64,000 bases of DNA from Kalmanozyma brasiliensis GHG001 (Eukaryota; Basidiomycota; Ustilaginomycetes; Ustilaginales), in the NCBI RefSeq assembly GCF_000497045.1, contig NW_015961948.1, positions 1,240,001 to 1,304,000 of the forward strand. Direction: 5' to 3'. The notes below the pieces were generated by a model that worked only from the letters and a program-made list of their open reading frames with translations, was not told the origin of the DNA and did not search any database. Shown here piece after piece: positions 1 through 64,000 of the stretch; positions within the stretch are counted from its first letter, which is position 1, and every line of letters begins with the position of its first letter. A program made the position numbers and the translations under genes.

Positions 1-191
1 ACCACCCTTTCGAGCTGAGCATATACCCCTTCGTCTCTACTGTCACATCTGTCACCTGATCGAAAACGCCAACACCGCTCCTCAGTCACGGCTCAGTCCT
101 CTAGCTTGCAGTCTCCTGCTGAGATGGCCTGCTAGGAGTAGCTTCTCGACTTCCAGCATACGACGCCTGCAAGGGCTGTAGGGATCCGACC

Positions 192-2528
192 ATGGACGCG
201 AACGAGGTGGTCGCTGCTGCGCAGCAGGCAGCGATGTCGTCTGTCGAGCAGGCTGCTTCCTCGTCTCGTGCATCGGCAGCCAACGAGACTTCGACAAAGG
301 CAACCAAAGCTTCGCACTCGACGCAACACGCGAAAGCGAATGGAGTAGCGAGTACTTCCAGTGATCCTGCCAGCGGCAGTAACAGCAGAGCAGACGCCTC
401 GAGCAAGCAAGCGATCGAGGTGCAAGACGATGAAGATCCAGAAGAAGGCGCATACATGGAGGAAGGTGAAGTAGGCGAGGTCGGAGAAATGAGCTTCGTC
501 CTCGACACTGCTGGCGACATGGACGTGGATCAGGAGATCGCTTTGGAGAACGAGGCGAAAGCCGAGCAGGCAGACACACACGTCGAGGCTGGTCTGCTCT
601 TGCCGAGTCACGTCAATGTCATGCCTCAAGGCGAGAACAGCACAACACAGCCTGGCGGCAGCTCGTCCGGACCATCCCGTGATCTCCCCGCAGACATTGC
701 GAACGACGAGGAAGATCTCGAGGGCGACATGGGCGACTTCGAGCAGCTGGACATGGATCCATCAACCGCCAATCGATACTACGGCGCGGAAGAAAAGGCA
801 GAACGAAGAGCAAAGGAGCAGTGCCTTGCATGTGGCGAGCTCGGCCACGACCGACGTCACTGCCCACATCAGCACTGTCTCGCCTGCGGAGCGATGGACG
901 ACCACCCCACGCGCTTCTGCCCGATGTCCACCAGCTGCTTCCGCTGTGGTGGTATGGGCCACCAGACGCGTACCTGCCCGAAACCACGACGAGGACCGCG
1001 GAGCGAAGAATGCGAGCGATGCGGCTCCTACACCCACGTCAAGACGCTCTGCCCCACCCTGTGGCGCGTATACACCTACAGCACCCTCGCGGACTACGAC
1101 CGCTACCGAGCCAAAGCCTTCTTCAAGCTGCAACACGGCGGCAAGGCGCGCGATCCACGACGCGACCTCGAACCTGATCCGGCAGAGATCTCCGATTCGG
1201 ATGACGAGTTTGTTCTTGCTGGCGAGCCCGAACTGCCCTCTAGCTCCGGAGCGTCGCAGTTCGACCCCGCCACACGGTGGTGCTACAACTGCTCCACGCC
1301 AGGCAATCACTGGGGCGATGACTGCCCCGAACCACGCTGCAATCCGACACGAGGCACCAACGAGCCTTCTGCTTTTTCGGAGTTTGTCTCGCGCTTGGGG
1401 CCGTTTGCAAAGATGCTACCTGGCGCCCCACCGCTGGCCGGGTTCCAGATGCCCTCTTCGCAATTCACGTTCAGCGTCGGCAGCAGCGCCACGATGCACG
1501 TTGCCGGCGATGCGATTGCCAGTTCGTCCGGGCGAAGCACGCCCACTGGCAAAAGAGGCGCGCCCGCCAGTGGCAGCCTCGCCATTGGCCGGCATACGAT
1601 CTCATCCCCGCGCTCGACCCAGCCCCACGTCGTCGACAAGGACGGCCTGGTCTCGTTCGGTCGCACCAAAGCCGTCCCCGTCAAAGGCGGCTACCTCACC
1701 CGCAAGGAGCAGAAGCAAGGTAAGAAGCCTCTACCCGAACACCTCTTCGTGCAATGGCTACAAGATCGGCAAGACCACCCGGAATTCGCTGACAAGATCC
1801 GCCACACGTTGGAGAAGCGGGCGCGGATGGAAAAGGCGGGGCAGGATACGAAGGACCTGCCTACGACGGAGGACATTGTGCGCACCGAAGGGCCAAGGAG
1901 GGCGGCGAGGATGGAGAGGCGGCAGGCGAGAAGGGACGAGCGTGAGGGGGATAGGAGGAAGGGCGAGAAGGATGATCCGATCGAGGTGGATAGCGATAGC
2001 AGTTTCAGGGACGATTTCAGTAGCGATTCGGACTCGGATGATGGGAGACGAGCGAAGAAGCGACGTGGGGATGGGAAGAACAGTCGCAGCGATAAGGTCA
2101 CCAGGTCACAGCGCGAGCCGGTGCAGATGAGGTCGAGAGAAGCAGTGCATACCGGGTGGGTTCACAACGGCGACGGTGCCGGCAGCAGCAGCGGCGGGAG
2201 GGGCAGCAACGGTAGCGGCACTGGAAAGGGCTACAAGGGTGGACGATTCTCGAGTAAGAAGGAGCGGTACGAGAATGGCGGTGCTGGTGGCGGTCTCGAT
2301 GGCAGGGGTGGTGGCAGTGGCGGGGGTAAGAAGAGTGGGGGTAAGAAGAGTGGCCGTTCTCGCCGCAGTGGAGGCGGAGGCGGTGGAGGTGGCGGTGGCC
2401 GGAATGGCGGCGGCAACGGTGGCAGGCCGAACCGCAACAGCGGTGGTGGTGGTGGTGGCGGCGGAGGAGGCGGAGGAGGCGAGAAAGTACGCGGAGGAGG
2501 CAGCAAGTACCGCGGCAGCTACTTTTGA
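192..2528 (+). CDS. AIR1: Air1/Air2-like zinc-knuckle RNA-binding protein (TRAMP complex)
   Basis: A 778-residue intronless ORF. Residues about 211-288 hold four CCHC zinc knuckles in a row (beginning CLACGELGH, CLACGAMDDH, CFRCGGMGH and CERCGSYTH), and a fifth (CYNCSTPGNH) starts near residue 364. Five knuckles, with the fourth followed by a short conserved linker (LCPTLWRVY), is the Air1/Air2 (ZCCHC7) architecture. In yeast these proteins are the RNA-binding subunit of the nuclear TRAMP poly(A) polymerase complex, which feeds aberrant RNAs to the exosome. The N-terminus is acidic and disordered. The last 140 residues are Arg/Gly-rich with poly-Gly runs, an RGG-like tail probably adding RNA affinity; yeast Air proteins are much shorter. 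The ATG at 192 lies just after GATCCGACC and is the first in frame. It is convergent with the arrestin gene. Family call is firm; Air1 versus Air2 cannot be separated. Confidence 0.85.
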   Translation: MDANEVVAAAQQAAMSSVEQAASSSRASAANETSTKATKASHSTQHAKANGVASTSSDPASGSNSRADASSKQAIEVQDDEDPEEGAYMEEGEVGEVGEMSFVLDTAGDMDVDQEIALENEAKAEQADTHVEAGLLLPSHVNVMPQGENSTTQPGGSSSGPSRDLPADIANDEEDLEGDMGDFEQLDMDPSTANRYYGAEEKAERRAKEQCLACGELGHDRRHCPHQHCLACGAMDDHPTRFCPMSTSCFRCGGMGHQTRTCPKPRRGPRSEECERCGSYTHVKTLCPTLWRVYTYSTLADYDRYRAKAFFKLQHGGKARDPRRDLEPDPAEISDSDDEFVLAGEPELPSSSGASQFDPATRWCYNCSTPGNHWGDDCPEPRCNPTRGTNEPSAFSEFVSRLGPFAKMLPGAPPLAGFQMPSSQFTFSVGSSATMHVAGDAIASSSGRSTPTGKRGAPASGSLAIGRHTISSPRSTQPHVVDKDGLVSFGRTKAVPVKGGYLTRKEQKQGKKPLPEHLFVQWLQDRQDHPEFADKIRHTLEKRARMEKAGQDTKDLPTTEDIVRTEGPRRAARMERRQARRDEREGDRRKGEKDDPIEVDSDSSFRDDFSSDSDSDDGRRAKKRRGDGKNSRSDKVTRSQREPVQMRSREAVHTGWVHNGDGAGSSSGGRGSNGSGTGKGYKGGRFSSKKERYENGGAGGGLDGRGGGSGGGKKSGGKKSGRSRRSGGGGGGGGGGRNGGGNGGRPNRNSGGGGGGGGGGGGGEKVRGGGSKYRGSYF

Positions 2529-2688
2529 GCATCATCTTCGCTGCGTCGTTCCTCAAATGGTCTGAATCCACGCAATCAAAGGGCACATTGACACCCTCTC
2601 ACAAAGTACAGAGCAAATTGGATCGGTGAACGAGTTTGGTATTGCGCAGTGTGAGCCGACTCCATCTTTGAGCGCGCTTCTTCGGCAT

Positions 2689-5394
2689 TCACAAAGCACC
2701 ATTCGACGCTTGGCCATTGGTCCCGCTGCCACTGGGCCCGCTGCTCCCCTCACCCCCTCTTCCACGACTCGGACTGCCCACCCTTCCCGCCCCAGCACTC
2801 GCACTGATCCTGCTGATCGCGCTGCTCCTACTCACGCTCTCGCCCCTGCCCAGTCCGACACCGCCCATGAATCCAGCTCCACTACTGCTACTTCCGCGTC
2901 TCGCCCGGAATGCAGAACTGATACTTGGACTCCTGCCTTTCAAACTGGCGGTGACCTCCCCTCCATTGCCGTTCGCCGTTCGCGTGCTGCTGCTCGACCC
3001 CCGTCTCCCGCGCAAACTCGCCACGATGCCACTGGCGCTACTCGACGTCGACGGGCTGCGCCTCCTGCTGCCGTCAAGTCGCGGTGGTAGCTCGCCGATC
3101 TTCCCCTGATGCCGGAACAGTTCGCCGCCCATCACGTCGAGTGGCGCTGTAGGGATCAAGGCGCGTTCTTGGGCGGAGAGGTCCTGCAACGACATGCCGC
3201 ACACGCAGAAGAGTTGACTCTGCCCATTGACCTGCGTGCTCGTGTTGGGTGCATCGGAGGGGTGGTCTTCCGAAGAAGGCGGGTGGTGGGAGAAGGAGGA
3301 TAGGTCGTACGGCATCTCGGCGCGACGGCTGTTGGGGTCCGGAGCGGCCGAGTAGGCGGGGAGCGTAACGGCGTCGTATGCGCAACAGCAGCTGGGGACG
3401 AGGACCGGTTGGCGTAGGGCGAACACTTTGAGTCGGCGTTCGCGGGCTTCTTCCTCGGGCGTGCGGGCGGTGCTTCCGGGAGGTTTGCGGGAGTGGACGA
3501 TTTCGACGACGAGCACGTGGCTGAATCGGATGGCCGCTTTGCTGGCTGCGACGGTGGAAGCGCGCACGTGGTTGTCGTCCGGCATACGGGCGATGCCTTG
3601 GACTGTCCATGCGTCCTCTCTACCGCAGTTGCGGACGAAACCGTCGGTCTTCTTGCCGTCGCCGTGCGAGCCGTCGTTGTTCTTGGGAGGGACCCAGCCT
3701 TTTTCAAAGAGCTTGTGACGCTGGACGGGTACGGTTTGCTTGCCCTTGCGCTTGGTGGTGAGCTCGATGGTGATCTCCAGCGAGACGCGGACGAGGTAGA
3801 CGATGAGGTCTGAAGGTGGGTTGGGAGAGTTCACGTCGATGTTGAAGACGCCGCCGACCGAGATGTTGTTCGACGTGCAGGCGATCGAGACGAGGCCGAC
3901 GGTGGGGTGCATGTCGTTGTACAGGACGGTGAGCGGGGTAGGACCGCTGTCGGGAGAAGGGTTGACCATTGGGTAAAGGTCGCGCCAGCATTCGACGTTG
4001 GATTTGGCTCGGCCGGCACCGATGGCGGTCGCTTTGATGATGTAGCGGACACGGCCGAAGGGCGAGCGTTCGTAGGGTGGAGCATCGCAGGGGATAATGA
4101 AGGCGAACTCGAAGCCGTGGACGCCTTTTGTGAGTTCCAGACCGGACTGATGGGGCTCGCTTTCCCAGCCTTCGCCTTCTGAGCCGGGGGTGATGGCGAT
4201 GCCTCCGGACGAGCCGGACGGCGTCATCGATGGACGGACGGATGCTCCTCTTCGACCTCGTCCGCCTTCCTCTTCGACCTGTACAAGATCGCTGGGTTGA
4301 CCAGACACGCCCCGTGACAGAGGCGCGCGTGACTTGCTGCGCGCCTTGCGAGAGCCGAAGAAGCCAATGGAAGAGCTCCTCGACTTGCCCTTACCTCGGT
4401 CTTCCTCGACGTGCAGCTGCGGATGGCGTCCGAGCGTGCTTGCCGAGGTCTGCTCGACTGGCGTGGCGCTGGCGCTTCTGCGATCGGCCGCACGAGCATG
4501 TACCGCAAGGGACCTGTTGAGGTGATCTGCCAGCTCGTCCGTCTCTGTGGCAGACTCCTGGCCACTGCTCTCGTGTGGTGTTTGCGAGTCGGAGAAGCTG
4601 GGCCTACGCGACCGTTGAGGAGTGGCGGCTTGACTGGCGGGCAGACTATGGCTCACCACCTCTTGATCCTGCGGAACGGCTGCTGGAGGGTTCTGCGAAG
4701 CTTCAGAGATAGCGTAGGCGTAGGTGGGCGGGGCACGCGTGGCAGTGCGCCCACGTTCGGACAGACCTGGTGGGTTGGGTGAAGCAGCACGACTGGCTGA
4801 GCGACTGTTGGAAGGTGAGGGGCTGTGACTGATCCTGCCCATTCCGGTAGCGATCTTGCGGCCTCGCGAGACAGCGCGCGCCATGGAAGCAGGAATACTA
4901 CCACCGGGGCTGTTGGACCGCAATCCGAAAGCAGATCCGGAGCGGCCTGATCGATCTGGGGTCGCTGCGCTTCGACCGCGAGGCAAAGGCTGCGACGAAG
5001 AGGCACCGTATGGAACAGGTCCAACGGATGCGGATCGATTGTTGAACGCGAGGCGCTGCTGATGGTGATGGATGAGATGCTTTTCCTTGTCGCTTTGGAT
5101 ACCGATCTCGACGACCTTTTCGAGGACGGTGGAGTCTTCCCAGCTGACGGGGGTGAGCCCAGAAGCGGGATCTAGGATGGCGATGGTCTGGACGGCCTTC
5201 AATCGCACGCGAATACCAGATATGTGTCGGGTAGAAGGGACGTAGAGCTCGACAAGACCACGCACAACCTCGTCGTTGGCCATGGGCGGTCGCTCGTGCG
5301 TGTCTGGCAGAGGACGGTCGGGTGGATGCAGGAAGATGGCATTCTGAAGCAGATGCAGCTTGAGCTCGCAGGGCTGGAAGAAGGTCGAGAACAT
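2689..5394 (-). CDS. Alpha-arrestin-like trafficking adaptor
   Basis: A 901-residue intronless ORF starting at the ATG complementary to 5392-5394. Residues about 10-100 carry the first beta-strands of an arrestin fold (LVELYVPSTRHISGIRVRLK). The next strands appear only at about 420-456 (FEFAFIIPCDAPPYERSPFG), and an arrestin C-like region follows at about 480-650. A Ser/Arg/Pro-rich insert of some 320 residues therefore interrupts the N-lobe. The insert contains a PPTY motif (residues 222-225), the PPxY type bound by WW domains of Rsp5/Nedd4 ubiquitin ligases. In fungi such proteins recruit Rsp5 to plasma-membrane transporters for endocytosis, or act in pH sensing (Rim8/PalF). The C-terminal 200 residues are Ser/Gly-rich and disordered. 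Which ART subfamily it belongs to is not clear. It is divergent from the DUF4203 gene across about 1 kb. Confidence 0.8.
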   Translation of the reverse strand: MFSTFFQPCELKLHLLQNAIFLHPPDRPLPDTHERPPMANDEVVRGLVELYVPSTRHISGIRVRLKAVQTIAILDPASGLTPVSWEDSTVLEKVVEIGIQSDKEKHLIHHHQQRLAFNNRSASVGPVPYGASSSQPLPRGRSAATPDRSGRSGSAFGLRSNSPGGSIPASMARAVSRGRKIATGMGRISHSPSPSNSRSASRAASPNPPGLSERGRTATRAPPTYAYAISEASQNPPAAVPQDQEVVSHSLPASQAATPQRSRRPSFSDSQTPHESSGQESATETDELADHLNRSLAVHARAADRRSASATPVEQTSASTLGRHPQLHVEEDRGKGKSRSSSIGFFGSRKARSKSRAPLSRGVSGQPSDLVQVEEEGGRGRRGASVRPSMTPSGSSGGIAITPGSEGEGWESEPHQSGLELTKGVHGFEFAFIIPCDAPPYERSPFGRVRYIIKATAIGAGRAKSNVECWRDLYPMVNPSPDSGPTPLTVLYNDMHPTVGLVSIACTSNNISVGGVFNIDVNSPNPPSDLIVYLVRVSLEITIELTTKRKGKQTVPVQRHKLFEKGWVPPKNNDGSHGDGKKTDGFVRNCGREDAWTVQGIARMPDDNHVRASTVAASKAAIRFSHVLVVEIVHSRKPPGSTARTPEEEARERRLKVFALRQPVLVPSCCCAYDAVTLPAYSAAPDPNSRRAEMPYDLSSFSHHPPSSEDHPSDAPNTSTQVNGQSQLFCVCGMSLQDLSAQERALIPTAPLDVMGGELFRHQGKIGELPPRLDGSRRRSPSTSSSASGIVASLRGRRGSSSSTRTANGNGGEVTASLKGRSPSISSAFRARRGSSSSGAGFMGGVGLGRGESVSRSSAISRISASAGAGRVGSPSRGRGGEGSSGPSGSGTNGQASNGAL

Positions 5395-6440
5395 GATCGA
5401 CTACCAGCGAGCACCTTCTGCTCGCGAGGAGAAAGAGCTGAGTCGCGTGCCTGGAGGAAGAGCCGTCGGGTGATCCGGTGATCTTATAGAGGCGAATGGA
5501 GCGTGGGAAGGGTGAATCACTGTCGGATCTTGCGAAGCTAGGTCTTCTTCGTTCTGACGGTGGGTCCGTTTCCCTTTCTTGTGGGTTCTGACCCCTATGT
5601 GACTGCGATGCAGCTCGAGGCTGGGCAGCTCCTAAGAAAGAGGGGGATCGATATCAATGTGGTGGAAGAACAAGGTCGTCCGTGCCCGAGTAAATTAAGG
5701 GTTCAGCCAGACGGCAAAAGCGGCGTAGCGCGGTTCCGTATCTCGAGTTTACCGTCAAATCCACAGATTCAGCTCGCCTCGCTGCAAGGGAATTTTCTAT
5801 TTTGTTAGACCGCCGATCGCAATCGCTCATCAGAATTAGCTCCACCCGATCGAGTCAGCGCATCTTGACAGGTCACAAGAGGATGTCCTGCAAGAACCCC
5901 TGAACCAAACGCAGCCTGCAGCTAACTTAGCGCAGCTTCGGCAACATAGAGTTGATGCTCTTGACCCCAAGCCCCTGCTCGCTACGGTAAGAATCTTCCA
6001 TGCTCCTTTCTATCCTTAGCCTCATTAGCCCCTGAAGACGTGATGACTGGTCAAACTCCTAGCCTGTGCGGCAGAGCAGCTTCTGTAGCCGGTCGCATTA
6101 GGTCCTCGAAAGGGTTGCCACGTTTGGGCCCCATGAGCGGTGTGCTGAATGACGGGACTGCAGCATCGAAGCTTTTTGCTCTTCGTGCAGGCGTTGCTTC
6201 TTGTTGGTCTCACATTCTTGCATCAGCCTGCAGCTGGGCGTGAAGACAGACAGTGTATCGCACCTTACTGCTGGTCTTGAGACCTAGTGGTTCTACAGTC
6301 GATCGGAGCGTGGCGGTCCCGGTCCGACTCCTTCATCTTAATCGCGATTCCTACCATCTACCATTCCTATCACCATCGTCCTCTTGCTCCCTTTGGGTGC
6401 ATCCGCAGGAGCACCTCCGTCGTGACAGCACTTGTCCAGC
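5395..6440. promoter_or_regulatory. Divergent intergenic region (arrestin / DUF4203 gene)
   Basis: About 1 kb between two divergent start codons, presumably holding both promoters. The small ORFs here have no recognisable content. The last 90 bases before the DUF4203 gene are pyrimidine-rich. One in-frame stretch there (6342-6422) reads like a signal peptide but lacks an ATG and is closed by a TGA at 6423-6425. Confidence 0.4.
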
Positions 6441-8585
6441 ATGGCTCCCCGACCTTTGACACAACTCACAGGACCTGTTCTCGGCACTCGTGATGATGAC
6501 CCGGACAACACCTTCCAAGGTCACGACCCAGAGGCGATTGCAATGGCCCTCGCCGCTCACTCGCATAATATGACCGTGCTCGCGAACGATGCATCGCTAT
6601 CAGGCTCGTACCAAGGCCACGATTCATGGGACATCGCAACCGCCATCCAGAGCTACATCGTCAACCACCAGGCCAATCCTTGGCCAGAGGACTTCATTCA
6701 CCCACCTCCGCAGACAGGTCGACCATCGGCGGAGCGCATCGCTAGCATTCACGCCGCCACATTGGTCTCAAGCTCCAGCAACGGCAATATCACGCTCGCC
6801 CCAGTCTTTTCGCTCTCCGATCTCGTGCACGAGCAGCACTGGATGAGCGTGCTGCTCTGCATCGTGTGGATCATCGCCGGTCTCTTCCTGCTCTTCTTCG
6901 GCTGGGCATCGTTCTTCTGGGGTAGCACTCTCGGCATGAGTCGGAAGAGGGTCGACGAGAGAGCCAAAAAGCGAAGTCGTTTCGGACCTCTCTTTGCCGG
7001 TCCTCCTCTGGCAGGCGGTGTAGGCGGGATCATCATCGGCTTCCTCTTCTTCTCCTTCCTCACCACGGTCGTCACAGCAGCTATTTGCGTTGGAGAGTCC
7101 AAATCGGTGTCTTCTGCAGCGTACTTCGTCATCTGGCTGCTACCTGGGCTTCTGGGGGCCTTCCTCGCAGGTCACTGGCCACTCTTTGCCCGCGCGTTCA
7201 CAGGGCTGCTTGCGGGTTCCTGCCTGACCCTCATCATCACCGCCATGTTCGGGATCCAGACACTCATCATCCGCGCCATCGTCATCGCAGTCTGCACCAG
7301 CCTCATCACTGCCCCTCTCCTCCTTCCTGGACGTAGCGTGATCCACTTCCACCTGCTCAACATGTGCACCTCGATCATCGGCATGGTCACTTTCCTCGAC
7401 GGTGTGGCGCTCGTTGCTCCCTCTCACGACAGTTCCGCCTCATGGATCGACCTGTGGGTGCTGTTGTTCGCACTGGACCGATCGAGCTCCGAGGTGAGCG
7501 CGAGGCGCAAGTGGGGCACGTCCGTGTTCAAAGGCTACATCGCCGCCGCTGTTCTGGGTCCCCTGGTTGGGTTCCTTTTCGAGTTCATCTTCCACACGCA
7601 TGCAGCCGAGGACCCGGACATGGAGTGGAACAAGTATCTAGGTGCCTTCACCGAGCGCCTCGAGCACCAAACTGTGGCCGAAATGTACGACCGCGCAGGC
7701 GCTTTCGAACCAGCACCGACCGCATGGCAGAAGGTCTCCCGCGCCTTTGGACGTTCCAGAGGCCCAGCGGCCTACGACAATATCTTGGCTGCAAACGACC
7801 TTGAAAAGAGCCCTTTCACGAATCTTCCTTCGCCCAGATCTCGCAGACGCGCACGTCGCGCTCGATCCACAAAGCCTCGTGGAGGCCCGGCCAAGTTCGC
7901 TGCAGCCAAGAGACCACCTCTGGACGAATCGGATGACGACACGACAGACTACGACAGCGACGCGAGCCTTCACAAGCTCAACTCGCGCAGCAAGACCATG
8001 TCCAAGGACAGCCTGATGACGAAGGTCAACGCAGAAGAGATGGAGGACGAGCTTAAGCCCTTGAACTCCAGTGGAGATTCCAAGCTCACCGCTGTATCGG
8101 CCGGTCAGACTCGGCCCCCGAGCTATCGGACTAACAGCAGCAAGAGCGGCGCATCGTCGGTGAGCCGCTTGAGTGGAACTACGATGGCTCCTGCAGCTAA
8201 CATCAACTCGGCAGAGAGGGCAGCGGGTGATGTGAAGGCACCCAGCTCGATCGCTTCGCCAACCCGCCAGACCGCCTCGCCTCCACCGCTCCTGGTATCG
8301 GACCGCGCGCTTTCGCCTCCGCTAACACCCGCTCTTCCAGCGACTCCATCGCTTGTCAACGCCATCACCCGCATCCAGGCAGCTCAAGCCCAAGCGAGGG
8401 CCTGGTACGAGATTCAACAGCAGCAAGGTTCCATCAAGTTTGAATCTGCGGCGTCAGCGGACAAGGCAGCTTCCAAGAGTGACGATTCGATCGCTGACGA
8501 GACTTCTGTGCCAGCTGTCAACGAGACAGCCACTTTCCAGAGCTGGTGGAAGAAAGAAGTCAAGGGCGATGCGGAATCTCCATGA
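6441..8585 (+). CDS. DUF4203 (TM7S3/TM198-like) multi-pass membrane protein
   Basis: The ORF opens with a TTG at 6432; the first ATG, at 6441, gives 714 residues. About 130 N-terminal residues contain N-M-T and N-I-T sequons and two copies of a (F/Y)QGHD-x3-IA-x-A motif. Then come about seven hydrophobic segments between residues 130 and 390, with Gly-rich loops such as FAGPPLAGGVGGIIIGF. This is the DUF4203 / TM7S3-TM198 pattern. The C-terminal 320 residues are charged, Ser-rich and probably cytosolic. Members are found in fungal secretory-pathway or plasma membranes, and no biochemical activity is established for the family. The glycosylation sequons suggest a luminal or extracellular N-terminus, yet no signal peptide is encoded from this ATG, so either an upstream exon is missed or the first membrane segment translocates the N-tail. 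Confidence 0.75.
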   Translation: MAPRPLTQLTGPVLGTRDDDPDNTFQGHDPEAIAMALAAHSHNMTVLANDASLSGSYQGHDSWDIATAIQSYIVNHQANPWPEDFIHPPPQTGRPSAERIASIHAATLVSSSSNGNITLAPVFSLSDLVHEQHWMSVLLCIVWIIAGLFLLFFGWASFFWGSTLGMSRKRVDERAKKRSRFGPLFAGPPLAGGVGGIIIGFLFFSFLTTVVTAAICVGESKSVSSAAYFVIWLLPGLLGAFLAGHWPLFARAFTGLLAGSCLTLIITAMFGIQTLIIRAIVIAVCTSLITAPLLLPGRSVIHFHLLNMCTSIIGMVTFLDGVALVAPSHDSSASWIDLWVLLFALDRSSSEVSARRKWGTSVFKGYIAAAVLGPLVGFLFEFIFHTHAAEDPDMEWNKYLGAFTERLEHQTVAEMYDRAGAFEPAPTAWQKVSRAFGRSRGPAAYDNILAANDLEKSPFTNLPSPRSRRRARRARSTKPRGGPAKFAAAKRPPLDESDDDTTDYDSDASLHKLNSRSKTMSKDSLMTKVNAEEMEDELKPLNSSGDSKLTAVSAGQTRPPSYRTNSSKSGASSVSRLSGTTMAPAANINSAERAAGDVKAPSSIASPTRQTASPPPLLVSDRALSPPLTPALPATPSLVNAITRIQAAQAQARAWYEIQQQQGSIKFESAASADKAASKSDDSIADETSVPAVNETATFQSWWKKEVKGDAESP

Positions 8586-9107
8586 GTTGCGCGGGACGAT
8601 GCTTCTTGGCGACAAAGGTTCTGCAGCACGACACGGTGGGTTGACCTGAAGCTTCCTCACGCGTTCCTGACCTCAGCACCCCGCGGCATCTCAGCTTCAC
8701 GTATGTCGATAACGAAGAATCGATCAAGCATGTGTCCGCGGATCATTCCCTTGGTATAGTAATGCCGTCGCCACGACCTTCACGTCTGATCTATGCGTCA
8801 ATGGACATTTATGATCGCTTCTCGCCCTTACATTCGTTTCTGGTGACACAGCATGGCCAAGGCGATGCTCAGCCTAATAGAAAGCTCAAGTCGGTCTGCG
8901 TGAGCATGATGTGAACAATTGAAAGACATAGAATTGTGCGTAGGGACAGATCAGCCCGTTCGATGGACCCGACATGGAAGATCAGGCAAGGACACCGATG
9001 AGAGAGGAGCCGTACGCTTTTGAGGGGAGAAGGAAGAAGTGAGGGAAGCTCGACACCGTGCTCCTCCAATGTTTGAGAGGGCGGCAATCGAGATGGATGG
9101 CTCCCGC
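8586..9107. other. Convergent intergenic region
   Basis: About 520 bases between the stop codons of the DUF4203 gene and the secreted repeat protein. It should hold both 3' UTRs. I see no gene and no notable repeat. Confidence 0.4.
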
Positions 9108-10490
9108 CTAGTAGCCGTGGTGACCCCAGCCGCCCTTCCTGCCGCCTCCGTGACCGTGACCGTGACCCTTGTGACCGCCATGGCCTCCTTGTCCGTGGCC
9201 ACCCTTCTCGCCGTGATCGCTTTCGCCATCCTTGCCACCCTCGTCATCATCGCCCTCGTCGTCACCTTCACCTCCCTTGCCACCCTTATCACCCTCGTCA
9301 TCGCCCTCGCCTCCCTTGCCACCCTTGCCGCCCTCGTCGTCACCCTCATCGTCGCCTTCACCTCCCTTGCCACCCTTGCCGCCCTTGCCGCCCTCGTCGT
9401 CACCCTCATCGTCACCTTCACCTCCCTTGCCACCCTTGTCACCCTCGTCATCGCCCTCGCCTCCCTTGCTGCCCTCGTCGTCACCCTCATCGTCGCCTTC
9501 ACCTCCCTTGCCACCCTTGCCACCCTTGCCGCCCTTGCCGCCCTTGCCGCCCTTGCCGCCCTCGTCGTCATCCTCATCGTTGCCTTCACCTCCCTTGCCA
9601 CCCTTGCCACCGTTGTCACCCTCATCATCACCCTCGCCTCCCTTCCCACCCTTACCACCCTTACCACCCTCGTCATCACCCTCGTCGTCGCCTTCGCCTC
9701 CTTCGCCTCCCTTACCACCTTTGCCGCCCTTGCCACCCTCGTCGTCACCCTCATCGTCGCCCTCGTCATCACCTTCGCCTCCCTTGCCACCCTTACCACC
9801 TTTGCCGCCCTCGTCGTCATCCTCATCGTCGCCTTCACCTCCCTTGCCACCCTTGCCACCGTTGTCACCCTCATCATCACCCTCGCCTCCCTTCCCACCC
9901 TTACCACCCTTACCACCCTCGTCATCACCCTCGTCGTCGCCTTCGCCTCCTTCGCCTCCCTTACCACCTTTGCCGCCCTTGCCACCCTCGTCGTCACCCT
10001 CATCGTCGCCCTCGTCATCACCTTCGCCTCCCTTGCCACCCTTACCACCTTTGCCGCCCTCGTCGTCATCACCCTCGTCGCCACCTTTCTTGTCGTCACC
10101 ACCGCCGTGGCCGCCCTTCTTACCGCCACGCTTCTTGCCGCCTACGCCCTTCTCTTCACCGCCTTCTCCTTCATCACCCTCGTCGTCGCCTCCTTCCTCT
10201 CCCTCGTCTCCTTCCTCATCACCACCCTTGTCGTCGCCACCCTTGTCGTCGCCACCCTTGTCGTCGCCACCCTTGTCGTCACCACCCTCCTCTCCTCCGC
10301 CGTGGCTCCACTTCTTGTCGTCGTCACCCTCATGACCGCCGCCTCGAATGAAAATGGAGAGACCTTGGAAGGGTTTAGGATTACGTGCCATGAGGCTGTT
10401 GCTCGAAGCGGAGTTGAACGACGTAGGTGCAGCGTGGGCGCTCAGGCCGACCGCCAGGACGACGAAGGGGACCAGAGACTGGAACTTCAT
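9108..10490 (-). CDS. Secreted Gly/Asp/Glu/Lys tandem-repeat protein with His-rich tail
   Basis: The frame is open upstream to 10952, but the convincing start is the ATG complementary to 10488-10490. It opens a clear signal peptide (MKFQSLVPFVVLAVGLSAHA, probable cleavage before APT). The product is 460 residues. After a 50-residue spacer nearly everything is Gly, Asp, Glu and Lys. Near the N-terminus a GGDDK unit is repeated about four times. The centre is built from units such as GDDEGDDEGGKGGKGGKGGE. A single KKR lies near residue 100. The last 45 residues change to a Gly/His-rich tail (HGHGHGGG, GWGHHGY) that could bind divalent metals. No catalytic domain is visible and I do not recognise a family; a cell-wall, matrix or effector role is guesswork. 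Length polymorphism between strains is likely. Confidence 0.8.
   Translation of the reverse strand: MKFQSLVPFVVLAVGLSAHAAPTSFNSASSNSLMARNPKPFQGLSIFIRGGGHEGDDDKKWSHGGGEEGGDDKGGDDKGGDDKGGDDKGGDEEGDEGEEGGDDEGDEGEGGEEKGVGGKKRGGKKGGHGGGDDKKGGDEGDDDEGGKGGKGGKGGEGDDEGDDEGDDEGGKGGKGGKGGEGGEGDDEGDDEGGKGGKGGKGGEGDDEGDNGGKGGKGGEGDDEDDDEGGKGGKGGKGGEGDDEGDDEGDDEGGKGGKGGKGGEGGEGDDEGDDEGGKGGKGGKGGEGDDEGDNGGKGGKGGEGNDEDDDEGGKGGKGGKGGKGGKGGKGGEGDDEGDDEGSKGGEGDDEGDKGGKGGEGDDEGDDEGGKGGKGGKGGEGDDEGDDEGGKGGKGGEGDDEGDKGGKGGEGDDEGDDDEGGKDGESDHGEKGGHGQGGHGGHKGHGHGHGGGRKGGWGHHGY
9572..10069 (-). repeat. Tandem duplication of a 249-bp (83-codon) unit
   Basis: Within the secreted repeat gene, 9572-9820 is repeated directly at 9821-10069. 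Reading the two copies side by side I find one base difference, T at 9581 versus C at 9830, which changes Asn to Asp. The unit is a whole number of codons, so the frame is kept. Smaller repeats lie inside and around it, including a 15-base GTCGTCGCCACCCTT unit near 10226-10285 (plus strand). Confidence 0.9.
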
Positions 10491-11875
10491 GGCTGCGAGT
10501 GTCTGAGGTATAGAGGCGTAGTTAGGATTGTGTAGCCAATGTGAAGGAGCGTGTTGCGTAGCTGGCTTGGTTTGGAGTGTGTGTGTGTCGGAAGGTTGTG
10601 GGATGGAGAAGATGACGGCTACTCTGGCCTGCCTTTTATGTCCTTGAGCGATTGCCACGGTTGAAGCGAGCGGCCTGCAGCAGCGTCTAGGGAGCTGAGT
10701 CGTTCCTTCCGCCCCTTCTTTGCAGGAGCAGGCTTCAGGACTGATCATTCGCCTGCGAACAACGAGGTCGCTCGCTGGCTGTGAAAGAAGTTGGGCGACA
10801 GCAGTAGAGCAGCGGAAGATCCGCTCGTCTCGAAAGTTCTTCGATGTGTCTGTCAGACACCGCCAGAAAGTGACATCGGCGGTGTCCACTTTCGGACACG
10901 CCTTGTCATCTGACCCGATTGCGTGCTTTGTCGACCGTCTGGGAGAGATCACATCCCCGGGTCACCTGGACACGTACTTGGTGTTTGGGTCAGAAGACAG
11001 GAAGCAACGCCGTCCAGATGACTCCACAAGACACAGCGAGAGGTTCCGACTTAGAGTCGATCGAGCCGGCGGCGGAAACGTATTAGCAGCCAAGTGCTAT
11101 TCGATGGTGGCGTAGCGTCGACAGCGTAGCATTGGCGACGCCGGAGCGGAAGCATCGCACACTTGCACCATCACACTACCACTCATGCTTTTGCTGAGAA
11201 GATGACGCCGGAAATGAGCGAACAATGCCCAAACATGGCCACCCATCGGGGCTTCCGTTCGTAGTGGTTCCGACATGATCACACGCACAGCCACCATCTT
11301 ACAGCCATCTCAGTTTCAAGTCAAGAGGAGCTGGCGTTCGTTGGATGAAAGCGATGAGCAGAATAATCCTCGGATGAGCCGCTACCGTCGGGTGACGGGC
11401 TTAGCCGAGCGCCGTGACTGTGGCGTAGCGGGATCTTTGCGATAACCTCTCTTCGCAAGTATCACATTATCAACGCTTCGCAGAGTCCGACGAGCAGCCA
11501 TTGCTTTCGGGTGACCGGATATTAGCCTCTGCGCTTCTGTTTCGTGATGTGACTGCTTTGACTTCCGTCGGCAGCCGTGACTGGACTTGGCACAGCCACT
11601 CGATGTGAAATGGTTGGGCCTAGCGGGCCTCGCAGGGCGACTACGCCTTCCGCTCCAGAGTCGCTCAGCTCGTCACACACTCAAGTAACGCAAACGCCAA
11701 CAGGGCGTCGGTGCAGCGCCACAGCATAGAACAGGTGACCTTATTGTGATTAGAGGAGCACTGAAGATGTCGTGAGCGCTCGGGAACACCGAACTCGAGT
11801 GAAGAGCAGCTGCACAGCGCCACGGTGGCGTGATTCCGTCGACTTTAGCGCAGATCGCTTGTCGAAAGGCTGCGA
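10491..11875. other. Intergenic region upstream of the secreted repeat gene
   Basis: About 1.4 kb between two minus-strand genes: promoter of the repeat protein and 3' UTR of the Zn2Cys6 gene. On the minus strand a TATA-like CATAAAAGG (10632-10640) lies about 145 bases before the ATG. A (TG)n tract occurs near 10576-10586, and a palindrome cluster lies at 10846-10973. From about 11000 to 11875 I see no gene. Confidence 0.4.
10846..10973. promoter_or_regulatory. Cluster of GTGTC/GACAC motifs with nested palindromes
   Basis: GTGTCTG-T-CAGACAC (10846-10860) is a perfect 15-base palindrome. GACACCGCC (10856-10864) and GGCGGTGTC (10878-10886) form a perfect 9-base inverted repeat. GTGTCC-ACTTTC-GGACAC (10882-10899) is a 6-bp hairpin-capable repeat. 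A further GACAC lies at 10969-10973. In total five GTGTC/GACAC pentamers in alternating orientation occur within 128 bases, about 360-480 bases upstream of the repeat-protein ATG. A binding-site array for a dimeric regulator is inference. Confidence 0.45.
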
Positions 11876-14533
11876 TCAGCGCAAGTCAAGGATGATGGGC
11901 TGGCGGTGAGGAGCGAGCCAGTTCCGTGTGGAAAAGACGGTCTCCAGGCCTGGCTCGCGATGAAAGCCGGTTCCAAAGCTCAGCACGCAGTCGAGAATGC
12001 CCTGTAACCCGCGCAGATCCGCATCGATAGCATCGAGGGTCATCGACGACGCAACGCCATGCTGGCTGATCTCTTGCAACGCATCCGGCACCAGCGCGCA
12101 GAACGAGATGTGCAGCACAGCGGCCAAATGGGTCGGCACGGGATGTCGGCTGCTGTGAATCTGCAGCGCAGGCACGATCATGTCGTCCTGGGGCAAGGGG
12201 ATGTCGATACGACCATGCGCAGAGAATTCGGACGATGTGCTCAGCCCTGCATCACTTCCACGATGGCCATGATCGCCGGCTCCACCAGGGGACGACTGTC
12301 CGCTGCTGTACGCATCGCGCGGCGGCGATCCACCGCCACTGCGAAGCGTATGCTCCACTTGCCTCGCCACCATACCGTGCAGTCTGCCGATCCGGAGCGC
12401 ACTCCTTCGACGCACTGCGCTTCGCATCTCTCGCGATTGATCCAGCTGGTTCCGAAGCATGCTCGAGGCCCGCGGCCACGAAGGGTCCTTGGAGCCTTGC
12501 ACCCATGGCATGCCTTCCAGGAAGCTGCAGATCTCCAGAAAGATGAGCGAGCCCATGCCGACTTGGTTGATGAGGTGCGTCACTACCGATTGGGCAGAAG
12601 CTGGCATCTGCGAGTAGAGATGCGCATCTAGATCCAGCAGGGGCTGGAAGACCTGCTGCACGAAGAGGATCATGGTCCAAGTTCGCTGAAACTGCTCTGC
12701 AAGCTCGGCAGATGTGCTGTCCGGATTGTCGAGGCATGCCCTGAAGTTGCCATTGCGCTGCCAGATCATGATCTGTGTCGACGCTCCGGCCTGGCACAAG
12801 TTCAAGAACTCTTTGACCCGGACGGGGTCGCCTGGCGCCGCCGCGAATCGGGCAAAACTGTACGGTATCTGCTTCGAAAGGTGGAGCGCTCGATGTGCTA
12901 CCAAGGTCCACGCGCTTGGGGAATCCGACGCCGCCGACACTGGACTGGACAAGGCGCCAGCTAACAGATGTTTCGGGTCGGTGTTCAATGCGAGACCCTG
13001 CGACGTCGACACAGAATTGTGCGTTCGATCGGTCCAATCTCGAGTCGATGCATCAAGGTCTCCATCCATGCCATTCGCCATCATGAGCCCGGGTCCGAGC
13101 CTCAACAGAGATGCGTCTTCAAATTGCAGGGCGCTCTGGTCAGGGTTGTGCGCCATGGCTGGCATCGAGCCAAAGCCGTTCTGCAGGAAGGGCGCACTTG
13201 CGTCAGCCATGGACCCGAACGAACCGGCGGCGACATGCATGCCGTTGTCGGGCGCCGCTGATTTCGCAGGCGAGACGGTCGCTGGCAGCAAAGCGGTCGA
13301 CAGTTGCAATGCGTCGATGTCCACCTTATCGCGCGTACTCGCCCGTACGACCGGAGGCATGCCGAAGCCCCCTGTCGTAGCAGCGTCGCAGATGGCCGAA
13401 TACCATAGCAGGTTCTCTGCAACGTCTTTCAGTGCATGCGCTCGGTCAACTCGCGCACGATATCCCGGGTCCGATCTCAGCAAAACCTCGTCGTCGATTC
13501 GAGCACCGTCCGTGTTTTGATAGCCGAGGGCGAAGAGGTCGTCATCCTGCTGACGCAGCAGATCCGTTGCTAGGTCGTCCATCATACGCAGTCCGTTCTG
13601 CAGCATGAAGACGCTGTCTTGAACGACGTCCAGGTCGGAATTGGTGCTGCGCAAGGGTGGGCAAGTGTTGCAGAACAAGTGAAGCGCATACGCCATCCGG
13701 AACGTCGTCACGGACGAATGCGCCATCAGATAGTTGCGCGCGCGCATCCAAGCAGCCTCGGCGATCTCGGCGTCCTTCCGCCTTCGAAGCACATCGCTCT
13801 CGTTGCCACGCCATTCGCCCGGGTTCTGTGATCCGTACTGGCTCGCATACGCCACGATGGCGTACTGAAGCGCCTGCATCGAGATCTCTTCCGCTTTCTT
13901 TGGCAGCCGCTTGAAGCGGCCGCTGGGTCGATATGCCTCGTCGCAGACAAAGGTGCTGTAGAAGAAGTTGGGAGAGACGTGCGGCACGTTGTTGACCACC
14001 ATCATGTCGTCCCAGGCGCGTGCCGCGGAGCCGCTGAGCAGACCACGACGAGGATGAACTGCCGCATCCAATCCCACCCCTGCGGGCGTTGCGCCAGAGC
14101 CGAGGAAATGCTGCCAGATCCACTCCCACGCCGCAACGTAGGTGAAGAGCTGCTTTGTCGAGATGTAGAGGCCATCGATGTGGTCGCTCATGCTCTTGGA
14201 CGCTGTCGAAAGCCCAGCAGGGAGATACTGGTGAGAGGAGAGCTGGTCCTGGAGAGCGCTATAGCTCGATGATGTCTGCGAGATGTGACGAAGCTCCTGT
14301 CTGCTGGAGCTGACCGTTTGCTGCAGCGCGCTCCAGTGTGTAGTACATTGGAGATTCTTGCGGACACAAAGTTTGCAGGGACCATCATGTTGAAGGGGCA
14401 AACCATCGGGACCTGCCTCGGCAAGATCGCATCTCCTCTTTGAACGACGGCATTGGTCGCAAGCTCGATTCTGGAGGCGCGAGCCGGATCTCGCGGCCTT
14501 GATCTTGTCTTCGATGGGACGTATCAACTCCAT
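11876..14533 (-). CDS. Zn2Cys6 transcription factor with long zinc-cluster loop
   Basis: The ORF extends up to a GTG at 14971; the first in-frame ATG is at 14533, giving 885 residues with the DNA-binding domain right at the N-terminus, as usual. The zinc cluster is C25-x2-C28-x6-C35-x17-C53-x2-C56-x6-C63, with the basic stretch RRSKRRC. The 17-residue loop between the third and fourth Cys is longer than the common 5-12. Residues about 130-560 contain helical, acidic-aromatic sequence compatible with a fungal transcription-factor middle homology region, interrupted by Ser/Ala-rich segments; a Gly/Ser-rich stretch follows near 750-790. Target genes are unknown. The residues encoded upstream of 14533 look like non-conserved leader. 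The 5' flank is a 2.9-kb gap. Confidence 0.8.
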   Translation of the reverse strand: MELIRPIEDKIKAARSGSRLQNRACDQCRRSKRRCDLAEAGPDGLPLQHDGPCKLCVRKNLQCTTHWSALQQTVSSSRQELRHISQTSSSYSALQDQLSSHQYLPAGLSTASKSMSDHIDGLYISTKQLFTYVAAWEWIWQHFLGSGATPAGVGLDAAVHPRRGLLSGSAARAWDDMMVVNNVPHVSPNFFYSTFVCDEAYRPSGRFKRLPKKAEEISMQALQYAIVAYASQYGSQNPGEWRGNESDVLRRRKDAEIAEAAWMRARNYLMAHSSVTTFRMAYALHLFCNTCPPLRSTNSDLDVVQDSVFMLQNGLRMMDDLATDLLRQQDDDLFALGYQNTDGARIDDEVLLRSDPGYRARVDRAHALKDVAENLLWYSAICDAATTGGFGMPPVVRASTRDKVDIDALQLSTALLPATVSPAKSAAPDNGMHVAAGSFGSMADASAPFLQNGFGSMPAMAHNPDQSALQFEDASLLRLGPGLMMANGMDGDLDASTRDWTDRTHNSVSTSQGLALNTDPKHLLAGALSSPVSAASDSPSAWTLVAHRALHLSKQIPYSFARFAAAPGDPVRVKEFLNLCQAGASTQIMIWQRNGNFRACLDNPDSTSAELAEQFQRTWTMILFVQQVFQPLLDLDAHLYSQMPASAQSVVTHLINQVGMGSLIFLEICSFLEGMPWVQGSKDPSWPRASSMLRNQLDQSREMRSAVRRRSALRIGRLHGMVARQVEHTLRSGGGSPPRDAYSSGQSSPGGAGDHGHRGSDAGLSTSSEFSAHGRIDIPLPQDDMIVPALQIHSSRHPVPTHLAAVLHISFCALVPDALQEISQHGVASSMTLDAIDADLRGLQGILDCVLSFGTGFHREPGLETVFSTRNWLAPHRQPIILDLR

Positions 14534-17455
14534 AGTGGTGGTACTAGAGTCTCTTCCGAGGCGCGACTCCGTGAGGACGACTCGGTCTGTCAAGCCGAGA
14601 TGTATGCGGGCGTGCGCGGCCTGGCCCTGACCGAAAGGGGCCGTGATGCGAGAGACGATCGCACAGATCAAGGGCGCATGCTCTAGACGATGAATGTGCG
14701 AGGTGTATGTCGGGGATGAACACGGCCAGGGAAGCTCGAGCAAGTCGGCGTCAAAGGATGGAAGCAGTCGTCTGCCGGTGATGCCGCTGCTGCTGCTGGT
14801 GATGCCGATGGTGGTGGTGACGATGGCGAGAGAGCGAGTGGCTGACTGCTCGGGAGGTGATGCGGGTCTCCAGTTCCTTTCGATGTTGCAGCGGGGGCGT
14901 GTTAGGGCAGAAGGTGGTTGCGAGGCAACATGAAAAGGGTCGGCAACTCGAAGATCGCTTTCCGACTCCACCAGATGACACAGGCTGCAGATGAGGAAGC
15001 CCGGGCGAAAGCAAGTTCGGTCGGTCGGTAAGTAAAGTTGGCGGATCTACGCAGTCGAGAAGAAGCAGATGATTGCAGAAGGCGATTTCCGCGGGGGCGG
15101 CAGCAGCTGCTGCGCAAAGGGAAAACCGGGCGGCAATCCAAAAAAGGGTTCCGAATGGCGTCTGTCGCTGGACCGGGCTACATTTTGGCTGTTTCTACGC
15201 CCTGCTCCTCATCCGCTCACTCGCTTGCATCGCCTCTTTACGTCCTCTGCACCAGCGCACCATTGGCTCAAGCCACGCAGCAAGCCACCACCACCTCTCC
15301 ACGCAAGTTGGCTCGCCCGTGTGTTCTGCTTTCATTGTCTCAGACGATAGTAGATTGCTCGTAAGGCGATCGCTCCCACATCATCACATGGAAGCGCCCG
15401 TCCTCTCCCAGCCTGCCAGTCTTGTCTCTGACGAGCCCGCCCACCCAAGCTCGAAGGTTCAGTCGAGCATGGCGCCGTTGTCGATGAGCGCCAACGACAA
15501 GTAACCTCCGACAAGCCGGCGCCTCAAGCGAGCCCGAAGAAGACTGCCCTGCAGAAGTGAAATGCTGACAGGTCATCATTCGATGCCGAATGCAAGCCTT
15601 CAGCGGGACTTGAAAATTGGCAACAACGCGACCTCACGTTCCTAGGGCCACGCTTCCTTTCACAGGCCAGGGTCGGCCCGTCGAAGAAGTCGGTGTCATA
15701 CTTCCCGAATGGGCCGAGTCCCATATGATCATGCGTTGGGTCGCATGCTTGCTAGCATCCAGTCTCGACCGCCTCGCCTGTTCTAGGACGCATCACCTTC
15801 AGATCAACGTTCGGCTGTCCCGTTCCGATCCCGATTATTTGCCGCGCCAAGCCTTCGTACCGTATGGAGCGTCCTGCGACGTCTGCTTGCCACGCCACAC
15901 CTTGACCCTTCGATGCAAGGCTGGTGCCCTCAACGCCGTGATCACCGACAGTCGATGTCAATTTGCGGCCCGTCATGTTCTCTCGAAGAAGTGCGAGTCA
16001 AAAGTTGATCATGGCACGCTATCGAGCTCGCCATGCAGCCGACCGCGGACCTGCATCCTACCAGGACTTCATTGAATCATACTCAAATTTGATTTTCGCA
16101 CCGATGCCTCGCGTAGCCTGCAGCGAAGGGTCGCTTATTCGCACTAGCGCTGCTGTTGCCCTCCTTTGCGCCGAAATTGCTCCTTGGCGACATGAATAGC
16201 GTCGTTCGACAGAGGATCGACTGTCCATCATCTCAGCATCAGAAGTCATGGAGCCTTCTCTCAACTACCGGCCATACCCTATGCCCTCTTTGGGGCTAGT
16301 CGATTCCGCGCCGTTTCCGTTCGGAAGCCTCTTCCGCGTGATATCGCCGATGTAAGCCGAAAAAGCAAAACCCGAAGGCGTGCCTCCGCGTAAAAGAGCA
16401 AACAATCAGCAGCACAAGCTCCTTGGCTGGTACACTTTTGGCACACGATACGCTATGACCTGCGCACGTCGCTTCCATTGCAGCCGCAGGACCACCGGGT
16501 TCCGAACGAGCTTCTCTGATGCTTCGATCAGCTGCAGACCCAATCTCGTCCCACCCTGAACGCAGTCGCCGTTCGTTTGGTTCGTAGGTCATGAAGCCGA
16601 AGCTGGCCGCTGATCGTAACACGTGCTTCGTCCATCAGCAGCGCAAACATCTCCTTGACAACGTCCCCAGTCAACCTCAAGACTGCTGATGACATGCCGC
16701 TGGCTTTGCTACTGGATCGCGTTCCGTCGACCCCTGGCAGACATCGAGACACAGTCACACGTGATTTCGGTCCTTTTCGGATCGCCTTCGACGCCAGCTG
16801 TGCTCAGGAATGGACCGTGGCTCCGCTGCACAAGACATATATCTGCAGCATCATTGTTGACAAGCGATCCCCGCCGCAATTCCGATGGAAAAGCCTGCAT
16901 CTCCTAGCAAGCCGACGCCGACGGATCACACCACCGCAAACGACGCTTGGATTCGCCTGCGACCGAAACGAAAATTGGAGCCGGGCGGGGCTGGAGACGG
17001 AGTGCCAAAAACGATTGGCGACTCGGATCTGTTGGCGAAGTGAGCCCTGCAGCGGGAGGAAATTTTCTCTGTCATAGGCCGTCTCGGAGTCCAGGAAATT
17101 GACAGCCAATCACCCTACGCCCGACGTCGCCGCGCATTTCAAACACACCAGCTCGCTTCTGCACCCATTCCCAAGCGAGAAGATCTGGACTCCCAGCCCT
17201 CTCTGCGGCTCCCCTCCAGCAAGCCACATTCTCCTCCTACCGCACAACGCTAAGACACAGCCTCACGCCTTTTGAGTCAAGCCACACTTTTTGTCTGACA
17301 TGTGCCTCCGTCGCTCACCCAGACGCTTCTTCCCCGCTGCACACAATCGCCGCAGCATTGGATAACCACGGAAGGGTCAACATCACCTGAGCTCAGTCTT
17401 GACATGCTTTTCGTTGTGTACATTGAAGTACAGTATTCGTGAGAGTGAGGCCAAT
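14534..17455. other. Long intergenic region without a convincing gene
   Basis: About 2.9 kb between two minus-strand genes. It should include the zinc-cluster gene promoter (right of 14533) and the 3' UTR of the GART/gelsolin gene. All ORFs here are under about 155 codons, overlap on several frames and show no domain. One short stretch at 15388-15504 (plus) has coding-like codon use but stops after 38 codons. I see no repeat, RNA gene or transposon remnant. Confidence 0.4.
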
Positions 17456-20400
17456 TCAAGCGAGCGCACGCTCGGCATCTTCGGCACCAACGCCGACAGG
17501 CAGGTAGTTGGCATCCTGGAGCGCCCACCGCGGCCACTGGTTCTGGCTGAGCTGCTCGAGCGCGCTCGCGGCCGAATGGACGTTCATCCTCGCAGCAGCG
17601 TCGCCCTGAAGGTAGTCGACGACTGCGTCGGACCAGACGCGCGAGGCGGCCCGCACCTCGAGTGGCAGCTTCGAGGGTAGGACGAGCACGTGCACTGCCG
17701 GTCGAGGGATGACTGTCGAGATGGACGACGCTGTCGCTCGCGATTTGACCTGCAGTTGCTCCGCAAGTTGCTGTGCTGCGTGAATGGCGCACGCCAGCCT
17801 GAGTTGGTCGGAGCGCGCGTCTTTACCGACAACCACGAACAGCTCTCGATCGCGAAGGTTGAGGATGGAGATCCTGTTGGATCGCGTTGGCAGGAGCAAG
17901 TCGTCTGCACCGTAGTAGCCCTTATCCGTGTAAGCGGTCAGACGAAGTTCGCGACCCTGCAGCTCGACATCGATCATGCTCGAGACGTCTGAGCCAGCGA
18001 CGTGGCGATGAGACCACGCGCCGGCGTACGCTTCCGTCTTATCAAAGATCTTCCAGAAGGCACTGTCTTCGCGGCCCTCCTCGGTCTCAGTCACGCCAGC
18101 GCCCGTCGAAGTGGACTTGGCGAGTGCTTGAGCGAAACGCACTGCAGCAGCTCGAGCCGACAAAGGAGCGCCGCGACCGTGCCAGACGCCCAGCGTCGAC
18201 GGAGCAGTGTATACAAAGCTGTCCCCTGAGCAGAGGTTTCCGGTTCGGAGGTCGACCTGCTGGATCGTGAATCGGTCCTCCTGAGCCTGAGCAGCAGCCA
18301 CAGCGCGACGAACACGGTACAAAGACGCAGCCCCAGCGTCAAATCGCTTTCGCGAGCCCTGACGACTCAGCGTCCAAGTCCCCGATAGCGCGGCGATCAG
18401 CTCTGCCGTCTCGCATCCCGCAGGAACCACGTCCGGCTGCACCGAGTATCGCTGTGCCAGCTCCGCCACCTTGCGTCCTTCCGCACACGACAGGGAGCGA
18501 GGACCAAGCTCGAACGGGTGCAGGTTGGAGTGATGTCCGACTCGCACCCAGAGCTTCGTCTGTGTGGCGCCAGCGCCGGATTTGGAGCGCTTTACGATGA
18601 TGATCGTCTCGTCATCGTACAGGATCTGTTCGCGTCGCAGTTGCTCGCCGCGCTGGAAGGTCTGATCGCCGGACAGCTCCAGAGGCTCGACGAGTCCATC
18701 GCGGTCGATGGCGAGCAACTCAACCGAGGTCGTCTTTGCAGACATCGGGGCTGAAGCAGAGGCTTCCGAACCGTCGACGAGCCTGTCCACGCTGGGGCGT
18801 GCGCTGCGCACGATCGCCGAGGCGGTAGCGACAACATCGCCGTCTTGGGATTGGATCCGCACGATGTCCGTGGGAGAGCTCTTGTCGGCAGGAGAAGCGG
18901 CAATGTCTGCTTTCTTGTTTTCGGCCTGCTGTCGATCGAGCTGTTCCAGATGGCCCTTGAGCACGAGGTCAGCCGCCTGTACTATGATGACGTGCTCGAT
19001 CTTGTGGATCGCCTGCTCCAATTGATCCAGGTCGTAGGTGGGAAGGATGGGAACCTCGCGCACGATGATCGGACGGCCTCGATCGACATCGGCCACCACT
19101 TCGTGTACCATGCATCCTGTCTTGTCAGTGAGACCCTGTTGATACGCCTCGAAGGCGCGAGGGATCGCGTTGGCACCATCGAAAGCACCAGGCAGCGCGG
19201 GATGAAGGTTGATGATAGGCACCGCTTTGGACGGGCGTGTTCCAATCGTTGGCGTACTCGCGGGCAAGCTCGTCTTGTGACCCAAGGCGTGGAGGAATGG
19301 CTCGGAGACGATGTGCATGAATCCTGCCAGGACGATCAGGTCGGGAGGCGAACCTGCGCCTTCAGCACTGGGACCATCCAATACAGCGCGAGCGAGCACA
19401 GTGTCGTACTGCTCTCGCGTGCCTCCAGGGTTTCGATTCTGCCAGGTCTTGAGCGAGAGAACCTTGGTGGGAATGGGCGGGTTCGACTCGGCAGCTCGGG
19501 TGAGACCGTAAGCAGCTTTGCGGTTCGACAGGACGAAAGTGATTTGCGCGTTGTCAATGACGGGAATGCCAGCGGGAGGGTTGAGAAGGGTGGCGTCGAT
19601 CAAGGACTGTAGGTTCGAGCCGGATCCAGAGACCAGAACATGGACGCGCTTGCCGGTAGTCCTGCGTGGCGGCTTTGTCGAAGCGACGCTAGCTGTCTTG
19701 GCCTCACTTTGCGGTGTTGCGGTGCTTGTCGTTGGAAGGCTGCTTTGCGCCGCTGCGCTGGGAGAAGAGCCCGCAAGCTTGGCATCGGAAGTTGCCGCCT
19801 TTCGAACAGGACCCTTGGCCCTCGCTTTGGTGAGCGGAGTCAGGACCTGGTCTGTGTTACCAGCAGTGTTTGCGGAGGAAGACAAGTCTGGGATGCTGAT
19901 GGCTTCCTCAGTTCGTGCCTTGTTCTCGGCGAATCGAGCAAATGGGCTCGCACTGCCACCCATTCCAGGCAATCGAATCGGTTCCGCTCGCGGCTCGGCA
20001 ACGATCTCGTTCTTCTTGGGCGACGACTGCCACGGACTCGAGCTGGTCTCTTTGGTGGGTGAGCGTCCAGCAAGGCCCGGGAGCGCGTTGCCGTACTTGG
20101 TGGGCGACCATGGCGAGCCGCCGCTCCTGCGTTCGTCGAGGCTGGGTTTAGCAGGAGAAGCACCCGTCTGGATCGCTGGAGGCCATCGATCGCGAACAGC
20201 AGGGCTAGAAGGTACGCTTCGTCCTGTCGAGCCCACCTGCATAGAATCGGCTTCCTTTTGGGCCACGACATCTCGCATTTGCGCTTCCTTGATGCGCTGT
20301 CCGACCATCTTTTGGGCGCTGAGGCGGGACAGGGACTTGGTAGGAAGGCGGTCCGCGTTCGACAGCTCGCTCGTGTAGCTGTTGGATCGACTGGTAGGCT

Positions 20401-21763
20401 GCGAGGTGGGAGCGTCAGCTTGCTCAGCGGGTCGACTCCAACCCTTGCCGAGACCATTGTCGACTTTGATTTGTCCTGAGGCGGCGGGCACCTCGATCTC
20501 CTCCGGCTTTAAGGGGCTCGTGGCAGCGTCCTTTCGCTCTGGAGAGGCTTCAGAGGTGTATGATCTGGACTGAGCGTTGGGAATAGCCAGCGGTCGAGAG
20601 ACGTGCAGGCTGTTGTTGTCCGGCGCGCTGTCACGAGTCGAGCTGCTGACGGCAGTGAAGGGCGACGAAGATGAAAAAGAGGCAGCCTTGACGGGTGAAG
20701 CGGGACGCTCGAGGCGAGGCGAAGCTGTGACGCTGTCAGCTCCGGAGAACTTGTTGAATTTGGAAGGGCTCGAAGCTCGAGGGATAATGGGGGAAGCCGG
20801 AGAGTTGGTTGACTCGGCATGGCTCTGCTTTTCGATGAGATCCAAGTATGCCTTCTTGGGCGATGGCGGCGTCTGCATCGCTGACGAGCCGGTCGATGCA
20901 GCATTGTTGGAGGGTCGGCCGAGCTCAGCAGAAGTGAACGAGTACTTTGCGGGGCTACTCGCCTTGACGGGAGAAGGAGGCGTCGATGCTTCCGTGACAG
21001 GCGATCGGGGAGAGCCTCCTGCTCGACGATTGCCGCTGGCATCCGCTCGATCCTCGAGGAAGCTGGCGAGCGAGCGACCCGTGTTGGGCACCATGCCTGG
21101 CATCGGAACACGTCGGTTTTCGTGAATCAGGTCGGCCTCGGGAGGTGCGCTCTTGCCGTCACCTGCGAGCTTGCCAAGACGCGGACCTGCTGCTCTGCCT
21201 CCCATGAAATTGGCGAGGGAGACGGGCGAGTCCGTTGCGCCCTTGGGACCGGCAGCTACTCCCGTCGGACCATACTGACCGCCGTAGCGTGCCAACAGCG
21301 AGTTGGCTCTCTTGACTCCCGTCACGCCAGACGCCTTTGTCGGTGACGATCCGAGAACAGGTGATTGCGAAGTCATGTCGGAGTATCCGAGCGCTTCCGA
21401 CGGTGAGCTCTCGAAAGTCGGCGTAGCAAGCGGTGACTTGGAAGAGGAGATGCCACGAATGCCTGAGACGGAGAGTCGATCTCTGCGCTGTTGCCGTTCG
21501 AGGCGCTGTCTCTGGAACTCGAGCTCAAGCTCCGAGGCAGAGGACGTTGTCGGGTCTTGCGACTGTGATGATGGTGACTGTGCCGTTGCAGATGAGGCGG
21601 ATGACGAGTTGCGGTGACGAACCTGGTGGACCCACGAAGCGAGATCCTGAGTCGGCGCTTCCACTGGACTCTTGGCGTGAGAAGAAGCTGTGCCAACACC
21701 TTCGAATGGATCCGCCTGTCGTGGGAAAGAATGAGATGATGACTGTTGAGAAGAGAAAGACAT
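17456..21763 (-). CDS. ADE8: Glycinamide ribonucleotide formyltransferase (Ade8) domain inside a gelsolin-like protein
   Basis: A continuous 1435-residue ORF from an ATG at 21763. Residues 1-700 are disordered, with many S-P-x-K sites and short motifs such as ANFMGGRAAGPRL. Residues 704-941 are a full PurN/Ade8 domain: the phosphate loop HVLVSGSGSN, then DLIVLAGFMHIVSEPF, then NLHPALPG with N852 and H854, then the catalytic Asp D894 in ADVDRGRP. These match the Asn-His-Asp triad that transfers formyl from 10-formyl-THF to GAR in step 3 of purine synthesis. Residues about 1040-1336 hold three gelsolin-like repeats (TKLWVRVGH; ASLYRVRR...GVWHGRG; ELFVVVGKDARSD), the second followed by FWKIFDKTEAYAG as in fungal gelsolin proteins. 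Yeast Ade8 is a stand-alone enzyme of about 214 residues. No stop or splice signal separates the parts, so a fused protein is expected; whether it is processed is unknown. Confidence 0.85.
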   Translation of the reverse strand: MSFSSQQSSSHSFPRQADPFEGVGTASSHAKSPVEAPTQDLASWVHQVRHRNSSSASSATAQSPSSQSQDPTTSSASELELEFQRQRLERQQRRDRLSVSGIRGISSSKSPLATPTFESSPSEALGYSDMTSQSPVLGSSPTKASGVTGVKRANSLLARYGGQYGPTGVAAGPKGATDSPVSLANFMGGRAAGPRLGKLAGDGKSAPPEADLIHENRRVPMPGMVPNTGRSLASFLEDRADASGNRRAGGSPRSPVTEASTPPSPVKASSPAKYSFTSAELGRPSNNAASTGSSAMQTPPSPKKAYLDLIEKQSHAESTNSPASPIIPRASSPSKFNKFSGADSVTASPRLERPASPVKAASFSSSSPFTAVSSSTRDSAPDNNSLHVSRPLAIPNAQSRSYTSEASPERKDAATSPLKPEEIEVPAASGQIKVDNGLGKGWSRPAEQADAPTSQPTSRSNSYTSELSNADRLPTKSLSRLSAQKMVGQRIKEAQMRDVVAQKEADSMQVGSTGRSVPSSPAVRDRWPPAIQTGASPAKPSLDERRSGGSPWSPTKYGNALPGLAGRSPTKETSSSPWQSSPKKNEIVAEPRAEPIRLPGMGGSASPFARFAENKARTEEAISIPDLSSSANTAGNTDQVLTPLTKARAKGPVRKAATSDAKLAGSSPSAAAQSSLPTTSTATPQSEAKTASVASTKPPRRTTGKRVHVLVSGSGSNLQSLIDATLLNPPAGIPVIDNAQITFVLSNRKAAYGLTRAAESNPPIPTKVLSLKTWQNRNPGGTREQYDTVLARAVLDGPSAEGAGSPPDLIVLAGFMHIVSEPFLHALGHKTSLPASTPTIGTRPSKAVPIINLHPALPGAFDGANAIPRAFEAYQQGLTDKTGCMVHEVVADVDRGRPIIVREVPILPTYDLDQLEQAIHKIEHVIIVQAADLVLKGHLEQLDRQQAENKKADIAASPADKSSPTDIVRIQSQDGDVVATASAIVRSARPSVDRLVDGSEASASAPMSAKTTSVELLAIDRDGLVEPLELSGDQTFQRGEQLRREQILYDDETIIIVKRSKSGAGATQTKLWVRVGHHSNLHPFELGPRSLSCAEGRKVAELAQRYSVQPDVVPAGCETAELIAALSGTWTLSRQGSRKRFDAGAASLYRVRRAVAAAQAQEDRFTIQQVDLRTGNLCSGDSFVYTAPSTLGVWHGRGAPLSARAAAVRFAQALAKSTSTGAGVTETEEGREDSAFWKIFDKTEAYAGAWSHRHVAGSDVSSMIDVELQGRELRLTAYTDKGYYGADDLLLPTRSNRISILNLRDRELFVVVGKDARSDQLRLACAIHAAQQLAEQLQVKSRATASSISTVIPRPAVHVLVLPSKLPLEVRAASRVWSDAVVDYLQGDAAARMNVHSAASALEQLSQNQWPRWALQDANYLPVGVGAEDAERALA

Positions 21764-22775
21764 TCTTGCGCTCGTGCTCGCTCTGACTGCGTGTCGACGT
21801 CCTCTGTGCGCTGCTGACAGATGAAGTCATGTGTGACTTTAGAGAGTGACAACAGGAAAGAGGACCCTGGAGTGTGATGAAACGGGAAAAAATTGAGCTC
21901 TTCCTCCAATCAGAGGCGGTCAGTGCCCCTTTCCTTCTCCTATTTCTCAAGCCTCGAAGGGAGCCAAAGCTGAGGAACGCTGTTGCTCTCGCACAGACCC
22001 AAGAAGATTCTTTTTTTTTGGACGGAAGGGAAAAAGCCAGCTGGAAAACCAGCAACAGTAATTGAGGTCGCAAAAAGGCTTAAAGGTGTGCTCGAGAACA
22101 GCCAAGATTGCTCTGCCTCGACGAAGAGCTCCATCACACAGATACAGACACGGCGCTCAGCTCGTATCATATGGGACAATAGAGGCGCCTCAGATCCTGT
22201 GATGATGAATGAAGGTCTGCGCAAGCAAGAAGCTTTCTGCGAGTCTGAAGCCAAGATTAAGTCGAAGGCTTGCGCAGTGTTTCAACGCTTATCACTGTCA
22301 TCGGCGCAAGCTTCGAGCGAGGATTACAGCGTCGAGACTCGAAAGCTCGAGCGGTGCATTCGGTGACAGACGGAGAGAGGGCGCTATCACGAGGCGGCTG
22401 GTCAAGGCGACGATAGGGTCGTGTGCCAGCATGAATTGACAGGTCTCACGTCACGAGCGGCAGTGGTAGCAGCAGCGAAAGGCCACATTCGTCAAAACAC
22501 AACAAGCGAGGAGCTGCGAGGCAAGAGAGCGCACACACACACTGCCCTGGAGGCGGGAGGGCAATTTGGAACGTAATTAATTTAGGATAAAAATCGGGGC
22601 CTGCTTTGCAACGGCACGACGCGCTTTTGCAACTGAGCAGGGCCAAACCTCCATATCCTCCCTCGCTTTGTCCACGTCACTTCGGCTTTACAAACCACCA
22701 TCTCGATCGTTTACGACACCCTTTCCGAAATCGACTCCGACCACTCTCTCTTCCCAGCACACACTCATATCCGAC
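21764..22775. promoter_or_regulatory. Divergent intergenic region (GART-gelsolin / H2A.Z)
   Basis: About 1 kb between divergent start codons, expected to hold both promoters. A T9 run lies at 22011-22019 and a CCAATCAG (CCAAT-box-like) at 21906-21913. The 100 bases before the H2A.Z ATG are rich in C and T. I see no gene. Confidence 0.4.
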
Positions 22776-23703
22776 ATGTCTGACCCACGAGCCAAGGGTG
22801 GAAAGGGTGGCGCTGCCAACGCCAAAGCCGAGCCCAAGAAGTCGGTCACCCAGTCTTCCCGCGCTGGTCTTCAGGTAAGCATCCAGCATCACCGTCACCG
22901 CCGCATAGCATGGAGCGCCGTCTGTCCATCGCATTCGTGCCCGCCCATGTATCCGGCTGCGACGCTTGCCATCCGCCGGCCTTCGCTTCATCAGCGCGAG
23001 ACATCCACCTCCATCGCATCCACGCCATAGCATCCATCCGCCGCCATATCGACGCGTTGTTGATCCTGAAGTGGTCTCGGAGACGCGTGAAGGGGCCGTT
23101 CGGATCGCCGGGACCGCCCTGGCGCAGCTGCAGACCGTACCGATCCGTGACGGTAGCCTTCTGGACCCGCCTCTGGCCGAGGCCGATGGCGGAGTTGGAT
23201 GGAGCGCATGGTCCATGCGACGATAGCCCCCTGCGGACTGGGCCTGACGCAAATGCGATTGCCACAAGTGCCTGTCGAATGATACGCTGCAGCGGATGGA
23301 TGGACGAATCTTGACGGGAAGAGTCATCCGGATAGACACAGCTTACTGACCCACCTTTGCCCTCTGTCTCGGCTCCTGCTTTCGCCCACCACAGTTCCCT
23401 GTCGGTCGTATCCACCGTCACCTGAAGAACCGCACGCAGAACCACATCCGCATCGGTGCCAAGGCCGCCGTCTACACATCCGCCATCCTCGAGTACCTCA
23501 CCGCCGAGGTGCTCGAGCTGGCAGGCAACGCATCCAAGGACCTGCGCGTCAAGCGAATCACCCCCCGACACTTGCAGCTGGCCATCCGCGGTGACGAGGA
23601 GCTCGACAGCTTGGTTCGCGCCACCATCGCCGGTGGTGGTGTGCTGCCACACATCCACAAGACGCTCATCAAGGCGCCGAGCAAGAAGAAGGCCTCCGAG
23701 TAG
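22776..23703 (+). CDS. HTZ1: Histone variant H2A.Z
   Basis: Two exons: 22776-22874 (33 codons) and 23395-23703 (102 codons plus stop), giving 135 residues. The 520-bp intron runs from GTAAGC to CACAG and falls between GLQ and FPVGR. The N-terminal tail is Lys/Gly-rich ([18 protein letters not shown]). The histone fold contains the H2A.Z-specific features: extended acidic patch region [15 protein letters not shown] and the ending [13 protein letters not shown], lacking the SQ(E/D) tail motif of canonical fungal H2A. H2A.Z replaces H2A in nucleosomes at promoters and other boundaries and is deposited by SWR1. Long ORFs antisense to the gene are frame shadows. Assignment is very secure. Confidence 0.95.
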
Positions 23704-23948
23704 GTCGTCGTATGATCCCGTTGGCTTGCGTCGTGGTTCACCGTTCATCGGCAGGGTTTGTCGGTCCTTGACATCGAATGTCGCGATTGACATCCTCGGC
23801 TGTTGTCCCTGGCCCCGTGCGCGCTGATTCGCCCGGTCCTGCTTTCGTCTCTCTTTTCTGCGTCCCTGATTCGTCTTGTACCTTGTATTGTATATCCCTC
23901 TTACCAAATTGATCGTTCAAATCTGTGCTTGCGTTGTCGAGGTTCGTC

Positions 23949-24656
23949 CTACATGAAAGAGTCGTCGCTGTCCATGCCATCGTCGTGGTCATCGTCTTCG
24001 TCCGCCGACGCGTTGCCGTTGCCGTTGGCTTTGGCGAGCTTGCGTTCCTCTTTGCGTTTGCGTTCTTCTTCCATGGCTTCAGCGGTGTAGAGCTTCGAGT
24101 AATCGCGGGCCTCGACCTCTTCCTTTCTCTTCTTCTGCTCGGCCTGCTGTGCCTTTTTGTCTTCGATCGCTTTGGCCTTCTTGACCCTTCCCTCTTGGCG
24201 CAGTCTGTCCTGGCGTTCAGCCTCGTGATCGACCTGCACCTCCTTCTTTGTCTTGTTCAACCTATTCACCGCTGCATTGTCCTTTTCCTTGACGTGGAAA
24301 CGCTTGACCTTGCGATCGTTGTGAAACGTCACTGCGCCGACGGCCATGTCGCCGCTCTTCTTGACATTGGCCCATGGCGTGTAGATAATCGTAAGATTCG
24401 ACTTTTTGTTGCCCTCGATCGAATTCGCCTTGACCAGCTGCGAGCAATCGCTCACCAACGCCTCCGGTATCGACTCCCACGACTCGATGTGCTCGGGCAG
24501 CCGAAGATACACGTGAGCGGAAGAGAGCTTGTCGACGTGAAACCAGATGTCCCGCTCCAGACCGTACTTGAGGAGTTCCTCATTCTCGAACTTGTCCTTG
24601 CCCATGTAGATGGTCGCTGGCGGGTCGACCGCTGTGGATGTGAAGTAGAGCACCAT
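23949..24656 (-). CDS. CCDC25: CCDC25/Jlp2-like NFACT-R domain protein
   Basis: A 235-residue intronless protein starting at the ATG complementary to 24654-24656. Residues 1-130 form the NFACT-R (DUF814) fold: MVLYFTS at the start, then IYMGKDKFENEELLKYG, DIWFHVDKLSSAHVYLRLP and the conserved IIYTPWANVKKSGDM. Residues 135-215 are a Lys/Glu-rich coiled coil, and the tail is acidic (ADEDDDHDDG). Length and order match the conserved CCDC25 family (yeast Jlp2). The NFACT-R fold occurs in ribosome-quality-control factors such as Rqc2; human CCDC25 has also been reported as a DNA sensor at the cell surface. The cellular role in fungi is not established. It is convergent with H2A.Z (245 bases) and divergent from the Aurora kinase. 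Confidence 0.9.
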   Translation of the reverse strand: MVLYFTSTAVDPPATIYMGKDKFENEELLKYGLERDIWFHVDKLSSAHVYLRLPEHIESWESIPEALVSDCSQLVKANSIEGNKKSNLTIIYTPWANVKKSGDMAVGAVTFHNDRKVKRFHVKEKDNAAVNRLNKTKKEVQVDHEAERQDRLRQEGRVKKAKAIEDKKAQQAEQKKRKEEVEARDYSKLYTAEAMEEERKRKEERKLAKANGNGNASADEDDDHDDGMDSDDSFM

Positions 24657-25071
24657 CGGAACGACAGAGAGAGCTGTTGCTGCTCACCATATAGGTCGTG
24701 TCTTGACAAGGATGGGCTGGGAGGCAGTCTGAAAGCTTGATGGGAGCGAAAGGAACACTGGGAGGAAAAGCTTCGGTGCAAGGGTCCAGCTGAGTGGAGG
24801 CGAGACAGTCACGTGCTGCTTAGCTTCTCAAGTTGTTAGAGCGATAGGGAAGGCCCAGAAGTGTGTTTTTGGAGACGCGCTCTGCCGTGTCGGATTTTTG
24901 GTGACATTCGAGTGTTGTTCTTCGTTGAGGCTGCATCTGCGAAGCAACACAAGCTGCGGATCTTGACCACCACCACCCTCCGTCGTCCTTGGTGCAGCGC
25001 AGCACCGCTTAGTTCGCATTGACCGCATCAGAAGCTTCCACGGTGGCAGCGTCATCACTGCATACTTCACG
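24657..25071. promoter_or_regulatory. Divergent intergenic region (CCDC25 / Aurora kinase)
   Basis: 415 bases between divergent ATGs, presumably the two promoters. I see no TATA box or repeat I would rely on. Confidence 0.35.
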
Positions 25072-26531
25072 ATGGAGTCACAACTCGCCAACCTTCACCT
25101 GGACGGCGGCTCCACCGCTGACCTCAAGCAAGCTTCGAGACCATCGCACGCCCAGGCGCCGAACGGCAACCGACTCGTCCATGCCACCAACTCGTCTCTC
25201 CGACCGCTAGCACCCTCGAGCAGCATTGCGACCAACATGGGCATGAACATGGGCGTCAACATGCAGCACTTCAACCGTCTCGCACCCACTTCCCAACCGC
25301 CCGTGCACGGTAACATCAAGAGTCGACCGCCAAGCGTTGCTGGTGGCCCCAGTGCTGCTGGACCATCCTTCCGTCCTGCTGCTCCCGCCTCCAAACCTGC
25401 ATCAGGTGGATCCGTCGATCTGGGCCGCTACGACGGCGGTCTCGAGCGGGACGAAGCCCGCGGCCGTCGCGGCACGATGACCTTCGACCCCCTCACCCTC
25501 TCCTCCTCCGACCCGAACAAGGCCCATCCACCAACGCGCATCTGGTCTCTGGCCGACTTTGAAATGGGTCGTCCGCTCGGCAAGGGCAAGTTCGGCCGCG
25601 TCTACATGGTCCGCACCCACTCCGGTCCCAACAAGGGCTACATTATCGCGCTCAAGTGCATGTACAAGAACGAGCTGGTGGAGAACAAGGTGGAGAAGCA
25701 GCTGCGGAGGGAGATCGAGATCCAGATGAATCTCAGGCATCCCCACATCCTCAGACTACACGGCTACTTTCACGATGAGGGAAGGGTGTTCTTGATGCTG
25801 GAATTTGCAGGGAGGGGAGAGCTGTACAAGTTGATGAACAAGTTGCCGGATCGACGCTTTGAGGAGAAGGTGGCTGCTACCGTAAGTACGACACTCAATA
25901 CTAGAATGGGTGGTAGCAGAAGCTGACCCGTTTTGCTTTGAGGTAACAGTACATCGCCCAGATGGCAGATGCGCTATCATACCTGCACAGCAAGCACGTC
26001 ATCCATCGCGACATCAAACCGGAAAACCTGCTGCTCGGCATCAAAGGCGATCTCAAGATCGGCGACTTTGGTTGGAGCGTCCACGCCCCAGGAAATCGCC
26101 GCCAGACGCTGTGCGGAACGCTCGACTACCTGCCCCCCGAGATGGTCAACGGCGAACAGCACGACAAGGCCGTCGACCTGTGGGCCCTCGGTGTGCTCTG
26201 CTTCGAGTTCCTCGAGGGTGTACCGCCGTTCGAGGAGCTCGAGAACGCTCCTGCAGGGACCTACAAGAGGATCAACAATATCGACTTCAAGATCCCGAGG
26301 CACTTCAGTCCTGAGGCGGGCGACCTCGTTCGTGCCGTGAGTATCTCGCCGCCGAACACTCCCTTAAGGAGATTCATTACTGACGTTATCTCTTCTTCAT
26401 TTTGATGATCACAGCTGCTCAAGAAGAAGCCAGACGACCGACTGCCCTTGACAAAAGTCCTGCGTCATCCGTGGATCATGAAGTACGACCCGGACGCATG
26501 CCGTCGTGCCTCTCGTGGCAAGATCCAGTAG
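25072..26531 (+). CDS. IPL1: Aurora-family Ser/Thr protein kinase
   Basis: Three exons, 25072-25881, 25950-26336 and 26415-26531, total 437 residues. The introns (68 and 78 bp) are GTAAGT...CAG and GTGAGT...CAG and both fall between codons. After a 160-residue disordered N-terminus the kinase domain shows the Gly loop [13 protein letters not shown] (from residue 166), Lys195 in ALKCMYK, the catalytic [10 protein letters not shown] with Asp291, the DFG Asp309 in DFGWSVHAP, and an activation loop whose Thr323 fits the Aurora phosphorylation site ([16 protein letters not shown]). DFGWSVHAP and LDYLPPEM are Aurora hallmarks. It is probably the sole fungal Aurora, the chromosomal passenger kinase correcting kinetochore-microtubule attachment. 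The last exon ends 132 bases from the MSH5 stop, tail to tail. Confidence 0.93.
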
Positions 26532-26663
26532 TCTTTCTTTGCTTTGTTTCATCCACCAGACTTCCATCATATACCTGCTTCATCACATCGTTGCATACAC
26601 ACCTCTTTGACACGCTGGAATCGCATCACATTTCTCCCGAACCGTAGCCCTTGATCAGCACCT

Positions 26664-29600
26664 TCATACCCTGCTGCTCGGACCAGCAGACGCCCGCTCG
26701 ACCTCACTCACCGACATCCCACCTCGAAACAGCTCCCCCTCCATTTCCTCTTCATCGCCCTCCAACACCCACTGAATCAATCTCTTTGCCGCATCATCGT
26801 CCATGTCCCTCACCTGCTCCTCGCCCTCGCCCTCGTTTCCTAGCCTCAGCCCCAACAGTCTCCTCACGATTTGCTCGTCCTTGACGGCCTCCGCATCGTG
26901 GCACGCGCGCAGCCCGATGCGGGTGATCCGGTCAGCTCGCTCGACGACCGACTCAGGCACACCGCACAGTCGCGCGCAGTGGCACGCATGCGACGTGCCG
27001 GCGAAACCCGGCTTGAGACGGTAGAGGTACGTGAGCGAGTTGTGGCTTTCCGCGAGGGTGGGCAGGAGGAGCGTCTGCATGTGCGCACGCTGGATCGGGA
27101 GGGAGGGTGGAAGGTGGCGCTCGATCGCTCCTGCCAGTGCGCCATGTTGAGTGTTCATCTGGTCAGCCTGTGCGAGGACAAGTGGTTGGGTAAGAAGTGC
27201 GACTCACGAAGGTGATGCGTAGCAGAGAGGACAACTGGGCAATCGGGTCCTCGATGGAGGAAGTCGAAGATCGTAGCGATGAACAGGCCCGCGCCATCTG
27301 TGTTGGAGCACGCTGTCAGTGTCGGTTCGCAATGAGGTATCAGAGCGTGATTATGCTTACCATCGCTGCGACACTCCCTGCCCACCTCATCGAGGATCAC
27401 CAGGCTTCGCTTCGTCGACATGGCCATTGCGCGATGCAGACGCCCCAGCTCGCGCGTGAAGGAGCTACCTTCGCTCGCCACCGACTCGTCCTGTCTCATC
27501 CTCGTCAAGACTGGGCAGATTGGCGTCAATGGCCTGGTCTTGAAGCCACAGGTGAAGGGGAGCAGCTTACTCTTGTCGAAGACGCCAAGCTCGGCGTATG
27601 CAGCGGGAACAAAGCTCCCACATTGGCTTAGGAAGCTGATTTGTACGAAGATGCAAGCTGTCAGTACTGTACGGGCACAGAGCGATCGTGCAGCACCTAC
27701 ACTGCGAGTGCTGCTTGCTGCAGAAGGCAGCTTTTGCCCGATGAATTGCTGCGAGACCGAGTGCGACGGAAGATGGGCAGTCAGCTCGCTGTCAAAACCA
27801 AGGTCGAGGCGATTTCGAAGTACCCACGCCCCCGTCAGCACCATCACGCTGTACTTCTCGTCGACATTGCTCGTTGCGGCAGTCTGAGAGTGCTCTGGAA
27901 CAGACGCACGTCCTGCATCTTCTCCAGCCCGAGATGCCACAGTGCTGCGATCCGTCGAAACTGCTTGTTCGTCAGTTCGAGCGGGTAGACCAAGTCCGCC
28001 TTGCAGGTGGATGTCGTTAGGCACCTGCGACCGATTCAAATGTCAGCCCCGTATCTTTCCCAAGCATTGACATCAACTCAATGTGCCTACAAAGCTTTCG
28101 TCCGACAACGCTTTGAGCGCATGTCGGCTGCCCTTTAGATGGAGCACTTGCTCCTCGACAAGCCGAGGTCCTAATGGGCGAAACAGATGACGCAAGGATC
28201 AGCATGTCATTGGACCACAAACCAAGTCCGTTCACTACCTACTTTTGAGATCATAGAGCGTTGCAGCCCGAGCAAAGGCCACGAGACTGGATTGAGGCGG
28301 CAAATATCGACGTCAGAGCTCTTGCCAACGCTCGAAGGTTGAAGTGAGGAAACCCACCAGTCAATCTGCGTAATGGCCGCATGCGCCGCCAGCAATGTTG
28401 GACTGCACTCCTTGACGAGTGTCTGCAGTCCATCGAGGATCTCAATCTCCTTGTCTACGACGAAGGAGGCTATATCTCCCAGCTGCGAGGGTGTTGCGGA
28501 AAGACGAGTGTCAGTAAGAGCTGCGAGAAAGGTTCACAACGGAGCTAGGATACTCACATCGTGGTCCAAGGACGTCATCCTATTGTTCTTGAGGTAGACG
28601 CTGTCGTAACGTGTGAGTAGTTGAGTGACGAGAGCTGGTGCAAAGCATGTCATGGGATGGACAACATACTTTTCCGGACTGGAGAATTGCTGCTCCAAGG
28701 TCGAGTCGGCTAGCATGTCGATGACGCCTCCTGCTGGGACACAAATCAAGTAGCCGATCTGGGGGAAGTAGACCACGTGCATGCTTTGACACAGACGTAG
28801 AGGAAGCAGGTCAGATATGCTTGAAGATCTATGGGCTTGTGCTCCTGATGCAGTCACCTACCCCTGAGTGGGCCTGAAAGCTGCCTCTCGCCGAAGGTCC
28901 GCAGCTACGCGATCTAGATGCTGGGGCAGAATTGCCAGCTGCTGTCGCAAATCATCGAGGTGCGCGTCGATACCGGTGCGGACGGTGACCTTGCCTTGTG
29001 CCTTGCTGAGGTCGGAGAAGCAACAGATTTCTATGTGAGCTCGCGAGTACGAATTGGCCTCGACGATCAGGACTGCCATACCTCTCCTCAAAATCGATCT
29101 GGACCAATTCAGTCGTGGTGGTCAGCTGCTGGATCAGACAGCCCTCTGTTCGATCATGACGTTGTGCTCACTATCTGGTTGATAGAATCAGCTAGCTCTT
29201 GAAGCGACTCGGTGACGACCTGTTCCTTAAGCTGGGAAGAGTTGCCAGGTTACGGCTGAAGATGGTCAGTACCCCACTGAGAGTCGTCCTGTTGCCACGC
29301 AGCTATCACCCACCTCCTTGAGCAACTCGGACCTCGATAGCTCCAGACTATTTAGCTCGGCGCGGATGTTCATGACAGCGTTGCACGTCTGTCAACAAAG
29401 AGTGAAAGGGTCAGCGCCTTGATTTGGTTGCTCTGTAGCTCGTCAGCTTGTCCGGATAGCACCTACTTTGAGCAAGTTGATCCACGTCTTTGTAGTGCCA
29501 AGGCCCATGTTCACCGTGTGACAGATCTGTGGGAGGGCACCGAACTCTCCCAGCTGCTTCTTGATACGAGGCATCTCGGAGGCCGTCTCCAGTCGTACGA

Positions 29601-31031
29601 GCAGCTCGACGGCTTCGTGGCGTCGCACGATCTCCTCCCTTCTGGCGAGAGGAAGCATGATCCACCGTCGGAGCAGCGGCTGTGAATCTGTCGTGTCGCA
29701 TAGAAGCACGGCATGAAGAGATAAGTCAAGGAGGCCGGTAAGGAGGCATCTCGAAGCGGAAAATCACTCACACTTTGAACAGGTGAGATTCATCATCGCT
29801 GACGGAGGAGGCAAGGGTAAGACAGAAGAAGATCGAGTTTCGCAGTCAGTTGAAGTCGCTCCCTCGCACACAGCGTAGTGCTTTGGGACATTCTGAGAGA
29901 AGGGGCACCTACCGAGAATTGAGAATCCCTCGCGACCCTGCTTGGCATGGACGAAGCCATGGACGTCGCTCGAGTAGATGCTGAGGCTCTTGAGCGTGTT
30001 CTCGTCCACGAAGAGATAGTCGTCGAGGCATAGTGAGACCAGAGTGAGAGACCGGCCTACCTCCTGGCGGCAACGAAGGCTCGACATGAGAGGTCCGACG
30101 CAGGAAATCTTCGTGCGACGATAGGCGACGCATTGAGGGATGGAGAAAGCTGTTCGATCAGTGAAAAGGCCGAGGGTATCCGTTTCGGACAAAGTTTCGA
30201 CCTACGGCCAGCGCTGACTTGGTTGTGGCCACCTTTGCGTCGAGAACGACCACTGCCGACAATGGGCTTTCCTCAAGATTGCCACGTGCCTCATCGCCTG
30301 CATGGCGATGGCGACTGTAGGCGGTCGCTTCTTCAATGCTTGACAATCCTAGCGCTACCTGAAAGGTTTTGGAATCGCGCAAATCGTAGGTACCATTGCG
30401 TTGTTCCGCTGTCATCGTGTGGACAAAGATACAAGAGTTAGCGAGGTGCGGAACCTTTCTGGACTGCTAGAAGGCCGTGGTCAATTACCAAAGTTCCGCA
30501 GCATATCTCGAAGCGGATCGGGACATTTGGACGACACTACGATGAGATGTGGTTCGAACTGTGCAAGCACTGTCGAACCGCCGAACGAGATGTGAGGACC
30601 GCATGGATGAGGATTTGCGTTGACTCGAGTTTCGACGGCACGGTAAGAGAAGGATCGTGCTTACAGCTTTCGATGAAGCCGTGCGAAGGATGACCAAACC
30701 CAGGTACCGCATTCTGTGCAGCAGCAGCAGTGGTGTTCCCTCCCTCTTGATCATCTTGCATAGATGATTGTGCACGTCGAGCCGAGGCGGCCGAGTCTCG
30801 TTCACGGAAGGCAAAGAAGTAGGGGAGGTCCTCGCAGAGCAAGAGCTGTTGCTCCTCCTCGGAAAAGACAGCGCACCCGATGTGTCCGTGGAGTACTTCG
30901 ATCGCTAGGGCCGTGATCGGGCCTCCGGGGCGATCGATCGAGGAACGGTCATCATTCGCAGACGGAAGTGAGGCAGATGCGAGGGTCTCGCCAGCATCGC
31001 CGAGGGCATTGGACGGGGTCGTGGCACTCAT
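26664..31031 (-). CDS. MSH5: MutS homologue MSH5 (meiotic crossover factor), 21 exons
   Basis: Exons read on the minus strand: 31031-30665, 30569-30489, 30408-30206, 30108-29913, 29798-29772, 29687-29467, 29388-29314, 29231-29172, 29098-29082, 29005-28862, 28783-28670, 28600-28558, 28482-28358, 28286-28243, 28170-28091, 28024-27828, 27748-27701, 27635-27571, 27510-27361, 27297-27208, 27130-26664. They join in frame to 937 residues. Introns are 60-114 bp, all GT-AG. There is no N-terminal mismatch-binding MutS domain I, as expected for MSH5. The connector opens with ITALAIEVLHGHIG. The ATPase has Walker A GANSSGKS (664-671, split by intron 16), then CGSFVPAAYAELG, and Walker B SLVILDE (D743, E744). 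The C-terminal GTSHACHCARLCGVP resembles the MSH5 ASHASHTA motif. With Msh4 it forms MutS-gamma, which stabilises recombination intermediates. The fourth exon's acceptor (AAG) was chosen by protein similarity and is the least certain junction. Confidence 0.88.
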
Positions 31032-31869
31032 TGTTGCTGGAGAAGGCGAGCAATGTCGCGGCCACGAACGTACTCGAATTAGGTCGTACTTTTATCCACA
31101 TGCAGCTTGACGAGATGCTCAATCCCCCAAGCGGCACGCAAGGCTACCTTATCAGAGCCCTTCTGCGCCCCTAACGTGACGGGACGAGTCTACTTGCCGT
31201 GCCTTCCGACGGCATCGTGACAGAAACGCGACCGTTGAGGTGTGGGAGCACCCGTCGGAAGCATCCCGATTCCTGGCCGGAACTGCCGACGTGAGGGTTC
31301 CGACAACCGGTGTGCCAGCTCAAAGTCGTCACAACTTGCCCGCCGTCACAGACGAGAATGGTCACGCCCCCCATTGTTGATCGCGGAAGCACCTCACAGC
31401 GTCGTGGGAAGAAGGCGGGCCCCTTGAGCAATCAAGAGGCAGTTGTATGTACGTACTTGCGCGAACCTTGAGTTCCGTCTTCGGAGTCTCACTGCGGGCA
31501 AAAAGGAAGAGCGAACAGGCTGCTTTCACAGCACCAGACCGACGGCACACGTCGGCACAGCTCACAGTGTCTACTGTCGAGCGCCTTAAACGAGGCCGCA
31601 GGGGCGCGTTAGCTTGGAGTTGCATCGAACTCTGATGGTGGGTCGTTGAAAGAAGCGATTGCATCGCATTGTTGGCCACGTTTCGTGACCTCTTTGTACG
31701 TCTCCGCGGCTCGAGCGTGCAGCGGAAGCGCTCTTCGCCGGGCCCAGTATAGCGGGTCAGACTGTTCGGCAGCCTGAGCTCCAATGCTTGAGTCACATGC
31801 GATGGATCAAGTCGACAGACATCCTTTGACCTAGAGTCACGGACGAGACGGCACTACGATGCCGGTTCT

Positions 31870-31891
31870 ATTCGGATGTCTGTTTCCGAAT
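31870..31891. promoter_or_regulatory. CGG-N10-CCG inverted repeat (zinc-cluster-type site)
   Basis: ATTCGGA (31870-31876) and TCCGAAT (31885-31891) form a perfect 7-base inverted repeat, placing CGG and CCG ten bases apart. This everted/inverted-triplet layout is the kind bound by dimeric Zn2Cys6 proteins (Put3 uses N10 spacing). It lies 0.94 kb upstream of the zinc-cluster factor ATG at 32831 and 0.84 kb upstream of MSH5. Function is inference. Confidence 0.35.
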
Positions 31892-32278
31892 GTCTGGGAG
31901 AAATGCCGATGGGGCTTCGCGCATGATGGCGAATCCGCTTGTCAATCTGCACACAGCATGAGCTGTGCTTGCGCTCCAAGCTCCTAGCAGCCACCAGCGA
32001 GCGACAGCCTCGGCTGCCTCGACCATCCCATACCGTGAAGGCGGACTCTGCCGTCAGCTGCAACTATTTTGATCGGATCTGCCTGTCTCGAGTTCTCACG
32101 GTCCACAGACTGAGCTGAGCTGCTGTGCTCCACTTTTCCAGCCGCATTTTCGGGCCTTGCGAGAAGAAGCTTAATTCCGCGGCGCGAAGCTAAATGCTCT
32201 TTTTGCTCGCGCTCGGCTGCCGACCAGGGCAAGGCTGCAACAAAAGCTTAGTATAACCGTAGCCGATCTGCAAGGTCG

Positions 32279-32768
32279 ATGGAGACCTGAACTAGAGTCA
32301 GATCCCAGGGTCTTGCACCTTCTCACCATCATCATACCTTGCTTTCACCCATCGAGGAGGCACAGGACCTGCTGCTTTGCATTTCAGCAGTCGCCCCGTC
32401 TTGCGGCGCAGAGGCTCTGGATTCGGTCATTCTCCACATTCGGCTCCGCCGCGCTACGACTCAGCTTCTTTCTCACGTCACACGGCTGCCCTCCGACCAT
32501 CACTTCCACTCAGCACACCACAGAGCGCAGAGCCGACAAGCAGCTGTGCACAATCACGTTCCAGCCAAGTCAATCTCTTACGGCTCCTCCGTGTCGATCG
32601 AACCTTGCGCAGCTCGAATCATCACGGCCGTCGACCACCTGCTGCCGCAGCACACTTCGCTATCCAGTCCGTACCATCGATGCGCTGATCAGTGCACCAC
32701 CTGTCTGCCGCTCTTACATTGCAGTCATAGCCAAATCTTCCTCAAAACATGCGATTGGACCTTTCCTA
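32279..32768 (+). promoter_or_regulatory. Leader with three short upstream ORFs
   Basis: Between a TATA-like element near 32252 and the main ATG at 32831, the only ATGs I find each open a tiny ORF: 32279-32290 (3 codons plus stop), 32679-32687 (2 codons plus stop) and 32748-32768 (6 codons plus stop). If transcription starts near 32270, ribosomes would meet all three before the factor's start codon. The first is counted only if the transcript begins that far upstream. Confidence 0.45.
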
Positions 32769-32830
32769 GCATACGACCGTCAGCCCATCCGGGAGCGAGC
32801 ATTGGGTCCACACACCGCGAGCTTCCCACC

Positions 32831-35506
32831 ATGACGAGCAGGACGCCCATCGACGACCGAAGCCCGCCGCGTTATTCTCAGGATACCCCTCCAGCCAATC
32901 GCTGGAACGCGCCACCTGGCTCCGACCACTATATTGCTGGTCATGCTGGCCCTTCCCGGCAGCCCCTTGATCCTCGCAGCGGCCTCGATCAAGCTGGGTG
33001 GAACACACGAACTCCTCAGTATCCGGGAATGACGAACGCCCCCACTGCATGGCCCAGTCACGGGCGCGACCCAGCAGCGTCAACAGAGGCCTATCCGCCA
33101 CCATTCCCTTCAGGCGATGCGACCATTGCACCAGCAGTACCCTACACATATGGTCCTTCTCAACCTCAACCAACGCCACCAAATCATCTCATGACAGCCT
33201 CGACATCTTCTGTCCCGGGCCGGAGATTATCGGATGAGAGATGGCAAAGGTATGAGAATGCAAATAACATACAGGCTGCAGGATCTTCCGCATTTCGCGC
33301 TCCATCGATTCGCGAGCCCCTGCCACTTCGAGAAGCTGCGCTGGTCCCTTCTCCTTTGGAAGTGCACCCACCGCCTGCTGCTGCTCCGCCTGTCGCTGCG
33401 AATGCAGAGCCGGACCCGCCGCGTGCCAGAGTCGCCTGCACCTTCTGCCGAGTTCGCAAGCTGCGCTGTGATGGAGCAACACCATGCCGACATTGTGAAC
33501 GTCGCAGCATCGACTGTGTCTATGCGCCCACAAAAACCAAGGCCAAGGCCTCTGGACACGAAACATCAAGCACAAGCAAAAGCGGCCACGACTCTGCCTC
33601 AACCCCTTCAGCCAGGCAGATCTATGTGACCAGCGAAGGCCGTGATCGAGGTACCAAGCGGATCGAACCGCCAAACCAGCTGGATGATACAGCACGATCC
33701 CTCGACACAAATTCCGCCAGTCCGAGCGAACCCTCGAAGCGCATCAAGAGCACCAACGGCTCCCTGCGTCGATCAAAGTCTGGCGATGCGTCCGATCGCA
33801 GCGCGGCCCCCTCATCGACACCGAGCAGTAGCATGCCCGGATCGGATCTGGCCATGATTCAGAATAACGACTCGCCGATTCCGATGCAACCTACATTCGG
33901 CGACCACGACGATTGGTGGAGTCACTTGCTTGGCATCTTTGGAAGGTCACGACCCACGTCCACTCGAATCGTCCAACATCTTCTCACCCGGTTCGTGCAG
34001 TCCAACGCGGTGTTCTTTGGCTTACTTCATGCACCGACGCTGCTGGCCGTCGTCTCGGGCAAACAGGGTCATGCGCGAGCGGATCCAGCGCTATATTTGG
34101 CTGTCCTAGCCGTCTCGGCATGTGACATGCACCAGACTCGCATCGCAGATGAACGCACCTCCGACATGACCTCGGCCAACGAAGCATCGCGGCAGCTCGC
34201 CGCAAAGCTATCCGAAATGGCTGCCACATATCTCCAGACTGCCACAGCTCACGGATCTGCCCTCACTCCTTCCATGGGCCAGGCTGCCAGTATTCTCGCT
34301 CTGACCCAGCCAGACGGCAGCACAGAGCAGAACAGCCTCATCCGCTTGGCGGAAAATGTAGTTCGAACACTCAGCTTGCACGAGGCTGTCTCGTCACGAG
34401 AGCCACTGCTGCAAGACAGTGAGCCGGATTCGCCCCTCTACTGGTCTCGACCCGTCACATCCGACTCCCCCGAGTCCGAGGTCAAGTACGAGTCCATCGT
34501 TCGACTGTGCTGGACGGGGATCAGCCATCGCTTTCGCAAGTACATCGCCAAGCCAGACGAGGATTTTGGCGACGTCGACCTGCCGGATTTCATTCAAGAG
34601 ATCCGGCCCATGGCTTTCTGGCAGCCGAGTGTGCTTCCAGAAGATCTGCCACCACCGTTCTTCCACTCGCAAGACCTGATGCGGAGATCTGCTCACCTGT
34701 CTCGGCTCACAGTCTCGCTTGCCAAGCTGGAAAAGATCAAGGAAGTCGATGAAGCAGGCACGCCACCGTCCGACACGCTCGAGCAGGTCAGAGGCCTCTT
34801 GCGGTCTCTCGACGATCTCGAGACGTCATTCGTGCGACATCGACCACGATCGGATGCAGAGAGGCACAATGTCCTCGGGCGAACGCTGCAGATGTTTTGC
34901 CGAATGCACGTCTGGGTGCGACTCACCATCTGGCGCAAGTACAAGCTGTGGAACAGCGCCAGCGACGCACGATCGGATGACGGAGCGCAACGGCTCTTTC
35001 AAACAACGCATCACCCAACCGTCGAGTTTTGGCTCACCATCGTGCAGGATATGATCGATACCATGCAGCAGGATCTGGATGCGCACGTCGTTGATATGAC
35101 TGCGCTGCGAACGAGTGCTGCTGACGTCGACGCGCTCGCTCGACACGTCATCTGCGCTTGCGATCTGGTCGTCGCGAGCGGCGAGGCGCAACCTATTGCG
35201 GGGCAAGTCGATGTTGCGTTGATTATCCTGAAGCGGATGTTGGCGCATGCTTCGCTGAACGAGGCCAAGGATGGGCTTCATTTGACGGACGACGTGGTGC
35301 AGCGGGTCAAGCTTGGTGAGACACGACGCGCAGAGCTGACGGTTGGCACTGCAGCGGCCGCCGAGCAGCCAGAGGTGACCGAAGCAGACGTCGGCATTGT
35401 TCGAGATGACCCAATGCCACCCGCTGACCAGCTGTCAGCCGAACCGGCAGCGACAACCGAGCCAGTCGTCGAGCCAATCAGCACCGAGGAGCTGCCATCA
35501 CAGTAA
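32831..35506 (+). CDS. Zn2Cys6 transcription factor with fungal TF domain
   Basis: The ORF opens with a TTG at 32339, but ATG 32831 in CCCACCATGA is the natural start, giving 891 residues. The zinc cluster is canonical: C203-x2-C206-x6-C213-x5-C219-x2-C222-x6-C229, with the basic stretch RVRKLRC. A Ser/Lys-rich linker follows. Residues about 350-560 resemble the fungal-specific transcription-factor domain (LTRFVQSNAVFFGLLHAPTL, then HADRADP-like and ALYLAVLAVSACD segments), ending in an acidic Pro/Glu-rich C-terminus that could activate transcription. It is unrelated in sequence to the other zinc-cluster factor in the window outside the DNA-binding domain. Targets are unknown. The leader carries short uORFs. 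Confidence 0.85.
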   Translation: MTSRTPIDDRSPPRYSQDTPPANRWNAPPGSDHYIAGHAGPSRQPLDPRSGLDQAGWNTRTPQYPGMTNAPTAWPSHGRDPAASTEAYPPPFPSGDATIAPAVPYTYGPSQPQPTPPNHLMTASTSSVPGRRLSDERWQRYENANNIQAAGSSAFRAPSIREPLPLREAALVPSPLEVHPPPAAAPPVAANAEPDPPRARVACTFCRVRKLRCDGATPCRHCERRSIDCVYAPTKTKAKASGHETSSTSKSGHDSASTPSARQIYVTSEGRDRGTKRIEPPNQLDDTARSLDTNSASPSEPSKRIKSTNGSLRRSKSGDASDRSAAPSSTPSSSMPGSDLAMIQNNDSPIPMQPTFGDHDDWWSHLLGIFGRSRPTSTRIVQHLLTRFVQSNAVFFGLLHAPTLLAVVSGKQGHARADPALYLAVLAVSACDMHQTRIADERTSDMTSANEASRQLAAKLSEMAATYLQTATAHGSALTPSMGQAASILALTQPDGSTEQNSLIRLAENVVRTLSLHEAVSSREPLLQDSEPDSPLYWSRPVTSDSPESEVKYESIVRLCWTGISHRFRKYIAKPDEDFGDVDLPDFIQEIRPMAFWQPSVLPEDLPPPFFHSQDLMRRSAHLSRLTVSLAKLEKIKEVDEAGTPPSDTLEQVRGLLRSLDDLETSFVRHRPRSDAERHNVLGRTLQMFCRMHVWVRLTIWRKYKLWNSASDARSDDGAQRLFQTTHHPTVEFWLTIVQDMIDTMQQDLDAHVVDMTALRTSAADVDALARHVICACDLVVASGEAQPIAGQVDVALIILKRMLAHASLNEAKDGLHLTDDVVQRVKLGETRRAELTVGTAAAAEQPEVTEADVGIVRDDPMPPADQLSAEPAATTEPVVEPISTEELPSQ

Positions 35507-35717
35507 AACCTCTAATCTCAGTCTGATCCTTCGCAGTCTTTTCGTTAGGCATGTTTGCGTGTGTACGTCGTGATTGAACGTTAGTCGAGTCGATCGTAGC
35601 CTAGAGTACAAGATCTGGAGCAGCGAGAATGATAGTCCGATAAAAAAAGCGAAGCCAGAACACAAAAAGAAGGCATCCGATATGGATGCCTGATGAAACG
35701 AAAGAATCCTGCCACTT

Positions 35718-38612
35718 CTACCCGTTGATCAGCCTGATCGTGAGATACAGCGTGCTTCCGATGAAGCGAATGCACGCCATCCCCGCCACAAAGATCAACA
35801 CCAACACCATGTACACCTTGCTCCTTGTCACGCCTGCGCCCTCGGTGAAGGTGCTCGTCGTGTTTCCATTCAGAATAAACGCGGCGACGACGCCGTTGCT
35901 GAGGGCCCAGGCGAGGACGACGTTGGTGCGGATGTTCTTGTAGTAATCCATCTGGCGGGCGTTTTTCTCGTCGTTGCTGGCGTCGCCGCGGATGATCATG
36001 GGTCGGGTGCGAAGGTTGTTGAGTGCGTCATCGTAGGCGGTATCGATGTCGGCTTGAGCGGTGGGGAGGGTGATCTCCACTGTGCCCTTGCCCGTGGAGA
36101 CGACAACGCCGAGATCCTTCGAGACGGTAGTATCGCCCTTGGTGCCCCAGGAGAAATCGTGCAGGTTGCAAAAGGCGTAGATGTTGAGGATGTTGATGTA
36201 CGTCGGTGCGAGGAGGAGGTATTGGATGAAACTCGTCACCAGATGCAGCGGATCGCATGCCAATAGCGAAGAGACCAGATAAACGCCGTACGTGGCGAGA
36301 AGGGAGACCACCATCTGAGCATAGATCATATCGTGCTCCACCCGCTTCACTACTTTCGCCAAACACAATACCGCCGCTACCATCATGTACACCGTCAACA
36401 ACGCAAAGATGACTACGGCAGCCCAGTACTTCCACTTGCTCCCCTGCGGTCGATTGCCCATCGCAAAGATGAAACTCGCCACCACGGTGCCGAGGTACAT
36501 GTACTGGGCAAAGACGTTGAAGATGCCGATGCCCTTAAGCCCGAAGGTGGGGTCTTCGAGGGAAGTCGTGAGGATGCGGAAAAAGATGTAGTAGTTGGCC
36601 AGGCCGAACCAGGCAAAGCACATGTTGATGAACGAGTAGAAGCTCTCGAACACCAACAGGGCTTTTCGCCATCCGCCGTGACCGGATTGAACAAACTGCG
36701 CCGTGTGGTACAGCGCGTAGATCGCGGCGAAGAACGAACCGTTCAACCAACGACGTCGTTGCGAGATGAATTCGGGTAGACCTTCGGGGACGTCCGTGAC
36801 ACCACGGGCCGATTTGACGTATTTGAGGACCCAGCCCGAGCCACGTTTGGCGGCTAGCTCGAAGCACAGGATGCGATCCTCGGCGAGATACATGTTGGAA
36901 GTAAACACGTCGGCGTCCGCACCGAGAAGGTTCTCGCCCTTAAAGTAGCTCGCTAGCGGCCCATGGCCGAACTCGTCGTTCTGCAGTGCGATGTAGCGAT
37001 ACGCACTAAACGCTCCCGGTAGCACCGAGATGTACCCCATAACAGACTCGGTCGTCTTATCCAAGATGTTACTGATCTTGTACTCGAAGTTCTGCGCGGC
37101 CACCAGTGGGTTCAACAACAGCGGCCCAACTCCCCACTTGCCTTTCGTCTCGGCACAGATCTCCCCGCATGCACCGGCGACATTCGAGTTAAGATCAAAG
37201 CTCTTCCACAGATAGTAGATGCTCTTGTTCTCCGGTCTCGTCCCTACATCCAACAGAATGGTCACATTCGGTTGGAGGATGGGGCAAAAAGCGTTGAAGA
37301 ACCACCGATGCGAATTGATCTTCTTGGCATTCTTCTCCTTGAGGCAAAAGATGATCTGCATGGGCACCAGTCCTCGTTCGGCGCCCTTGAACTGGAGGTT
37401 GGTATCGATGCTGAGTTGGGTGGTATACTCGTACAGGTGGGCGTGGACTTCTTTGCCATCGACGGTGTTTTTCGCTACTCCGTCTTGGTAGACGCCGAGC
37501 GCGGCGAGACAGTCCAGCACGCGGGGATGGATCTTCTTACGGCCGTCGGAGATGATGGCGACAACGACCTTCTTCCACCCATCCTTGCCCCACGTGCGGG
37601 ATTTGTTGCGGGAGCACAAGTGGGCGATGTTCTTCATGACACCGTGAAATGTGCGGCAGAAGAGCACTTCGTCCTCGTTGTACATGGTGATGGCGATGAA
37701 CAGCTCGGTGTGACGGCCGTACAGCGCGGGGCGGAGGGTGAAGGATTCGGCAGCAAACTGGTCGGGATCGCACGTCACCGCAGAGTATCGCATGGTGGTG
37801 AATTCATCCTCGGCACGACGCGTGAGGAAGGTCTGCAGCTTGGTGGGCACGGGGCAGTCGAGGATGAGGTTTCCCTTGGTGAGGCGCACATTCTTCTTGG
37901 TCTTGTGTCGACGCAGTTGAGCGCCGAGGAGGGGAGCAGGGCCGAAGTGCTGTGTTTCGTAGTGGTTGTCCCCGAATTGGCCTTCGGATGGTTGTCCCTC
38001 GTGGCCGCCGAAAGCGTCGTGGGCCAGAGCGGCGTATGTGTCGTCCTCCTCGGCGGATACTTGTGCGTAAGGGCTTTGGAGGAACGCAGACCCAGCTGTT
38101 GTCGCGCCGTACTTTTCGTCGTGCTCCATCGCGCTTCCGCCGTACTTGGTCTCGGCATCTTCTTCGTCATCGTCGCCCTCGCCGTGGTCGAGCGAAGAGT
38201 AGTGCCCCGCCGCAGCCTGGTTGTTGTAGTACGTATATTCGTTGTCCACGGACGCCGCTTGCGCCGACGAGTACTCGGGTAGCGTCGGCAGGTGTCCACC
38301 CATCGTTGAGCTGACTGCTGCCGATGGTGGGCGGGCCAGTGCATATGCTGCTTGACCGTAGAAGCTCTCGCTAAGCGGAGGCTGCTCAACGCTGACGCTC
38401 ATGCGGTGCTGGTTGAGCGACGACATGCGCGCAGTGACAGGTGCGTGTGCGTCCGAGAACGGCGAGGCGGAGGGTGCGGAGGCATCGTAGGGGTGGGTGA
38501 AGGCGGCTCCGCTGCCAGTGATGATGTCTGGGTCCGGATAGTATGGATATGGGTCCTGGTCACCTTGTGTGTGTCCAGCGGCCGCCGAGGATGGCCGCGA
38601 ATAATAGGCCAT
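35718..38612 (-). CDS. Chitin synthase (division 1)
   Basis: A 964-residue intronless protein from the ATG complementary to 38610-38612. Residues 1-220 are a disordered Tyr/Ser/Gly-rich N-terminus. The catalytic region follows: [17 protein letters not shown], the processive GT2 core with [12 protein letters not shown], then AEDR (E578-R580) and QRRRWLNGS (618-622), the EDR and Q/RxxRW signatures of chitin synthases. Several membrane segments follow between about 650 and 860, and two more at the very C-terminus. There is no myosin motor or cytochrome-b5 domain, so it is a class I-III enzyme that polymerises GlcNAc from UDP-GlcNAc at the plasma membrane. Smut fungi carry several such paralogues; which one this is cannot be decided here. 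It is convergent with the zinc-cluster gene (211 bases). Confidence 0.93.
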
Positions 38613-39540
38613 GGTGATTGGTTGACGTCAGTGGAGGTTCCGTGATAGTGTCGTTGCTAAGGATGTTCGCTGGGTGAAGAATAGGTCGTGAACGGTGGTC
38701 GTGAGGGAGCGTAGAGAAGGAAAGATGGTGAAGGGAGGGAAGCTAGGTGATCACGATGCGAGTGGAGATGACAATGAAGAGGCAAGCACGGACGTCGACC
38801 CTGCGAGGTCAAGAGGAACGAGCGGGACTCGAAATGTTCAACCTTGATCCCCCAGGGCTGTCGAGTGGGCGCAGAAGAAACATGGCCGGAGAGAAGAGGC
38901 CGGCAGCGGAGACTTTAGCGCATCGAGGCTAGACGTAGAATCTCAGCCAGCTCTGCACTGGGAGAAGAGGGCGTTCCTTGACAGGGGCTGTGGATTACCG
39001 AAGCGAGGCGAGCCTTGGGTGTTGGTCTTGAAATTTCTTCGCGCTCTGCTGCCTGCAAAAAAGGACGCGTGTTGGTTGACAGTTCTACACTTCCGAGACA
39101 TGGCCTGCGCTGCAGCATCATCACTCCCACCTAAGGTCACATTTGCCATGAATCGTCTCATGGTTCGCGCGAGTGTTGGCTATTACAGAGCAGATAGACG
39201 AGATGGTTGGACCACGCTATGTCCGCACCGTGGAGCATGACAATGTAAAGATGGTCGGGAGAGGGTCAGGGCGAGAGAGGAGGTCAGGGGCCTCTTGCAG
39301 CTCAGGGTCCAAAGCCTCGTTTGGCAAGCCCCTGTGTTGATTCGTTTCGTGTCCTTGGGGACAAGCCAAAATCCGTCGTTTGCTCCGGCCACGTGCAAGT
39401 CTAACAAGTTAGCTGACCTTTTTGCCCTCATCATCGTCCAGCGTAGCCTTTCGCCTCATCACATCGAACGGTCGCAGAGGGGCAAGGAGGAACAAGCTGT
39501 CGTTGAGCGGATGCAGCAGAGAGCCAGTCGATAAAGACGC
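38613..39540. other. Intergenic region upstream of chitin synthase
   Basis: About 930 bases between two minus-strand genes, expected to hold the chitin synthase promoter and the 3' UTR of the WD-repeat gene. Small ORFs here (for example 39019-39240) have no recognisable content. Confidence 0.35.
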
Positions 39541-42500
39541 CTAGTCAACGCTGATGTTGAGCTGCGCTTCGCCAATCTGAACCTTGACGCTGCGTTCCGA
39601 GTTCCACTGGAAGCGGATCCTGTCGAACCCGACAAAGTCCTGCTCCTGATTTTCGCCCTGGTGGCAACCGAAAGTTGCCGCTTGCGTGGTGCCTGCCTTG
39701 GACGCGCTCTGATGTTGTTCTCCGACATTGAATAGGAACGCCTTGTATGCTCCATCGGTGAGCTTGACGTCGGTCGCGCCTTGACGTGGCATCTGGCCTG
39801 GTGAGAAGAAGGTGCTGAATCCCGAGGACGTTTTCCACACCAGCACACGGCCTTCTTCCAGGCTCATGGTCACTAGTCGGCGGCCATCGGGGCTGAAGCT
39901 GACCGCGTCAGCTCGACGTCGGTGGCCTTCCAGCACGTAGAGGCGTGTCGCAGTCTTGAGATCGTACATGATGACCGCGCCTTCGTGTGTGCCCACTGCC
40001 AGCCTCTGCCCACCGCCAAAGAAGCTCAGGCTCGGGTAGGTCGACACCAGCTCGCCGATCATCACGGTCGCCGCGTTGACGACGGCTTCGCGCATTGTCG
40101 TGTGCGTCGGATCGAGCGACTTGACTACCGCTTCTGCGAGTCGAGGCAAGTTGGCCACCAACACGGAAGGTCGCTTTCGCACCATGAACGCTACCAAGCG
40201 CATCGTTGCCGAGCAGTGCGCGGCCGAACGCGCGTGCAGGATGTCCAGTGATAGCGTCGTCATGAACAGCGGCGTGTTCTCGGCCGCGATCTGCAACGTC
40301 GCCGCTCGTGCCAGAGTGCGCAAGTCGCTGTCTGCACTGGTGCTGCTGGACGTCGATGTCGACGTGCTGAGCGCGAACAAGGATCGCACAACTTCAGTGG
40401 CGTCGAAGTAGTGCTGCCACATCGAGAAGCCCTGTCGACACAGCTCAATGGCGACCGCGAGCATCTGCAGCTCGTGCGAGCTCCGCATCTCGCTGCCCTT
40501 GTCCGAGACAATCGAACCGTGGATGGCTTTGGCGATGTCCTTGAGGAGTCGCGGCGACATGCTCGTATATCGTTCCACTGCAATGCTACCTAGCAGAGCC
40601 AGAGCACGGATCTGGAGCTCGACGTCCTCGGACGCAATGTCGGCCATTCGAGTCTTTGCGTTATCTTGCGCCGTCTTCGCAGGCGACAGCGACGTCTGCC
40701 ACTGATCGCAGAGCACGTCCAGTTGTGCCTGACCGAGACGAGTGACAGCAGCCTGGAACATGCTCCGGCTGGCATTTTGCAGTTCCATGTTGCTGTCCAG
40801 CCAATACGGCGCCAGTTCGGTGAGCTGAACGCCGCGGAAGCCGACTCCCACTAGCGAGGATAAGTGCGCTTCGTCCTCGACAAAACGTTGTAGATCCTCT
40901 GCCAGACGCTTCAGCTCGCTGACATGGCTGAGAACGCGCAGCAGCGCAGATGCCACCATGAGTCGTGTCGTCGTCAGGCGAGAGCTCAGCTTCCACGCTC
41001 GCCCGAAGTCCGCCCTTGAAGCTTCCCCGATGAACTTCCCATCAGAGTCGCCCACCATGAGAGCATCGGACGCAGAGAGGGCTCCAACAGTGAACGCACT
41101 GTGTCCGAGTCCACCGGCGGCATTGGACTCTAGATCGAGGAGTGCAGCGAGTTTGGCATCTATATCGCTGTCAAGGCCTGTTGGGAAGACAGTCGGCAGC
41201 AAAGGCCGGATGATGTTGACCGCTTTGCGGGCGGCTGGTGAGCCAAGACTGACTGAGGCGGAACTGTCAGTCTGGTATTGCTCCTGCTCCGATCTGAGGG
41301 CGGCAGGCGGCTGCTGTCCTGTGGCGTTCGGCTGCCCGATTCGGGGTGCCGCATCTTCCTTTGCTGTCGACGGACCAGCGCCTCGCACAGAACGAGCAGC
41401 AGCCTCGATTGAACGTCGGAAATCGACGAGCAGCGAGGCAGCGGCACCGTCGCGCGCCGATGCCAGCTGCGAGAGAACACCGCTTGTACCAGAGTGCAGC
41501 GGACTATACGGCTCGATCGGCTTGACGGTCCACCACCCCTTGCCATCCTCCACCAGCGCTTGTGCTTGGTCGACAGCGATGCTGCGACGGAGCTCCTGCG
41601 TGCGCAGATCCCAAACGCGGGCCTTGCCATCGTCGTAAGTCAAAAGCAGCTCGTCAGCACGCACGGCCAACGATGTCAAGCGAGCGCCTCGACCGGGGAT
41701 GGTGTACTGCAGTCGGAAGCCTTCGAGCAAGACAATCGTCACCGAGCTGTCTGCACAGATGCAAGCCAGGCAGCCGTGGAGACGAATCGTGTTGTCATCA
41801 TCGCCAAACACGAGAAGGGCCTCGACTGGCGTCGTCGAGACGGACAATGTGGCTTCGAGCTGAGGTTCGGAGGGGGGCTCACCTTGCGTCGCGGTTGCAT
41901 TGGCTTGCCAGAACCCAAGCTCGCCGTGCAAAGTCCCGCCGACGATCAGTCTTTGTCCAGATCGAGGAGCGACAGCTGAACGCAGGAGGCAGATTTCATG
42001 ATCTGGTCCTAGATTGTTGCCAGTTGCCGTCATCGTGGAAGACTTGGCAGTTTGAGAAGCAATGCTTGAAAGCGAAAGGAGTCGCAGGCCACCATCGCTT
42101 GCGACAGCGATCTTCTCCAGGCTGAGAGGCAGAACGGCCGTGATGGGTCCCGCCCGGCGACTACCTGATTCGGCAACCAAAGACGTGTCGGGATCTGACC
42201 CACGAGAAGCGAGCAGATCCTCAATTTGTGACGTGCTGAGGTCGAATGCCACAACCTCTGCCGATTCCTGCGGTGCAGCGCTTGTTCCCAAGTCGTCGGT
42301 AGCGGTAGGTTGGAAGAGGAATGCTTTTTCGAGCAGGTTCCCTGAGCCGGGCAGATTCCAAGCGAGAGGAAGGCGGCACGACGGTGGACGTGCCACGGGG
42401 GTCAAGGTTGGGACCTTTACGACGGAGGTTCCTGCTCGTGTCCCGTTGAGGTGGAGCTTCGCTAGTGCCGACGACGACTGGACGAGAAGAAGTTCTGAAT

Positions 42501-44868
42501 TCCGGCTTGACCCACAAATGCGCTTGATCGAATCGGTGCCCGCTTCCTGTGTGAATCGCACTTGACCTCTTGCCGAGTCGAGCACGGAAAGGCATTCCGA
42601 GCTCTGGACCACGACCTGATGTTGAAGCACATGAATCTTCTGTGCTTGTCCGGCGTCGTCCGAAAGAGTCCAAGACCCGTCTGACGAAGGCTGAGCTTCT
42701 GCTTTAGCATCAAAAACGAAGCCTTTGAGCTGCTTGCCTTGATCCGTAGTGTCGTCTTGTGGAGTCGCTTTGGTTGCCTCGGAAGTCAGAATGCGCACAA
42801 GCTGCTTTTCAAGCTTGCGCTGGCTCTCGCTGAACCACGTCAGGTGCACGCGTTCCTGCGATTCGGCAAGCAAGCAGAGCGTCGGAACACTCGCTGGCAA
42901 AACGTCGTCGAGGGTCTCGCGAAGCAAGACTGTTCCATCGAGTAGGCCGAGCAAGAACACCGAAGACGAGTGAGAGTCCCATACCAGAGCCACCGAGGTG
43001 CCGTAGGCATTCAGCGTCTGTACCGCCTCGCAGAGCTTGACTGCACGGATCTCGCGTAATCTCGAAGTGGTCTCGGCGTCGGCGCCACTCAGCGCTGTTC
43101 GAAGCAGGGACCGTCTCATGCTAGCGTCGCCAGCTAGCAGAGTCGGTTTTGGGGATGCTCTGGCGGACCCCGCTGGACTGTGTGTTCGAGACGTACCGAT
43201 GGCTGATGGAAGCTTGCTGAGAGAGTGCATCATGCCTAGTGTTGCTGAACTCTCCTTTGTTGTTGCGTCCGACGACTCCACGCCGGTCGGGACGACTTGA
43301 GCGCTGGCTAGATCGGACTGCCAGTGTATCGTTCCTTCCGAAATGGACCATGATGAAATCGTGCCCGCCTCTTGCACGATCAGCAAGGCCGCGGTCTCGA
43401 GTCCGGCTGTTGCGGAAACCCAAGGTGCTGTGTTGCTCTCCTGCGTCCTTGCCATAGATGGAATTGATCGAAGGGCAACGACAGGTGATCGGTCCCGAGT
43501 GTAGAGAGTCATAGTCTGGCTGAAGCTGCCACGACTCGGCTCGTGGAGCCAAGCGTCCGACGCCGACGTTTGCAGAGAGGCGTCACCGCGGTCAGGTGTC
43601 GCGGGCCCGAGAGTCTTTTCTTGTGCTTGTGACTGACTGGCGATTGCAGCTAGCGTCTCGATCGAAGTTGAAGCACGGGGCGGAGTAATTGGCGAATGGC
43701 GAGACCCGCTCGGTCGAGAGCCGTGATGACGAGATGACTCTCTTGAGGACTGATGATGCGATGAAGGCGAATGCGAGTGTGCGTGGGGATGTGAAGAGAA
43801 TCCAAGTCGCTCTATCACACCACCGACAACGCCATGCTGGTGGTCATTGCGCTCCGCTGCCGCCATCTGCTGCTCCAGACGGTTTTCCGCCTCGTCTCCA
43901 AACTTGCGGCCTGCAGTGTGACCGGTCGCGTTGACCATGGACTGAAGACTGTTGGCTGGCAAGCCGTCATCGAGCTGCACATTGGCGGCGACAGCCGAGT
44001 GCGCTGAAGCGGTCGAGATGGTGGAGCGTGCAGCAGAAGAGCGATCGATAGGCGAAAAGGCGGCCAAGAGCGGGCTGGGCTCGCGGCCGGAGGCGGTTGT
44101 GGCATGAGATGCAGCTGATGACGACAGCCTGATGGAAGGCGTCGCGGCTTCCGGGCTCCGTAAGCGAGTAGGGCTCGCGATCGCCGAAGATCGCACAGAT
44201 GCAGATTGGCTGGCGCTGCGGGACATGCTGGCGGAAGCAGAGGCAGAGGCTGGCAGCGCATCGTCAGCCTCCGCTGTCTGCGGGTCTTTGCTGGATAGTG
44301 AGTCGTAGTCCTCAACACGACCGTACGCGCGGTAGATGGTCACCGTGCCGTCATCTCGGCCCACTGCGAGGACTCGACCGAGGCTTGGATCATATCGCAA
44401 AGGCTCACTGCTGGAGCCTGAGAGTGGGATGGGGGCCAAGCCGCTGGACGAGTACGGGGCGAACGAGATCGAGGGGTCCCATTGATCCAATGATGTTGCA
44501 GTTGCAGGACTCAGGTCTGTGGAGCGTCTGTTCTGCAAGTATGAGCAGCTAGCTTTTGCGGAGTTCTCATCCCACGAGATCGCAGAAGTGGGCGGAGCTA
44601 GCCGCGAGCCCGAGGAGGTTGAAGGCAGACCCCATTCTTGTAAATCTGCTTCGAGCTGGTCAGGATCAGCTTGGACGTTCGAGATCTTGGCTGTTGTGGC
44701 CGCTCGTGATGCTGCTGAGCCTGACGAGCCCTCGGCATGTTGTGCAGAGAGAAGCGTTCGATAGTTGGGTCGGTCCGGTTTCCATCGCCTGCGATACGAA
44801 TGTGACGAGGTCGTGTGATCCTTCTGATCCAAAATGAACGGCAGAGACAAAGGTGTAGCCGTCGTCAT
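39541..44868 (-). CDS. WDR7: WDR7 / rabconnectin-3-beta-like WD-repeat protein
   Basis: The ORF runs up to a GTG at 44985; the first in-frame ATG is at 44868, giving 1775 residues. WD-type blades are seen at the N-terminus (GRVLAVGRDDGTVTIYR, about 164-180), in the middle (RADELLLTYDDGKARVWDLR) and near the C-terminus (RLAVGTHEGAVIMYDL and RLVTMSLEEGRVLVWK, about 1620-1682). Between the middle and last blades is a long helical, HEAT-like region. A split pair of beta-propellers with a helical middle and a C-terminal beta-sandwich-like end is the WDR7 layout. In animals WDR7 pairs with DMXL proteins to regulate V-ATPase assembly; the fungal partner would be Rav1. The long Ser-rich insert at residues 190-450 is typical of this genome. 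Function is by homology. Confidence 0.72.
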   Translation of the reverse strand: MTTATPLSLPFILDQKDHTTSSHSYRRRWKPDRPNYRTLLSAQHAEGSSGSAASRAATTAKISNVQADPDQLEADLQEWGLPSTSSGSRLAPPTSAISWDENSAKASCSYLQNRRSTDLSPATATSLDQWDPSISFAPYSSSGLAPIPLSGSSSEPLRYDPSLGRVLAVGRDDGTVTIYRAYGRVEDYDSLSSKDPQTAEADDALPASASASASMSRSASQSASVRSSAIASPTRLRSPEAATPSIRLSSSAASHATTASGREPSPLLAAFSPIDRSSAARSTISTASAHSAVAANVQLDDGLPANSLQSMVNATGHTAGRKFGDEAENRLEQQMAAAERNDHQHGVVGGVIERLGFSSHPHAHSHSPSSHHQSSRESSRHHGSRPSGSRHSPITPPRASTSIETLAAIASQSQAQEKTLGPATPDRGDASLQTSASDAWLHEPSRGSFSQTMTLYTRDRSPVVALRSIPSMARTQESNTAPWVSATAGLETAALLIVQEAGTISSWSISEGTIHWQSDLASAQVVPTGVESSDATTKESSATLGMMHSLSKLPSAIGTSRTHSPAGSARASPKPTLLAGDASMRRSLLRTALSGADAETTSRLREIRAVKLCEAVQTLNAYGTSVALVWDSHSSSVFLLGLLDGTVLLRETLDDVLPASVPTLCLLAESQERVHLTWFSESQRKLEKQLVRILTSEATKATPQDDTTDQGKQLKGFVFDAKAEAQPSSDGSWTLSDDAGQAQKIHVLQHQVVVQSSECLSVLDSARGQVRFTQEAGTDSIKRICGSSRNSELLLVQSSSALAKLHLNGTRAGTSVVKVPTLTPVARPPSCRLPLAWNLPGSGNLLEKAFLFQPTATDDLGTSAAPQESAEVVAFDLSTSQIEDLLASRGSDPDTSLVAESGSRRAGPITAVLPLSLEKIAVASDGGLRLLSLSSIASQTAKSSTMTATGNNLGPDHEICLLRSAVAPRSGQRLIVGGTLHGELGFWQANATATQGEPPSEPQLEATLSVSTTPVEALLVFGDDDNTIRLHGCLACICADSSVTIVLLEGFRLQYTIPGRGARLTSLAVRADELLLTYDDGKARVWDLRTQELRRSIAVDQAQALVEDGKGWWTVKPIEPYSPLHSGTSGVLSQLASARDGAAASLLVDFRRSIEAAARSVRGAGPSTAKEDAAPRIGQPNATGQQPPAALRSEQEQYQTDSSASVSLGSPAARKAVNIIRPLLPTVFPTGLDSDIDAKLAALLDLESNAAGGLGHSAFTVGALSASDALMVGDSDGKFIGEASRADFGRAWKLSSRLTTTRLMVASALLRVLSHVSELKRLAEDLQRFVEDEAHLSSLVGVGFRGVQLTELAPYWLDSNMELQNASRSMFQAAVTRLGQAQLDVLCDQWQTSLSPAKTAQDNAKTRMADIASEDVELQIRALALLGSIAVERYTSMSPRLLKDIAKAIHGSIVSDKGSEMRSSHELQMLAVAIELCRQGFSMWQHYFDATEVVRSLFALSTSTSTSSSTSADSDLRTLARAATLQIAAENTPLFMTTLSLDILHARSAAHCSATMRLVAFMVRKRPSVLVANLPRLAEAVVKSLDPTHTTMREAVVNAATVMIGELVSTYPSLSFFGGGQRLAVGTHEGAVIMYDLKTATRLYVLEGHRRRADAVSFSPDGRRLVTMSLEEGRVLVWKTSSGFSTFFSPGQMPRQGATDVKLTDGAYKAFLFNVGEQHQSASKAGTTQAATFGCHQGENQEQDFVGFDRIRFQWNSERSVKVQIGEAQLNISVD

Positions 44869-45224
44869 ATTTGCGCGCCCTCCTTTGACTATCGCCTCAG
44901 TCAATCGAATGTTCTCGAGGCGCAGAGGTGATGGTGAAGGTGGAAGATGGCATGGAAGTGTCACTTTTGGCGCACGACCCTCCACGCCAGAGCCAAAACC
45001 TGAAATTGTTAAAGCGTTAGCCGTGCGGCTTTAGGCTCGCGGCTGTTTCTCGCCGGTGTCACCGACGCTTCTTGGCGAGCCTCTTGATCTTCTTGTTCGA
45101 CGTTCCCCCGCTCTCGATTGGACCCTGGCTCCGCTTTCTTGATTGCCGAGTCGACCTTCCAACGTCGACCCTTCCCTCTTCATCCCACCACCACCACCGT
45201 CATCCCTTCAGAAGGCTACACATA
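44869..45224. promoter_or_regulatory. Divergent intergenic region (WDR7-like / hydrolase)
   Basis: 356 bases between two divergent ATGs. The stretch just before the hydrolase ATG is C-rich (CATCCCACCACCACCACCG). Nothing else stands out. Confidence 0.35.
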
Positions 45225-46199
45225 ATGTCGGTCTTCTCATCCTACACCAACCGGTTGCAAGATGGCAGGGTAGCCCTTGCCGCAGCTGCCGGCACTGCCT
45301 CGCTCCTCTACCTCATCTCGAACGCCCGTCTGCGCGCCAACTACCCCAAGATCCTCAAAGCCCCCGCCAAGATCCACGACCCTCCTTACCCTGCCGACAT
45401 CTTCCCCAACGGCGTCGACCTCCAGACCCCCTACGGCGTCATCCGCTACTACGAGTTCGGCCCTGAGGACGGCAAGAAGCTCCTGTTCGTCCATGGCATC
45501 TCCACGCCCTCGCCCGCATGGAGCCTCATCGCGCCGCACCTCATCAAGGCGGGCTACCGCATCCTGTGCTTCGACCTGTTCGGTCGTGGCTACTCCGACT
45601 CGCCTCAAGTGACGCACGATGCGGCGCTCTTCGTCTCTCAGATCACCCTCCTTCTCGCCCATCTGCCGCACTGGGACAAGTTCGATCTGTGCGGCATGTC
45701 GCTCGGCGGACCCATTGCGGCGCACTTTGCGCACTACTACCCGAACCGCGTCGACCGTCTCGTACTCCTTTGTCCCGCAGGTGGAACACCGAACAAGGAC
45801 CTGCGTCCCGCTGTCAAGCTCATCCGCTCGCACCTCCTCCCCAACTTCATCCTCCGCCGTCTGCTTCGCTTCGTACCCCTCCTCCCCACCCCACCCAAAG
45901 GCTCCCTCGCATGGTGGCAGGCGCAGTACCATCCCGGCTACCGCTTCTCCTTCACCTCCAGTCTGCAGGACGGACCCATCTTCAACGCGCACGAAGTGCA
46001 CCGTGCTGTGGTGGCCAAATTTGGTTCGAGACTGAGGGTGATCTGGGGCGACAAGGACGACGTGGTCCCCATGAACACCGCCAAGTACTTTGGCCAGATC
46101 GATCTCGCCGTCATCCCCGACGCTGGGCATTTCATTGTTCTCACCCACCCCGAGGCCACGGCGCAGCACACGCTCGATTTCTTGGGTGCCGGCAAATGA
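45225..46199 (+). CDS. Alpha/beta hydrolase, membrane-anchored
   Basis: The ORF begins with a TTG at 45072; the first ATG in frame, at 45225, gives 324 residues. Residues about 15-32 (ALAAAAGTASLLYLIS) could form an N-terminal membrane anchor. The alpha/beta fold has the oxyanion-loop HG in LLFVHGIS, the nucleophile elbow G-M-S-L-G-G, the acid-containing WGDKDDVVP and the catalytic His in DAGHFIV, in the right order and spacing. Length matches ABHD6-type monoacylglycerol or related lipases and epoxide-hydrolase-like enzymes. The substrate cannot be told. Its stop codon is only 68 bases from the stop of the MFS transporter on the other strand. Confidence 0.85.
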   Translation: MSVFSSYTNRLQDGRVALAAAAGTASLLYLISNARLRANYPKILKAPAKIHDPPYPADIFPNGVDLQTPYGVIRYYEFGPEDGKKLLFVHGISTPSPAWSLIAPHLIKAGYRILCFDLFGRGYSDSPQVTHDAALFVSQITLLLAHLPHWDKFDLCGMSLGGPIAAHFAHYYPNRVDRLVLLCPAGGTPNKDLRPAVKLIRSHLLPNFILRRLLRFVPLLPTPPKGSLAWWQAQYHPGYRFSFTSSLQDGPIFNAHEVHRAVVAKFGSRLRVIWGDKDDVVPMNTAKYFGQIDLAVIPDAGHFIVLTHPEATAQHTLDFLGAGK

Positions 46200-46267
46200 T
46201 TATCACGGTGATGCTTAGAATACAAATGATATATGGATATGTTGTACAGATGCTTTGTGTGCGACGG

Positions 46268-47953
46268 TTAGACGCGGGCGATCCACCTGCCCTGCGACAA
46301 ATTGAATCGGACTTTTGCGATAATGAGTGTGCCCACCAGAGTAGTTCCTGCTGCCCAGATGGCTAGCGCTGTATATCTGCCATGCATCTGGCTGACGAGG
46401 GTGGTCGAGATGACAGGTCCCACCAGTGCACCGGGGGCAGCCATGGTCCAAGTCAACCCCAACCTCGCGCCGGCGTTCTTCTTGGAAACCTGCCCGACAC
46501 ACGAGCTGACGGTCGCGATGGCTCCTCCGCTGGCGAGGCCGTAGCCCACGCTCAGCGTCAGCACTCCCGCCTTGGTCAACGTCAGCCCAGGGATGGGCCA
46601 GAAGAGGGCCAGACTGAGGAAGCTACCACACCCAAAGAGGGTGAGCACGTTGAATCGACCATATCGATCCGCCAACGGACCCGAGGCCAACCGCCCGATG
46701 AGACTGGCCGCGTTCATAATGGCCACCATGTGCGTCGCCATCGAAGCGGAGAATCCGACCTTGCGCGCATATGAGGCGATGGTGAAGAAGGGCACGAAGA
46801 AGTTGATGAACATCACTGCTACTCCCACCACGAACAGAGTGTAGGTGGACGGGTCCGAGGTGAGCAGTGTCCAAGCCTGGAACCACGGTTGACGCAGTGC
46901 TGCGGGTGTAGGCGGCAGTCGGGGTCGCATGAGTACGTTGCTGATGGTGAGGAGAAGGGCGAGGATGAACGCGGCAATCCTCACTCCCCAGCGGAAGCCA
47001 ATCTGAGGGGTGTCGAAAAGACTCTGGAGGATCAAGGGCCAGATGATGCCGCCGAAGCTCGCCGCGCCAATGATGACCGACATCGCCGTCCCCTTGCGCT
47101 TATCGAAGTATTGGTTCACCAACGCGCACCCCGGCAAAAACAACATGCTTCCTCCCAGACCGAAAAGCACGCCCTGAACGAGGATGAGCTGAATCAAAGT
47201 CGAACAGAACGAGACGCAGAACATCGAGATGAACGTAATGACGCTGCCGAGGATGAGGATCCATCGTCCACCGTAGTCGTCCGAGATCTTGCCAAAGACG
47301 AACGAGCCGCCGAGAATCATGAAGGTTTGCAGACTGCCGATCCAGCTGACGGTGGATGCGGGGAGGTGAGCGAGCTGGTGGGAGGTGTAGTAGCTCTGAA
47401 AGACTCCGTAGGAGGTGAGCAGGCCGAAGTTGGTCATGATGAGCAGAAAGGTGCCTGCGACGACGAGCCACGCTTGCAGACCGCCATCTGGTGCTGGACC
47501 GGGAGCCGAGTCTGATGGGAGAGAAGCTTTCTCGATGTCCTTGCCCGAGTCGAAGGACGGGGTGGACTTTTCGTCGAGGAGCTTGGGACGGTCGAGCTTG
47601 TCGAAGGACGCACGAGGAGTGTTGGCTACGAGCGTGTCAGAGCTGGTGTCGATATCTTTTGCCACAGTAGATGGGCGCTCATGTGGGTTCTGTTGCTGCA
47701 GCAATCGCTGAGCAAGGCACTTTGGCGAGACACCTTCGTGCGCGAACTTGCCTGATTTGTCGCCGATAGAAACACTGCCAGAGCCGGATGTTGATAGGAG
47801 GTTGCTGATCGAGACACTGTTGCGTCGTGTGGGTGCTGCTGAGTTGACTGCAGTGGCATCGGCTGAGGAGAATCTGGATTGTGGTGACGAGCAGCTTGAT
47901 GTCGAGGAGCATGGCGAGCAAGAGCTATCGGCTGAAGGGCGAATCGGCTCCAT
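46268..47953 (-). CDS. MFS transporter, monocarboxylate-porter (MCT/Mch) type
   Basis: A 561-residue intronless protein starting at ATG 47953. The first 150 residues are a Ser-rich cytosolic tail. The transporter core begins with PDGGLQAWLVVAGTF, the conserved [D/E]G[G/S][W/x]GW-like entry of the MCT family. Twelve hydrophobic segments follow, with the loop 2-3 signature GKISDDYGGRW and, in the second half, GPLADRYGRF. Fungal members (Mch1-5) include the riboflavin carrier Mch5 and esterase-associated transporters; the substrate here is unknown. The protein should lie in the plasma membrane. It is convergent with the hydrolase and divergent from the F-box-like gene. Confidence 0.88.
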   Translation of the reverse strand: MEPIRPSADSSCSPCSSTSSCSSPQSRFSSADATAVNSAAPTRRNSVSISNLLSTSGSGSVSIGDKSGKFAHEGVSPKCLAQRLLQQQNPHERPSTVAKDIDTSSDTLVANTPRASFDKLDRPKLLDEKSTPSFDSGKDIEKASLPSDSAPGPAPDGGLQAWLVVAGTFLLIMTNFGLLTSYGVFQSYYTSHQLAHLPASTVSWIGSLQTFMILGGSFVFGKISDDYGGRWILILGSVITFISMFCVSFCSTLIQLILVQGVLFGLGGSMLFLPGCALVNQYFDKRKGTAMSVIIGAASFGGIIWPLILQSLFDTPQIGFRWGVRIAAFILALLLTISNVLMRPRLPPTPAALRQPWFQAWTLLTSDPSTYTLFVVGVAVMFINFFVPFFTIASYARKVGFSASMATHMVAIMNAASLIGRLASGPLADRYGRFNVLTLFGCGSFLSLALFWPIPGLTLTKAGVLTLSVGYGLASGGAIATVSSCVGQVSKKNAGARLGLTWTMAAPGALVGPVISTTLVSQMHGRYTALAIWAAGTTLVGTLIIAKVRFNLSQGRWIARV

Positions 47954-48838
47954 GGTGTCGATAGCAGTGGTCTACCAGGGATAGTCACGATCGCGCTTTT
48001 GTGAAGATGGTGGAGGATGTATCGGTGGTGGGAGGGAGAACAAGATGGATGCTCAGCAAGATACGACAACTTGAGCCTTGTCATAGCGAAGGAGGGCCCA
48101 CCATGACCGACCGGTGTCAAAGTCTGCACACATCATGGGGCCGTGGCCGACAGACCCGAAACGTCGGACGATGTCCCACCGCACATTGCTCAGCCATGGA
48201 TTGTCAGCCCGTAGGAAGGCGTCGGAGAAAGAGACGGTCCTTCGTGTGGGAGGCAGTGGGACCGTCATAGCCGACATTATTGCACTATCGGAAAGCCTAT
48301 TCGGTGGGACAAGAGAAACTTCATCTCATTCTATCGGAGAAAAGGCAAAATTCGCCGGCGCGTAAGGCACGAGGAAGACCGTCACGAACAGGGTTCGCAA
48401 GGGCAGGGCTGTCCGTCACAGCCGAGCCCGAAACAACGGATAGTCGCGGAAAGAGGAGGGACTGGCAGAGCACGACGAGGGCAGCGATAAGGACCAAAGG
48501 AAGATCTTTTGTTCGGTAAAAGTTTCTTGACAGGTCGACGATATCGGTCTTGGATGCATGGCGTTGTCCGACACGCCGTCAAAACCGAAATGTCGAACCG
48601 GTGCTGGCCGAGACGAGAGTGGTCTAACAGATTTGAAATTTGCCTCCGGCTCTCGGTGACTTTATCGGACCTAAAGCCTCCACTCCATCATCCTCGACAT
48701 GCGCACGGCCATCATCCTCGCTACCAATCTTCGTCATTCCAAGTGTCGACCTTCTCGTCAAGCTCGCGAATCCGATGCAGATGGCGATCAAAATGCGATG
48801 AGGTGACATCCAGCAGAGCACGCAAGCGTCGAGACGCG
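47954..48838. promoter_or_regulatory. Divergent intergenic region (MFS / F-box-like)
   Basis: About 885 bases. The F-box-like frame stays open back to a TTG at 48509, but the residues it would encode look non-conserved. Several short ORFs overlap on both strands without any domain. Confidence 0.35.
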
Positions 48839-50482
48839 ATGACGAGCCCACCATCGCAGCCGTCCGTCGCCGATGCAGCTAGGCTGATGGACGCGCTCAG
48901 CTTTGCTTCTCATCCAACACAACTCAGAAGCGCAAGCTCGACGGATCATCGCACCTGCTCAGTATACGGCACAAAGGCGTCTGTGCAAGCACAAGCCCAC
49001 GCATCCGGAAATGGCACCCTTGGATTGCATAAAGGACAAAGCCTATCCAGCACCACAGCGGGCAACGGTGCACCATCGAAGTTAGAGGATGCGGCGCTTC
49101 CACCATCGACACTCACCCCAGACAGCGCTTTATACGGGCGCATACCAAGCCTTCCACTCGAGATCATCTTCCAGATTGCCACGCAGCTCCTCACCAAACC
49201 CGACGTCTATTATGTGAGCGGCATCGATACGCGCCCGGCCTCCTTCCCTTGCCATCACTCCTTCCCACCCTACTCGCCGCTCCCACTCGCCCGATCCGAC
49301 CTGTCAACCCTGCTCTCGCTCTCCTCTGCATCCCGCACGTTCCGTCAGACCCTCCTGCCGCTTGTCTGGCACACACTCGTCATCCGTACACCGCAACACC
49401 TGCCTCGACTCGCAACCCTCCTTCGCAGCTACGACACGCTCTCCATCCGATCAACCTCCCCCTCACGCACACGCCAGGGCCGCTCATCCCCCGATTTTCA
49501 CCCTGACCTCAGCCTTCGTCATCCCCTCCCCTACATCCGAAGCATCGTCATCAGCATACCGGACAAATACATCGACCTGGACCAGTCGTTTCTGCTGACA
49601 CTGCTGCGGTCGATGCACCTATCACAGACGAGGCAGTTGGAGTATCTGTATTGGTCTGCGGAGGCTGTGCCGAACCCGGCGATTTGGCCGTTGGTGGCAC
49701 CGAGTTTGAGAAGCTTGGAGGTAGATGGAAGGACGTTTTATCATGGACATAGCTGGATGGGGGGATTGGAGAGGTTGGAGTGCCTGACGATGGTTAGGTA
49801 CGAGAGCACGTTGCTGCCAATCGGGGCACGGATGGTGTTCGAGCGACAGAGGGAGGGGGGCGGAGAAGGATTGGTGAGGGAGCTGCCGGAGGGGGCTGAA
49901 GCGGAAGAGAGGCGCAATCGAGGGGTGAGCCCGGTGATGGAGCTTCAACGTTCCACGACGGCCGAACCGCAAAGACAGGCACGACACCTCTATCTCGACC
50001 CACCCACTTCCCCACCACCGACCCTCCCTCAATCCACCATCTCAACCGCACACCACACCCGTCTAACGCACCTCTCACTGTCCACCTCGAAAACCTCACT
50101 CCTCCATCAACCAGCCCTGATCACCTCTTCCGCCTTCACGTCTCTCACGCACCTCGACATCTACCCCGTGACTCCCGAACCCCCGCTCTCCACCGCCCTC
50201 CTCACCACCTCCTCAACGCTAACCCACCTTCGGCTCGTGCTCGACGTCTCCGGTGCCTTCGACAACTACAATGCGCTGTGGGCGGATCTCACTGGCAACC
50301 TGCCGCGACTCGAGTGGTTGGAGGTGGATCCGATGCCGCAGCAAAACACCGCGCCGAGCTTCTTTGACTTTGTGGCTCAAGCGCCGCGCTTGGGATGGAT
50401 CAATGGGAGGAGGACGGATAGCTATCCGCCTTGCTTTGGCGATTTCGGTCCGGATAAGCCAAGTGGCGCTCTGCCGTATTGA
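48839..50482 (+). CDS. F-box-like protein with leucine-rich C-terminal region
   Basis: The frame opens at a TTG (48509). ATGs occur at codons 16, 28 and 111 of that frame; I chose the last (48839, MTSPPSQPSVADAARLMDAL), which gives 547 residues and where sequence character changes. Residues about 100-200 contain RIPSLPLEIIFQIATQLL, then LSLSSASRTFRQTLLPLVW, which is the F-box pattern (LPxEIxxxI...L...S...R...W) with an insertion of about 40 residues. The rest has spaced Leu-rich segments (PSLRSLEVDG, LTHLDIYPV, LTHLRLVLDV) like degenerate leucine-rich repeats. Such proteins recruit substrates to SCF ubiquitin ligases. No ortholog is recognised. The stop lies 37 bases from the MED16 stop. Confidence 0.6.
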   Translation: MTSPPSQPSVADAARLMDALSFASHPTQLRSASSTDHRTCSVYGTKASVQAQAHASGNGTLGLHKGQSLSSTTAGNGAPSKLEDAALPPSTLTPDSALYGRIPSLPLEIIFQIATQLLTKPDVYYVSGIDTRPASFPCHHSFPPYSPLPLARSDLSTLLSLSSASRTFRQTLLPLVWHTLVIRTPQHLPRLATLLRSYDTLSIRSTSPSRTRQGRSSPDFHPDLSLRHPLPYIRSIVISIPDKYIDLDQSFLLTLLRSMHLSQTRQLEYLYWSAEAVPNPAIWPLVAPSLRSLEVDGRTFYHGHSWMGGLERLECLTMVRYESTLLPIGARMVFERQREGGGEGLVRELPEGAEAEERRNRGVSPVMELQRSTTAEPQRQARHLYLDPPTSPPPTLPQSTISTAHHTRLTHLSLSTSKTSLLHQPALITSSAFTSLTHLDIYPVTPEPPLSTALLTTSSTLTHLRLVLDVSGAFDNYNALWADLTGNLPRLEWLEVDPMPQQNTAPSFFDFVAQAPRLGWINGRRTDSYPPCFGDFGPDKPSGALPY

Positions 50483-50519
50483 AGACACACATACTGACGA
50501 TGGAGGAAAAGAAATGGAT

Positions 50520-53500
50520 TTAGAGAACCCACCAGTGTCCACCGCAGACACAGGTGTCTGATTCCGACGCTTGACTGCCCATCTCGATCGATATCACGCG
50601 TGGCTGAGGTTGAAGCATGCCCATCATGGGCGGAACGAACGACGGCATGCCCTGCGCGCCTCCCTGCTGCCCCGCCGCCGCCTGCTGCATCTGCATCATC
50701 TGCATCATCTGCATTTGCATCTGCATTTGCATTTGAACCTGCATCTGCACCTGGGGTGGCAAGCTCGGATCGACCGTGAATGCCGGATTGCCCTGCGAAG
50801 GGGTCGGGTGCGGGACGGCGTAGGTGACGGTGACCGGATCTTGGGAGAGCGCCGAGCAGCGGACGCACCGTTTGGCTCGCATCACGTTGATCTTGACCAG
50901 ACTGCTTTCCGTGTCTGTACTCGGTACCGTTGTCGTGGGCTGAGTGCGCAGTAGCGTCGCGGCGTCGTTGTGGATGGCCGACTGGGTCAATGCGTTGGAA
51001 AGCGAAACCTTGCGGACGATGTCGCGTCGCGCTTCGTCGTCGGTACGCTTGGCTGACATGGCGGAAAGAGCGTCCAACAATGTCGAAACTTTGCCTGTTG
51101 CTGCACCGACTGAACTGTCATCTGCGCCCTTCTCGTGAAGCACATTGCGCTCGTCCGAGAGGTCCTCTGGCGAAATGAAGAGCGACAGCACATCGACCAA
51201 GGCGCCCGACTTGGGATCGACTACTGCACTCAACAGCTTGGCATGCAATCCGTTGGCAGCGTCGGACTCGACCTTGACATCGGCACCGGGTTGATCCACC
51301 TTGCTACCGTCCAGCGTGGCCCACCAGAACCGATCGACTTCCCGGCTCTGACTCACGCCCGATGCTCCACCTGCTCCACCCTCAGTCGCCTCCATCTCGA
51401 TCTTGACTAGCAGATGTGTAAACTCGATCAGATCGACAGCCGCATCGCCGACTACACGATTCAACGCGTCCCTCGCAAGCGCCATCTGCTCGCTGACAGC
51501 TAGAACCTTGTCACTTGTCGCGTCTCCCATCTCCTCGCCCGTCGTCGCAGGTGGCAGATTCTCCTTCCGGGTCGTACTGGCGGTCCACTCTCGGAAGTCG
51601 CAAAAGTGCGCCAGAATCTGCAGCACCAGCCGTCGCGGCGTTGGCTTGTTGAGCATGCGCACAAAGTCCATCTCGAAAGAGTCGGAGCTCTCCGACTTCG
51701 ATGGCGCATCACTGTTCGCAATCGCCAGCTTGCTGACCCTGTCCAGCAGCGTCAAGAACCACTGCAGCTGCGCGATCAATGGCCAGACGCTCTCCAGGCG
51801 GTAGTATACTCGATCGCGCGTCTCGGCTGTGGTGGTAACAGCTTTGGCGGCAGCTCCGGCTTTCTTCTTGCCGCTTTCGGCTGGTGGTGGCGTCGGATTT
51901 ACTGTCACTTGCGTTTTGATCCGCGCCAATCGCAACATCTGGAAACACAGCCCGAGCTCGAGAACAAGTCGCTCGAGACGTGCGACTTCTCCAACGCCGA
52001 TCGCCATGCGGATCTTGAGCAGTCGAAGCGCTTGATGGAAGGGAATGGAGTTTGAGTCGTGGCTTGGACCTTTCTGTGTGGCTCCTTCAATCTTGACCAG
52101 GACATCTTGGCGTTTTGACTCGGTGATCTTGAGCAGGTCTCCGATCTGGATGAGGAGATTGCCGGACATGCCCTGCCAAGTGGCAGATTCGAATGCGCGG
52201 CCAATGTCGGACGGATCCGATTTGCGTAAGGCGGACAGCGCCAGGAGCCGTGACATTCGGCTTGATGTATCATTCGCCCCAGTGAGAGCCTGACCTGCTT
52301 CGCGCGGTAATTGTGGCAGCTTCCACATGACGACCCCCTTGTCTGACGAGCCAGTGTGCGAGCTAGAGAGCGTCGCGATTAGGGTGCCGTTGCTGGAAAC
52401 GACAGGCTTCGAAGTTCGTGAAAGCGCTCGGGCTGGCGTCGTCGCCGCCACTCCCTCTGCCAGATCCATGCGTTGGAGGTCAAAGTAGCTGAGCTGCTCG
52501 GAAAGCAGACCTGCCCTTCCAGCTGCTGGCGTCAATGATGCGAGAAGGCCAAGGTCGCCGACTGCCATGCCATCGGCGTTGGCGACGAAGGATGTGATGA
52601 GCTGGTTGTGAAGCGTCTTTGACTGGGCAAAGCGCAATTGCCAGTCGGACCACTTCGGCGCGTGTCCTGTCTTTCTGCATTCGAGTGAGGCAAATGCATC
52701 ACTGAGCTCGTTCTCTGCCTTGAACACATCCCAACAGGCGATGTTGCTGCGCATCGTTGATGCCGTTGCGTCATGATCCGCTGATTCGGATGTGCTGTTT
52801 GCTGACTCGATGTGCGAGGAGCAAGCAATGAGTCGGAGGGAGGCTGCTTTGCCAGCTGCACGGTCTTCGTCAGAGCCTGCGGCGTCGACTTGTGCCCATG
52901 CGAGGATCGAGACAGCGTCAACGTCGACAGCACTGTCACTGGTCGATCCGTTAGCAGGTGAGCCATCAAGATGATTCAAGTCGGCAGTAGACAGCGACAC
53001 CGACTGCAAGGGACGTGTTGTCATGGTGACTGACTCGCCACGCAGATCGATGTTGATCTCGGTGAGGTCCACCAGCGAAGAGCTGTTAGAAGACCGCCTG
53101 GACGCAACAAGAAGAACGGAGTCATTGGCGGGCATGCCGACAGCAAGGTGCGTGATGCAGTCTCTGCCACCAAGCTCGCCTTCAGGATCAGAGTCATGCC
53201 CATCCATCCTGGAGAAGGGCGAATCGTATCGAGCGGCATTGTCGCCTTGCTTGTCGTCGAGGCTGTGGGTCGAATCGAGCGTGATGGGCGAAGGCTGCAG
53301 ATTTGGCGTGTACAACGACGAATGTAGCAAGGTTTTGAAGAAGGCTGGAGGCGCGGTAGTTGTAGAGCTGCCTTCTGTGGTTGATTTCGCTTCTCGGTCT
53401 GCTTTGCGAGAGGACAGCAGCGTGACTTGCCCCTGGTTTCCGAACACGACGAGTGCCACGTCCAGCTCCGGTACAGACTTGTCCGTCGAAGCAGACGCAG

Positions 53501-54524
53501 CAGGGACAAAGCTTGGACCTCGAGCTGCGAGTCGAGTGAATGCGCTGGCGCCGTAGTGATTCGAGGATGAGGATCCAGAGCGGAGAACAATGCGACGACG
53601 GCGGTTGAGCCACACCACTTTTTTGACGCCACCTTGCAGGATGTTGGACTCTTTGACATCTTCGGGGTCGGAAGGGGATGCTCGAACACCAGCCTGAGCT
53701 ACTGGCTGGCCTCTTTCGTTGACTTTGAGCACGTTGTCCGGTGTTGCTGAGGTCGCTGATCCTGTTCTGCGAGAAGTAGGCTTGACTGAGAGTGTTTCAA
53801 CAAGCTTCCAGTCATTGAGAGATCCTGTGTCGGCTCGAGACCATATGCAGAACTTGGCCAATGGACGATGTGTTGTTTTCTCTGGTGACGAAGATGAAGT
53901 TGCTGCTGCTGCCTGCGGTAGGGCAAGCGTTGAGTCGAGTGCAGTGGCTGTTGTGTTGGGCTGAGAAAGTAGCACCTGAGATTGAGCGTTTGAAGCTTCA
54001 GGTGATACCTTCGATGGCGTGGCAGGGTGTCGCGATATCGGGAAGTAGGCGCATAGATAGTAGCCGCAGGGACTGAAAGAGATATGTCGCGGGTCATTGT
54101 AGCACGTGTGCTGAGGTGGTGTGTTGCTTGCTGCAAGCCGTGGTTGAGAGGACCCAGCATGCGGCGCAGGGGTGTAGCTCGACTGGTCAGGATACAGATG
54201 ACTGGACCTGAGCTTGGTTCTAGAGGAGGACGCGACAGGATACTGAACGACGATATGAGCGTCTGCCGATATTGAGGGAGCATCTTGTGTGTTGGAGGCG
54301 GTGGCAAGGACGTTGTGCGGAGACCACGCAATCTGGCCTAGATCACTGAAGCCTGACCTGAGGCATTGTAGCTGCTCAAGAGCATTGGTGCCATTGTTGA
54401 TGCACTGAGCATGGCGAATGGACTGCTGCTGCTCGGTGGACAGCGGCCTTTGGTACAGGCTCCTCGACGAGGAACCAGATGCATTGCTGATGCGTTGACG
54501 CTTGACGGGTACTTGAGCCGACAT
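50520..54524 (-). CDS. MED16: Mediator complex subunit 16 (Med16/Sin4)
   Basis: A 1334-residue intronless protein from ATG 54524. The N-terminal half looks like a WD-type propeller with long Ser/Thr-rich loops: DLGQIAWSPHNVLATAS near residue 60, the Cys-rich HISFSPCGYYLCAYFP, and a late blade around VSSNGTLIATLSSS and VVMWKLPQLP (near 700-740). The C-terminal half is helical. The protein ends with the hallmark paired Cys motifs of Med16, KRCVRCSAL and TCVCGGHWWVL, separated by a low-complexity insert. Med16 is a Mediator tail subunit that connects activators to RNA polymerase II. The insert includes a run of alternating Gln and Met encoded by 50690-50752. The gene is larger than yeast SIN4 (974 residues), mostly through disordered loops. 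Confidence 0.75.
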   Translation of the reverse strand: MSAQVPVKRQRISNASGSSSRSLYQRPLSTEQQQSIRHAQCINNGTNALEQLQCLRSGFSDLGQIAWSPHNVLATASNTQDAPSISADAHIVVQYPVASSSRTKLRSSHLYPDQSSYTPAPHAGSSQPRLAASNTPPQHTCYNDPRHISFSPCGYYLCAYFPISRHPATPSKVSPEASNAQSQVLLSQPNTTATALDSTLALPQAAAATSSSSPEKTTHRPLAKFCIWSRADTGSLNDWKLVETLSVKPTSRRTGSATSATPDNVLKVNERGQPVAQAGVRASPSDPEDVKESNILQGGVKKVVWLNRRRRIVLRSGSSSSNHYGASAFTRLAARGPSFVPAASASTDKSVPELDVALVVFGNQGQVTLLSSRKADREAKSTTEGSSTTTAPPAFFKTLLHSSLYTPNLQPSPITLDSTHSLDDKQGDNAARYDSPFSRMDGHDSDPEGELGGRDCITHLAVGMPANDSVLLVASRRSSNSSSLVDLTEINIDLRGESVTMTTRPLQSVSLSTADLNHLDGSPANGSTSDSAVDVDAVSILAWAQVDAAGSDEDRAAGKAASLRLIACSSHIESANSTSESADHDATASTMRSNIACWDVFKAENELSDAFASLECRKTGHAPKWSDWQLRFAQSKTLHNQLITSFVANADGMAVGDLGLLASLTPAAGRAGLLSEQLSYFDLQRMDLAEGVAATTPARALSRTSKPVVSSNGTLIATLSSSHTGSSDKGVVMWKLPQLPREAGQALTGANDTSSRMSRLLALSALRKSDPSDIGRAFESATWQGMSGNLLIQIGDLLKITESKRQDVLVKIEGATQKGPSHDSNSIPFHQALRLLKIRMAIGVGEVARLERLVLELGLCFQMLRLARIKTQVTVNPTPPPAESGKKKAGAAAKAVTTTAETRDRVYYRLESVWPLIAQLQWFLTLLDRVSKLAIANSDAPSKSESSDSFEMDFVRMLNKPTPRRLVLQILAHFCDFREWTASTTRKENLPPATTGEEMGDATSDKVLAVSEQMALARDALNRVVGDAAVDLIEFTHLLVKIEMEATEGGAGGASGVSQSREVDRFWWATLDGSKVDQPGADVKVESDAANGLHAKLLSAVVDPKSGALVDVLSLFISPEDLSDERNVLHEKGADDSSVGAATGKVSTLLDALSAMSAKRTDDEARRDIVRKVSLSNALTQSAIHNDAATLLRTQPTTTVPSTDTESSLVKINVMRAKRCVRCSALSQDPVTVTYAVPHPTPSQGNPAFTVDPSLPPQVQMQVQMQMQMQMQMMQMMQMQQAAAGQQGGAQGMPSFVPPMMGMLQPQPRVISIEMGSQASESDTCVCGGHWWVL
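50690..50752 (-). repeat. Gln-Met dipeptide microsatellite in MED16
   Basis: On the plus strand the units CATCTG, CATTTG and CATCATCTG repeat about ten times, encoding alternating Gln and Met on the minus strand. It lies between the two C-terminal Cys motifs. Length variation between strains is likely. Confidence 0.8.
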
Positions 54525-57188
54525 ATCTAGCTATACTTGGTTTAATAGAGCGCTGTGACCCAGTCGCCCGTCGCTCAAGGATCCACGAGCTTGCTTAAGG
54601 TCGTCTATAACATGAGTTGAGAGGTTGAGGCGAGAATGTGCTGGGACGGACCGGAGCGATAGCTCTCCTTCTATGGCGGAGAGCAAGCGGATCGAAAGCT
54701 GAGCCGTGTTATGGCACTGCTTGTCGTCCTGATGTCGACGATCGGGTCTGTGCGAGAGTGTGAGGTCGTTTGTGGAGAGGCTGGCTAAGATGGACGAGGT
54801 GCAATCGTGAGTCGAGGCGTCTTCTTGGTCCGAGTCTCGAATCCGACTCCCGCATCTTGACTCTATTTTTAACGCGCTTCGAAAAGAGCCGGCCTAACAA
54901 ACGTGAATCATTCCGCCAGTGCTCGTGTTGACGGGTGTTGTCCAGTCGGCGTTCGGCCAGCACAGTCTGTGAGGATCGCCGCACCTGAAGCTGGACATAC
55001 TGCGATGAGGCCAAGAAAGGGCAAAATGAAGAGGCCATCCATGCAGACCGGCGGAGTTTGCAGAGGGCGCGGGTGAGGGGATGATTTGGGCGCCACCAGA
55101 AGCGAAGAAAGAAGGTTCGATCTTCAGCCCAGCGTACTCAGTCTGGGGTCCAGCACGAGTTGTATGAGCTGGCCAGTGCCGGACAGAGGACACTTGTTCG
55201 AGACGGCGGTCGGCTGGATCGCCGCAATGTGCTGCACGAGCACGAGCGACACAGACATGCGTGGCGATCGCTTGACTTGCTGGAAGACAAGCTCAGGGCA
55301 GGGACAGAAGGGCAAGTGCTGAAGCCTGTGTGCTGGCAGCCAAGCGGCAGCAATCAGCAGCAACAGCGTGCAATCCCCTCTTTTTTCGTAACAAAAATCA
55401 CCAAAATCACGTCTGCTGTCGCGCCCGGCGCGTTGCTCGACCGTTGGCAGGTTTTAGTGTTGTTCTCGCTTGCGAGTCTTGAACATCATCAGCACTTCCA
55501 GCTTGCATTTCCTTCTCGCCTATCGCATCGTCAAAAGCACATTCGTGTCATCAACATCGTCCATCATGGATCCTAGGCGAGCAAGCAAGCGAATCAGTCG
55601 ATCAGTGAGCCAACATTTCAGACCTTTGACGCTGCTTCTGCCTTAGTAACTGCGTTCGAGAACAAGGTCGTGCATCCGTGTGCCGAATTGTAGCAGCAAC
55701 GAAGCTCCGCACGCATGGTAGACGCCACACTCGTTCCATCGACGCTCATACTCTGCATTGGGGCGTCGCTGAAAGGGGAAGGAGAGAATTGAGCCGGGCG
55801 GCGGCGGCTGAGCTGTTGTTGAGGCCGAAGTGCTTTTCGGCTTTGCTTGTCGGGTTGAATGGGTGCTTTGCAGCTTGCATGTGCTTCCTGTGCGGTTCGA
55901 ATTCAAATCTTTACTTTCTTTTTTTTAATGGTAATTTGAGGGCTCGGCGTTGAGTACCCTATTTTGCTATTCCGCCTTGCTGTTTGACAGTTGGCGGGGC
56001 CCTCCTCGTCCTCCTCCTCTTCGCCGTCCTGCTCACCCCTGCCGATCATGCTCTAGCTCTGCCTTGGTGCGAGCATCATCATCATCGTCCCTGATCCTGC
56101 TGCTCGTGCTTCTTTGTCCCTCCTCCTCTTGCATCATCCCGACCCCCTCCTCCTCCTCCTCCTTTAATTCTTCCATTCATCTCACCGACCCCCCTTCCTT
56201 GCTCTGTTCTTCGTCATTGTCGCTCGTCGCTCGTCGCTGGCTCGTCGAGTTGCACCATCACCTCCTCAGAGTCGCCCTCCTCGACCCTTCACATTGTCCA
56301 TCCCTTCCACTCCACCATAGCTGCATCTCTTTTCATCATCAGCCGTCGCCCCGACACCGTTCGCCCACGTCTACACCACGCTCATTTGCTTCGGCGTGCA
56401 TCTCTACCCATTCTCTACAGACTGGCTCTGTGGCTTGCATCCGCCGTTCATCTTCACCCATTGACGTCTCACTGTTCGTGATCGACCAGATAGGAGCAAG
56501 CCTCGTCTCATCTGCACCTTCCGTATTGTCCTGGCTCCTGTCCCACGCAACACGCGCTTCCGTCCTCACATCTCTGCATCCATAGACTCTTCTCTCAGCT
56601 CGAGCCCCTCAGCGCTTGGCTATTCTTTGCTCTCGCAATCGACATTGCACCGCCTCGACCTGCTTCGAACGACGCTCAGACCGCTTGTCGACACTTCGCA
56701 GCCTCGCAAGCCTCGCCCTGCGCTTGTGTCAGTCCTCGTCAACCCGCAGCTTGTACCCGACTCGGTTCGACTTCATCTCATCGGGCTTAGCCATTTTCGC
56801 CCTTCTCGTCGCGAGGTGAGTGTCCTCCCATCCAACCTCTTGCATGCCTCTTGTCCCCTCCTCTTCCCACTTCACTTGCTTCGCTTCCGCTTGTTTCCAT
56901 CGACATCGCGGTCCATTTGCCTCCCGTCACGATCATACTCGCACTCTTCGCCCTCCCCTCATCCCCTTCCCAGTGGCCGGACTCGCCTTTCTCTGCTCGA
57001 CCCTTCTCCTCGCCATCTGTCCCATGGCGTGCTCATCATCTGCACATCAATTGTCTCCCACTGTCCGGATCAACTCACACTCTTTTGTTTTTGCTTCATC
57101 TTGGCCGCCGTCAACTCTCCTTGGCATCAATCCAGCATCGTAGATTTTCACCACACTCCTCCTGCTACTACCTTCGCCCTTCACCATC
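54525..57188. other. Long divergent intergenic region and pyrimidine-rich leader of the mucin gene
   Basis: About 2.7 kb between divergent start codons. The left part (54525-55900) has only scattered small ORFs. From about 55970 to 57188 the plus strand is strongly C/T-rich, with long runs of CCTCCT and CATCAT character, which keeps several frames open but shows no protein similarity. A GTGAGT at 56816 and a CCAG at 57132-57135 could bound a 320-base 5' UTR intron. Short ATG-led frames occur, for example ATGCTCTAG near 56047. I read this as promoter plus a long leader. Confidence 0.45.
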
Positions 57189-60100
57189 ATGGTCTTGTTT
57201 CAACCCACATTCAGGCTGATGCTCGTCAGCTTAAGCCTCGTCTTGCTTGTCGGCACTCCCGTCCTCGCCGATGCCAATCACGGCGCTGCCCATGCCGACA
57301 ACGCCATCCGACGTCATGCTGCCAGGGCTGGTCGTCTTTCCAAACGCTTCCCGCCTGCCTCGAGCTCTGACGCTCATGCGGCCTCCCTAGACACACGAGC
57401 GGGCCACCACCATGATCGATACGGCACCTACGGCCTCACTTCTGATGAGCTGGATCAGCTGCTCGCCGAAGAAGCTCTCCAGGACAGTGGTAGCTTCGAC
57501 GACTCCACCACTTCCTCCTCTCGTCACCACCGCTTCCGCACCCGCACCAGTGCACGTTCGCAAGAGACGGATAGCGCAACAAACGCACGCAGCTCCGATC
57601 TTCCCACCACCACCACTTCACATTCAGCTTCGCGTACTTCTTCATCCTCGTCTCCCGCCAACACTGCTGATGCCGAATCCAAGTCATCATCCACCTCTGC
57701 GCATCGCTCCTCATCATTGTCGTCCTCCGCATCGGCAGACGGCGACGACGCATCCTCGAGCAGCAGCTCCTCTCACAGCACGCATGCTACGCCTACCTCA
57801 TCGACATCAGATTCCGCATCCGCACCCGCATCCACTGCCACTGCCTCGAGCTCTGCCACGTCGTCTTCATCTTCATCCAGCGCTGGCGATTCGAACACCG
57901 TCGCCTCCAACAGTAGCACCGATGGCCTTGGTGATCTTCTGGGCGGTCTCTTGGGCGCGTCTTCGACTTCGTCGTCATCTGTATCGCGTGAGACCGCGGA
58001 CAGTAGCAGTGATTCGCCGTCAGCGACGTCTTCGTCTCGAACGCCGGCTGCGACTTCTTCGTCTGCGTCGTCCGACGGCCAAGGCAGTAGTAGCGACGAC
58101 GATGACTCGCCATCGACCAGCAAACAGAGCCAGTCCAGTCAACCCGATTTTTTCGGCTTCACGTCCTCTCCAACTCGAACGTCGGCGCGCATCTCGTCGA
58201 CATCCGCTCCTACAGGGCTCTTGCAGGGCCTGTTGCCCGTGGTCGGCTCTTCGTCCTCGGCCTCGTCCTCTGCTGATGCATCGACAGCTGACTCTTCCCC
58301 GACGCCAGCTCCGTCCAGCTCCAACTCGGGCTCCGGTTCTGGCTCGAACGCCAACTCCGACTCCGACACCGACTCCAACACTGGCTCATCGAAAGATACA
58401 ACCACCAAGAGCGGAGGTCTGTTCAGCAGTCTGTGGGGCGGAGGCGGCTTCTCAAGCGACGACGCGTCGCCAAGCTCGAGCTCTCAGGGATCCACCCCGA
58501 CCAGCTCTGCTGATGGCAGCAACAGCAACGGCGATGGCTCTACCATTTCCGTGTCGTCCGGCACCAACAGTGCTAGCTCGACCAACGATGGCACCGGCTC
58601 CTCGACAGCTACCTCGGGCTCCTCCAGCGCCGTGACGACAGCCCCTTCCTCTACATCGCAGGCTTCTCAGTCCGTTCCTACCGGATCTGGCTCTACGTCT
58701 GCCGGGACCGGATCTAGCTCGGACGGTGGCTCTCCTTCGGGCTCGAGTGGCGTTCCGTCCTCATCCGCGTCTTCGAGCGGAGCTGCTTCGTCATCGGTGT
58801 CGTCGGCGCCTTCCTCCAACGCCTCGCATGCCAGTTCTGCACCTGCTTCCGCCTCGACTTCCTCGACCTCCAACCCGTACTGGTACGCCAACACGCAATC
58901 CTTGAAGCTTGCTCCCAGCACCACTTCCTCGTCCGCTTCATCAACGCAGACTGGATCGCAGAGCAGTGACAACTACGATGGCAACACCGATTCGGGCACA
59001 TCGACTGCCTCGTCGTCGGACGGGACTGGAAATGGTCCAGCTACACAAGATCTGCCCACCACCATCGTGCCCTCCACCAGCTCGTACGACCAGCCGGCCA
59101 ACACCACTTCGATCGGCGTTCTATTCAAGGAGGACATGCAGTGGACGTGGGTCATCTCGCAGGCGGACCTGACGGCGCAGATCTTTGCCTTCATGCCGGA
59201 TCTCGTTGGTCAGCCTGCCGGTCTGGAAACGTCCAAAGTCTCGACGGTCAAGCTGGCCAGCTACTCACCGGACTCCAACGACACTGCCACCACCGAGACG
59301 CTCTCGACAGCCCGCACGCTCTACATGGCGTACGTGCCCACATCGAGCGTGGAAGACATTCAAGCCTTGATCGCCAACACCTCGTCGCCCTTCTACACCA
59401 CGGCTGCTTCGGGAGCACCTCAGCAGCTCGCAAGCCAAGTGGACCCCACTTTCAACATCTTGAGCGTCGCTGGCATCGTTGCCTCGGGCGCCAAGCAGAA
59501 CGCCAAGACCAGCAGTGGGGAGACCACGGACACTCCCAAGCTGCGCAACAGCCTGATTGGAGTGGGCTGTGGTCTTGCTGGGGCCTTTGCTGTGGTAGCA
59601 GGTGGCTTGATCTGGCGAAACAAGCGCAAAGGTCAGGACGACGTTGGAGCAGATGGCAAAAACGGCGGCATCTCGCGTGCACACACTATCCGCTCCTTCC
59701 ACGGTGGCCTGCGTGAGACGTGGGCTCCGGGCGCACTTGATCAGCATCAGGGTTTCAACGCGAATGGCGAGATGCAGCAGGTGTGGTCGCCACACGGTGA
59801 CATGGCGATGGGTCACCCTAGCCAGCCGGGCTACTCACACGGCGACGGTTTTGGCGGCTACGTAGCCTCAGATCCGTTCCACGACGCTGCTGCCGGCGGT
59901 GCAGCTGGCGGGTACGTCAACATGAACCGATCCAGCCGTATGACGGAGCGATCCGCCTACTCGGACCTGAGCCAGATGACCGAAGCGCAACGCATTCAGT
60001 ACGACTACGAGTCGTCGCGTCGATCGTACCACTCGACCTCGGACCAGTCTGGCTCGCATGGATCGCACAGCGAGCACAGCGCCGACTCGAACGCTGGCAT

Positions 60101-60263
60101 GCTCTCGACCTACCAGGAAGACTACCGCGTGCCACGACAGCACACGCGAGAGCATGCCTTTGGTGTGCGCTCCAACAGCATCCACCGCACCCGCCGTCGT
60201 GGAAGCGTCGCTAGCTCGACGATTGGTCGTCCCGAGATGATGAGCAATTCGGTCCTCCTTTAG
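57189..60263 (+). CDS. MSB2: Msb2-like signalling mucin
   Basis: A 1024-residue intronless protein. A signal peptide (MLVSLSLVLLVGTPVLADA) begins at residue 11. A dibasic LSKR near residue 53 could be a Kex2 site. Residues about 90-630 are Ser/Thr-rich, mucin-like and surely heavily O-mannosylated. Residues about 635-775 are a folded extracellular domain: GVLFKEDMQWTWVISQADLT, QIFAFMPDL, then ARTLYMAYVPTSSVEDIQAL, which resembles the Hkr1/Msb2 homology domain. One membrane helix (LIGVGCGLAGAFAVVAGGLIW, about 787-807) is followed by RNKRKG and a cytoplasmic tail of about 214 residues. In yeast Msb2 works with Sho1 and Cdc42 upstream of filamentous-growth MAPK; in smuts the homologue senses the plant surface for appressorium formation. 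Homology call from architecture and the HMH-like block. Confidence 0.8.
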   Translation: MVLFQPTFRLMLVSLSLVLLVGTPVLADANHGAAHADNAIRRHAARAGRLSKRFPPASSSDAHAASLDTRAGHHHDRYGTYGLTSDELDQLLAEEALQDSGSFDDSTTSSSRHHRFRTRTSARSQETDSATNARSSDLPTTTTSHSASRTSSSSSPANTADAESKSSSTSAHRSSSLSSSASADGDDASSSSSSSHSTHATPTSSTSDSASAPASTATASSSATSSSSSSSAGDSNTVASNSSTDGLGDLLGGLLGASSTSSSSVSRETADSSSDSPSATSSSRTPAATSSSASSDGQGSSSDDDDSPSTSKQSQSSQPDFFGFTSSPTRTSARISSTSAPTGLLQGLLPVVGSSSSASSSADASTADSSPTPAPSSSNSGSGSGSNANSDSDTDSNTGSSKDTTTKSGGLFSSLWGGGGFSSDDASPSSSSQGSTPTSSADGSNSNGDGSTISVSSGTNSASSTNDGTGSSTATSGSSSAVTTAPSSTSQASQSVPTGSGSTSAGTGSSSDGGSPSGSSGVPSSSASSSGAASSSVSSAPSSNASHASSAPASASTSSTSNPYWYANTQSLKLAPSTTSSSASSTQTGSQSSDNYDGNTDSGTSTASSSDGTGNGPATQDLPTTIVPSTSSYDQPANTTSIGVLFKEDMQWTWVISQADLTAQIFAFMPDLVGQPAGLETSKVSTVKLASYSPDSNDTATTETLSTARTLYMAYVPTSSVEDIQALIANTSSPFYTTAASGAPQQLASQVDPTFNILSVAGIVASGAKQNAKTSSGETTDTPKLRNSLIGVGCGLAGAFAVVAGGLIWRNKRKGQDDVGADGKNGGISRAHTIRSFHGGLRETWAPGALDQHQGFNANGEMQQVWSPHGDMAMGHPSQPGYSHGDGFGGYVASDPFHDAAAGGAAGGYVNMNRSSRMTERSAYSDLSQMTEAQRIQYDYESSRRSYHSTSDQSGSHGSHSEHSADSNAGMLSTYQEDYRVPRQHTREHAFGVRSNSIHRTRRRGSVASSTIGRPEMMSNSVLL

Positions 60264-60550
60264 AACATTCTTTTCGTCTTTCCTTCTTTTGCCATTGGTG
60301 GAACTCGTGCCCCTTCGTCGTCACGGAAAACTTTTTTGATCTTTGTTCCTTCTGCGGGTTGCGTCGGTCTGGATACCGACGGCCTCGTGGAAGGTTTGCT
60401 GCTTTTCAATTCATACATTCTTTTGCCCTGTTCACGATTGTTTCGGTACGAAGATTCTGACTGCGGCTCGCGGCAACCCACACAGACGAAGCTGATGTAC
60501 GCAAGGATGAAATGCGCCTGTGATGATTGCGCTCGTCTGGTCTCTACGAC

Positions 60551-61081
60551 CTACTCCTTCTGGAACAGAAGCGACAGACCCATGATCCCTAGCAGGGCGT
60601 ACTTCAACTTCGGATAGTCGTTCAATGCGATGGTCACATACCCCACATAAGGCATATATCCTCTGACTCTCCCGACCATGTTGCTCCTCCTCATCCACCG
60701 TGCACCATGATATAGGGCGATATCGTCGCTCTCGTTGTTATCTCCCTTTGTGAGAATGAGCTGGTCTCCATCGGGTGCGTCGTGAGTCTCGATGATTCGA
60801 TGAACGATAGGGATGTCTGCTCCGGGCACCTTGTACACGGAAATGTCGCCGACTTTGAGCGGTCCACTGGGCATCGAGAGGAACAGCAGGTCGCCGCGGT
60901 AGAAGGCGGGCTCCATCGAGCCAGAGAGGACCACGACCACGGGCGACTCGGTGTCTGTCAGCACAGAGAGGCCTTTCCACATCGCCAGTGCGGTTGAGAC
61001 GACAGAGACGAAATTGAGGACCTGGTAGAGGATCGAGCGGAGACCTTGTCGACGCAGCGAGGCGAGCTCTTCTGCGAACAT
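60551..61081 (-). CDS. SEC11: Signal peptidase complex catalytic subunit Sec11
   Basis: A 176-residue intronless protein from ATG 61081, close to the usual 165-180 residues. After a cytosolic N-terminus ([12 protein letters not shown]) comes one membrane helix (residues about 17-40). The S26 peptidase boxes follow: [10 protein letters not shown] with catalytic Ser55, the strand [22 protein letters not shown] with catalytic His94 (the Ser-His pair of ER signal peptidases, where bacteria have Ser-Lys), and [10 protein letters not shown] with the conserved Asp residues. It cleaves signal peptides at the ER membrane. The C-terminal hydrophobic helix is also present. Assignment is secure. It is convergent with the mucin gene (287 bases) and divergent from the Rad60-like gene. 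Confidence 0.97.
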
Positions 61082-61692
61082 GCTTGCCTAGGATTTCCAC
61101 GCCGGGATGCGGCTTCGGATAAGGCGTGGTGAGAGAGGAGGTGACGAGGTGGACGCGATCGTAATCTATGCAAGCAGCGAATGTGTGCTGATATGCGAAC
61201 AGCAGCAGTAGGTCAAGCGACCTGTGAGGAGAGGGTAGGTGACGACAGCGAAGAGTGGACGATATCGAGAAGAAGGGAAGGGCGTCGTTGTGATGGTGTG
61301 ACTTTCGACGTGTCACTTTCGGCAGCGGGCTTCAGTGTCTCTCTCGGCCCGATCGGAGTGTGGGACCCCAAATCGGGGTGTCCAGAAACAAAGCTTTACG
61401 CCGCAAACAGGCGCGCGGTGGTTGAGTGTTGGTTTGGTTGGAAACTGAACCCTGAATCCAATCTAAACGCGCAGCAGCTGAGCTCAACCTTCCTTTCCTC
61501 ACCACGCCAACCTTGTCCTTCCTCGATTCTGTCACGCCTCATCTCGCCTTGCGCTCGCACTAGCTACATCTACGGTCTAGCCCCGCCCAAGACTTGTCAT
61601 CGACCTCCGTGTTTCTTCAGTCAAAGAGGCTGACGCAAGCGCGCACATCCGAACATCCGACTTCTCTCCCGCCGTCGCCAGCAGGACAAGTC
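61082..61692. promoter_or_regulatory. Divergent intergenic region (SEC11 / Rad60-like)
   Basis: About 610 bases between divergent ATGs. The Rad60-like frame stays open back to a TTG at 61594. I see no other gene or repeat here. Confidence 0.35.
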
Positions 61693-63213
61693 ATGGATGA
61701 CGACGACGTCGGATTCTTCGACCGCAGGCGCAAGCCGAGCAAGCCAAAGTCGAAACCAAAGGAAAAGCCCTTGACCAACTTGCCCAGCTCATCCGGTGCC
61801 AAGGCCGGATCAGCGTCAACTTCAGCGACGCAGGGTAGCTCCTCGGCAGCCGTAGCCTCGAGCTCGCAGTCCGCAGCACCTGCGAAGTCTCCAGAAATCT
61901 CGTACGATCACTATGAGATATTCACTTTAGGAGGAGACAAGGATGACAACGATGACGAGGAAGAGACGGTCATGTCAAGCAGCGATGTATACAACAGCGA
62001 TGACAGCGACGCTCCCAAGACACGTCAACCCAAGCGTCGCAAACACAAGCACGTCACCAACCTATCCGGCTGGGCATTAGAGGCCATCAATCGGCATGCG
62101 TCACAGGAGCCTTCATCTTCTTCATCAGCCACTACCTTCTTTGATGCTCGATCCGAGCTCAACAGCACCGGAGGCACCTCGACCGATCTCGAGAAAGCCG
62201 GCAGCACGAAACAAGCCAACGGTGTTCCAAGCGGGAGGAAGAGGGAGGACAGTCTCACACCACCGCCTCAAGTATCGCCGGAAAAGAAAGCAATGGCGCT
62301 CGACTTGGTCGACCGCACCATGGGAAGCAAGTTCAAACTTTCGACCTCCGCCGTCGCAGCAGGCCCTTCCAGCACCAACGCCGCTTCGGCCTCAAATCGG
62401 GTCACCAGGAGTACTCGCAGCTCTGCGACACCAGCATTCGGTCAAGATCCTGCTCCAATATCGACTCAAGGGCCATCATCAGCGATCGCCGGAGCCGAAG
62501 CGCCAGATGACGTTGACGCGGCAAACGAGGTCGACTTCTGCCCAGAACTCGCGCGCTTGCTGCCCGGAGAGAAGAACAGACGCATTCGCGAGCAAGCGAA
62601 AGCGAGACTCGAAGAGAAACGCAAACAGCAAGAGCTGGAACGCACCCGTCAGCAGGCTGCTTCTCAAGCCTCAGCCTCTTCGTCGCAACGAGGCGCTCAA
62701 TTTGCCCGAGTTCAATCAGCCCCGCAGGCGAGAATAGCCGAAGCGATCGAGGTGAATGACGGCAACGACACCGATAACAGTGTCGAGTTGGTAGGAAGAC
62801 CCATCAGGAGGGCGAGCGCCTCACCGCGTCGCAGCCGCTCATCCGGTCAGGCACACGACGCAGTCATTGTCATTGACGACTCGGACGACGAGCCAGCGCC
62901 ATCAGCCACGGTTTCCAGACCGAATGGGACCAATGCCAAGAGGACTTCGCCAAGTCCACCGCCAGCAGAGACACCAGGCGAGACGCTCAGTCTCACCATT
63001 CAGTCGAAGGCCGGATCATTAGTGGTCAATGTCACGCCAACAACGCTTCTGTCTCGACTTGTCCAGCACTTTCACGAAAAGAAGGAACTCGGCGATTCTG
63101 TCAAGGTCGATTCCATCAAGATCTCGTTCGACGGCGAACCGGTCAAACAGAGTCAGACAGTGGGTGATATGGGAGTAGAGGACGAAGACCAGATCGACTT
63201 CTCTTGGTCTTGA
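61693..63213 (+). CDS. Rad60/Esc2/NIP45-like protein with SUMO-like domain
   Basis: The ORF opens with a TTG at 61594; ATG 61693 (MDDDDVGFFDRRRKP) gives 506 residues. The N-terminal two thirds are acidic and disordered, with the small conserved beginning DDVGFFDRR and a helix-forming segment RIREQAKARLEEKRKQQ. SUMO-interacting-motif-like patches occur, notably AVIVIDDSDDE and NSVELVG. Residues about 430-506 form a ubiquitin/SUMO-like domain (LSLTIQSKAGSLVVNVTPTT, then SIKISFDGEPV, VGDMGVEDEDQIDFS), ending without a diglycine, so it is not conjugatable. This is the Rad60-Esc2-NIP45 design; these proteins bind Ubc9 and SUMO and help the Smc5/6 pathway in replication and recombination repair. 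Usually there are two SLDs; I recognise only one with confidence. Confidence 0.72.
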   Translation: MDDDDVGFFDRRRKPSKPKSKPKEKPLTNLPSSSGAKAGSASTSATQGSSSAAVASSSQSAAPAKSPEISYDHYEIFTLGGDKDDNDDEEETVMSSSDVYNSDDSDAPKTRQPKRRKHKHVTNLSGWALEAINRHASQEPSSSSSATTFFDARSELNSTGGTSTDLEKAGSTKQANGVPSGRKREDSLTPPPQVSPEKKAMALDLVDRTMGSKFKLSTSAVAAGPSSTNAASASNRVTRSTRSSATPAFGQDPAPISTQGPSSAIAGAEAPDDVDAANEVDFCPELARLLPGEKNRRIREQAKARLEEKRKQQELERTRQQAASQASASSSQRGAQFARVQSAPQARIAEAIEVNDGNDTDNSVELVGRPIRRASASPRRSRSSGQAHDAVIVIDDSDDEPAPSATVSRPNGTNAKRTSPSPPPAETPGETLSLTIQSKAGSLVVNVTPTTLLSRLVQHFHEKKELGDSVKVDSIKISFDGEPVKQSQTVGDMGVEDEDQIDFSWS

Positions 63214-63491
63214 ATGTAGGGGGCGCGTGGTGGCATGAAAGCCACCAACAGCACGATATACCATAGCAATGTCACGGGTTCACACAGTTGGATGAGCAGC
63301 TGTCGATCGGAGCTCATCTCGATTCTTTCGAGGGAGACGGTCAAAACATTTGCATCAGACGCAGACACGACACACACACACAAACAGTCCTGAAGGGGGA
63401 TCTGGCAGTGCACTCGGCAACTGACAGGCTGTTCAGATTGGCGATTCGACCCGGTCCACCAAACTCGGTCGCGAGCGCCCCGGGCACGCTA

Positions 63492-64000
63492 TCACATGAT
63501 GATCCGGCCTTCAGCGTCGCACTTGACCAGACCGAAACAGCATTCGTCCTCCTTGAGCTTGAGCCCGTCCAAGTCTGTCTCCTTCGCCGTCGATACTGCC
63601 TGTAGAGCGGGGGCGGGCTTGTCACCGTCCACATCGCACTGTACGAAGCCGTAGCAGCAATCGTCCTCTTTCGGCTCGGATGCTGCCGCAGCTGTCGCAG
63701 CTACGGGTTTGTCGTCGGTCGCATTGGTCGAGCACGCGATTTTGCGCTCGGTGGCCTGATTCGCGTCGTTGCGAGGCGGGCAACACGACTTTTTCGCGGG
63801 TGCACATGTCGGGCTGTTCTTGGCCGGCGCCGCTTGTGGGATCGATCGATCCGCATACGCCTCTTCACCAAAACGTCCGCTGTCCCTCGGCGAATGAGCC
63901 AACCGTGCCCGCGGTGAATGTACCGACCCGTTCGCATACGGTGATGAGGACGAGGTGGGATACTGCGAAGGATACGAGTGATTCGGTGACGCTCCCGCTG
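63492..64000 (-). CDS. 3' part of an unrecognised Cys-rich protein (runs off the right edge)
   Basis: The frame ends at the TGA complementary to 63492-63494 and is open to the end of the window, with no ATG inside (the 136-residue segment begins with a TTG codon). The visible 168 or so residues start Ser/Pro/Tyr-rich (disordered), then carry KKSCCPP, and finish with two related Cys motifs: DDCCYGFVQCDVDG and DECCFGLVKCDAEG, followed by RIIM at the C-terminus. I do not recognise the family. A metal-responsive or metal-binding regulator is conceivable from the CC-x5-C pairs, but that is a guess without the N-terminal part. It is convergent with the Rad60-like gene (278 bases). Confidence 0.6.
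   Translation of the reverse strand, partial: AGASPNHSYPSQYPTSSSSPYANGSVHSPRARLAHSPRDSGRFGEEAYADRSIPQAAPAKNSPTCAPAKKSCCPPRNDANQATERKIACSTNATDDKPVAATAAAASEPKEDDCCYGFVQCDVDGDKPAPALQAVSTAKETDLDGLKLKEDECCFGLVKCDAEGRIIM

Follow-up and report, generated by a model that had tools for sequence, protein, structure and literature searches.

PurN catalyses the third step of purine synthesis, in which GAR receives a formyl group from 10-formyl-THF. Fungal Ade8 and bacterial PurN (PF00551, TIGR00639) are separate enzymes of 213–323 aa among the matches listed (proteins of ~134–425 aa), bar two fragments from the fused clade described here. Animal GART, named trifunctional purine protein in the PDB, carries its GAR formyltransferase domain inside a long protein, where its partners are other purine enzymes. 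Metabolic-enzyme fusions usually unite steps of one pathway.

We analysed a 64,000-nucleotide stretch of Kalmanozyma brasiliensis GHG001 (the window; contig NW_015961948.1, positions 1,240,001 to 1,304,000), in which a gene at 17456..21763 on the reverse strand (−), the strand of all features below, encodes a protein of 1435 aa in one open frame. Its start is matched in the orthologue P0003 (1436 aa). In contrast to Ade8 and PurN, the GAR formyltransferase domain is embedded in this 1435-aa scaffold. As in animal GART the domain lies within a long protein, but it is joined here to scaffold and gelsolin folds. The strong GARS match of the genome is on another contig. The scaffold resembles the DUF7904 (PF25480) gelsolin-repeat scaffold of basidiomycetes (Tulasnella P0043, Ganoderma P0049), with which it shares three N-terminal blocks (R, A and B, in that order) and a C-terminal gelsolin part; the difference is GART itself, whose profile was found in none of the unfused rows (0/18). 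Compared with gelsolin and villin, the fusion protein has a counterpart of the C-terminal half (G4–G6) without G1–G3.

Judged by sequence, the domain at residues 705–936 (18956..19651) is the GAR formyltransferase of K. brasiliensis. Its catalytic residues are intact, as the original prediction had it: Asn852 and His854 lie in an INLHP motif (19202..19210) and Asp894 in a VADVDRG motif (19082..19084), both of which occur in 41/41 rows (P0001–P0041). We take these residues to be 106, 108 and 144 in E. coli numbering. The predicted structure of the domain has the GAR transformylase fold. TIGR00639 scores 144.4 by hmmscan against a curated cut-off of 150.1, and 152 with pieces summed; its scores for orthologues are 164.1 (P0032), 149.1 (P0026) and 131.3 (P0021). 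Identity as PurU, formyltetrahydrofolate deformylase, was rejected, the PurU model scoring 25.7 against a cut-off of 285.95. Profile searches had been proposed for both parts of the protein. The enzyme has one (PF00551, 104.4 bits; gathering score 26.1), whereas the gelsolin part falls short (PF00626, 15.6; gathering score 21).

Structure models of the K. brasiliensis and Malassezia obtusa proteins confidently predict both GART and gelsolin folds. In the former, three gelsolin-homology domains, G4–G6-like, are predicted at residues 1009–1383 (17615..18739), in agreement with the three repeats first proposed. PF25480 scores 21.5 on this protein, under its gathering score of 30, which is exceeded by the fused P0026 (43.0) and the unfused P0043, P0046, P0049 and P0051; P0052 (28.9) lies under the cut-off and P0032 has no match. 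A profile of the C-side of unfused scaffolds matches the K. brasiliensis protein with 169.6 bits.

On the N-side of GART, blocks R, A and B occur in the same order as in unfused agaricomycete scaffolds, and each beats all 390 shuffles. Block R (residues 78–97; 21473..21532), common to these scaffolds, has a PSSM score of 19.6 (shuffle maximum 11.2), block A (residues 179–198, SPVSLANFMGGRAAGPRLGK; 21170..21229) scores 42.2 (maximum 9.2) and block B (residues 471–492, DRLPTKSLSRLSAQKMVGQRIK; 20288..20353) scores 16.6 (maximum 6.6). Blocks W, G, C and F fail in the same protein, their scores being reached by 78, 6, 7 and 10 of 390 shuffles, respectively. Block A stands above all shuffles in 34/39 fused proteins, and Malassezia-like rows retain it alone of the three. 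These short blocks were picked post hoc, from sequences already read, and the N-side link depends on them. An HMM of the whole N-terminus, built from 15 unfused scaffolds, gives the K. brasiliensis protein 2.8 bits, against 4.0 for the best shuffle and 4.2 for the best reversed control; with the same HMM, 25 of 39 fused N-termini exceed the best reversed control (4.2 bits). In a comparison of 12 rows, the five closest are 64–89% identical over the whole N-terminal region and 92–100% identical in blocks R, A and B. Because unfused scaffolds match the protein on both sides of GART, we infer a single gelsolin-family scaffold into which the enzyme was inserted, as was first suggested. Asterophora parasitica carries its scaffold (P0059) unfused and its Ade8 (P0098) as a separate protein.

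The claim that one uninterrupted frame joins GART to gelsolin-like parts was confirmed, and GART is followed by a gelsolin part in 40/41 homologue rows, from a search restricted to proteins of ~790–2510 aa that favours fused rows. The gelsolin part is merely partial in P0020 and P0021, and the exception, P0022, is an annotated model ending right after GART. Within a survey that left out Pucciniomycotina and Moniliellomycetes, the fusion is present in all three sampled classes of Ustilaginomycotina, with a shortened form in Malassezia obtusa and compact Malassezia-like fusions of 803–872 aa. A tree places the fused GARTs on one side of a branch with 100/99 support (42 rows versus 22). Close relatives with the two parts as separate genes did not appear; an enzyme-only query, limited to proteins of ~134–425 aa, yielded no complete separate Ade8 of the fused clade in the best 120 of 7027.

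No second copy of either part was detected in the K. brasiliensis genome by sequence searches. PF00551 matches three genes: the fusion gene, a PurU gene whose score exceeds the PurU cut-off, and an fmt-like one, for which fmt is the best model, yet below the fmt cut-off. Profile searches of the genome found no second PurN, and hence no second ADE8, and no purT match above cut-off. With the unfused scaffold P0043 as query, the gelsolin part of the fusion gene was the sole match, and no second, unfused scaffold gene was found. PF00626 has three matches, all Sec23/Sec24-type proteins. The genome-wide PF00626 and PF25480 searches missed the fusion gene itself, and other divergent gelsolin-like genes could escape likewise. 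The PF25480 and PF13254 searches were empty, but their controls were also silent and we give them no weight.

Sequences and models together establish one frame, conservation of both parts, intact catalytic residues and one clade of fused enzymes. The explanation we favour, and consider probable, is that the sole detected GAR formyltransferase was inserted once into an older basidiomycete scaffold, placing two functions on one polypeptide. The insertion would date back at least to the common ancestor of the three Ustilaginomycotina classes sampled. It would have landed in the stretch that separates the conserved motifs of the N-terminus from the three gelsolin-fold domains, and the two functions would travel together as beads on a flexible string. 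By analogy with the gelsolin fold, the C-terminal part presumably binds actin, so that the enzyme would sit where the scaffold sits, at actin patches, the cortex or the division site. This placement may be useful, as a local purine-synthesis station, or just tolerated. A speculative extension, which we regard as rather unlikely, is that actin structures (growing cortex, division septum) position or tune purine production across the subphylum, which would be a covalent counterpart of the loose purinosome concept. Judging by the title of Mamun et al. 2020, a gelsolin-domain protein of Pezizomycotina reportedly functions in contractile actin ring regulation and septum formation. This septal protein is a lead for the scaffold's role. 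No match to DUF4045 (PF13254), presumably part of such Pezizomycotina septal proteins, occurs in the 8 proteins scanned; its search of the K. brasiliensis genome was the empty one, with silent control, noted above.

Only a little short of an even prospect, in our estimate, is an accidental landing of the enzyme in the scaffold gene, with the ancestral ADE8 locus disappearing and the join persisting because neither half was dispensable, the functions running without mutual influence. This is compatible with the established steps of the favoured explanation and conflicts solely with usefulness of the placement. Such lock-in predicts one clade and no unfused copy, as found in this genome. GART is flanked on both sides by disordered stretches in the Malassezia obtusa model, and low-confidence gaps lie behind GART in that of K. 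brasiliensis, where two of the four segments with pLDDT <50 fall in the variable enzyme–gelsolin linker (residues 937–1008; 18740..18955). The linker is also poorly conserved, residues 937–1038 being 22–75% identical as against 82–97% for GART (seven closest of 12 rows compared). Block A, of low pLDDT in the Malassezia model, was not seen docking there onto GART or the gelsolin part. However, no split is found in 41 rows bar the one annotated model, despite the compact 803–872 aa versions, an argument weakened by the length range of the search (~790–2510 aa) and by how easily splits are missed.

Conservation of the gelsolin fold bears on a further, improbable reading, that the gelsolin-fold part is no longer actin-binding and only stabilises or oligomerises the enzyme. 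Identity to gelsolin is just ~20% in structural alignment, and Ca-site residues are not retained across the family. Gly1180–Asp1181 (18221..18226) is aligned with the Asn-Asp of the gelsolin middle domain, which we take to be the type-2 Ca site. In the middle domain, the one compared, the Asp is present in 17/47 aligned rows, these being the K. brasiliensis protein and 16 close rows. The suggested tie to calcium state is weakened because no rows outside this one close group have the Asp. Unfused scaffolds, however, keep the C-terminal part without the enzyme, which argues that it has a function of its own, and a G4–G6-like fold is predicted in Malassezia too.

Slightly less credible still is that the fusion holds mainly for the gene, the cell producing the parts separately through alternative transcripts, internal initiation or proteolysis. 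The long variable linkers would permit cleavage, and initiation at Met601, which lies 103 residues upstream of GART and has similarly spaced counterparts in many close relatives, could give a GART–gelsolin product minus most of the N-terminus. Such a start would nevertheless leave GART joined to the gelsolin part, one frame runs across both joins, and the K. brasiliensis protein has no Met close before GART. The nearest Met lies 95–107 residues before GART in 20/39 rows, but its distance is scattered (18 to 332) in the other 19. Given Met601, we no longer count a missing Met before GART as ruling out separate products. Besides P0022, which stops just past GART, P0062, P0063 and P0064 have GART without a gelsolin part; all three, however, are short or partial records, P0064 retaining block A and P0062 beginning within the part of the scaffold found ahead of GART in full-length rows. 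An assembly or gene-model artefact is excluded by the relatives, 40/41 rows from several sources sharing the architecture. Codon-position GC (GC3 0.47–0.77) is uninformative.

Under the favoured explanation, a housekeeping enzyme of smuts and related fungi, required for making the building blocks of DNA and RNA, sits inside an apparent cytoskeletal scaffold, physically joining a basic metabolic step to an apparent part of the cell skeleton. The group is genetically tractable, with laboratory strains of Ustilago maydis, and the fusion offers a natural test of whether it matters that a purine enzyme is placed on the cytoskeleton. Gene disruption may strike two processes at once, so that 'ade8' mutants here could show actin effects alongside their auxotrophy. 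Among the titles and abstract openings covered by a literature search, we found no paper describing a GART–gelsolin fusion. Public names for these proteins ('related to glycinamide ribonucleotide transformylase', even 'ADE5,7') hide the scaffold half.

The fusion of a GAR formyltransferase (GART) with a gelsolin-type scaffold is real and old, and its members form one clade. As originally predicted, the gene in the window is a single uninterrupted open reading frame, running from 21763 to 17456 on the minus strand and encoding 1435 aa from ATG to TGA. The Pfam scan returned the formyl transferase domain with E = 7.8e-30, while the gelsolin and DUF7904 models were suggestive, scoring under their cut-offs. 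The NCBIfam PurN model reached 144.4 bits against a cut-off of 150.1, and the PurU model stayed far under its own. Residues 706–940 align with solved GAR transformylase structures. The protein retains Asn852, His854 and Asp894, and 41/41 database rows (P0001–P0041) carry the INLHPA and VHEVxAxVDRG motifs, in agreement with a catalytically intact Ade8/PurN domain. Sequence and fold make the enzyme half of the protein very likely, and fold makes the actin half likely. No purine family was found among the neighbours in ten selected window ORFs; the ORF scan gave a chitin synthase (35718–38612), an MFS transporter (46268–47953), a Zn2-Cys6 regulator (11876–14971) and an NFACT-R protein (23949–24656), all on the minus strand, and a second Zn2-Cys6 regulator on the plus strand (32339–35506).

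The fusion is conserved and no accident of the K. brasiliensis genome. A protein search with residues 690–1435, by words and scores, gave 43 rows from candidates of about 790–2510 aa, a length range in which a short separate Ade8 could not show up. Within that range GART is followed by the gelsolin part in 40 of 41 rows (P0001 plus P0002–P0041, the first two both representing the K. brasiliensis gene; P0020 and P0021 have a partial gelsolin part), which bears out a genuine fusion rather than an assembly error. The exception, P0022 from Sporisorium graminicola, has an annotated model ending directly behind GART; this sole row without a gelsolin part may be a cut model or a real split. Many rows are nameless, those grouping with P0032 in the tree being termed Malassezia-like here. 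Named members place the fusion in Ustilaginomycetes (for example Thecaphora), Exobasidiomycetes (Tilletiaria, Microstroma, Tilletia) and Malasseziomycetes (Malassezia obtusa). Also among the 43 rows are a Tulasnella scaffold alone (P0043), a Coprinopsis marcescibilis PurN plus kinase (P0042) and an Emericellopsis Nup107 plus PurN (P0044); the latter two long PurN-bearing models may be merged neighbouring genes.

Several fused proteins are publicly labelled 'related to glycinamide ribonucleotide transformylase', and gelsolin appears in none of their names as far as these are displayed. Those of Thecaphora frezii (P0021) and Tilletia horrida (P0039) carry the misleading annotation 'Bifunctional purine biosynthetic protein ADE5,7'. 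A record named Cichorium endivia (P0020) probably reflects contamination of a plant assembly: it resembles a smut gene of the Moesziomyces type, with P0017 as its closest neighbour in the tree. As far as our searches go, the fusion is undescribed in the literature covered on fungal PurN/ADE8, gelsolin and Ustilaginomycotina purine synthesis, mostly outside subscription journals. In the parts seen of a review on purines in plant-pathogenic fungi, Ade8 is tabulated for Fusarium, Magnaporthe and yeast, and Ade6 alone is mentioned for Ustilago maydis (PMC10879430).

The enzyme most likely entered the scaffold once. A search limited to the GART domain (243 aa), with candidates of about 134–425 aa, gave 7027 matches, and the named rows among the best 120 are Agaricomycotina as far as names were recognised, except for a partial Ceraceosorus record (P0063). 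The tree places the top three of these 120 (P0062, P0063 and P0064) with the fused enzymes; P0064 has scaffold block A and P0062 starts within scaffold sequence. A quick tree was built from 75 of the 162 domain rows, namely 40 fused enzymes and 35 of 122 others hand-picked for spread; it grouped the 40 and the three top-ranked rows as a single clade (SH-aLRT 99). A careful tree took in 64 rows: 39 fused (the long and truncated P0028 being dropped), the same three and 22 others. It supported the split of 42 from 22 rows at 100/99, and this split occurred in 100% of 200 bootstrap trees. A second read-out after re-rooting showed 65/88 at the node uniting the 42 rows; we read this as a displaced label and rely on the group table. 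The root position is unsure because the quick-tree outgroup, P0044, is very long. Basidiomycetes knowingly included were Agaricomycotina and Ustilaginomycotina.

The scaffold would have come before the enzyme insertion. A search with Tulasnella P0043 gave 20 rows: the query, 16 more long scaffolds, a partial record (P0061) and, from the fused family, P0018 and P0031. The GART profile matched 0/18 unfused rows, and Asterophora parasitica has an unfused scaffold (P0059) plus a separate Ade8 (P0098). Insertion into a gelsolin-family protein held on the C-terminal side, where the C-terminus of the window's protein scored 169.6 bits against a profile built from the corresponding part of 15 scaffolds (omitting P0045, a near-copy of the query, the partial P0061 and P0060, which is without the start motif). 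On the N-terminal side it held for short blocks but not for the whole: the whole-N-terminus scaffold profile gave 2.8 bits, under the best shuffled (4.0) and reversed (4.2) scores, and 88.6 bits on fused P0026. Position-specific matrices built on as many as 16 scaffolds, with 390 shuffles as control and blocks picked post hoc once the sequences had been read, found R (residues 78–97; 19.6 versus a best shuffle of 11.2), A (179–198; 42.2 versus 9.2) and B (471–492; 16.6 versus 6.6) in the order of unfused scaffolds; trial blocks W, G, C and F were not significant by the same comparison. Among 39 fused proteins (without P0002, the same gene, and truncated P0028), scores exceeded every shuffle in 34 for A, 20 for R and 28 for B. 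In the five rows missing A (P0006, P0008, P0009, P0024 and P0025) the N-terminus seems to be cut short, and of the three blocks only A survives in nine Malassezia-like rows. Shortly before block A lies RYGGQYGPTG (residues 159–168; window 21260–21289); the RYGG..GPTG motif occurs there in 32/40 fused proteins, including Malassezia obtusa, and 0/18 unfused rows, possibly an addition specific to the fused family.

In the K. brasiliensis genome no copy besides the fusion gene was detected. Searched exon by exon, the 17.27 Mb in 26 contigs, possibly incomplete, yielded no second ADE8: PF00551 matched the fusion gene and two others, a PurU that clears its cut-off (303.2 bits) and an fmt-like gene (156.6 bits; fmt is its best model, under the fmt cut-off), and TIGR00639 agreed. 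No purT match exceeded its cut-off in these contigs; GARS gave one strong match, on another contig, and one weak. Unfused scaffold P0043 matched only the fusion gene, over its gelsolin part. Three gelsolin-repeat matches are Sec23/Sec24-type proteins, the same search being silent at the fusion gene. In the PurU-type formyltetrahydrofolate deformylase gene (L001:1441-2658; G000:C1, about 590700-591270), about 100 residues precede the conserved part.

Among 12 rows compared, the seven nearest show identities of 82–97% in GART, 22–75% in residues 937–1038 behind it and 42–85% in the gelsolin part; in the first five, blocks R, A and B are 92–100% identical, against 64–89% for the N-terminus overall. 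Hence enzyme and scaffold are constrained while the connecting strings drift. That GART and gelsolin are made as separate products is improbable. The nearest upstream methionine, Met601, lies 103 residues from GART (95–107 residues in 20/39 rows, 18–332 in the remainder), which weakens one argument against separate products, but a start there would leave GART and gelsolin joined. Given these distances, a shorter GART-gelsolin product might arise by internal start. We favour one polypeptide, in which an ordinary Ade8 enzyme would be carried by an actin scaffold.

By the title of a 2020 report from Mamun and co-workers, a Pezizomycotina gelsolin-domain protein reportedly regulates the contractile actin ring; by analogy, this offers a lead to where the scaffold might act. 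In Magnaporthe, according to the parts seen of two papers, Gelsolin-GFP serves as an F-actin marker at the appressorium pore (PMC6325701), and gelsolin is an actin-severing protein whose position there is septin-dependent (PMC10952683).

A tie to calcium state, also part of the original prediction, fared poorly. Gly1180-Asp1181 in the middle gelsolin domain align with an Asn-Asp of gelsolin, which we take to be its type-2 Ca site. The equivalent of Asp1181 is limited to 17 of 47 aligned rows, the window's protein and 16 close rows (P0003–P0012 and P0014–P0019); the other 30, among them Malassezia, Tilletiaria, Microstroma, Tilletia and agaricomycete rows, are without it, P0039 being gapped there. 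If calcium acts through this site at all, such control would be confined to a single lineage and would not explain why the fusion exists.
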